This document shows, in pieces, positions 1-37,525 of a DNA stretch of 37,525 bases. The notes below the pieces were generated by a model that saw only the letters and a program-made list of their open reading frames with translations, had not been told where the DNA came from and searched no databases. The position numbers and the translations under genes were made by a program. The stretch is from Cyanobacteria bacterium RM1_2_2 (GTDB lineage: Bacteria; Cyanobacteriota; Cyanobacteriia; Elainellales; Elainellaceae). Each line of letters opens with the position of its first letter. The stretch's first letter is position 1. The stretch lies in the NCBI GenBank assembly GCA_012033495.1, contig JAAUQT010000027.1:1-37525 (forward strand), written 5' to 3'.

Positions 1-155
1 CTGCCGTGTACACAGATCTTGCATTGGAAGTTAAAACCCTGCTTGATCCCCCTAAATCCCCCTTAAAAAGGGGGACTTCAAGCCAGTTGTGGGTCGGTTC
101 CCCCCTTTTGTAAGGGGGGTTAGGGGGGATCGTTCGACTTGTGTGTACACGGTAG
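1..155. repeat. MITE-like palindromic repeat with 14-bp inverted ends
   Basis: The ends form a 14-base inverted repeat with one mismatch: CTGCCGTGTACACA at 1-14 against TGTGTACACGGTAG at 142-155. Inside are further inverted C/G tracts, GATCCCCCTAAATCCCCCTT at 45-64 against an imperfect complement at 112-131, with a second G-tract/C-tract pair between them. There is no open reading frame. C/G-tract palindromes of this kind are common interspersed repeats in filamentous cyanobacteria. The element begins at the first base of the window, so its left boundary may lie outside. The target-site duplication cannot be assessed. Confidence 0.6.
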
Positions 156-386
156 CTTATTAAGGGGGATGCCGGAGGCAGGGGGATCTGATCTGACTGG
201 TTCACAAATCAAATTGGTATCAAATTGCGGCTAAACTTGCCCCACCGTTAGCGGTAGCTTCTTGCTCAAAGCCCTCCTGAATCCCTCAATTTTGAGGAAC
301 TTGGGGAGAACATACCGTTTGAAAAGCTCCTCAAGCGTAGGGAATGCAGGGGGCAAATCAGAGCGCTTACCCTTTAGATTCAGTGT
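156..386. repeat. Degenerate palindromic intergenic repeats
   Basis: This gene-free stretch lies downstream of the tolC-like gene. It contains more G-rich fragments related to the element at 1-155 (AAGGGGGATGCCGG from about 163). It also has a small hairpin, CCTCAA at 284-289 pairing with TTGAGG at 292-297 with outer pairing to about 306, which resembles a second common cyanobacterial repeat type. No coding potential is seen. A role in transcription termination for the leftward tolC-like gene is possible but not shown. Confidence 0.35.
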
Positions 387-2840
387 TTAAGGAGCATCGT
401 TGAGATAGCCTTCTGGGTAATTGCTGACGGCTCGCTGTAGGGCAACGATGGCGCGGTTATAGCTGAGAATGGCACTTAAGTTATTCACCTGCGAGCGGGC
501 TAGTTCGGTTTGCTGCCGTAAAACATCAGTTTGGGTTCCCACACCTGCCTGAAAGCGTAAACGAGCTAACCGAAGCGCTTCGGCAGCCTGCTCAACCGCA
601 AGGGCAGTGGTTTGAATGTTGGCAAAGTTGGCGTCAAGCTGGGAGAAAGCTCGCTCAACTTCAAATCGAATTTGCTCACGGCGATTTTCAAACTCAGACT
701 CGGCAATGGCAATATTTGACTCCTGCTGGTTGGCTTGTGAGCGAGCCAGCCCTCCATCATAAAGGCTTTGAGTTAAAGTAAGCCCCAACTGATAGTTGTG
801 CAAAAACGTGAAGTCATTATCAAAATCATTGACGACGTTGAATGCACCGCTGAAGCCAACTTGTGGTCCTAACTGCGCCAGAGCCGCCCGCCGATTTCGC
901 TGTGCCACTTCTCGCTGAATCAACGATTGCTCTAGCTCAACTCGATTTTTGTAGGCTTGGATGATGCTCTCTTCTAGGCTCAAATCCCAAACTCCAGAAA
1001 CCTCAATTGGGTCAGCCGCCGCGATATCTAAAGATTCTGAAATGTTGACTTGCTGCGCGAGTTCACGACGAGCAATTTCCAACTCGCTCAACTGCTGGGT
1101 TAAGTCTTGCCGAGCATTGGCTACTTCAACCTCCGCTTGCAGCACATCAAACCGAGTTCCCACTCCGGCTCGTTCTAGGGCTTGGGCATCTCGCAAACTT
1201 TGTTCTGCCTGCGCCAAATTTGCACTGAAAATATTAACCTGTGCGCCTGCTTCCTGTAGGTTGTAATAATTGGTGGCTGTTTCAAAAATTAACTGTTCAA
1301 CCTGCCGCTCAAGCTCGAGTTGTTGAAGCCGCACCTGACCGCGAGCCGCCTCAATCAAAGCGGGACGCCGACCTGATGTGAAGACGGTGTAGTCAAGCTG
1401 AAGCCCGGCTCCTAGAGTCGTAGAATCGCCGTAGGTGACGGTGATATCACCTGCATCAGGGTTCGGTTGCCCTAGAAAGTTGGTATCAGGCTGGCGTTGA
1501 GCAGACTCACTGCCCTGCTGGTTAAATTGAGCATTGGCGCCAAGCGTTGGAAAGTTGGAAGACTGGGTTTCCCGTAATTCTGCTTGAGTTCGCTCCAACG
1601 TTAGCTGGGCTTGTCGCAGTTCGGCATTGTTGCGCAGGGCTAATTCCACCGCTTGCCTCAACGTAATCGGCTGAGTGCCAACAATTTCCACTTCATCGGG
1701 TGAGGTGGGAAAAGCCAAAGGATTCGGATTGGGGTCGAGATATTCTGGGGCTGGCTCATCGTCGGAGAAGAAGCCAGGGACAATACTCGGATCAATCGGC
1801 GATGGCGCAATTGGATCAGGAAGGTTGATCTCAGTGTCTGGTGAGGTGGATGATGCCGGAGCCTGAGACGCTTCAACTGCTTCCGACTCTGATTGAGTTT
1901 CTTCACCGTCTTCAACTTGAGTTTGAGCCAACTCCTCTGGCAAAGCTTGCTCTGGTGCAGAGACTTCCGACGCAGAAGGGTCTGTTGCATCTGGTGCAAT
2001 TTCTTGATCTGAAATTTCTTGATCTGCCTGATTTGCCTGATTTACCTGATCTGGTTCGGTTAAAGGTGCATCTTCAGACGATCCATCAGGTAGTTCATCA
2101 GGTAGTTCATCAGGTAGTTCAACCTGAGATGAATCGGGCTGACTTTTGGCTGCACCTTTGCTGGGTCGCAACTCTGACAGGGTAGATGTTTGAACTGTTT
2201 GGCTGGTTGCCGTAGCAGCATCCGCTAGTTCAATTTCAGGGACAGTTTCGGTTGGCAAAGAGGCTTGAGACTGCGGCTCTGGTTCAGGCGCGGGTGGGCG
2301 GTTTTGCTGCCGCAACTGCTGCCGAATGCGCTGCTCATTCTGTAAGCGTTCCAGCCGTTGCGCCGGATTATTACTCGTTGAATTGGGTAGATTAAGCTGC
2401 CGGTGAATGTTTTGCTCGACCTGTAAGGGGTTAGGTTCTGGAGCCAGCGGTCGGTCAAACGGAGGATTTTGCGATTCGCTGCGTTGCTGGCGAATAAAAC
2501 TGTCTCGTTGAAGCTGATCTAGCCGTTCTTCGCCAGTGGGTGGGGTCTGTGCTTTGAAAGACTGCCGCTTCTGCGAGGGAGATGACTGCCAATCTGGAAG
2601 CTCGACCTCGGCATCAGGGGTAGACCCAGACTGAGGAGATGTTGGTGCAGCCGCAGTAGATGGGGTCGTTGAAGGGTCGAGGGCAGCATCGGAAGTTGAA
2701 CTCGCTGAGGTAGCTTCTCCCTCTGCTGCTGAAGATGATTGATGATGCACCCTAGGTTCCGCCGCCGCAGCGGAAACTCCGATCGCGCTTGAAGCGATCA
2801 TGGTGATACCTAGGAGAATCAAAGAATTGGAGGGTTGCAT
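387..2840 (-). CDS. TolC-family outer-membrane efflux protein with long disordered N-terminal extension
   Basis: 817 residues. A signal peptide is visible at about 1-27 (hydrophobic run ending in SAAAAEP). Residues about 30-380 are rich in Pro, Glu, Gln and Ser and look disordered; they include a DELP repeat encoded by three 12-base tandem copies at 2084-2119. The outer-membrane-efflux domain follows, from about residue 388 (QPITLRQAVELALRNN) to about 805, with the usual two halves: long alpha-helical hairpins and the strand motif LGLTLTQSLYDGG in the second half. TolC-family trimers form the outer-membrane and periplasmic channel for tripartite efflux pumps and type I secretion. In cyanobacteria a TolC-like protein with an N-terminal extension (HgdD of Anabaena) serves glycolipid export and multidrug efflux. 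No pump or adaptor gene is adjacent, so the substrate is unknown. It is divergent from serA. Confidence 0.9.
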   Translation of the reverse strand: MQPSNSLILLGITMIASSAIGVSAAAAEPRVHHQSSSAAEGEATSASSTSDAALDPSTTPSTAAAPTSPQSGSTPDAEVELPDWQSSPSQKRQSFKAQTPPTGEERLDQLQRDSFIRQQRSESQNPPFDRPLAPEPNPLQVEQNIHRQLNLPNSTSNNPAQRLERLQNEQRIRQQLRQQNRPPAPEPEPQSQASLPTETVPEIELADAATATSQTVQTSTLSELRPSKGAAKSQPDSSQVELPDELPDELPDGSSEDAPLTEPDQVNQANQADQEISDQEIAPDATDPSASEVSAPEQALPEELAQTQVEDGEETQSESEAVEASQAPASSTSPDTEINLPDPIAPSPIDPSIVPGFFSDDEPAPEYLDPNPNPLAFPTSPDEVEIVGTQPITLRQAVELALRNNAELRQAQLTLERTQAELRETQSSNFPTLGANAQFNQQGSESAQRQPDTNFLGQPNPDAGDITVTYGDSTTLGAGLQLDYTVFTSGRRPALIEAARGQVRLQQLELERQVEQLIFETATNYYNLQEAGAQVNIFSANLAQAEQSLRDAQALERAGVGTRFDVLQAEVEVANARQDLTQQLSELEIARRELAQQVNISESLDIAAADPIEVSGVWDLSLEESIIQAYKNRVELEQSLIQREVAQRNRRAALAQLGPQVGFSGAFNVVNDFDNDFTFLHNYQLGLTLTQSLYDGGLARSQANQQESNIAIAESEFENRREQIRFEVERAFSQLDANFANIQTTALAVEQAAEALRLARLRFQAGVGTQTDVLRQQTELARSQVNNLSAILSYNRAIVALQRAVSNYPEGYLNDAP
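2084..2119. repeat. 12-bp tandem repeat x3 inside the tolC-like gene
   Basis: Three perfect copies of CATCAGGTAGTT, at 2084-2095, 2096-2107 and 2108-2119. They are in frame and encode a DELP repeat in the disordered N-terminal region, so copy-number change would lengthen or shorten the linker without a frameshift. Confidence 0.85.
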
Positions 2841-3106
2841 AGCTCAATTTCGTCCAAAAAGCGCGAAGCCTAGGGGAAATAACCTTAAGCAGGATACTGG
2901 GTGATCAATGATCTTGGCAAATATTAAAAACATATGGCTCAAACGGATCAATAAAATCCACCAATCGGCCAACAAAACTGGAAATCTTGCGCATAATCAA
3001 GGGTGTGTGCCTCTGCTTTGCAGTAGAATGACCAATTGTGGAAAATCCCGGTAGTGCTACCTGAAGCCACGCCATCCCACACCCTTTTAACTTATCCCGC
3101 GATCCC

Positions 3107-4696
3107 ATGCCTAAGGTTCTTGTTTCCGATCCAATCGACCAAGTTGGAATTGACATTCTTTCCCAAGTTGCCCAGGTTGACATTAAAACAGATTTGTCGC
3201 CGGATAGCCTGCTGCAAATTATTTCGGACTATGACGCCCTCATGATTCGGTCGGGAACACGGGTCACTCAAGCCGTGATTGATGCTGGCAAACAGCTAAA
3301 AATTATCGGACGGGCAGGCGTTGGCGTAGACAACGTGGATGTTCCAGCCGCGACTCGTCGGGGAATTCTGGTGGTGAATTCTCCAGAAGGCAACACTGTC
3401 GCCGCCGCCGAACATGCCGTAGCGATGATGCTTTCTCTGTCTCGCTTAATTCCTGAAGCCAACCAGTCGGTGAAACAAGGACAGTGGGATCGCAAAAGTT
3501 TTACTGGGGTGGAAGTTTACAAAAAAACACTAGGAATTGTCGGACTCGGCAAAATTGGGGCCCACGTTGCCGGAATCGCCCGCTCGATGGGGATGCGGCT
3601 GTTGGCTTATGATCCTTTTTTAACCGCTGAACGCGCCGAGCAGTTGGGCTGTCAGTTGGTCGAGCTAGATTTTCTATTTCGCGAGTCTGACTACATCACG
3701 CTGCACCTACCCAAAACCACCGAAACCTACCATCTGATTAACGCCGAAGCTTTCGCCAAGATGAAGCCCACCGTGCGGATTGTCAACTGTGCGCGAGGGG
3801 GCATCATTGATGAAGCAGCGCTAGTGGCAGCAATCCAGGCAGGCAGAATCGCCGGAGCCGCCCTTGATGTCTATGAAGCCGAGCCGCTAATGGCAGACTC
3901 ACCGCTGCGATCGCTGGGTAAAAACGTGGTGCTCACGCCTCACCTCGGAGCCTCTACCGAAGAAGCACAGGTGAATGTGGCGATCGATGTGGCGGAACAA
4001 ATCCGCGATGTGTTGTTGGGGCTACCGGCTCGCTCTGCTGTCAACATTCCGGGATTGCGCCCTGACCTGATGGAAAAGCTGCGTCCCTATTTGCAACTTG
4101 CTGAAACGTTGGGCAACTTGGTCAGTCAGCTAGCAGGTGGACGCATCGACGCGCTCAATGTGCGGCTGCAAGGTGAACTCGCCAGCAACGAAAGCCAGCC
4201 TGTCGTCGTGGCTGCTCTGAAAGGCTTGCTGTCTCACGCTTTGCAGGAGCGGGTGAATTATGTCAACGCCAGCATTGAAGCCAAAGAACGCGGTATCCGA
4301 GTCATCGAAACCCGCGATGCGTCTGTGCGTGACTACACGGGATCGCTTCACCTCACTGCGCAAGGCTCTTTAGGCGAACATTCGGTCAGCGGGGCGCTGC
4401 TTGGCGACGACGAAATCCGAATCACCAGCGTCGATAATTTCCCGATCAACGTGCCGCCGAGCCGCTACATGCTGTTTACCCTGCACCGCGACATGCCCGG
4501 CATCATTGGCAAAATTGGCTCTTTCTTGGGCAGCTTTAACGTCAACATTGCCAGTATGCAAGTCGGTCGCAAAATTGTGCGCGGCGATGCGGTCATGGTG
4601 TTGAGCATTGACGACCCGTTGCCAGAAGGCATTTTGACCGAAATTACCAAGGTTCCAGGCATTCGAGATGCCTACACTGTCACGCTCTCTGATTGA
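3107..4696 (+). CDS. serA: D-3-phosphoglycerate dehydrogenase
   Basis: 529 residues, the long form of SerA. It oxidises 3-phosphoglycerate to 3-phosphohydroxypyruvate with NAD+, the first step of phosphorylated serine synthesis, in the cytosol. The N-terminal substrate domain is followed by the Rossmann dinucleotide motif GLGKIG at 146-151. The catalytic triad of the D-2-hydroxyacid dehydrogenase family is visible: Arg230 (NCARGG), Glu259 (YEAEP) and His279 (TPHLGAS). Residues about 320-450 form the intervening domain, and the last ~75 residues are an ACT domain (begins near MLFTLHRDMPGIIGKIG), the usual site of serine feedback control. The ATG start places the family's usual N-terminus at residue 1. 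prmA follows 76 bases later and could be co-transcribed. Confidence 0.97.
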   Translation: MPKVLVSDPIDQVGIDILSQVAQVDIKTDLSPDSLLQIISDYDALMIRSGTRVTQAVIDAGKQLKIIGRAGVGVDNVDVPAATRRGILVVNSPEGNTVAAAEHAVAMMLSLSRLIPEANQSVKQGQWDRKSFTGVEVYKKTLGIVGLGKIGAHVAGIARSMGMRLLAYDPFLTAERAEQLGCQLVELDFLFRESDYITLHLPKTTETYHLINAEAFAKMKPTVRIVNCARGGIIDEAALVAAIQAGRIAGAALDVYEAEPLMADSPLRSLGKNVVLTPHLGASTEEAQVNVAIDVAEQIRDVLLGLPARSAVNIPGLRPDLMEKLRPYLQLAETLGNLVSQLAGGRIDALNVRLQGELASNESQPVVVAALKGLLSHALQERVNYVNASIEAKERGIRVIETRDASVRDYTGSLHLTAQGSLGEHSVSGALLGDDEIRITSVDNFPINVPPSRYMLFTLHRDMPGIIGKIGSFLGSFNVNIASMQVGRKIVRGDAVMVLSIDDPLPEGILTEITKVPGIRDAYTVTLSD

Positions 4697-4710
4697 TGCT
4701 GATGCTTGAG

Positions 4711-4770
4711 ACAAGTTGAAGCAAGTTGAGGCAAGTTGAGGCAAAGTTGAGGCAAGTTGTTGAGGCAAGG
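4711..4770. repeat. Short tandem repeat of ~10 bp in the serA-prmA spacer
   Basis: About five imperfect copies of a 10-base unit GCAAGTTGAG (ACAAGTTGAA, GCAAGTTGAG, GCAAGTTGAG, then variants with one or more added bases) fill most of the gap between the serA stop and the prmA TTG start. The last copy ends in AGGCAAGG, which probably also acts as the ribosome-binding site of prmA. Confidence 0.8.
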
Positions 4771-4772
4771 CA

Positions 4773-5659
4773 TTGGCAAATAGCTGGTGGGAAATTCAGA
4801 TCATTGCCGATCCGTCCGCAGAAGACCTCGTGTTTTGGCGGCTAGAGGACTTTGGCTGCCGAGGCACTTCCAGCCAGGCCAAAGGTGAAGCTTACTTCAT
4901 TCAAGCCTATCTACCCCAAATCAAAGCCCAACAGCTAGACTTAGCAGCCTTAGCGCTATTGCTCCGTCAAGATGCCCTTTGCGTGGGGTTGCCTGCCCCG
5001 GTGACTCAGTGGCATCTAATCGACGAGGAAGACTGGGCGAGCAGTTGGAAGCAGCACTGGCATCCAGAGGAAGTCGGCGAGCGGTTTTTGATCAATCCCG
5101 CTTGGTTGCCCCGCCGGACACTGAGCGGTCGATTATCACCCTCGATCCGGGCGTTGCCTTTGGCACAGGCGGCCATCCCACCACGCAGCTTTGCCTAGAG
5201 TCTCTCGAAATGCGGCTGGGTGAGCCTAATCCAGAAGCCGTGTTAGCCGATATTGGCTGCGGCTCAGGCATTTTATCAATCGGCGCTCTGCTGCTAGGAG
5301 CTAAACGAGTTTACGCTGTCGATACCGATCCGCTGGCAGTGCAGTCTACCTTCAGCAATCGGGAGTTAAATCAAATTGCCGCCGAACGTTTGGTTCCAGA
5401 GGAAGGCAGCATTGATCGGTTAATTGAAATTTTGCCTGATCCCGTGGATGGTTTTGTCTGCAACATTTTGGCAGAAGTGATTATTGACCTCATTCCCAGC
5501 CTGGGCGCTATCTCTAAATCCACGACTTGGGGCATCCTCAGCGGCATTTTGCTCGATCAGGTCAAGCCAATTGCCGACACCCTCGAACAGCATGATTGGG
5601 TCGTCGCTACGCTCTGGCGGCGCAAAGACTGGTGTTGCCTCAACATTCGCCGCTCTTGA
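4773..5659 (+). pseudogene. prmA: Ribosomal protein L11 methyltransferase, single-base frameshift
   Basis: PrmA trimethylates ribosomal protein L11 using S-adenosylmethionine. The N-terminal part reads from a TTG start at 4773 ([10 protein letters not shown]), preceded by AGGCAAGG, through [11 protein letters not shown] and [10 protein letters not shown]. The reading frame then has to change at the CCCC run at 5109-5112. The rest ([25 protein letters not shown], then the SAM motif [15 protein letters not shown] and CNILAEVI) lies in the next frame up to 5659. Adding one C in the run restores an uninterrupted protein of about 295 residues, the normal PrmA length, with every family motif intact. 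A sequencing or assembly error is the simplest explanation, a real one-base deletion the alternative. The gene converges with the restriction endonuclease gene. Confidence 0.9.
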
Positions 5660-5802
5660 GCAAGCGAGTTCGTTAGCCTAGCAACCTGCAAAGCCCAACT
5701 CACTGCCTGACGGTGAAGTGTAGCGGCGGCAGTGAACCTTGAACTCATCACTAGGGACTTTTGACCGTCCGCTGCCACGCAGTGCTAGGCGGCTGTTGGC
5801 TT

Positions 5803-6771
5803 CTACAAACTGCATAGCCAACGAGAAATAGATGCAACTTGGTTCTCCTCATTTAAGTTCGCAGCATTACTGAGCATCCTGCTTTCTAATTGCTCCCAAA
5901 TTTCGCCAGCCATCCTTCTCTCAATCGCCGCCCCTACAAAAAATGTAAGTGGTGAATGACCAGCATCCGCGAATGCTTGTCTTATGCGATTTAGTGCCGC
6001 TTGTGCCGTTTTCCAATGCTCGTCAGCACCGGCTGGATCAATCCCGCCCTTCAGTTCTCCCAATGCGATTGTGTAAGGCTCAACTTCAACAGGCTCGATT
6101 GTGCTGGATTTATTAGCTGGCAGTGCTTCTGGCGCAAGATTGAACAAACAGAGATCTACATTACTTTTGACTAAGGGAATATTTAGGTTATAGATAAGAG
6201 TGCGCCTACCAAGATCACTCTCCCAACTGAGTCCACGTAAAGATAATTCAATTTCTGCATCGTCGTTTGTCATCGCTATCCACTTTTTTGTCTTTGAATG
6301 CTGCCAATGATATTTTTGACCTGCAATTGTAAGAGTTGAAAGAATAGCACGAGTCAGTTTTCTTTGTGCCAAAGCTCCACCAACATTACGCATCGAGCCA
6401 CCAAGCGTATCGCCACGAGTCAATAGAAATCTAAAGACTAATTCCTCTACAAAGTTTGCACCTGCTGGCTCAAGAAAGTTTTTGATTAGACCGTTAATCG
6501 CATCAATTTTATCCTCCGGTGTCAAATGAGTAAGAGATTTGTCAGACAATCCTGCCGCAGTCAACAATCCCATCTCGATACCCTGAATGTTTAACAAATC
6601 AGCAGGACTTTTAGCTTGATTTGCTGCTTCTTGAAGTGCCCTTGCTTCTGCAACATAAGGGGTAGCCCGTCGATTCTTCTCAAGTGCGAGTGCTACAAAG
6701 CCTGCACGAGTTGCTTCATAGGTCGTGACAAGACCGTCACTAGACTGAAGATGATTACGATAAGCAGTCAT
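5803..6771 (-). CDS. AvaI/BsoBI-type type II restriction endonuclease
   Basis: 322 residues, the same size class as AvaI and BsoBI, which cut CYCGRG after the first C. The BsoBI active site (Asp212, Glu240, Lys242 and His253, from memory) has clear counterparts: Asp206 (SNVDLCLF), Glu239 and Lys241 (GELKGG), and His252 (GADEHWKTA). The ELK-to-His spacing is identical. The mostly helical N-terminal half is also intact. It starts 9 bases after the stop of the methyltransferase gene on the same strand, so the two are probably one transcript with methylase first, as in the AvaI system and opposite to BsoBI. CYCGRG specificity is inferred by homology. No inactivating change is visible. Confidence 0.92.
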
Positions 6772-6780
6772 AGGATCGGG

Positions 6781-8214
6781 TTACTGTTTTTTCCATACGT
6801 AAACACACTTCCTCAGAGGATCACGCCCATGATTTCCCATTTGCTGGCTGCTGTTGCCCTTATCGCTAGGTAAAACAAGAATATTTTCAACTACAAAACC
6901 TAGTTTCTCTGCAAAGTCAGCGAGGAGCATATCTACTGAAATACTTATGCCAGAGTAACGTACATTGTCATTGACCATAAACAACAGTGCCCCAGGTTTG
7001 AGTACGCGAGAACATTCTTGTATGACGCAAGCCATTTCATAAAAGTAACCTCTAACCATCCTGGGTATTCCGTTGTTATTTAATACACCTTGGAGTTTTT
7101 GATTATTTAAATAGCTCAGAATAGCTTGCAATAGAGATTGTGAATTTACAGTCTCTATTGCCAAGCTCCAGTTTGGATTGATAGTCAATAAATCTTTTGA
7201 GCGATTTTCGACTGTACAGCTTAACATTTCCTGTCGGAGATCAATGAGTCCCTTTTCAGAAATATCCAACAATGCAAGCTCCAGTGCATAAGTGCGAGTG
7301 TAGTCATATCGATTGCAATAGGGTGGAGACGTGATAACAGCATCATAAATTGCATCAGGTAAAGTCGGTAGCAATTTAAGGCAAGACCCTTTGTGAAGCT
7401 CGATTTTACCTTGCAATTTCCTAACCGAAAAAAGTTCTACCTGATGTGTGGGAGGTTCCAGATCATTAATAATTTCTTCGATTTTATTGGTGATGGCATG
7501 ATCAAAATCTAAGATTTCACCTTTATTGAAAGGCTTTTTTCCTTGCCCACGACCGGAACGATAATCCCAACGAAGATACTGTCCATCTTTGCGAGTGTAG
7601 CTTATGGACTCTAAAACACAAAGTAAAGCAAAGAGCAAAACTTCTCGAACTCTTTTATTCTCTTGATAACAAGCTTCAAGGTATTGCTCAATTGCTCTTT
7701 TATTTTCTGTAGAATAAGCTCTTTTTGTAATCCTAAATTCTGGCAAACAAACCTCTTTACCAGCCTGTTTCCATATTCGCGAACTCAACCAAGTCTTGAG
7801 ACGTATAAGATCATCGGGTATGAATTCGGTATCGAGAACCTTCTTCGTTTCAATAATTTGTTGACCAATGGGTAACAATTCAATACCATCAGCATCAAGT
7901 CCCAAATCACTAGCAGCAAACAAAGCCGTTCCGCTACCTGCAAAAGGATCTAGTATCTTTCCCTCATTAAGCCCATATTCTTGAAGTAAAAGCTCAACAA
8001 GAGAAGCAGAGAAGGCTTCTTTATATTTGTACCATCGATAAACAGGTCTTGTTTTGTTAGCTTGAAAACTTACCAAAAGTCTAGTAAGTGCAGGCTGAAC
8101 TAAAAACTTAGTTTGAAAATGCTGCTGCAATTGTTTGTCAAGGTTGTCAATTTCCCTAAGAACCTTATTTTGCACTTCAGAGGCGATGTCGGAGATGCTT
8201 GACAGACTTGTCAC
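6781..8214 (-). CDS. N4-cytosine-type DNA methyltransferase of the AvaI-like system
   Basis: 477 residues. Motif order is motif X (about 60-72, [15 protein letters not shown]), motif I DPFAGSGT at 89-96, motif II IELLPIG at 111-117 and catalytic motif IV TSPPY at 295-299. SPPY is typical of N4-cytosine methylases, and both M.AvaI and M.BsoBI were reported to carry such motifs. The enzyme would protect the host's CYCGRG sites from the endonuclease encoded immediately downstream. The gene is visibly richer in A and T than the flanking genes, which suggests acquisition. No controller (C-protein) gene is present. A TGATATAAT extended -10 lies just upstream. Confidence 0.92.
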
Positions 8215-8246
8215 AAGTATTGACCCTACAAAACACGGATCCGCAT

Positions 8247-8252
8247 ATTATA
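8247..8252 (-). promoter_or_regulatory. Extended -10 box for the restriction-modification operon
   Basis: On the minus strand the sequence reads TGATATAAT, a TG-N-TATAAT extended -10, ending 32 bases before the methylase ATG. No good -35 is present at 16-18 bases, consistent with an extended -10 promoter. The inferred transcript start near 8240 would give a leader of about 25 nucleotides. Confidence 0.5.
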
Positions 8253-8434
8253 TCAGTGCCTCCAGTAGTCCGCCGAATCTGGCATATCGCATGGCTTCTC
8301 AACGTTTGCCCTAACAGATACAACCTTTTTCAGGCTGGTGAAGTATGTAAAAGTGGCGTACAGGGGCTATGCCCTAAACCTCCTGTACCTTACGTGAGTG
8401 AAAACGCTATGTGTGGAAGCCACCTAACTTGCCT

Positions 8435-8920
8435 ATGACCCTTCCATTTACCTATCTCCGAACGGTTCGCTTTCAGGATACGGATGCTGCGGGTGTTGTT
8501 TACTTTGCCAATGTGCTGTCGATGTGTCACGAGTCCTATGAGGCTTCGCTGGCGGCAGGTGGCATTGATCTCAAAACATTTTTTTGCGGCGAGGTAGCGC
8601 TGCCGATTATTCATGCCGAAATTGACTACAGGCAGCCGATGTTTTGCGGCGAGTCTTACCTGATTTCTGTGGCTCCTGTTTTGCTCAGTCCAGATAAGTT
8701 TGAAAATCGCTATCAAATCAGCGCTGCCCCAGTCTCAGAGCTAGGTTCAGAGCTAGATCCAGAAGCTAATTCATCTGTTGTTGCCCAAGCTGTCACCCTG
8801 CATCTCTGCATTGATGCCAAAACCCGAAAGCGGCGAGCGCTGCCATCGCAAGTGCGGCACTGGTTAGAACACTTCCCATCAAACCTTGACATTTCCGCCC
8901 AAAGCTCCTCGGTTGGGTAA
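8435..8920 (+). CDS. 1,4-dihydroxy-2-naphthoyl-CoA hydrolase (hotdog thioesterase)
   Basis: 161 residues from the ATG at 8435. The hotdog-fold signature FQDTDAAGVVYFANVLSMCHESYE is at the N-terminus, and Asp17 aligns with the catalytic Asp16 of Synechocystis Slr0204 (alignment from memory). The enzyme removes CoA from DHNA-CoA in phylloquinone (vitamin K1) synthesis, needed for photosystem I. An upstream in-frame GTG at 8411 would add eight residues (MWKPPNLP) that the family lacks, so the ATG is preferred. The C-terminal ~15 residues are poorly conserved-looking. The gene is divergent from the methylase. Confidence 0.88.
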   Translation: MTLPFTYLRTVRFQDTDAAGVVYFANVLSMCHESYEASLAAGGIDLKTFFCGEVALPIIHAEIDYRQPMFCGESYLISVAPVLLSPDKFENRYQISAAPVSELGSELDPEANSSVVAQAVTLHLCIDAKTRKRRALPSQVRHWLEHFPSNLDISAQSSSVG

Positions 8921-9188
8921 CGGGTTAGAAAGACTCGAAGGAACAGTGTCCTCTTGGTTTTGGCAACTTGAGCAATCTGGACAAAATCTGTATTCAAGAA
9001 AATGAAGTCTCGGAAAATTCTTGAAAGATTTCTAGCATTGATAAGTGACCTGGTTTATCATAATCATCCTAAAGAGGTGTACTTTCAAGCTTTTCCCTGG
9101 TTCTGCTTTGCCCACTGCCCGACCCTCTGCCCAATTTTAGAAATACAGCACTCTGTCCCTTAGCTCTCTTGTCTTGGAGAAATAGCCC

Positions 9189-10457
9189 GTGAGTCCAGAA
9201 ACCCTAGTTCAAGTTCCCCCTCAGACTTCCGCTTTCCCTCTCCAATCCACGACGGCGGATTTTGATCGCTATGTCATGTCTACCTATGCTCGCTACCCCA
9301 TCATGCTGGAGCGGGGTGAAGGCAGCCGGGTTTGGGATGCAGATGGACGAGAATATCTAGACTTTGTGGCTGGCATTGCCACCTGCACGTTGGGTCATGC
9401 GCATCCGGTGATGGTGGATGCGGTAACGCAGCAAATTCAAAAGCTGCACCACATTTCCAATCTTTATTACACCCGTCAGCAGGGTAATTTGGCAGAGTGG
9501 CTGGTGCAACATTCCTGCGCCGATCGAGTTTTCTTCTGCAACTCTGGAGCCGAAGCCAACGAAGGGGCAATCAAGCTAGCTCGCAAGTATGCCCATACGG
9601 TACTCGGAATTAGTACGCCGATTGTAATTACTGCCCACGCTAGCTTTCACGGTCGGACGCTGGCTACCATCACCGCAACGGGACAGCCCAAGTATCAAAA
9701 GAACTTCGACCCGCTGATGCCGGGCTTCTACTACGTGCCTTACAACGACATTGTGGCGCTAGAAGAAGCGATTGCGCTGTTAGATGCAGGCGGGCGACAG
9801 GTGGCAGCCATTATGCTGGAGGCTCTGCAAGGAGAAGGCGGCGTGCGTCCGGGTGAACAAGCCTACTTCCAACGAATTCGGGAGATTTGCGACGAGACGG
9901 GAATTTTGCTAATCGCCGATGAAGTTCAAGTGGGCATGGGGCGAACCGGACACTACTGGGGCTATGAAAATCTGGGCATTGAGCCGGATATTTTCACCTC
10001 TGCTAAAGGTCTGGGCGGCGGCATTCCGATCGGTGCGTTGCTGTGTAAATCTTTCTGCGATATCTTCCAGCCCGGCGATCATGCCAGCACATTTGGCGGC
10101 AATCCGTTTGCCTGTGGGGTTGCTCTCGCCGTTTGCCAAACTCTAGAGCGAGAGAATTTACTGACCGCTGTGCAGGAGCGGGGTGAACAGTTGCGAACAG
10201 GTCTGCGGGCTTTGGGCGAGAAGTATCCTAACCTGGTGTCTGAAGTGCGCGGTTGGGGCTTAATCAACGGTCTAGTGCTGAATCCAGAAATTGAACTGAC
10301 TGCCAGCGCTTTGGTGAAAGCCGCCAGCGATCAAGGACTGCTGCTAGTTCCGGCTGGCCCCAAAGTGGTGCGCTTTGTGCCGCCGCTGATTGTCACTGCT
10401 GATGAGATCAGCCAAGCCTTGCAAGCCTTAGAGCGGGCAGTTGTCACCTTGGTTTAG
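9189..10457 (+). CDS. argD: Acetylornithine aminotransferase
   Basis: 422 residues, a class-III PLP-dependent aminotransferase. It converts N-acetylglutamate semialdehyde and glutamate to N-acetylornithine and 2-oxoglutarate in arginine synthesis, and may also serve the lysine pathway. Visible motifs are FCNSGAEANEGAIKLARK (PLP phosphate site), EALQGEGGVRPG, the PLP-ring aspartate in IADEVQVGMGRTG, and the Schiff-base lysine in FTSAKGLGGGIPIGA. The start used is GTG at 9189, with GGAGAAATAGCCC upstream. The first conserved segment begins about residue 30 (MSTYARYPIMLERGEG), and a start at that internal ATG cannot be fully excluded. It converges with the PPOX gene. Confidence 0.95.
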   Translation: MSPETLVQVPPQTSAFPLQSTTADFDRYVMSTYARYPIMLERGEGSRVWDADGREYLDFVAGIATCTLGHAHPVMVDAVTQQIQKLHHISNLYYTRQQGNLAEWLVQHSCADRVFFCNSGAEANEGAIKLARKYAHTVLGISTPIVITAHASFHGRTLATITATGQPKYQKNFDPLMPGFYYVPYNDIVALEEAIALLDAGGRQVAAIMLEALQGEGGVRPGEQAYFQRIREICDETGILLIADEVQVGMGRTGHYWGYENLGIEPDIFTSAKGLGGGIPIGALLCKSFCDIFQPGDHASTFGGNPFACGVALAVCQTLERENLLTAVQERGEQLRTGLRALGEKYPNLVSEVRGWGLINGLVLNPEIELTASALVKAASDQGLLLVPAGPKVVRFVPPLIVTADEISQALQALERAVVTLV

Positions 10458-10522
10458 GGGTGAGTATTTAATCACGTTAATTACGTTAATCACTGCAATT
10501 CTAACGATTAAACCAACGGCAA

Positions 10523-11077
10523 TCAAACCTGATCAGCGATCGGAGCAATCAGCCCGTCGATGCTGGTTAGGTTTTTTTGTTGCCAATAGGCTAGCAGCCC
10601 TGCTTCACCTTTTCGAGTTGCCCAAGTCACGATCTCATCTCGATCAGACTGATAGGCGTAGAACGGAACGCCTGTGCCGCAAGAGGTTTGCACCCGATCA
10701 ATCTCTGCCACGATAATTTGGCGTGTACCGGGTGTGGGTGGAAACAGGGGAAACAAATCCTGCCATTCTGGATCAGTATCCAACACGGTATGCCCCTGTC
10801 CATACAGCCGCAAAATCATCGGCGCGCCCTGAAACGCACAAAACATGAACGTGATTCGCCCATTCTCCTTCAGGTGGGCTGAGGTTTCGTTGCCGCTGCC
10901 CGTCAAATCCAGATAGGCAACCCGATTCGGAGAAAGCAGCCGCAAGCTATCCAAGCCTTTTGGAGAAAGATTGACGTGTCCTGCTGCACTCAAGGGAGCC
11001 GTCGCCACAAAAAAGAGATGCTGGTTAGCAATGAACTGTTGCAGCGGCTCGGTGATGGTATCAAAAACCTTAGCCAT
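10523..11077 (-). CDS. Pyridoxamine 5'-phosphate oxidase-family flavoprotein
   Basis: 184 residues. The fold signature is the N-terminal strand set FFVATAPLSAAGHVNLSPKG followed by VAYLDLTGSGNETSAHLKENGRITFMFCAF, which matches the FMN-binding split-barrel (PPOX-class) proteins. These bind FMN or F420 and include PNP oxidases, heme-utilisation proteins and uncharacterised oxidoreductases. The substrate cannot be named from sequence. The gene converges with argD across a 65-base AT-rich spacer containing a short ACGTTAAT duplication. ATG start at 11077. Confidence 0.85.
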   Translation of the reverse strand: MAKVFDTITEPLQQFIANQHLFFVATAPLSAAGHVNLSPKGLDSLRLLSPNRVAYLDLTGSGNETSAHLKENGRITFMFCAFQGAPMILRLYGQGHTVLDTDPEWQDLFPLFPPTPGTRQIIVAEIDRVQTSCGTGVPFYAYQSDRDEIVTWATRKGEAGLLAYWQQKNLTSIDGLIAPIADQV

Positions 11078-11310
11078 TTAATTTGCGCCTCCACGCAATC
11101 GATTGAATTACCTACAGAGAAGGAATGAAACTCTTATACCCTTTTGGATTTTGGATTTGCGTTCGCGCAGCGTTGCCCTAGCAACTTTTGGATTGTGGTG
11201 GAAGCTTCGCGCCACCATGGTTTCAGTCTGCGAACTGCCGCGTCCTCTGTTGAAATCGGGATTAGAAACTGAAATCTGTGCAAGGGCAGGTTGAGTCTTT
11301 GCGCAATTTC

Positions 11311-11796
11311 CTAAGCCTGAAACCAAGCTGTTAAAGCGAGCGCTAACGCATCGGCAGCATCATCTGGTTTGGGAGCTTTTTCTAACTTCAACTCTCTGGC
11401 AACCGCCTGTTGGACTTCCTGCTTGTCGGCATTGCCGTAACCTGTCAGGGCTTGCTTCACTTGAGCCGGCGTGAATTCGACGGAGGCGAGCTTAAATTGA
11501 GCTACAACCAGCACCACGATCCCTCGTGCTTGCGCCACCGCAATTGTATTTCCCATCCGGTAGAAAAACAGCTTTTCGATGGCAACTAAATCTGGCTGCA
11601 CGTAGTCCAGCAAACTGTGCAAGTCATCATAAATCATACAGAGTCGATCGCCGATTTCCTGATGGGCGGGCGTTTGAATGATGCCAAAATCGAGGATAGA
11701 AACCTGCGCTGCGCCTGTTGCTGCTGGGTTGCAAAGAACAGCCCCAAACCCTAAAGTCGCCAGTCCCGGATCTAATCCTAAAATGCGTTTCTCCAT
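11311..11796 (-). CDS. ruvC: Crossover junction endodeoxyribonuclease RuvC
   Basis: 161 residues, normal for RuvC, which resolves Holliday junctions made during homologous recombination together with RuvAB. The four acidic catalytic positions are visible: Asp9 (ILGLDPG), Glu74 (VAIEKLFF), Asp145/146 and Asp149 in [13 protein letters not shown]. The conserved [11 protein letters not shown] and [21 protein letters not shown] segments are also intact. It appears monocistronic: its ATG is preceded by about 357 bases without a gene, and no ruvA or ruvB is nearby. Confidence 0.96.
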
Positions 11797-12153
11797 GCGA
11801 TCGTGCTAGCCGAATCAAGCGTGAGGTGAACGTGAATGCTGCAAAAAGTGGTTCTTCAAACGATACCGCATTGGGCGCAATGCAGCGAGCTTAGGAGTGG
11901 GAATTCCATCAGTTCGATCGTGGGTCGGGGCGGGTTTTGCGGTCACATCGATTGCCGGATGCCCATTGATCCGCTAAACCGCCCGTACAGGTTCCGGATT
12001 GATTCAATCCACCATCTTTAGGGCGCGTCATCCATTCAGGGTCAAACGCTGTCCGCATCGGCTTGATCGCGCCCGCCTCAAAAAACCGGCGAGGGGCTGT
12101 CGCCTTGCCATCGTCAGGGTTCTAGCTGGAATGGATCACAGCCCCCAGAATTC
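11797..12153. other. Gene-free spacer between ruvC and msrP
   Basis: 357 bases upstream of ruvC and downstream of msrP. Open frames here are short and resemble no known protein. It is G+C-rich with several small inverted repeats, for example CCGGCGAGGGGCTGTCGCC near 12087. No promoter with good boxes and no structured RNA were recognised. A decayed gene is possible. Confidence 0.3.
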
Positions 12154-13140
12154 TCAGACATATAGCGACGCCACAAACTCGCCATAACCGTTGTACTTCA
12201 AGGTGGGAACCTCCTGCCAATCAAACTGATTTCCTGGCCCAATCAACCGTTCCTTGGCTTGCGACCAGCGCGGGTGAGAAACCTCCGGTTCTACATTCGC
12301 CTCAAACTGATACTCATTGGGGCTGATCGTATTCCAGAAAGTGGGCGGCTGAGTTGCTGTAAATTCGATTTTAACGATCGACTTTGCTCCCTTAAAGCCA
12401 TACTTCCAGGGAATCACGGCCCGAATAGGAGCGCCATGCTGTTTCGGTAAGGTGTGCCCATAAATGCCAACCGCAAAAAACGCCAAATCGTTTGCCATTT
12501 CTTCAATTCGTAGTGCTTCCGTGTAGGGAAACGGCAGAAATTGCCCCGGCGGAAACGAGGGCCCAGGCGTCACTTGGCGATCAAAATAGGAGGTGAACTG
12601 AACAAATTTTGCTTTTGCTGTGGGTTCCACTGCTTTCAGCAAAGCATTCATGGGAAAGCCGAGCCAAGGAACCACCATCGCCCAAGCTTCAACACAGCGG
12701 AAGCGATAGATCCGCTCCTCCAGCGAAAATTCTCGCTGCAATCGATCCATATCGTAAACATCTGGTTTCTTCACCAGTCCAGCAATTTCAACTCGCCAGT
12801 TTTCGGTAGGCAACGCCTGAGCCTTTTGCCAAATTTCTTTGGAACTGCCAAACTCATAAAAATTGTTGTAGGTAGCCGCCAGCGTTTCGTTGGTAATCTC
12901 TCGATCGACCTGTCCAAAAGTGGGATTGCGGCGAGCCGTCAGCGTTTTAGTGTTGAGCAGCGGCAATTGCTCAGGCTTGCGAGTCGGCTTGATTTGCTGT
13001 TGACAACTGATCAAAGGCAGGGTCGTTCCGGCGATTCCCGCCCCCATCAGGGTTAGAAACCGACGGCGGTTGTAGAAAGCAGCTTCAGAAGTCACCTGAC
13101 TTTCGGGTAGCTGCCACTTCGGAATATGAATAAACGCCAT
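12154..13140 (-). CDS. msrP: Protein-methionine-sulfoxide reductase catalytic subunit (YedY/MsrP type)
   Basis: 328 residues. A twin-arginine signal (YNRRRFLTLMGAGIAG, about 24-39) directs folded export. It ends in LISC, which resembles a lipobox, so membrane anchoring is possible. The molybdopterin domain carries the conserved RCVEAWAMVVPW segment; Cys149 aligns with the Mo-coordinating cysteine of E. coli MsrP. Further family motifs are LPKQHGAPIRAVIPWKYGFKGAKSI and the C-terminal YNGYGEFVASLY. MsrP repairs oxidised methionine in envelope proteins using electrons from the heme protein MsrQ. No msrQ gene is adjacent, so the electron donor is not identified here. Confidence 0.93.
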   Translation of the reverse strand: MAFIHIPKWQLPESQVTSEAAFYNRRRFLTLMGAGIAGTTLPLISCQQQIKPTRKPEQLPLLNTKTLTARRNPTFGQVDREITNETLAATYNNFYEFGSSKEIWQKAQALPTENWRVEIAGLVKKPDVYDMDRLQREFSLEERIYRFRCVEAWAMVVPWLGFPMNALLKAVEPTAKAKFVQFTSYFDRQVTPGPSFPPGQFLPFPYTEALRIEEMANDLAFFAVGIYGHTLPKQHGAPIRAVIPWKYGFKGAKSIVKIEFTATQPPTFWNTISPNEYQFEANVEPEVSHPRWSQAKERLIGPGNQFDWQEVPTLKYNGYGEFVASLYV

Positions 13141-13385
13141 GGAGATTTGTTGACGGCTGAGGATTTAGTTTTAACTCGTTTTAACCCAAAAGGTTGTATT
13201 TTCCCCAACTATCTGTAGTGCCAAACGTTTCCAAAAAGCAGAGAGGCAAGATTAAAACTAACCTCACCTCCCTGCTTCTAACCTATTTCAGGATCTATGC
13301 AGTCCAATACTGTAGCAGGGGATAACCCGTTTTGAAAGCCAAAAAGCTCTAGTCTTGAGGGCTTAACTGCACAAGTCCTATTTTT

Positions 13386-13415
13386 TTGAAAGGGGCTTTA
13401 ATGAATGGATATAAT
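13386..13415 (+). promoter_or_regulatory. Sigma70-type promoter pointing toward the DUF3155 gene
   Basis: TTGAAA at 13386-13391 and TATAAT at 13410-13415 are separated by 18 bases, a near-consensus pair. It reads rightwards, opposite to both neighbouring genes. The predicted start, near 13422, falls on an ATG that opens a 30-codon frame, and read-through would run antisense into the DUF3155 gene. Sequence-only call. Confidence 0.45.
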
Positions 13416-13422
13416 CGCGCCG

Positions 13423-13515
13423 ATGTCTATGACAGTCGCATTCTATAATTCATCAACTCATCGAAGATCATCGTCTGGATTTTATCTTCATCAAGCAGCT
13501 TTGAGGTTGCCCTAG
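13423..13515 (+). CDS. Possible 30-residue leaderless peptide or antisense RNA
   Basis: An ATG sits about eight bases after the -10 box described at 13410, so a transcript could be leaderless. The frame gives 30 residues (MSMTVAFYNSSTHRRSSSG then FYLHQAALRLP) and stops at TAG. Nothing in it is recognised. A noncoding antisense transcript is equally plausible. Confidence 0.15.
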   Translation: MSMTVAFYNSSTHRRSSSGFYLHQAALRLP

Positions 13516-13589
13516 AAAATTGAGTCAGGGGTTGCAAAAAATGCTCCCTTTCCTACCAGACTTAGAATCTTCAATTTGGTTTATTAGAA

Positions 13590-13904
13590 TTAGCGACCTG
13601 AAGCTACGACTAACTCCTCCACCTCATCTTCTGGCACCCGTAGGCTGGGAAACAGAAAATGATTTTCCTCAACATATTGAGCGCCAAATAGTCCTTTCTC
13701 TGCCCAGAAATATCGATCTGTGGTATGCTCGTTGCGTTTAACCAACAGCAGAGCCGGAGGCAAAATGCCTTCAGCCTGGATGAACTTCCGAGCCGCAGTC
13801 ACGGGCTTATCTTCGCCACTCTCAATGCTATACTGAGGCACCAACTCTAGAATACGACGCCCTTCTAGACGACGCCGACTTTTGCGCTTCCGTCTTCTTG
13901 CCAA
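13590..13904 (-). CDS. DUF3155-type conserved cyanobacterial protein
   Basis: 104 residues. It opens with a strongly basic stretch (MARRRKRKSRRRLEGRR) and continues ILELVPQYSIESGEDKPVTAARKFI, which I recognise as the DUF3155 family found across cyanobacteria. The function is unknown; the basic N-terminus suggests nucleic-acid or ribosome contact, but that is inference. The start is TTG at 13904, supported by GAGGAGG nine bases upstream and by the conserved MARRRKRK beginning. A strong opposing promoter lies downstream. Confidence 0.8.
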   Translation of the reverse strand: MARRRKRKSRRRLEGRRILELVPQYSIESGEDKPVTAARKFIQAEGILPPALLLVKRNEHTTDRYFWAEKGLFGAQYVEENHFLFPSLRVPEDEVEELVVASGR

Positions 13905-14610
13905 CCTATATACCTCCTCTCTGATTGCTCCTCGGCAAATAGCTATAGTTAGGACTTTGTAACCAGGATAGCCACAACGATGGGTTAATGTAATCCTAGT
14001 TACAAAATACTAAGACCGTGCAAAGTATATCGGCTTGAGATAGGAATTTCAACTTCCTTTAAAGTATTGATACAAAATCTAAAGTAAATCTGTAGTGACC
14101 GTGAGAATTTGCTGAAGGCAAATCAAGACTCAGCCAATCCAGGAGAAATTTGAGCCAGATTAAACCCAAGATCAGAAAAAAAGAAGTTCATTAAAGATGA
14201 GGTTGAACTCGAAGTATTGGGCAAATTTGGTTGTCAATCCTCGCACCAAACTTTAAAGACCTAACTTCGTTTCGGGTCTCTTTACATTTTCTACAGTGAG
14301 TAAAAATTTAGTGTCAGCATTACGATTGAGCCTAGCAAAATTCAGGACTTTGGAAAATCTCTGGGAAAAGTCAGTCAATCAGCCCTAGCGGCTTTCCTGT
14401 GGTTGACAAAGAACAAAGAAACACAAGCGAGAATAGATGAAGCAGCCTGCCAAACCCTCCCTATATTCTGCTTTCAGAGCAGGCAAGCAACTTTGAGTTA
14501 CAGTTGCTCTCCTTCGCCCTCCTTGGTAGAAGAATTGGGCACAGGACGGATGGAAAGTTGCACCATGTCAGGATATTAGTTGCCAGGACAGTTGAAGGGT
14601 CGATTAGATT
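13905..14610. other. 700-base gene-free region upstream of the histidine kinase
   Basis: AT-rich 706 bases with no convincing coding frame on either strand. It holds the DUF3155 leader at its left end. Possible structure includes GCCTGC near 14446 against GCAGGC near 14480, and AGCC-CTAG-CGGCT near 14381. It does not match the parts of RNase P RNA, tmRNA or SRP RNA that I know. It could hold an unannotated small RNA or a long leader for the kinase gene. Confidence 0.3.
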
Positions 14611-16161
14611 ATGCCCACTAGTTCCGAGTTTATAAATCTGTGTCAGTCACAAGTTGCGCTGCTGACGCAAGGGTTAGGAGCCGCCCTCAGCATCGTTTAT
14701 TTGGCTGAAGAGTTCACCACCGACACCGACACTCATCTCGTGCCGATTGTGGCGCATCCAGAAATGGCATTGAACTGGGGTGAAGATCAAATTCTGTCCT
14801 TTTTAACACAAGTGCGCCTCAACCTCCGGCAGCAGCGCTTGCTTGCAGCCCAACCGCATCAGGCAGTTGATGACTCTCTGGAGTGGCAACCTGAAGCCGC
14901 TGAAGAAACCAACTCTGCTGCTCTATTTTCTCAATCGCTGGTCTACCCAACGGATGTTTTGTTGCCGCAACAGCAGATCGTTTTGCCCTTCATCTATCAA
15001 GACAGAGTGATGGGGCTGTTAGTCACGGCGCGAGCAGATCGGGCTTGGAACGACTCAGAACGCAGGCAGATTGAACACATCGCCGAGAGCTTGACAGCAG
15101 CTTCCGTGTTAGATTGGCGCGTGCGTTGGCTCGCACAGGATTTGCAGCAGCAACAACTGCTAGAAGAGCGTAAAACTGACCTATTTGATAATTTACTGCA
15201 TCAGTTTCGGAATCCACTGACGGCTCTGCGCACCTTCGGCAAACTGCTCGTAAAACGAATACAGCCTAGCGATGCTAACCGTTCGGCGGCAGAAGGGATT
15301 ATCCGAGAAAGCGATCGGCTACAAGATTTGCTGAAGCAGCTAGATGCCGCAATTGATCTAGAAGCCGATGATTTAATTCCGCTGTTGGCTGCCCCGCTCA
15401 CGGTGACTCAGTCTGCCTCTCAGACAATTTCTCCGTCAGAGTCTGCATCAGAGGCTCCATCAGAGTCTTCGTCAGAGGCTCAGCCTGAAGCGCCTGCTCA
15501 TCCTTCCCCCTCGACTGCTATTACTCAGTCGTCCATTCATCCATCTGCTCAAGCATTGACTCAACCATTCTTTCAGCCGTTACCGCCGTCCGAAACTCGC
15601 TTGCTGCTAGGAAGCGCGATTGATCTACAGCCTCATTCCATCAGCGAAGTTTTGCAGCCCTTACTCGACTCAGCCACAGTGATTGCTCAAGATCGCCAAT
15701 TAACGCTCTGCATCGAAATTGCCAACCGTTTGCCGCAAGTTTGGCTCGATCTGCGGGCTTTACGGGAAGTTTTGAATAACTTAATCGACAATGCACTCAA
15801 GTACACGCCTGCTGGGGGGCAAGTGTATGTTAGCGTGCGGCGTGTTCGTCTACAGCCTGCCAATCGTGCAACCGTGACTCATCAAGCCATTTTGATCGCC
15901 GACACAGGGCCAGGCATCCCGACTGAAGACTTACATCACTTATTTGAACGACACTACCGAGGCGTGCAAGCCAAAACCGATATTCCGGGTACAGGCTTAG
16001 GATTAGCGATTGCGCGTGATTTAGTGCGGCAAATGCAAGGTGAGATCGAAATTTTCAGTCCGGCATTAGACTGTAAGCTGCTCACCCTAAACGACCTTCA
16101 GCCCCTATCTCCAGAACATCCCGGAACGGCAGCGGTGGTGTGGTTGAATGAGGTGAAGTGA
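14611..16161 (+). CDS. GAF-domain sensor histidine kinase (orphan)
   Basis: 516 residues, no membrane segment, so cytosolic. Residues about 1-170 form a GAF-like sensor. A HisKA dimerisation helix follows with phospho-acceptor His197 (LLHQFRNPLTALRTF). A Ser/Glu/Pro-rich linker (about 268-325, repeated SESASEAPSESSSEA) is inserted between the dimerisation and ATPase domains. The HATPase domain has the N box with Asn390 and Asn394 (LNNLIDNALKYTP), the G1 box DTGPGIP and the G2 box GTGLGLAIARDL. The kinase would phosphorylate a response regulator, but none is encoded nearby. The ligand is unknown, since residues for bilin attachment are not evident. The long inserted linker in the catalytic core is unusual. 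Confidence 0.92.
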   Translation: MPTSSEFINLCQSQVALLTQGLGAALSIVYLAEEFTTDTDTHLVPIVAHPEMALNWGEDQILSFLTQVRLNLRQQRLLAAQPHQAVDDSLEWQPEAAEETNSAALFSQSLVYPTDVLLPQQQIVLPFIYQDRVMGLLVTARADRAWNDSERRQIEHIAESLTAASVLDWRVRWLAQDLQQQQLLEERKTDLFDNLLHQFRNPLTALRTFGKLLVKRIQPSDANRSAAEGIIRESDRLQDLLKQLDAAIDLEADDLIPLLAAPLTVTQSASQTISPSESASEAPSESSSEAQPEAPAHPSPSTAITQSSIHPSAQALTQPFFQPLPPSETRLLLGSAIDLQPHSISEVLQPLLDSATVIAQDRQLTLCIEIANRLPQVWLDLRALREVLNNLIDNALKYTPAGGQVYVSVRRVRLQPANRATVTHQAILIADTGPGIPTEDLHHLFERHYRGVQAKTDIPGTGLGLAIARDLVRQMQGEIEIFSPALDCKLLTLNDLQPLSPEHPGTAAVVWLNEVK

Positions 16162-16449
16162 GGGAAGTAGAAAGGGTGGATGGGTGGATGGGTGGCTTTT
16201 TGAACTCGATGCCTTCCAGCCGCGAATCAGTGATGGGCGATGGAGAGAGGGAATGGAGAGTAAGTCTGCTAAGGCAGCCAAAATAAGCAAATTCACAGAC
16301 TCGACTAAAGTATTTCCCTGCTCTGCGCTCTGCCTTCCTTTCTTCCTTCTTCCTCATCTCCTCCTTCCCATTTTCTCAGCGATCCTTCATCCTCTTGGCT
16401 GTGAAAGGCGCTAAGGTAAACGAGATCAGCGATTAGCAGAAGTGCCTGT

Positions 16450-17412
16450 ATGACTTATCTAGAAACCACCGCCCGTTTTTATGCCGAAGCTGCCGAAACG
16501 CCGAATGTTGGCTTGTGCTGTGTTCAAAGTGCGCCTCTGAGTCTGCCGGGACTGCATATTCCGATCCCGATGCAGGAAATGAACTATGGCTGTGGCACGA
16601 CTGTCCATCCAGCGGAACTGGTGAGCAACCCTACAATTGCCTATGTCGGCGTCGGAGGCGGATTAGAAGCACTGCAATTTGCCTATTTTTCGCGGCAGGT
16701 CGGCGGGGTGATTGCGGTTGAACCTGTCCCCGAAATGCGGGAAGCGGCTCGACGGAACCTAGAGGCAGCAGCCGAGATCAACGATTGGTTTGAGCCTGAG
16801 TTTGTTGAGATCCGCGCCGGAGATGCGTTTAAGCTGCCGATCGATGACTTTGCAGTGGATGTAGTGGCGCAAAACTGTCTATTTAATATTTTTGAGCCAG
16901 CAGACTTAGCCCAAGCCCTCAGCGAAGCCGCTCGCATTCTCAAACCGGGTGGACGGCTGATTATGAGTGATCCGATTGCTACCCGCCCGATTCCGGCTCA
17001 TCTACAAGCGGACGAACGCCTGCGAGCCATGTGTCTGTCGGGAGCGCTGACCTATGCAGAATACATCCAGCAGATTATTCAAGCTGGCTTCGGACAAGTG
17101 GAAGTGCGGGCGCGTCGTCCTTATCGCCTATTGGATCGCCAAACTTACAATCTGGACAGCCATTTGCTGCTCGAAAGCCTGGATACGGTCGCTTTTAAGG
17201 TGATCATTCCCGAAGATGGCGCTTGTGTGTTTACGGGCAAAACAGCGGTCTATGCTGGAGCCGAAGCCGCCTTTGACGATCAGGCAGGGCACATTTTGCA
17301 ACCGGGCATTCCTTTGGCGATCTGTGACAAAACCGCCGCAAAACTGGCTCGATTCGAGGAGATTTTAGTCACTGATTCGACTTGGCACTACAGTGGTGGC
17401 GGCTGTTGCTAA
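16450..17412 (+). CDS. arsM: Arsenosugar-pathway arsenite methyltransferase
   Basis: 320 residues. It matches the cyanobacterial ArsM type annotated for arsenosugar synthesis: N-terminal ETTARFYAEAAETPNVGLCC, MNYGCGTTVHP, SAM motif VGVGGGLEALQFAYF at 66-80, QNCLFNIFEP, and the terminal YSGGGCC. Cysteines 23, 24, 48 and 143 are candidates for As(III) coordination. The enzyme transfers methyl groups from SAM to arsenite, giving methylated arsenicals. The usual partner for arsenosugar synthesis, radical-SAM ArsS, is not in the window. No ArsR-like operator was found in its 288-base upstream spacer, so expression may be constitutive. It may work alongside the arsC operon about 10 kb away. Confidence 0.9.
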   Translation: MTYLETTARFYAEAAETPNVGLCCVQSAPLSLPGLHIPIPMQEMNYGCGTTVHPAELVSNPTIAYVGVGGGLEALQFAYFSRQVGGVIAVEPVPEMREAARRNLEAAAEINDWFEPEFVEIRAGDAFKLPIDDFAVDVVAQNCLFNIFEPADLAQALSEAARILKPGGRLIMSDPIATRPIPAHLQADERLRAMCLSGALTYAEYIQQIIQAGFGQVEVRARRPYRLLDRQTYNLDSHLLLESLDTVAFKVIIPEDGACVFTGKTAVYAGAEAAFDDQAGHILQPGIPLAICDKTAAKLARFEEILVTDSTWHYSGGGCC

Positions 17413-17435
17413 GCGGATGGCAGAGATTTCGATGC

Positions 17436-17449
17436 AGGACTAATGTACT
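17436..17449. promoter_or_regulatory. LexA-like SOS box upstream of uvrA
   Basis: AGGACTAATGTACT agrees at 13 of 14 positions with the published cyanobacterial LexA consensus RGTACNNNDGTWCB; position 3 is G instead of T. It ends 133 bases before the uvrA ATG, within the arsM-uvrA spacer, and uvrA is a classic SOS gene. The imperfect first half-site keeps confidence moderate. Confidence 0.45.
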
Positions 17450-17582
17450 AAACAACTCAATCGCGCTAGGATAGGCACTTAGTAAGTTGGTGAGTTTCTC
17501 CTTGCGGCTGCCCCATTGCTGCAAAGAGTAGCGATACAATTGTTAAGAACTATTTCTGCTGCGCCCCTTCCCTTTCTCCCCT

Positions 17583-20500
17583 ATGCCACGTGCCAAATCA
17601 AAACCTAGTGCATCTGCTCCCCTAGATGCTGACACGGAACCCTTAAATGGCAGTCACGAGGAAAGTGGTCATGCTCGACGTCGAGCTAGCCAAGCGGAGC
17701 CAGCAGAAGCCAAACGGATGCCAAGAGCCGCTCAGAACGTGATTCGGATTCGAGGGGCGCGGCAGCACAATCTCAAAAACATCGATTTGGAGTTGCCCCG
17801 CGATCGGCTGATTGTGTTTACGGGCGTTTCGGGGTCGGGCAAATCGTCGCTGGCGTTCGACACGATTTTTGCAGAAGGGCAGCGGCGCTATGTGGAATCG
17901 CTGAGTGCCTATGCGCGGCAGTTTCTCGGTCAGGTGGATAAGCCCGACGTAGACGCGATTGAGGGGCTGAGTCCTGCCATTTCCATCGATCAGAAATCTA
18001 CCTCCCATAACCCGCGTTCCACCGTGGGTACGGTGACGGAAATTTATGACTACCTGCGGCTGCTGTACGGACGGGCTGGAGAGCCGCACTGCCCAATTTG
18101 TGATCGGTGCATTGAGCCGCAAGCCATCGATCAAATGGTCGATAAGATCATGGAGCTGCCTGACCGGACGCGGTTTCAAATTTTGGCTCCGGTGGTGCGC
18201 GGCAAGAAAGGAACCCACAAAAAGCTGATTTCGAGCCTGGCGTCGGAAGGGTTTGTGCGAATCCGAGTAGACGGCGAAGTGCGCGAGCTTTCAGATTCGA
18301 TCGAACTTGACAAAAACCACTTTCACAACATCGAAATCGTTGTCGATCGGTTGGTGAAAAAAGCGGGCATCGAAGAGCGCTTGGTTGATTCGCTGTCCAC
18401 CTGCCTGAAGCGGTCAGAAGGAATCGCCATGATCGAGGTGATGCCCTCTGAGAACGCTGATAACGTCGTATCGCTTAACCCCGATTTGCAGCTTGCCGTG
18501 TTGCCAGCGATGGCAGCCGAACCTGCTGGAAAATATGGCAAATCTGAAGAGGACACCGAACCGCAGCCGATTGAACTGGTTTTTTCGGAGAACTTCGCCT
18601 GCCCCGAACATGGCGCAGTGATGGAGGAATTATCACCTCGATTATTCTCGTTTAACTCGCCCTACGGAGCCTGCCCTAACTGTCACGGATTGGGGACACT
18701 CCGCACCTTTTCACCCGATCTCGTGGTTCCCGACCCCAAGCTGCCGGTCTATGCCGCGATTGCGCCGTGGTCAGACAAAGACAACACCTACTACTTTTCA
18801 TTGCTCTACAGCGTCGGGCAAGCCTTTGGCTTTGAAATTCAAACTCCCTGGAACCAACTCACACCCGATCAGCAGCAGGTGTTGTTACACGGCTCCGATG
18901 AAAAAATCTACATTGAAGCCGATTCTCGCTACCGCGACACCAAAGGCTATCAGCGGCGCTATGAAGGCATTTTACCGATGCTGGATCGGCAATACAAAGA
19001 AACCACGTCGGAGTCATACAAGCAAAAGCTAGAGCAATATTTGGTCGATCAGTCTTGTGAAGTGTGTAATGGCAAACGCTTGAAGGCAGAAGCCCTCGCC
19101 GTGCGGATCGGGCAGTACCGAATCCAGAATTTAACCAGCGCTTCGATTCGAGAGTGTTTGCATTGCGTGCATGACATGCAGCTAACACCACGGCAAGCTC
19201 AGATTGGCGAACTGGTGCTGAAGGAAATCAAGGCGCGGCTGCAATTTTTGCTGGATGTTGGCTTAGATTATCTGACGCTTGACCGCACAGCCATGACGCT
19301 TTCGGGTGGCGAAGCCCAACGCATTCGGCTTGCTACACAAATTGGGGCAGGCTTGACAGGCGTTTTGTATGTGCTGGATGAGCCGAGTATTGGCCTGCAT
19401 CAACGCGATAACGACCGCCTGCTGAATACCTTGGTCAAGCTGCGCGACTTGGGCAATACGCTAGTGGTGGTTGAACATGACGAAGACACCATTCGAGCGG
19501 CAGATTATCTCGTTGACATTGGGCCAGGCGCGGGCATTCACGGCGGAAACATCGTCGCGCAGGGGTCGCTAGATGCGATTTTAGAGGCCAAAGAGTCGCT
19601 GACCGGAGCCTATCTTTCCGGGCGCAAAGTGATCGATACACCCACCAAACGCCGCGAAGGGAATGGTCGCAGCTTATATATTCGGAACGCTTATCGGAAT
19701 AATCTGAGAAACGTTGATGTAGAGATTCCGCTCGGTAAACTGGTGTCGGTGACGGGCGTATCGGGATCGGGTAAATCTACTTTAGTCAACGAATTGCTTT
19801 ATCCGGCTTTGCAGCATCACTTCGGGCATAAAATTCCGCTTCCCAAGGAAATGGGCAAACTTGACGGATTGAATGCACTAGATAAAGTAATCGTGATTGA
19901 TCAGTCACCGATTGGACGCACTCCTCGCTCGAATCCGGCTACTTATACCGGCGTATTTGATGTCATCCGGGATCTCTTCTCCGAAACCATCGAAGCGAAA
20001 GCCAGAGGCTATAAACCTGGACAGTTTTCCTTTAACGTTAAAGGCGGTCGCTGTGAAGCCTGCGGTGGGCAAGGCGTGAACGTGATCGAAATGAACTTTC
20101 TGCCGGATGTTTACGTTCAGTGTGAAGTCTGTAAAGGCGCGAGATATAACCGGGAAACGCTGCAAGTTAAATATAAAGGCAAATCAATTGCAGATGTGTT
20201 GAACATGACCGCAGAAGAGGCGTCCGAGTTTTTGTCAACATTCCCAAAGCCGCTGCCAAACTGCAAACAATGGTAGATGTGGGCTTGGGCTACGTGCGCC
20301 TCGGACAAACCGCCCCCACTCTGTCTGGAGGGGAAGCGCAGCGGTTGAAGCTGGCAACCGAACTGTCTCGCCGCGCTACCGGTAAAACGCTATACCTCAT
20401 TGACGAACCAACCACGGGGCTTTCGTTCTACGACGTACACAAACTGCTAGACGTGCTGCAACGCCTTGCCGATATGGGCAACTCAATTTTGGTGATCGAA

Positions 20501-20707
20501 CATAACCTAGAAGTGATTCGCTGCGCTGACTGGATTATCGATCTCGGCCCAGACGGCGGTGATCGGGGCGGTGAAGTTGTGGCCCAGGGCACACCGGAAG
20601 AGGTGGCGAAAAACGAACGATCTTACACAGGACAATATTTGAAAAAAGTATTAGCGCAGCATCCGCCAGTTCACGCATCAGCTAGTCACGCATCAGCCAA
20701 AAAGTGA
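17583..20707 (+). pseudogene. uvrA: Excinuclease ABC subunit A, single-base frameshift
   Basis: UvrA is the damage-sensing ATPase of nucleotide-excision repair. The first 897-residue frame holds a basic, low-complexity N-terminal extension of ~45 residues, Walker [10 protein letters not shown] at 81-89, zinc-type CPIC and CPNC motifs, the first LSGGEAQR, a second Walker A at 725-733 and the zinc motif CEACGGQG...CEVCKG. It then goes out of frame at TTTTT, 20229-20233. The last 145 residues, with the second LSGGEAQR, the Walker [12 protein letters not shown] and the conserved tail, continue in another frame to 20707. One added T restores [15 protein letters not shown] and a protein of 1041 residues. 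All functional motifs are intact, so a homopolymer error in the sequence is likelier than a dead gene. Confidence 0.93.
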
Positions 20708-20801
20708 GCCGGCTCAACAAGCTATCGTCCCTTGGAAAGAGGCATTCAGGCTGCGAATTGGCGACAATGGTTAAGTGTTACAGTAACCATGAGAAAACGC
20801 T

Positions 20802-20984
20802 ATGAAACTAACACGTATTATCCTAGCAATTTTGCTTCCTCCTGTCGGAATCTTCTTGACTTACGGTTTAGGAACCACGTTTTTAATTAACGTTCTCTTG
20901 ACACTTCTAGGATGGTTGCCGGGTAGCATTCATGCCGTGTGGGCAATTGTTAAACGGGAAGAACAGCTAAGTCAGCAAAGATAA
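20802..20984 (+). CDS. Pmp3/YqaE-family small membrane protein
   Basis: 60 residues with two hydrophobic segments (ILAILLPPVGIFLTYGLG and FLINVLLTLLGWLPGSIHAVWAI) joined by a short loop. This is the Pmp3/YqaE/RCI2 pattern, including the PPVG motif and GWLPGxIHA. In yeast and plants these proteins affect membrane potential and salt tolerance; the bacterial role is poorly defined. ATG start. It ends in a charged tail (KREEQLSQQR). Confidence 0.9.
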   Translation: MKLTRIILAILLPPVGIFLTYGLGTTFLINVLLTLLGWLPGSIHAVWAIVKREEQLSQQR

Positions 20985-21053
20985 GGCAACAGGAAGTGGC
21001 TGTTGAAAAGCAATTGTTGAGAGCCTTTTCAAGCTTTGAGTTTTTATGTAGAG

Positions 21054-21106
21054 AAGTCCCACTTTACGTCTTTAGGAGTACATTACACCTAGAGGAAGTG
21101 GGACTT
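21054..21106. terminator. Long hairpin downstream of the Pmp3 gene
   Basis: A perfect 11-base stem, AAGTCCCACTT at 21054-21064 with AAGTGGGACTT at 21096-21106, encloses a second 7-base stem with one G-U pair (CTTTAGG / CCTAGAG). A weak T-rich tail follows (TATTCTTTC). It lies about 70 bases after the Pmp3 stop. It could be a terminator, part of a small RNA or a repeat element; the T tail is poor for an intrinsic terminator. Confidence 0.5.
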
Positions 21107-21760
21107 ATTCTTTCTGGCATTTTAACTAGCTGTTTCAGTTAGGAAAGCAGCCCTTTCTGAGGTCGTTATAAAAGGTTGTCATAAATAGAATACGAATTGA
21201 CGTGCATGGGCAATCCTATATAAGCCATGAACCTTCGCCATTCAGATCCCTAGACATCTAGATTCTGAAGATCTTGCATTCATGAATTCTCTAGGACTGC
21301 CATACATCTACAACAGTGCTAGCCTTTCCTCCTTCCGCGTTGAAAAATTTTCCAGAAGAAAGAACGGGAGACTTCTGAGGAGCGATTACTACTAGCAGCA
21401 GCATCACTAGATGGGTGATCAAAAGACTGGAAAGAAGGTAGCTTCAGACCTAGTTCCTTTGTATCTGACCGAGCCTCAGCGACTCCGTATGTCAGACCAT
21501 ACGTGAACAGCGACAGCATAAAATAGAGTTTTCTAGCTCAACATTCACACAGCATTAACGGCTGATTAGCCAGTTAACCGACACAAACCCAACTACCCAC
21601 CTCTTCAAGTGGACAAGCCTCTAGAAAGCTATAGTAGCCGGGCTGGATAAATACTTTAAATATTTCTGTGTGTTGATCTGATTCTAGCCAGAAAAGAGCA
21701 AATTTGTCGATCCCTCGATTGGTTCAATCAACTGGATGAAGTCAGAAAAAGCTTCTTCTG
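21107..21760. other. Gene-poor spacer between the hairpin and cutA
   Basis: About 650 bases. The only notable frame is a weak 66-codon one on the minus strand (listed separately). The rest shows no recognisable gene, tRNA or strong promoter. The leftward cutA gene ends at its right edge. Confidence 0.3.
21319..21519 (-). CDS. Possible small protein of unknown function
   Basis: 66 codons from an ATG at 21519. The product starts with a mildly hydrophobic stretch (MLSLFTYGLTYGVAEA), is serine-rich in the middle and ends basic (FFWKIFQRGRRKG). No ribosome-binding site is evident and I recognise no family. It may be chance. Confidence 0.2.
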   Translation of the reverse strand: MLSLFTYGLTYGVAEARSDTKELGLKLPSFQSFDHPSSDAAASSNRSSEVSRSFFWKIFQRGRRKG

Positions 21761-22099
21761 CTAAAGGGTTTTACTCCCGCAAACTTCACGAATCCACTGT
21801 AAGTAGGGCGGTGATCCTGCCAAGATTGGCAAGGCAATAATTTCTGGGGTTTCGTAGGAATGCAAACTGCGAACTTTTGCTTCCAGCTTAGAGAAGTGAT
21901 GTAGGCAAGTTTTGATCACCAACTGCCATTCTTCGTCAGAGCAAATTTCGCCTTGCCAAGTGTAAACCGACCGAATGGGCATTAAGTTCACGCAAGCAGC
22001 GAGTTTTGCTTCAACCAACGCGCTGGCAATCCGTTCTGCTTCCGCTTGCGAGGAGGCAGTCACCAACACTACACCATACTCATCAAGGGTTTGAGCCAT
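21761..22099 (-). CDS. cutA: Divalent-cation tolerance protein CutA1
   Basis: 112 residues, the usual CutA1 length. CutA1 forms a very stable trimer of ferredoxin-like folds; in bacteria it is linked to metal tolerance, but its biochemical role is not settled. Visible family motifs are VVLVTASSQAEAERIASALVEAKLAACVN, SVYTWQGEI, EEWQLVIKT and the SYETPEIIALPI segment. A single gene with no obvious partners. Confidence 0.95.
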   Translation of the reverse strand: MAQTLDEYGVVLVTASSQAEAERIASALVEAKLAACVNLMPIRSVYTWQGEICSDEEWQLVIKTCLHHFSKLEAKVRSLHSYETPEIIALPILAGSPPYLQWIREVCGSKTL

Positions 22100-22311
22100 A
22101 GGAGTTACTTACTGAAGAGAATACAAGCAGTCTCAGCATGAGGTCTGTGGCTGGTCACATTAACAAATAGGTATTTGCTTCCAGAAGTTTTTGCAATAGC
22201 GCGGTTAGCAACATAATAACGCGGTTGGGTTAGGTGGCTTTAAACTTAGTGCTCGGTCGCCCAGAACAGTCTACAGTAATAGCTGTTGCCCTTTTTCATT
22301 GCTGAATTACC

Positions 22312-23403
22312 ATGAGTCGCAGAGTGTTTAAGGTTGGTACGTTTAACCTTTGCAATTTGGTTTTGCCCAACACCCTTTTCTACGACCGCGAACGCTACTC
22401 CACCGAGGACTATGCCAAAAAGAAACTCTGGATCGCCGGGCAACTAGACCGAATGCAGGCTGATATTGTGGGTTTTCAGGAGGTGTTTCACGAGGAAGCA
22501 CTGCGAGAGGTGTTGAAGCAAAGCACCTTCTGCCGAGAGTTTCAGGTTGTTACAGCCAATCCGACGGGAGAACATCCGGTGGTGGCGTTGGCTTCGCGGT
22601 TTCCGATTTTGGAATCCAAAGTGATTCGAGAGTTTCCGGCTCAGTCCCATCTCGATATTCAAGGCGCAGCCATTCCCCTGACTCATTTCTCGCGTCCGGT
22701 GCTGTCCGTGCGACTGCGGTTGACCGAAACAGTAGACTGTACCGTATTTGTCGTGCATCTCAAATCAAAACGGGCAATTTTTGCAGAAGGAGTCGATCGG
22801 CAAGATCCCATTGAAAAAGCGAAGGGAGAAGCCCGATCACTGATGCTGCGGGCAGGTGAAGCGATTGCTCTACGGGTATTGTTGATGGAAGTGCTGCAAG
22901 ATCGGAACTATCCGGTGATCGTCCTCGGTGATATGAACGATGGTGGAGCCGCTGTCACTTCGCAAATTATTTCTGGAGAAGTGCCGCAACGTAGACTAGA
23001 GCCTGATCGCAAACGTAAGCTATGGGATATTTTGCTCTATCACGTTAGAGATATTCAGGCTCGTCAGAGTTATGGTGATTTCTATTACACTCATATTCAT
23101 AACGGACATTATCAAAGCTTAGATCACATTATGGTGAGCCAAGAATTTGTCACCCAAAACCCTGATCGTGTGGGGCGAGTTGCTTATGTGGCGGTATTGA
23201 ACGATCACCTGATTGACGAAACGCTAAGCCATGAGGCGGCTCCTAACTGGCAGTCAGATCACGGTCAAGTAGTGGCTTCGATTGAAATAGAACGTGAGCA
23301 TCGAGCGCGACAAACGCAGATTTCAATCCATTCCCGCACTGAAATTACGAAGGAAAGGATCGCCAAAGAAGAAATTGTTGAAATCAAAAAAACTTCTTTG
23401 TGA
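22312..23403 (+). CDS. Endonuclease/exonuclease/phosphatase-family protein
   Basis: 363 residues. The Mg-dependent phosphoesterase fold is shown by KVGTFNLCN at the start, GFQEVF (metal-binding Glu), VFVVHLKS, LGDMNDG (catalytic Asp/Asn), SLDHIMVSQ and the final SDHGQVVASI (Asp/His). Members cleave nucleic acids, inositol phosphates or sphingomyelin, and this sequence does not say which. There is no signal peptide. The last ~35 residues are charged and low-complexity. A strong hairpin follows the stop codon. Confidence 0.85.
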   Translation: MSRRVFKVGTFNLCNLVLPNTLFYDRERYSTEDYAKKKLWIAGQLDRMQADIVGFQEVFHEEALREVLKQSTFCREFQVVTANPTGEHPVVALASRFPILESKVIREFPAQSHLDIQGAAIPLTHFSRPVLSVRLRLTETVDCTVFVVHLKSKRAIFAEGVDRQDPIEKAKGEARSLMLRAGEAIALRVLLMEVLQDRNYPVIVLGDMNDGGAAVTSQIISGEVPQRRLEPDRKRKLWDILLYHVRDIQARQSYGDFYYTHIHNGHYQSLDHIMVSQEFVTQNPDRVGRVAYVAVLNDHLIDETLSHEAAPNWQSDHGQVVASIEIEREHRARQTQISIHSRTEITKERIAKEEIVEIKKTSL

Positions 23404-23435
23404 TCGCTGCCGTTGGCAGCGATCTCCGGCTTTTG
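23402..23435 (+). terminator. Intrinsic terminator-like hairpin
   Basis: A perfect 10-base stem, GATCGCTGCC at 23402-23411 pairing with GGCAGCGATC at 23415-23424, has a GTT loop and begins within the stop codon. The following CTCCGGCTTTTG has only four T residues, so it is a weak intrinsic terminator for the upstream gene. Confidence 0.55.
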
Positions 23436-23503
23436 GGATGAACACTTGTTCTGTGGTGAACACTTGATTCAGCAATGCCTCTCTGAAGCAAACGGTGTGC
23501 AGC

Positions 23504-24568
23504 CTATTGATTCAGCAATGGATTAGTCAGCAATGGTTCAGTCACCAATGGTTCAGTCACCAATGGATACTGTTCGGCGTCAGCAGATGCCCATTCTCCC
23601 ATAGAACCCGCATAGTTTTTTGCCCGAAAGCCTAGATCCGTTAGCACTGACGTCACCCAGCCGGATCGAATCCCAGCCGTGCAGTAGGTGACAATCTCGG
23701 CATCTGAGGTGATCCCATGTTCTGCCAACTTCGCCAAGATTGCCCCACGGGACAAAAGCTGCCCTTCTCGATCGAGCAGATCTTTGTAATACAGATGAAT
23801 TGCCCCCGGCACATGCCCGCCTCGCTGTTCGCCGTAGGGCGTTTGTCCATGATATTCACGCTGTTCGCGCACATCAATCACGGCCATGTTCTTTGCCTGA
23901 TTCTGTTTTTGCAACGCAGAGCGTAGTTCGTCGCGTTCAATTTGCCACTCATTTGTGCGGTTGACCACAAAATCTCCAGGCGTTGCGGACGCTGTAGCAA
24001 TTTGTCGAGACACTGGCATCCCGGCAGCCACTAACGCCTGATAGCCTCCATTCACTAGCACAGATTGCTGATGCCCCAACGTTCGCAGCATCCAGACGAT
24101 TCGTCCATCCTCACCCCAGCCCTGCACCGGATCGGCAATCACGACAACAGGACGATCATTCGATACGCCAACCTCCTGCAACTTCTGAGACAAGACGACA
24201 TCATCCTCTAGAAGCTTGCCTTGGTTGGGCATGTCCGGCTGAGAAAACTGCTGCCACGTTACAAAAATTGCACCCTGCAACGTTCTGCCTCGATTCCACC
24301 CCTTATGGTTACGGGCATCCAGTAGGGTCGCGCCCTGTTCAATCAAGGCTTGGGCTTCGGTCGGTGCAACAACCCAGTTGCCCTGAGTGAGGACGCGGGG
24401 GGCAGGGCTGACGGCAGGGAGACTGTCCGCTACAGACGGTGGGGAAGCCAGATCAGCGTTGGGGAGGTGCGTTTGGTTTATTGGAGTCGCAGCAAAAAAT
24501 AGACCGACAGCAACGCCACTTAGCGCCATAGCCAGAGGTTTGATTAATTTCGACATTGGCTGGGCCAC
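23504..24568 (-). CDS. Exported tandem-rhodanese sulfurtransferase
   Basis: 354 residues. A membrane/signal segment occupies about 10-30 (PLAMALSGVAVGLFFAATPI), so the protein is probably periplasmic or membrane-anchored. Two rhodanese domains follow. The first (about 65-195) lacks an active-site cysteine. The second carries the loop TYCTAGIRSGWV with catalytic Cys296, as in thiosulfate or 3-mercaptopyruvate sulfurtransferases. The extreme C-terminus is a short repeat (PLVTEPLVTEPL) caused by tandem DNA duplication at 23505-23567. The donor and acceptor are unknown. It is separated from arsC by 173 bases with repeats, so operon membership is uncertain. Confidence 0.88.
   Translation of the reverse strand: MAQPMSKLIKPLAMALSGVAVGLFFAATPINQTHLPNADLASPPSVADSLPAVSPAPRVLTQGNWVVAPTEAQALIEQGATLLDARNHKGWNRGRTLQGAIFVTWQQFSQPDMPNQGKLLEDDVVLSQKLQEVGVSNDRPVVVIADPVQGWGEDGRIVWMLRTLGHQQSVLVNGGYQALVAAGMPVSRQIATASATPGDFVVNRTNEWQIERDELRSALQKQNQAKNMAVIDVREQREYHGQTPYGEQRGGHVPGAIHLYYKDLLDREGQLLSRGAILAKLAEHGITSDAEIVTYCTAGIRSGWVTSVLTDLGFRAKNYAGSMGEWASADAEQYPLVTEPLVTEPLLTNPLLNQ
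23505..23567. repeat. Tandem repeat at the 3' end of the sulfurtransferase gene
   Basis: Repeats of about 15 bases related to CAATGGTTCAGTCAC (variants CAATGGATTAGTCAG, CAATGGTTCAGTCAC, CAATGGTTCAGTCAC) are in frame and encode the repeated PLVTE segment near the C-terminus. Confidence 0.7.
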
Positions 24569-24663
24569 TGGGTTTCCTCAAGCACTCAACGCCTCCTCAA
24601 GCACTCAGCAGCCTAAAGCCGCGTGCTAGGAACTGTCCTCATTATGCCATCCTGAATCCTATC

Positions 24664-24728
24664 CTGAGTTGGACTGAGTTGGACGAAAGCTGCTCGCTAA
24701 GAAGGCGCTAAGAAGGCGCTAAGAAGGC
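24664..24728. repeat. Two short tandem repeats between arsC and the sulfurtransferase
   Basis: Two copies of CTGAGTTGGA occupy 24664-24683. Three perfect copies of GCTAAGAAGGC lie at 24696-24706, 24707-24717 and 24718-24728. They are in the noncoding spacer just downstream of the arsC stop. Function unknown; replication slippage is the likely origin. Confidence 0.85.
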
Positions 24729-24741
24729 ACTGAAAAGGATT

Positions 24742-25161
24742 TTATTCAGCCGCACTGCTCACAGGTTCTTCCTGCAAAGACTCAATCAACTGCTCGACTC
24801 GTTCTTTGACTTCATCCCGCACTCTCGGAAAGATTTCGGGCTGTTCAGCCGGATCATCCAACTGCCAGTCGGCAAACACTTCTCGCGTCAACCATTCCGG
24901 CGGCAGATTCACGCCACAGCCGCACAGCGAAATCACCGCATCGAAGTCATCCGGCTGAAAATCGCTGAGCGGTTTGGAATATTGATCGCTGATGTCAATG
25001 CCAACTTCCTTCATGGTGGCGATGGCTTCCGGTCGCACTTGGCTCGCTTCCAAACCCGAACTCGTAACTTCGATTTTGCCTGCTCCTAGAGTTTTGGCAA
25101 AGCCTTCTGCCATTTGTGAACGAGCAGAATTTTTTTTGCAGACAAACATCACTTTTTTCAT
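24742..25161 (-). CDS. arsC: Arsenate reductase, glutathione/glutaredoxin-linked cyanobacterial type
   Basis: 139 residues from the ATG at 25161, preceded by GGAG. It has the low-molecular-weight phosphatase fold with the CX5R loop C8-KKNSA-R (VMFVCKKNSARSQMAEGFAK). Cysteines 8, 80 and 82 (SLCGCGVN) sit at the same numbers as the redox cysteines of Synechocystis ArsC. The enzyme reduces arsenate to arsenite in the cytosol. A longer frame upstream overlaps the aquaporin gene and is not used. It follows the aquaporin gene by 40 bases on the same strand and is likely co-transcribed. Confidence 0.92.
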   Translation of the reverse strand: MKKVMFVCKKNSARSQMAEGFAKTLGAGKIEVTSSGLEASQVRPEAIATMKEVGIDISDQYSKPLSDFQPDDFDAVISLCGCGVNLPPEWLTREVFADWQLDDPAEQPEIFPRVRDEVKERVEQLIESLQEEPVSSAAE

Positions 25162-25201
25162 CTGAATAATTTCTCCAATATTTAAGCCTTTCAGCTGAAC
25201 G

Positions 25202-25894
25202 CTATTCCTGTCTGAGGTCTCTAAATCCATTAGACAAATGACGATAAATCCATACCGCGATTTGTGCGCCCACAATTGGGGCAATCCAGTACAGCCAGTG
25301 ATGTTGCCAAATAACACCAACCACAGCCGGCCCCAGCGAACGAGCCGGATTCATACTGGCTCCGGTAATCGGCCCCATAAATGCGGCTTCCAGTCCGACA
25401 GTTAGCCCAATCGCAATTCCCGCGAAACCAATAGGCGCACGGCGATCTAAACCCGATCCCAAAATCACCAGCATGAGAATGAACGTGAGAACAGTTTCTA
25501 GAACGAAAGACTGTAACCAGTTGTCATTCAAGGGTAAGGTTGCACCCAAATTCCCCACCTTGCCAAACGACAGGAACAGCAGCGCGGAGGCCGCAATTGC
25601 CCCCACACACTGCGCCAAGATGTAAGACAGCACTTTATGGCGAGGAAAGACCCCACTCCTCCAAAATGCCAGCGTCACGGCTGGATTAAAGTGCGCTCCA
25701 CTGACGTGTCCCAGTGAGTAGATTAAGGCGGCGACTACGGCTCCAAAGACGAAGCTAATGCCCAAGTGAGTCACCGCCCCATCACTAATTTGGTTGACTA
25801 TCACAGCACCCGTTCCGGCGAAGACCAAAATGAAAGTGCCGATGCTTTCTGCGATTGCCTCCAATGATGTAAAACCCTTCACGCTGTCTCCCAT
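25202..25894 (-). CDS. Aquaporin/MIP channel with a wide selectivity filter
   Basis: 230 residues with six membrane helices and two NPA boxes, NPA at 70-72 (HFNPAV) and 182-184 (MNPARS). By hand alignment to E. coli AqpZ (from memory), the ar/R filter is Phe50, Ala170, Ala179, Arg185 against Phe/His/Thr/Arg in AqpZ. The His and Thr that narrow a water channel are replaced by Ala, which suggests passage of larger neutral solutes. In Sinorhizobium an aquaporin (AqpS) encoded with arsC lets arsenite leave the cell, and the same pairing here suggests that job. ATG at 25894; TTG at 25900 is possible. 95 bases follow the pstS stop. Confidence 0.87.
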   Translation of the reverse strand: MGDSVKGFTSLEAIAESIGTFILVFAGTGAVIVNQISDGAVTHLGISFVFGAVVAALIYSLGHVSGAHFNPAVTLAFWRSGVFPRHKVLSYILAQCVGAIAASALLFLSFGKVGNLGATLPLNDNWLQSFVLETVLTFILMLVILGSGLDRRAPIGFAGIAIGLTVGLEAAFMGPITGASMNPARSLGPAVVGVIWQHHWLYWIAPIVGAQIAVWIYRHLSNGFRDLRQE

Positions 25895-25989
25895 CTCCAA
25901 ATCATTGTCTTCACATCATTGACTGGTGCAATCGCTGGTTGCAATCGCTTGGCGCAAATTTAGTCCACCAAAACTGCCTTTTCTACTTT

Positions 25990-27069
25990 CTAAAGCGTTT
26001 GCTCCTTTTGTAACACCTCTCGGATGGTTAAGTAGGGCTGAGGTTCACCCTCGTAGGCTGTACCGTATTCACCTTTGAACACATGCACTTCACCCACTTC
26101 ATAGGCTTCCTGCGGTAAAGGAACGTAGCCCGCCGACTCAACAATGGTCTGCCCATTCTCCATGTAGAAAGTGATGAAGTCGCGCAAATCTTCATTTCGC
26201 TGAGCCGATTGCCCGTTGACGTAGATGAAAATTGGACGAGACAAAGGCTGATATTGAGCCTGTTCTACTGCTTCACGAGAAGGAGCGACTGCCGTTTGAG
26301 CTTGCCGAGTATCATCGAGAATGGCGACTGCCTTTAGTTTGTCTTGGTTGCGCTCGAAGTAGGAGTAACCAAAAAATCCTAATGCGTTGGGATCACTGGC
26401 AACGCCTTGCACCAATTCGTCATCATCTTCGCTGCCCGTATAGTCGCTGCGCGTATCGGCTCCGTCAGTGATCACTTCTGCAAAATAGTCATAGGTTCCA
26501 GAGTCTCCGCCTGCACCGTAGAGCTTCAGGGGGCGATTGGGAAAATCAGGGCGAATTTGATTCCAGTTGGTAATCTTCCCCTGAGCTGCTGGCTCCCAAA
26601 TTTTCTTGAGTTCGGAAACGGTGAGGTCTTGGGCCCAGTCGTTTTGAGAACTTACCGCAACGGTTAAGGCATCGAAGGCAACAGGCAGTTCAATAAACCG
26701 AACTCCGGCTTCCCGGCATGTTTCAATTTCCTCGGTAGAAATTGGACGAGAAGCATTGCTGATGTCGGTTTCGCCCGCACAGAATTTTCTGAAGCCGCCA
26801 GTGGTTCCAGAAAAGTCAACGGTGATTTGAGCATCCGGGTTGGCTTGCTGAAATTGTTCGGCTGCGGTCTTGGTGACAGGGTAGACCGTACTAGACCCAT
26901 CAATTTCTATTGTTGGAGTTGAGACGGCCACTGCCGTAGGACTTGCAGGAGCATTTGTAGTAGTAGGAGCAGTCTCTTCAGTCTGAACCGAAGGTGACGT
27001 GCAAGCAGATAGCGTGAAAATCGTTGCAATCAACGGTAGACCGAACAATCGTCCAGGATGACGTACCAT
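25990..27069 (-). CDS. PstS-like phosphate/oxyanion-binding lipoprotein
   Basis: 359 residues. A lipoprotein signal ends in LSAC with lipid-attachment Cys23, then a short Thr/Pro/Ala-rich linker. The binding fold has the PstS motifs DGSSTVYPVT, DFSGTTGGFRKFCAGETDI, ISNASRPI and GAGGDSGTYDYF. PstS proteins deliver phosphate (and, less well, arsenate) to the PstCAB transporter; no pstCAB genes are here. Lying first in a unit with an aquaporin and arsC, behind an ArsR-type operator, it may be an arsenic-responsive version that favours phosphate uptake under arsenate stress. That role is inference. AAAGGAG precedes the ATG. Confidence 0.88.
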   Translation of the reverse strand: MVRHPGRLFGLPLIATIFTLSACTSPSVQTEETAPTTTNAPASPTAVAVSTPTIEIDGSSTVYPVTKTAAEQFQQANPDAQITVDFSGTTGGFRKFCAGETDISNASRPISTEEIETCREAGVRFIELPVAFDALTVAVSSQNDWAQDLTVSELKKIWEPAAQGKITNWNQIRPDFPNRPLKLYGAGGDSGTYDYFAEVITDGADTRSDYTGSEDDDELVQGVASDPNALGFFGYSYFERNQDKLKAVAILDDTRQAQTAVAPSREAVEQAQYQPLSRPIFIYVNGQSAQRNEDLRDFITFYMENGQTIVESAGYVPLPQEAYEVGEVHVFKGEYGTAYEGEPQPYLTIREVLQKEQTL

Positions 27070-27139
27070 AAAACTCCTTTAGCGCAAAGAGAATCTGAAT
27101 TCAAAGAGCAGCTTTGCACTTGACTTAAGATACTGATAC

Positions 27140-27155
27140 ATCAAATTATATTGAT
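27140..27155 (-). promoter_or_regulatory. ArsR-type operator wrapped around the -10 box of the pstS-aquaporin-arsC unit
   Basis: On the minus strand it reads ATCAA-TATAAT-TTGAT. The arms are a perfect inverted repeat in the ATCAA-N6-TTGAT pattern reported for ArsR-family operators, and the six-base spacer is a consensus -10 box. Repressor binding would block polymerase. The start would be near 27138, giving a leader of about 70 nucleotides. An overlapping inverted repeat ATTGA-TTAG-TCAAT lies at 27150-27163. No good -35 is seen. Confidence 0.65.
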
Positions 27156-27326
27156 TAGTCAATTAAAGCAAGATTAGACTGTATCAGCCGAAACAAAACT
27201 TAAGGTCAGGCAAGCTTTGGCAATGCCAGAAGCAGGCACGAGAGGCAGGCGGGGGATCAGACACACCCTGATAGTTTCGCGGCATCGCTAGGCACTCTAG
27301 ATCTGGCGATCCTTAAGGGCTGATCC

Positions 27327-28549
27327 ATGAAAATTCTGATGTTGTCGTCCACTTTTCCCTATCCACCTAGCCGAGGCGGAACAGAAATTCGGACGTTTAA
27401 TTTACTCAAATATTTACAACAACGCCACGCTGTTACACTAGTGACTCAGCGGCATTCAGGCGTCACCGATGCAGAAGTAGCAGAACTGCGCTCAGAGGTG
27501 ACAGAACTCGTGATGTTTGGGCTACCAGAATCGCCAGCCACCGCGAATCCGATCAACCGAATGACAGGACAAATCAACCGTTTGGCAACTTCGATTCTGA
27601 GCACGACGCCGCCAAATGTACTGCATCGCTATTCACCAGAGATGCAAAATTGGATCACCGCTGCCGTTCAGTCTGGAACTTACGATGCCGTCACTTGTGA
27701 ACATAGCGTCAACGAAATTTATATTCAGCCTACGTTCCAGCAATCAATCAAAACCGTCGTCGATGTACATAGCTCAGTCTATGCTTGGACACGCAACCAT
27801 CTCGAAATGGGAGCTTCGCAACATCCGTGGCGTGATCGGCTCTATCTGCCGCTGCTAAGGCGTTATGAGCAGCGCTATTCGGCTAAGTTTTCCCACATTG
27901 TCGTCACGACTGAAGATGACCGTCAAGAACTCTTGCGCTTTCGTCCCCATGCCCCGATTCAAGTGATTCCGAATGGCGTAGATCTCGATCTGTTTCCTTG
28001 CCGCCAGCACGACCCCAGCAGCTATGATCTGGTGTTTGTCGGCGCAATGGATGCTTCCCATAATATCGATGCGGCTCGTTTTTTGCCCTCGAAGTCATGC
28101 CCTTACTGCGGCAACGCTACCCGGCAGCTAGCTTTCGGATTGTTGGAGCGCGTCCCACACCGGAAGTCAAGGCACTCACGGCCCAGCCCGGCGTGGTAGT
28201 CACTGGAAAAGTCGCTTCTATGGTAGATGAACTGCATAAAGCAACGGTTTGTGTTGTGCCGCTGAGAACGGGGTTTGGGATTAAAAATAAAACATTAGAA
28301 GCAATGGCCGCAGGTGTGCCTGTAGTGGGCAGCGATCGAGGCTTAGAAGGGTTGGCGGTAGATGAAGCGAACCTGCCGCTGCGAGCATTACGGGCTAATG
28401 GTGTTGAAGCCTACCTGAATGCCATCACCCGTTTGTTTGAAGATGCGGCACTGCGAAGCGATCTGAGTCAGGCAGGTCTTATTTTTGTCCAACGAGAGTA
28501 TACTTGGGAACAGGCGGGAGCAGCCTATGAGCAGGTTTTGAGCGCTTAA
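27327..28549 (+). pseudogene. Group-4-type glycosyltransferase, single-base frameshift
   Basis: GT-B fold glycosyltransferase. The N-terminal acceptor domain begins MKILMLSSTFPYPPSRGGTE; the donor domain has VVTTEDDRQELLRF, VIPNGVDLDLFP and, after the frame change, VVPLRTGFGIKNKTLEAMAAGVPVVGSDRGLEGL. The frame breaks at the TTTTTT run at 28079-28084. Adding one T gives the uninterrupted ARFFALEVMPLLRQRYPAASFRIVG and a 407-residue protein, normal for the family. The sugar and acceptor are unknown; polysaccharide or glycoconjugate synthesis is likely. As with prmA and uvrA, a homopolymer sequence error is the simplest cause. Confidence 0.88.
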
Positions 28550-28665
28550 CTCTGTTTACCTTGTGTTATCTAGTCGGTTGCCTAGTCGGTGGCTTAGTAG
28601 ATCGAAAGCAGAACTCCTAAACTCAAAACGACGCTCGATCTGAGCTTCGCTCTGAGGAGTCAGCC

Positions 28666-30954
28666 ATGCGGCAACATGATCGCGTTAAAGTGCGGGTTTG
28701 GGCAGGAGCGGTAACACCGCATCCTCGCAGTCGGGTTGCTTGGAAAACAAGGCTGCTGACGAGCGGAATGCTGGTGAGTGCAGTCGGATTTGTGGGTGGC
28801 GGCGGGTGGGTGGCGGCGCAACTCATCGTGAATCCGAGCGCCGTAGGTTGGCTAAGCCGCGTTTTGCCGATTTGGAATGAACCGCCCAACCCGCCCCAAA
28901 CCCTTGATGAAATTAGCGCCGAAGTGACACAAACCGGACGCTGGATCGACAAACCAATCAACTTCAACGCGGCTAACACGAACCAGCCACCCATCAAAGC
29001 AATGCTGCTGCCGATTGTGAGTCCTCGGCGGCACTGTGCTGAGTCCAGTCGATGCGGTGAAGTGGTTGAACTGCGGGTGTATCGGTTCAACGATGCCACC
29101 CGACTTTTTGCGCAAGGAACGCAATCAGCAAAGGGAGCAACTTATGAGCTAGTCGATCGAATTGGCGTGACGGGGCCAGAAGAACTGTCTGCCATTGCCT
29201 CCTTAACTCAGGCAGACATTACGCAAGGCACAACCCGCACCCTGCCGCTGACCAGCCTACAGACAATCGACGGCAAAGCGCCCACGGCAGATTTTTGGTT
29301 TCATCTTAGCGGCGAGTGGAAACGCGGTACGCGAGTGCTTTACGGTCAGGTGATCCGCTATGATCCGCAGCGACGACGGCTGTACTCGATGCAAAACTGG
29401 AGCAGTCCGGCGGGGCAACTGCCTTACTGGCAGCAGGTGACGGGCAGCGATGCCGCAGAACTGGTCGTCAATCAGTCTCTTGGATTAGAGCCTCAGTTTC
29501 AGATTTACCAACTCAAGCCTGCTCAGGCGGCGGCTCAACCTGCCATGCTAGAGGCCATTAACCTAACCGAAGCGGCGTTGAACGATCAGGCATATCTTCA
29601 CGGGCTGCTGCTGGCGCGTAAGGGCTTGTGGTCGCCTGCTCAATCGCTGTTGCAAACCGTCAAGCAGCGAACCGTCAAACAGCAAGGGAAATGGTCGGCG
29701 ATGGCGCAGGCACAGCTTGACTTCATTGGGCTACATGCCAACGTGACGCAAACCCAAGCTGAGCGAGATTGGGCGAGTCCAACGCAGCAAATTCTAGCTC
29801 AGTTGATTGACGGTCGGTGGTCGCAGGCGCTAAAGGCAATCCAATCGGCCCATGTCAGCGGGTATGATGTCCGTAATTTGATCAGTACCAACGTCGATCG
29901 GCTCTGGCCACGAGTCGAAGTCGCACTGCGAGTGAATGCACGACAAGCCGACTTGCAGCAGTGGGGAATGCTGGTTTTGACCGTGAAACAGAACCGCGAG
30001 CAAGCCCTAGCCTGGCTGAAACAGCAGTCTATTCCAGTTGCCGCTTCAGAACAAACGCTGGCTTTGCTAGAACCCGCCTCTATCCCTACTGCTCAGCCAG
30101 AGTTTACGGACGCTGTGCCGATGACACCCGTCTCGCTGCCTGTTCACCCGCCGATCAGCGCTTTGATTGGAACCGTCACTGAACCCACAGCGCTGGACTC
30201 AGACTGGATGCCGCTTACCGATTCGCCATTAAGTTTGCCAACCGGACAACGCTGGTATCAAATTCAAGTGATCGAGTTAGAGCACGGGCAGTCTTGGCAG
30301 CAGTCGCCTTTTGCGCAATTGGAAATGCAGTCTGGTCAGTCGTTTTGGAAGCATCTAGACCTAGGGAATTTGGCGCTGCAAATGGTGGCTTGGCAAGGAG
30401 CAACTCCAGCGCAGACCGTGACTACCTCGGTGAGCGCTATTCGGTTTCGCAATCGCCAATTATCCCTGCTTGCCGCTGCGCCTCCCTTGCCGAGCGCTCA
30501 TACGTTGGTGGCAATTACGCCAAACACCGTGCATTGGGTGCAGCCGCTCTCATCGACCACGCTCAACCGCCTAGCTCAAAATCAGCCAGCCTGGAATGCG
30601 GCACTGACGACACTTTGGCAAGATTTACAAACCTCTCAACTCGTTTCGACTGCTGCCCCCGATGCCGTCACAATTGCTGAAATGATTGGAGATTGGTCGA
30701 TTCAGACCATGGAACTCACAGGTGATCCCATTCCTGAAGTGGTGTTGACCATCGAAGCCGCCGAGGGCAGCCAGCCCCGGACAGTGATTTTCTCCGATCA
30801 AGGCAAGATCATTTACAGCGATCTCAACAGCGAAACGCAATCCATTGTCGCCATGCTAGAGCGATCCGGTATGCCAACTCCAACGCTGATTGTCAGGAAC
30901 TTGCAGGGATTGCAACTTCAACGATGGTCAAGCCAACAGCAGCGATTTGAATAG
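28666..30954 (+). CDS. Large membrane-anchored protein of unknown function
   Basis: 762 residues. A basic N-terminus is followed by one membrane segment (about 24-48, LLTSGMLVSAVGFVGGGGWVAAQLIV), so most of the protein is predicted to lie outside the cytoplasm. The rest is soluble: about 100-310 has beta-rich stretches, about 310-470 is helical with alanine- and glutamine-rich segments, and about 500-760 is beta-rich again, ending with a domain (EVVLTIEAAEGSQPRTVIFSDQGKIIYSDL). I recognise no catalytic motif. It lies 116 bases after the glycosyltransferase gene in the same direction, so a role in the cell envelope is possible but unproven. Confidence 0.8.
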   Translation: MRQHDRVKVRVWAGAVTPHPRSRVAWKTRLLTSGMLVSAVGFVGGGGWVAAQLIVNPSAVGWLSRVLPIWNEPPNPPQTLDEISAEVTQTGRWIDKPINFNAANTNQPPIKAMLLPIVSPRRHCAESSRCGEVVELRVYRFNDATRLFAQGTQSAKGATYELVDRIGVTGPEELSAIASLTQADITQGTTRTLPLTSLQTIDGKAPTADFWFHLSGEWKRGTRVLYGQVIRYDPQRRRLYSMQNWSSPAGQLPYWQQVTGSDAAELVVNQSLGLEPQFQIYQLKPAQAAAQPAMLEAINLTEAALNDQAYLHGLLLARKGLWSPAQSLLQTVKQRTVKQQGKWSAMAQAQLDFIGLHANVTQTQAERDWASPTQQILAQLIDGRWSQALKAIQSAHVSGYDVRNLISTNVDRLWPRVEVALRVNARQADLQQWGMLVLTVKQNREQALAWLKQQSIPVAASEQTLALLEPASIPTAQPEFTDAVPMTPVSLPVHPPISALIGTVTEPTALDSDWMPLTDSPLSLPTGQRWYQIQVIELEHGQSWQQSPFAQLEMQSGQSFWKHLDLGNLALQMVAWQGATPAQTVTTSVSAIRFRNRQLSLLAAAPPLPSAHTLVAITPNTVHWVQPLSSTTLNRLAQNQPAWNAALTTLWQDLQTSQLVSTAAPDAVTIAEMIGDWSIQTMELTGDPIPEVVLTIEAAEGSQPRTVIFSDQGKIIYSDLNSETQSIVAMLERSGMPTPTLIVRNLQGLQLQRWSSQQQRFE

Positions 30955-31063
30955 CTTTCACGGCTGATCCTGAGCGTAAATCCTTGCCAGTCGTACAGAT
31001 AGGCTGCTGTAATAACGATGAAGTAATAACAATAAAGTTTCGTAAAGCCATGCGTAAAGCCAG

Positions 31064-31840
31064 ATGATGCACCTAACCCCTCGGCCGCTTTGTGCCGCTG
31101 CGCTCCAATCAGTTCGCCTAATTGCCACCGACATGGACGGCACGCTAACCCAGCAAGAGAAATTTAGCCCTGCGTTGCTGCAAATCCTCACCGATCTCAA
31201 TCAGGCAGGCATTCCCGTCGTGATTGTCACCGGACGCTCAGCAGGATGGGTCAACGGATTAGCGCATTACTTACCCGTTGCAGGAGCGATCGCCGAAAAT
31301 GGTGGCTTTTACTATCCAGGCAGTTCATTCCACGCAACTCCCCTACCGCTCGTCGACATCGCCGATCTGCCTGCCCACCGTCAGCAGTTGAGCCATATGT
31401 TCGCGCAGCTACAAGCCGACTTTCCGCAAATTCGTGAGTCTGCCGATAACCTGTTTCGCCTCACCGACTGGACATTCGACGTGCAGGGATTAAGCCTCAG
31501 TGATTTGCAGCAGATGTCCGATGCGTGCCAAGCGCAGGGATGGGGCTTCACCTACAGCACCGTCCAGTGCCACATCAAGCTACGACAGCAAGAAAAAGCA
31601 AATGGGCTAAAAACTGTGATGGAACGCTACTTTCCGCAGTTCACATTCGATCAAATCGTCACCGTCGGCGATAGCCCCAACGACGCCAGCCTGTTCAACC
31701 CAGAGCAATTTCCCCTATCGGTAGGAGTCGCAAACCTGAAGCAGTACGCCACTCAAATTCCCCACCTGCCGACCTACATGACCCAAGCCGCTGAGGTTGA
31801 GGGATTTTGTGAGGTAGCGAGAGGAGTGAGGGGACTGTAG
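31064..31840 (+). CDS. HAD-superfamily hydrolase, Cof/type IIB
   Basis: 258 residues. Motif I LIATDMDGTLT carries the nucleophile and acid Asp pair; motif II VVIVTGRS supplies the Ser/Thr; a lysine in RQQEKANGLKTV is motif III; motif IV is VGDSPNDASLF. The IIB-type cap (about 90-190) is present. Family members are phosphatases for sugar phosphates, nucleotides or phosphorylated cofactors, and a mannosyl-3-phosphoglycerate phosphatase or sucrose-phosphatase-like role is also possible. The substrate is not determined. Two adjacent ATG codons occur at 31064 and 31067. Confidence 0.9.
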   Translation: MMHLTPRPLCAAALQSVRLIATDMDGTLTQQEKFSPALLQILTDLNQAGIPVVIVTGRSAGWVNGLAHYLPVAGAIAENGGFYYPGSSFHATPLPLVDIADLPAHRQQLSHMFAQLQADFPQIRESADNLFRLTDWTFDVQGLSLSDLQQMSDACQAQGWGFTYSTVQCHIKLRQQEKANGLKTVMERYFPQFTFDQIVTVGDSPNDASLFNPEQFPLSVGVANLKQYATQIPHLPTYMTQAAEVEGFCEVARGVRGL

Positions 31841-32040
31841 GAGATGGAGAGGATGGGAAAGATGGAGAGGGTGGGAAAGGAAGAGAAAATTGCTTCTAAC
31901 ACAAAAGATTCGATCCCAACTCAAAGTGCAAATCAGGCAGATTCCAGGCAGATCAACGGTTGTAATTTGTGCCAGAATCACCATGACCCAATCCAAAATC
32001 CAAAATGGTACAACACCCCATTTCCCCTATCTCCCCACTC
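31841..32040. other. Purine-rich tandem-repeat spacer between convergent genes
   Basis: Gene-free, 200 bases. AGATGGAGAGGATGGGAA and AGATGGAGAGGGTGGGAA form a near-perfect tandem duplication at about 31843-31879. Nothing else was recognised. It separates the HAD gene from the convergent lytic transglycosylase gene. Confidence 0.5.
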
Positions 32041-34347
32041 CTACTCACTTCTCGCAATCGCCGCATGTTCTGGTGACGCAATGGCAAGCTGCTGGGAAAT
32101 ATCGAGATTGTAGAGCCGCAGATAGTTCCAATAGTTGCCTAGCACCGATTCGACATAGCCGCGCGTTTCGGGATAGGGGATGTTTTCAATAAACCGATCG
32201 AGATCCTCGGTGTCGTATTTTTGAATCCACTCGGCAACTTTGGCGGGTCCGGCATTGTAGCTGGCGATGGCAAACACCGAGTTATTTTGGTATTCCCGAT
32301 GGGTGAAATCTAAGTACCAAGTGCCTAAATTCACGTTGTCTTCAGGTTCTTGCAGGTTGTAATCAGTGAGGCTAATTTGGCTAGCGACCCAATCAGCAGT
32401 TTCAGGGATCACCTGCATCAAGCCAATTGCTCCAGCAGAGGAGCCGATTTTAGGCTCGAATCGGGATTCCTGCCGGATTAGCGCCGTCACCAGCATCGGA
32501 TTTAGCTGCCGCTGTTGCGACCACTTTTCAATGGTTTCCATGAACGGAAAGGGGTAAAGCGCCTGCCAATAAGACAACTCTTGTCTCAGCGTTTTATACT
32601 GAGCTTTTTCTTCGGTCGGTTCGCGCCAAGCCAAACTCGACAGCATAAAAATTCCGTCTAAATTGTCGTTGACACCCAGCCGCAGCAAGCCGTCGGTAAA
32701 CTGCTCTGCCACCGTGGGCTTGAGGCGATTGGTGAATTCGGATTGCCAGAGGGTCCAAGCATCCTGAGTTTGCCCCAGTAGGTACAACTCCCGTAACGCC
32801 TCCGAGCCTGCCGGAAGCGCTGATTGCTGATAGATTTGAGCAACTTGAGGCTGCTTCTGTCGCACGGTTGAAAAATCGCCCACATCCCAGCCCAACAGGG
32901 AGGCAGCTCGCCAAGCGTAATATGAATCTGGGTAGCGGCTAACGGCATACTGAAAGGCTTCTCGTGACTGCGGCTGATGGTCAAGTTTGGCAGCCCATCT
33001 GCCAATCCAGAATGCAGCTTTGGGAGCCACCTCACTGTCGGAATTTTGCTCCACCACTTGCTTTGCCCACGACCATGCTCCGTTGAAATCTCCCTGCTTG
33101 TCGAGGAGTTCAGCTTGCTCCCAGCGAATTTCGGCAGCGGTTTCTGAGGCGCTGTAGTCCTTCAAAATTGTCTGACGCAGTTGCAGCGCTGAATCAGGAC
33201 TGTTGCGGTTTTGCAGGATTTTGGATTTGGCTAGCAGTGCTTCTGGTGCTTTATCAGGGAATTTCTCCACCACCTGATCGAGAAACGAAATTGCCTCTTC
33301 GGGTTTATCTGCCAGATCCGCGAGCCGCAGCAACGCCAAACCCGTTTCTTTTTCGTTCGGGAATGCCTGCACTAGCGCCCGATAGCCTTGTTCTGCGTCC
33401 TGTAGCTGCTCACCCAATTGTGCCCCTCGTGCGGCTCGATACAGGTTCAGGGCAGAAGGAGGAGCTTGGGCATAGGCGGCTCCCGCACTGCCGTAGTAGG
33501 CGTTTTCCCAATAGGCAAAGCCCAGCGTTTCCCAGTCTTCAGGCTGGAGTTGCGACGCATATTCTTTTTTAATCCGGTTGAGAACGGGCACAATGCCTTC
33601 TAAATGAATCCCATGTTTTGCCAACAGCAGCAGCAGTGGCAACTGTTTCGGGTCTTTCTCTAACCGCGTTTGGGCAATTTCCAGCGAGCGCGGATGGGAC
33701 GGAAATTCTGCCAATGCCTGATCCCAAAAGTCTGCTTCTCGTTGCCCTAACTGGTAGAGCGCCTCAGCCGCCACCGGACTTTTGGGATAGCGTTTGAGCA
33801 GCGTATTCCAGGTTTTCTTGGACTCAGACGAATCGCCCGTTGCTGCCTGCGCCTGGGCCCGTTTTGCCAAAACATGGGGAGCCAAAACCGGATAATCTTG
33901 CTCCAATCCATCCAAATAGGGCAATGCCTGACCGCCGTGGTCTTCTCGAATCTGGTCAACCGCCAGCAAATAGCGGGCCCGGCTCCGATCCAACGCAGTC
34001 GATGCATTTGCCCCTTTGGCAATCACTTCTAGCGGTTCGGTTCGTTCTGCGGACGGCAACTTGACTAACGGCAACACTGAAGAATCTGTGCCCGGATCAA
34101 GGTCAAGATTGGAAGAAACTGGGGCTGGAGGCTGGAGCCAATTGCCCACGACAGGCAGCCGACTCACTCCTTTGAAGACCACAAGCGTTAGGAGGGTTCC
34201 CAAAGCCAGCGCAAACCAAAAGCTCTGCCTGCGCCATCGGGTAGACCTACTCCAGCGATCGCGGGATGCTTTTCTGGGTAGAGTAGAACGAAGTGAACGA
34301 TCGTCTCGCTGACTCGAATTAGAACGGGAAACTTTTCTCAGAGGCAT
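32041..34347 (-). CDS. Soluble lytic murein transglycosylase (Slt70-like) with TPR region
   Basis: 768 residues. A short basic cytosolic start is followed by a membrane segment (about 45-65, FWFALALGTLLTLVVFKGV), then a long TPR-like helical region (about 110-600) that corresponds to the Slt70 superhelix. The C-terminal SLT domain has the motif LVTALIRQESRFEPKIGSSAGAIGLMQV; Glu627 is the catalytic acid. The conserved NLGTWYL and FAIASYNAGPAKV segments complete the active site. The enzyme cleaves peptidoglycan with formation of 1,6-anhydro-muramic acid, acting in the periplasm. It is divergent from the aminopeptidase gene. Confidence 0.94.
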   Translation of the reverse strand: MPLRKVSRSNSSQRDDRSLRSTLPRKASRDRWSRSTRWRRQSFWFALALGTLLTLVVFKGVSRLPVVGNWLQPPAPVSSNLDLDPGTDSSVLPLVKLPSAERTEPLEVIAKGANASTALDRSRARYLLAVDQIREDHGGQALPYLDGLEQDYPVLAPHVLAKRAQAQAATGDSSESKKTWNTLLKRYPKSPVAAEALYQLGQREADFWDQALAEFPSHPRSLEIAQTRLEKDPKQLPLLLLLAKHGIHLEGIVPVLNRIKKEYASQLQPEDWETLGFAYWENAYYGSAGAAYAQAPPSALNLYRAARGAQLGEQLQDAEQGYRALVQAFPNEKETGLALLRLADLADKPEEAISFLDQVVEKFPDKAPEALLAKSKILQNRNSPDSALQLRQTILKDYSASETAAEIRWEQAELLDKQGDFNGAWSWAKQVVEQNSDSEVAPKAAFWIGRWAAKLDHQPQSREAFQYAVSRYPDSYYAWRAASLLGWDVGDFSTVRQKQPQVAQIYQQSALPAGSEALRELYLLGQTQDAWTLWQSEFTNRLKPTVAEQFTDGLLRLGVNDNLDGIFMLSSLAWREPTEEKAQYKTLRQELSYWQALYPFPFMETIEKWSQQRQLNPMLVTALIRQESRFEPKIGSSAGAIGLMQVIPETADWVASQISLTDYNLQEPEDNVNLGTWYLDFTHREYQNNSVFAIASYNAGPAKVAEWIQKYDTEDLDRFIENIPYPETRGYVESVLGNYWNYLRLYNLDISQQLAIASPEHAAIARSE

Positions 34348-34534
34348 AGCAGTTCAGACGTTGGCATCACTGGGCACTGTTCCAGCTACGCATGATACCG
34401 TTTCTTGACGAAAACGATCTGTTCAGTTGGCTGATTTCACAAACGGATCGTCAGGTCGATTCGCGTGGTTCAACCGTCCCAAATTTTTGATTTCAAGCAA
34501 TACTGAAGAAAAGCATTTAGGTTATGTGAGTCAC

Positions 34535-35986
34535 ATGGATCTGCGAGGGATAGATACGCCACGGTTAACGTGGTCAGGCGATTGTTTGGTGGTTGGCTTG
34601 TTTGAAACGGAAACGGAGCTAACTGGCGATCTGGCAGAGCTAGATCAAAAGCTGGCAGGAACCCTATCTGAACTGATTGCTGAAGCCGAATTTAAGGGCA
34701 AAGAAGGCAGCAGTGCCGTGACGCGGGTGGGGGCAAACAGTCCAATTCGTAAAATAGCCGTGGTTGGGTTGGGGAAGCCAGAAACCCTGAAGTTAGACAG
34801 TTTGCGTCGGGCGGCAGCGGCAGCGGTGCGGTTGGGCAAAAAAGAGAAAGCCAAAACGCTTGGTCTTAGTTTGCCATCTTGGAACACCGATGCTGCTGCC
34901 ACCGCGCAGGCAGTCACCGAAGGCATTGAGCTTACCCTACATCAAGACACCCGCTTCAAGTCTGAAACCGATGATAAGGGCAGCAAGTTAGAGCAAGTTG
35001 ATCTCCTGGGTCTGGGCAACCAGGATGCTGCCATTGAACGGGCGCGACAAATCTGCTCTGGCGTAATTTTGGCCCGCGAGTTGGTGTCGGCTCCGGCCAA
35101 TATTGTCACCCCAATCACGATGGCCGAAACCGCTGAGGCCATTGCCCGCGAGTATGGCTTAGACCTCGAAATTCTGGAGCAGGCTGCCTGCGAAAAGTTG
35201 GGCATGGGGGCATTTCTGGGCGTGGCGCAGGCGTCTGAGCTACCGCCGAAGTTTATTCACCTTACCTACCGTCCGGCTTCTCCGCGCAAAAAGGTAGCGA
35301 TTGTCGGCAAAGGGCTGACGTTTGATAGCGGCGGACTCAACATCAAAGTCAGCGGCAGCGGCATCGAAATGATGAAAACCGACATGGGGGGAGCCGCCGC
35401 CACCCTGGGAGCCGCCAAAGCAATTGGACTCATGAAACCCGACGTAGAAGTGCATTTCATCAGCGCCGTTACCGAAAACATGATTAGCGGCCGGGCGATG
35501 CACCCAGGCGACATTCTCACTGCTTCAAACGGTAAAACCATCGAAGTCAACAACACCGATGCCGAAGGTCGTCTCACCCTCGCTGATGCGCTGATATTTG
35601 CCGACAAGCTGGGCGTAGACGCGATTATAGACTTAGCAACGCTGACCGGAGCCTGCATCGTTGCCTTGGGCGAAGACATCGCTGGACTCTGGACAGCCGA
35701 CGAGAACTTAGCTGGACAAATTACCGCTGCTGCCGAGCAAGCCGGCGAAAAAATCTGGCGAATGCCGATGGAAGAGAAATACTTCGACGGTTTGAAGTCA
35801 GTTGTTGCCGATATGAAAAACACCGGCCCGCGAGCCGGAGGAGCCATCACTGCCGCCCTCTTCCTAAAACAGTTTGTCAAAGAGACCCCTTGGGCGCACA
35901 TCGATGTGGCAGGTCCCGTTTGGACAGATAAGGAAAACGGCTACAACAACGCAGGCGCACAGGCTATCCGGTGCGAACGCTGGTGA
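34535..35986 (+). CDS. pepA: Leucyl aminopeptidase (M17)
   Basis: 483 residues from the ATG at 34535, matching the family N-terminus ([24 protein letters not shown]). The upstream TTG at 34427 would add 36 residues with no family similarity. The M17 domain has [27 protein letters not shown] and the signature NTDAEGRL at 340-347, which supply the two-metal site and catalytic residues. It removes N-terminal residues from peptides in the cytosol. A complete gene with all motifs. Confidence 0.95.
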
Positions 35987-36126
35987 ACTGGGCGTTGAGT
36001 TGAGGGAGAGATAGGGGAGGTACTGATTTGTAGTTTACTTACAGGTCAGCAAGGGCAAAACCAAAAACCTAGCTATGATTGACGCAAACTACTGCCTGTT
36101 CACCTTCCCATCCCTTCACCTCCCCC

Positions 36127-36717
36127 ATGCCCAACCGTCTACATCAGCAGATTCAATTCATTCTCGAAATCGATCGCCTCAAGCAAATTCTGCGGCAAAC
36201 CTTACTCACCGACAGTTCTCGACGGGAAAACAGCGCCGAACATTCGTGGCATTTGGCGATGATGGCGTTTGTTCTGGCAGAGTATGCGCCTAGCGGAACC
36301 GATCTGCTACAAGCGATCAAAATGCTGCTGATTCACGATATTGTCGAAATCGATGCGGGCGATGTCTCCTGTTATGACGTGCAGGGCAACCTAGACAAAG
36401 CCGAACGCGAACAGCAAGCCGCCAACCGAATTTTTGGACTGTTGCCACCCGACCAAGCTGCCGAACTGCGTGCCCTCTGGGATGAATTTGAACTGCGAAC
36501 CACCCCAACTGCCCAATTTGCCGCTGCTCTCGACCGGATTCAGCCGATTTTACACAACCGCCAAACCCAAGGGCATTCCTGGCAAATTCACAACGTTAAG
36601 CAACTGCAAGTGATGCAGCGCGTGGCTCCGGTAGAAGTGGGCGCACCGGAACTCTGGGGCTATGTGCAGCAAATCGTTGAGGAATGCATCGCAGCAGGAT
36701 ATTTAGCATCTGTGTGA
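36127..36717 (+). CDS. HD-domain 5'-deoxynucleotidase-like protein
   Basis: 196 residues from the ATG at 36127 (MPNRLHQQIQFILEIDRLK); the upstream ATG at 36079 would add 16 non-conserved residues. The HD motifs are NSAEHSWHLAMMAF and MLLIHDIVEIDAGD, with a later aspartate in AALDRIQPIL, the YfbR/HDDC2 pattern of metal-dependent 5'-deoxynucleotidases. Such enzymes dephosphorylate deoxynucleoside monophosphates. The Uma2-type gene begins about 45 bases later in the same direction. Confidence 0.87.
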   Translation: MPNRLHQQIQFILEIDRLKQILRQTLLTDSSRRENSAEHSWHLAMMAFVLAEYAPSGTDLLQAIKMLLIHDIVEIDAGDVSCYDVQGNLDKAEREQQAANRIFGLLPPDQAAELRALWDEFELRTTPTAQFAAALDRIQPILHNRQTQGHSWQIHNVKQLQVMQRVAPVEVGAPELWGYVQQIVEECIAAGYLASV

Positions 36718-36762
36718 AAATTGAGAGATACATTAAACCAACATCAAACTGAGATTTGCTTT

Positions 36763-37392
36763 ATGTATGCCCTAATTTCGCGTGATAGAATCCAGCTTCC
36801 TGCGGGCGCAGTGGTGCGAATGCCCGGAACTTGGCAAGACTACTGTGCGCTGCGCGATAGCCGAGGCGATGGCTCGATTCCCCGGATCAAATATCGGAAT
36901 GGTGAGATCCTACTCATGAGTCCCCTACCGCGACATGGACGCGAAGCGAATATTTTGGCAGATGTTGTGAAAGCGCTCCTCGACAGCGAAACCCGCAACT
37001 ACGAAGCTTTTACGCCTATCACAATGGATGTTCCCGAATCGGGTGGCATCGAGCCAGACTATTGTTTCTACATCAACAACTGGCGATCTGCTGTCGGCAA
37101 AGACCGGATCGACTGGCAAACCGATCTGCCGCCTGATTTGGTGATTGAGATCGATGTCACGACTTACACCGCTGCTGAAGACTATTTGCCGTACCGAGTG
37201 CCAGAAGTGTGGCTGTTCAAAAAAACGTTGGAAATTTACGCCCTGCAAGGAGAAGCCTACCAACCGCAAGCTTTCAGCCGCTATTTTCCAGAAATCGAGT
37301 TACCAGAACTGGTGAGTCGCGTGTTGCAAACTGCATCTGAGCAAGGAACCGGAGTAGCGCTACGAGAACTGCGGCAACGGCTGAGCAGATAG
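36763..37392 (+). CDS. Uma2-family (DUF820) putative restriction-endonuclease-fold protein
   Basis: 209 residues from the ATG at 36763; an upstream TTG at 36721 would abut the HD gene. The PD-(D/E)XK-like core is visible as YRNGEILLMSPLPRHGREANIL, then GGIEPDYCFYINN (Asp) and PPDLVIEIDVT (Glu-X-Asp). This family is strongly expanded in cyanobacteria, usually as single genes, and its function is unsettled. No mobile-element marker adjoins it. Confidence 0.9.
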   Translation: MYALISRDRIQLPAGAVVRMPGTWQDYCALRDSRGDGSIPRIKYRNGEILLMSPLPRHGREANILADVVKALLDSETRNYEAFTPITMDVPESGGIEPDYCFYINNWRSAVGKDRIDWQTDLPPDLVIEIDVTTYTAAEDYLPYRVPEVWLFKKTLEIYALQGEAYQPQAFSRYFPEIELPELVSRVLQTASEQGTGVALRELRQRLSR

Positions 37393-37525
37393 TTAGTCTC
37401 AGTAGATCGCAAATTCATCAGGGAACGGATAAATAGATGGCTGTGAATGGAGGGAAATGCCGTTCAACAGCATGGCAGAGGAATTCCAACATGGTTTTGA
37501 GGCTAAACAGAGAACGATAAACGAC

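Follow-up and report, generated by a model that had tools for sequence, protein, structure and literature searches.

A probable pstS-aquaporin-arsC arsenic-detoxification operon in a cyanobacterial draft genome, with a predicted ArsR-type operator and a candidate channel exit in the place of the arsenite pump

For arsenic resistance in cyanobacteria, gene clusters have been described in which PstS, Gap3, an MFS transporter and a glyoxalase are encoded together with arsB and arsC, and in which arsR is sometimes located upstream of pstS; the same excerpted text calls the role of PstS in these operons undetermined (PMC4284471). An ars-linked PstS, which an earlier note on the present DNA had regarded as less familiar, is therefore already published for cyanobacterial ars operons, sometimes beside arsR (PMC4284471). 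The arsR, sphX, gapdh, MFS, acr3 and arsH genes of Nodularia lie in one cluster (PMC3610870), and pstS1 of Agrobacterium is under ArsR control (Kang 2012, as told in PMC3834237). Aquaporin-type channels of the MIP family have been reported as well, with 18 MIP genes found in ars operons, none of them accompanied by another transporter, in a paper whose searched text does not contain the word cyanobacteria (PMC4435449), and AqpS of Sinorhizobium is viewed as a possible substitute for ArsB (PMC6205960).

The window, meaning the whole stretch of 37,525 nucleotides analyzed here, is a complete contig (C171) from a 5.54-Mb draft genome that comprises 335 contigs and has an estimated completeness of 91.65%. 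Three co-directed genes on its minus strand are of interest: pstS (25990..27069, the first gene, 359 aa), aqp for a MIP-family channel (25202..25894, with ATG 25894 or GTG 25882 as start) and arsC (24742..25161, the third gene). They are separated by gaps of 95 and 40 bases, the former holding for the aqp ATG at 25894, to which TTG 25900 and GTG 25882 are in-frame alternatives. Order, strand, gaps and gene identities had been proposed in the earlier note and are borne out, all three proteins scoring above curated NCBIfam cut-offs. The operon contains these three genes only. As had also been claimed, neither arsR nor an arsenite pump is found among the adjoining ORFs, where the profile scan was confined largely to flanking genes (a rhodanese-like protein, a nuclease/phosphatase-fold protein and glycosyltransferase parts); a consensus scan of the region found no terminator downstream of arsC, which counts against the operon reading. 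It is probable (roughly 70%) that pstS-aqp-arsC represents a cyanobacterial arsenic-detoxification operon, presumably transcribed as a single unit and induced by arsenic, in which the operator fills the promoter spacer, the channel provides the exit and PstS guards phosphate uptake. The reading of the three genes as an arsenic operon is supported by the family assignments over curated cut-offs and by a conserved operator.

The arsC product belongs to the glutathione/glutaredoxin type of arsenate reductases (TIGR02689, 216.4 bits against a cut-off of 157.6) and has retained Cys8, Cys80 and Cys82, all three cysteines being present in 90 of the 90 members of the ArsC cluster. With this family membership and these residues it is an ArsC-Syn-type enzyme, and its closest solved chain is 2l17, titled "Arsenate reductase" and "Glutaredoxin arsenate reductase". 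The enzyme would convert arsenate to arsenite with glutathione/glutaredoxin.

Upstream of pstS, the perfect inverted repeat claimed in the earlier note, ATCAA-TATAAT-TTGAT, is present exactly at 27155-27140 of the minus strand (feature 27140..27155). The genome-wide search that the note had proposed for ATCAA-N6-TTGAT yielded 14 exact places in the own genome, compared with five for the reversed control; according to our own ORF calls nine of the 14 are inside ORFs and five outside, the operon site among the latter, and no ars gene was recognised by eye among the neighbours of the other exact sites. For a comparison across cyanobacteria, loci were drawn from two sources, namely 34 loci centred on PstS matches that had been selected among the top entries of a class-level listing (241 of 319 searched genomes had a match), and the best 80 of 447 relatives by the window ArsC. 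Of the resulting 115 loci (L056-L169 and the window), 13 were dropped for want of a qualifying gene (pstS, aqp or acr3 in the vicinity of a further ars gene), and then five as duplicates, leaving 102 and finally 97 distinct loci, the window counted among them.

Counted in the 250 bp that precede the first structural gene, the motif is exact in 48 of these 97 loci and present with at most one mismatch in 79, counts that are not independent events since the loci are mutually related. The homologous acr3 operon in Synechocystis salina (L154) is preceded by an exact operator. The reversed motif gave no exact site and one with at most one mismatch, four half-site shuffles gave at most one and five, and spacers of 5, 7 and 8 at most one and four, respectively, in the same 97 loci; 947 upstream regions of other ORFs in these loci, spurious ORFs included, contained ten exact sites and 40 with at most one mismatch. 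Given these counts, the site is no product of chance but a genuinely conserved feature of these operons, and the claim of an ArsR-type operator gains backing as a predicted site. A first count, made upstream of the first named gene with arsR included (25 exact sites and 47 when one mismatch is allowed, out of 99), was replaced by the present one because the sites overlapped many of the called arsR starts.

The arrangement of the promoter around this element appears to differ from the one first proposed. A TTGACA-like hexamer (at least 5/6) starting seven bases before the operator and ending one base short of it was detected at 52 of the 79 sites, and a TATAAT-like hexamer 15 bases after the first base of the operator at 31; a second TTGACA-like peak at offset 11 (54 sites) is trivial, being the operator's own TTGAT half. 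The corresponding likely -35 in the window is TTGACT (27157..27162, minus strand), matching TTGACA at 5/6, one base from the operator and at the conserved offset of -7. The conserved -10 place is occupied here by TGTATC (3/6 only), and a possible, weak -10 would be TATCAG (27133..27138, minus strand; 4/6), 18 bases from the -35. At the place of TATCAG, five of nine near loci (L058, L060, L062, L063 and L064) have TATCAA, which is missing there in L056, L059, L061 and L065. The same division holds for GTATCA after the operator, shared by the window and the former five and not found in the latter four; in the five it opens a second tandem site, such as ATCAATATTTTTAGAT of the ATCAA type at the corresponding place in L060, which in the window seems to be represented by a degenerate second operator copy, ATCAGTATCTTAAGTC (27122..27137, minus strand).

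The earlier note had instead placed the -10 inside the palindrome; ArsR would then directly mask the TATAAT. The hexamer at 27150-27145 is indeed perfect and the best -10 candidate here, so that its use is possible, and the -10 of the spacer arrangement is weak. However, a TATAAT-like hexamer (at least 5/6) occupies the operator spacer at only three of the 79 sites and is exact at one, that of the window; the hexamers 15-18 bases before it match TTGACA at no more than 3/6 by eye, with no good -35 at a spacing of 16-18 and the best (3/6) at 15; and the operator-adjacent -35, at 5/6 in the window, recurs at its fixed offset in relatives. A consensus scan reported four promoter-like sites in the region, compared with 2.5 expected, none of them a minus-strand promoter at the palindrome, which is overlapped by two weak plus-strand sites (27120-27149 and 27125-27152). 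An internal -10 is thus unlikely, and since homologous promoters exhibit the flanking layout, the operator probably fills the spacer between the -35 and the -10 rather than enclosing the -10. An ArsR-type repressor would then be bound to the operator between the TTGACT -35 and the weak -10, and would leave it when arsenite appears.

As for the regulator itself, many relatives have arsR directly upstream of pstS, where the window instead has a glycosyltransferase gene that runs divergently on the plus strand from 27327. The arsenic-type ArsR of one relative, G200, was used as the query against 24 comparison genomes, nine from the family of the window and 15 whose operons seemed to be without arsR, and was matched in all 24, the query's own genome included, at E 4.2e-33 or better. 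Two of the 15 loci, L141 and L152, were withdrawn as arsR-less since arsR lies upstream of aqp in them. For the other 13, no ArsR match exists in the stretch fetched around the operon (for L160 only 1.9 kb upstream), and their ArsR is therefore encoded elsewhere in the genome, much like the unlinked arsR of Synechocystis (PMC4284471).

The window's own draft, at its completeness of 91.65%, yielded no arsenic-type ArsR, the best match being 49% over 76 residues (E 1.7e-15); judged by their residues, the HTH_5 matches of this genome belong to other types. The ArsR-family genes on contigs C158, C154 and C45 were rejected as the regulator: they are poor candidates because their likeness does not exceed 32-49% across 72-76 residues, and matches about equal in strength to that of C154 co-occur with a true arsenic-type ArsR in several relatives. 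The C158 gene encodes an ELCVC motif, and we take its product to be SmtB/ZiaR-like. The trans-acting ArsR implied by the earlier note is a fair analogy with the 13 of 15 genomes that may control their operons in this way, and the part of the proposal that calls for such a gene in this genome has found no counterpart in the draft.

It is also conceivable, if improbable, that arsR was lost both from its cis position and from the genome, and that the operon is now expressed constitutively and no longer regulated by arsenic. The displaced arsR and the lack of an arsenic-type ArsR in this draft, set against its presence in every comparison genome, would agree with such a loss. On the other hand, the operator has remained a perfect palindrome and the draft is incomplete and fragmented. 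Moreover, contig C22 begins with a truncated PstS-family gene, followed closely by arsH, which makes this contig start a likely place for a missing ars segment. Arsenic control by an ArsR-type repressor, presumably encoded in trans, is the reading kept here.

The candidate arsenite exit protein of the operon is the MIP channel, acr3 being absent from the operon. The aqp product belongs to the MIP family (PF00230, E 3.1e-58; TIGR00861, 191 bits against a cut-off of 171) and has both NPA boxes and the filter Arg. Among solved structures it is closer to AqpM (3ne2, 155 bits) and NIP2-1 (7cjs, 140 bits) than to AqpZ (123 bits). The selectivity filter, mapped from positions that we take to be those of AqpZ and Lsi1, reads F-A-A-R, residues common to 42, 43, 43 and 44 of 44 cluster members. 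Such a wider pore would be compatible with the passage of arsenite, although it is no proof of it.

AqpZ-type channels conduct water. An osmotic water channel whose adjacency to arsC has nothing to do with arsenic would accord with this property and with the family of the aqp product, but appears very improbable: the His and Thr that an AqpZ-type outgroup (F-H-T-R) has in the filter are each Ala in 43 of the 44 cluster members, and an aquaporin lies within 3 kb of arsC in 37 of 71 ArsC loci, 33 of them without Acr3. Arsenic has been reported to repress the sole aquaporin gene of Synechocystis, a response that the authors interpret as a limit on the uptake of arsenite (PMC4010505, in part). This counts against an exit through a channel; the gene is annotated as aqpZ, but a channel can work in either direction.

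These 71 loci were taken from a scan of genome contigs with the window ArsC (the best 80 loci of 447 relatives) by keeping only those with 3.5 kb or more of sequence ahead of arsC, which removed nine shorter ones; an aquaporin was scored as present at 60% identity or more within 3 kb of arsC. An aquaporin alone was identified in 33 loci, Acr3 alone in 30, both in four and neither in four, a near-exclusion with a Fisher p of 1.6e-11, uncorrected for kinship. The proportions are not natural frequencies, as the 80 scanned loci are those most similar to the window ArsC. An earlier count without any double locus was dropped because the identity threshold had missed divergent Acr3 proteins (32-33% identity); the Acr3 is of this divergent type in all four double loci of the recount, and with four of 37 aquaporin loci also having such an Acr3 the replacement is not strict. 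Two loci deserve mention, namely L098, an aquaporin locus in which the match to aqp is limited to a 54-residue piece, and L149, scored as neither, where arsC is followed by a less similar MIP gene (40% identity).

The direct order ArsR-PstS-Aqp-ArsC is seen in four of the 80 loci of the ArsC scan (L092, L098, L101 and L122), while the nearest PstS relatives with a readable slot (G186 and G125) have acr3 at the position of the window's aquaporin. As only five of 36 family genomes, the window's own included, contain an aquaporin that reaches E 1e-60, the channel is the minority solution among close kin. A PstS tree of 80 rows requires the aquaporin label to change at least 12 times along branches with good support (14 times overall, compared with a shuffled mean of 18), and swapping, loss or gene exchange has therefore been frequent. 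The PstS of the window falls in a fork of six rows, four of which have acr3 as the slot-mate (support 100/97), and this tree suggests that in the lineage of the window the swap postdates the residence of PstS in an acr3-type operon.

Neither acr3 nor ArsJ was found in the window's own draft genome. A permease of the ArsB/DASS type is encoded on contig C325 (51.7 bits against a Pfam ArsB cut-off of 22.2, and far under the NCBIfam ArsB cut-offs, 93 bits versus 457), and another exit route for arsenite is thus possible. The wide-filter aquaporin, located in the Acr3 slot of the nearest relatives, would allow arsenite to leave the cell down its gradient. A wider generalization stands at about even odds in our judgement, namely that cyanobacteria have repeatedly swapped an F-A-A-R aquaporin with Acr3 in an ArsR-controlled pstS-X-arsC operon, with arsenite leaving through an unpowered channel and an arsenic-induced, permease-less PstS protecting phosphate uptake. 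No description of an exchange of aquaporin and Acr3 in cyanobacterial ars operons was found in the open-access literature searched, a limited negative that does not extend to Figure 4 of PMC4284471.

The pstS product is a member of TIGR02136 (294.1 bits against a cut-off of 206.6), its closest solved relative is 4jwo, "Phosphate binding protein" (E 6.2e-75), and by eye its N-terminus is lipoprotein-like. In the tree it groups inside the ars-linked PstS proteins and apart from the genome's other PstS at C332. The earlier note had assigned it an oxyanion-binding step; in such a role PstS would capture arsenate in the periplasm or import it for the arsenic pathway instead of protecting phosphate uptake. 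The linkage and co-direction of pstS with arsC in many loci are in line with this role, and several possibilities for such a PstS are given in the excerpted text of PMC4284471. We nevertheless consider it rather unlikely, as the motifs of the phosphate class are retained, the operon has no pstC, pstA or pstB and does not form a PstSCAB transporter of its own, and a 500- to 4500-fold preference for phosphate has been reported for phosphate-binding proteins from other systems (Elias 2012, via PMC3815915). Because of this strong preference of the protein class, the protection of phosphate uptake under arsenate is favoured: the permease-less PstS would most likely load phosphate onto the Pst transporter of the genome, and uptake would stay selective when arsenate is present.

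If this reading is correct, the arsenic resistance of many cyanobacteria would rest on a passive channel with no pump, and such organisms would be resistant to arsenate yet exposed to external arsenite, as reported for Sinorhizobium. It would also offer a handle on why pump and channel trade places in the same operon, and on the role of PstS there. A sharp operator and promoter model would likewise become available for locating ArsR targets in cyanobacterial genomes.

Compared with described systems, the operon is of a known kind, and the variant lies in a channel for a pump and in the absence of a cognate regulator from the draft. It shares with the cyanobacterial arsR/pstS/acr3 (arsB)/arsC clusters an ars-linked PstS, an ArsC-Syn reductase and the proposed co-regulation by arsenic, but has an aquaporin in the acr3 slot and no arsR in cis (PMC4284471, in part). 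The arsBHC operon of Synechocystis, with its unlinked arsR, provides the model of a trans-acting ArsR, although it has Acr3 and ArsH where the window has PstS and the aquaporin (excerpts of PMC4284471). In Agrobacterium and Halomonas arsenic islands phosphate-binding genes are likewise tied to arsenic genes, but whole pst operons are linked there, whereas pstS stands alone here (PMC3834237 and PMC5930303, as excerpted). The aqpS ars operon of Sinorhizobium meliloti (Yang 2005, via excerpts of PMC6205960 and PMC4435449) is, by its description, the counterpart in which a MIP channel replaces the arsenite pump; relative to it, the window adds pstS and has no arsR in cis.

Across the window, sequences of the ATCAA-N6-TTGAT form predicted as an ArsR-type operator upstream of the pstS-aquaporin-arsC operon are more frequent than expected, with seven such sites at one mismatch or fewer against 1.55 expected, and 0 of 100 shuffles reached seven. 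The second exact site of the window lies within an ORF (15881-15896). Between the 3' end of arsC and a rhodanese-like gene, CTTCTTAGCGC direct repeats were noted by eye at approximately 24728-24694. By profile match, uvrA in the window consists of two overlapping ORFs (17583-20276 and 20270-20707, covering profile positions 3-806 and 814-942, respectively), and this split looks like a frameshift or an assembly error. The divergent glycosyltransferase gene adjoining the operon is also split, as its two ORFs (27327-28199 and 28097-28549) align with successive segments of the TIGR03087 profile.

Contig C22 of the same genome holds a second locus related to arsenic or phosphate, in truncated form: a PstS-family gene (positions 2-1249 of the fetched stretch L224) is interrupted by the end of the contig, and arsH follows it. 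In Synechocystis salina (L215), an unlinked arsenic-type arsR (5009-5302, minus strand) and an AqpZ-type aquaporin gene (5673-6398, plus strand) are divergently arranged, and therefore the aquaporin promoter may also be touched by ArsR in this genome.

Among the compared cyanobacterial ars loci, a small protein (cluster 6; e.g., L096, 8975-9436), present in 27 loci, is a repeated neighbour of arsC, arsH and acr3. Its sole NCBIfam match is PRK12361, with a score far under the cut-off, and we take it to be a dual-specificity/tyrosine-phosphatase-like protein. The arsenosugar radical SAM protein ArsS (TIGR04167, cluster 7; e.g., L124, 806-1792) was observed in 17 loci, its gene being close to arsC in many Microcoleus-type ars loci and mostly located immediately 3' of it. 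Four loci (L127, L137, L142 and L155) possess a divergent type of the arsenite pump Acr3 close to aquaporin and arsC genes; in the three of these that were compared, it shares 32-33% identity with the common Acr3.
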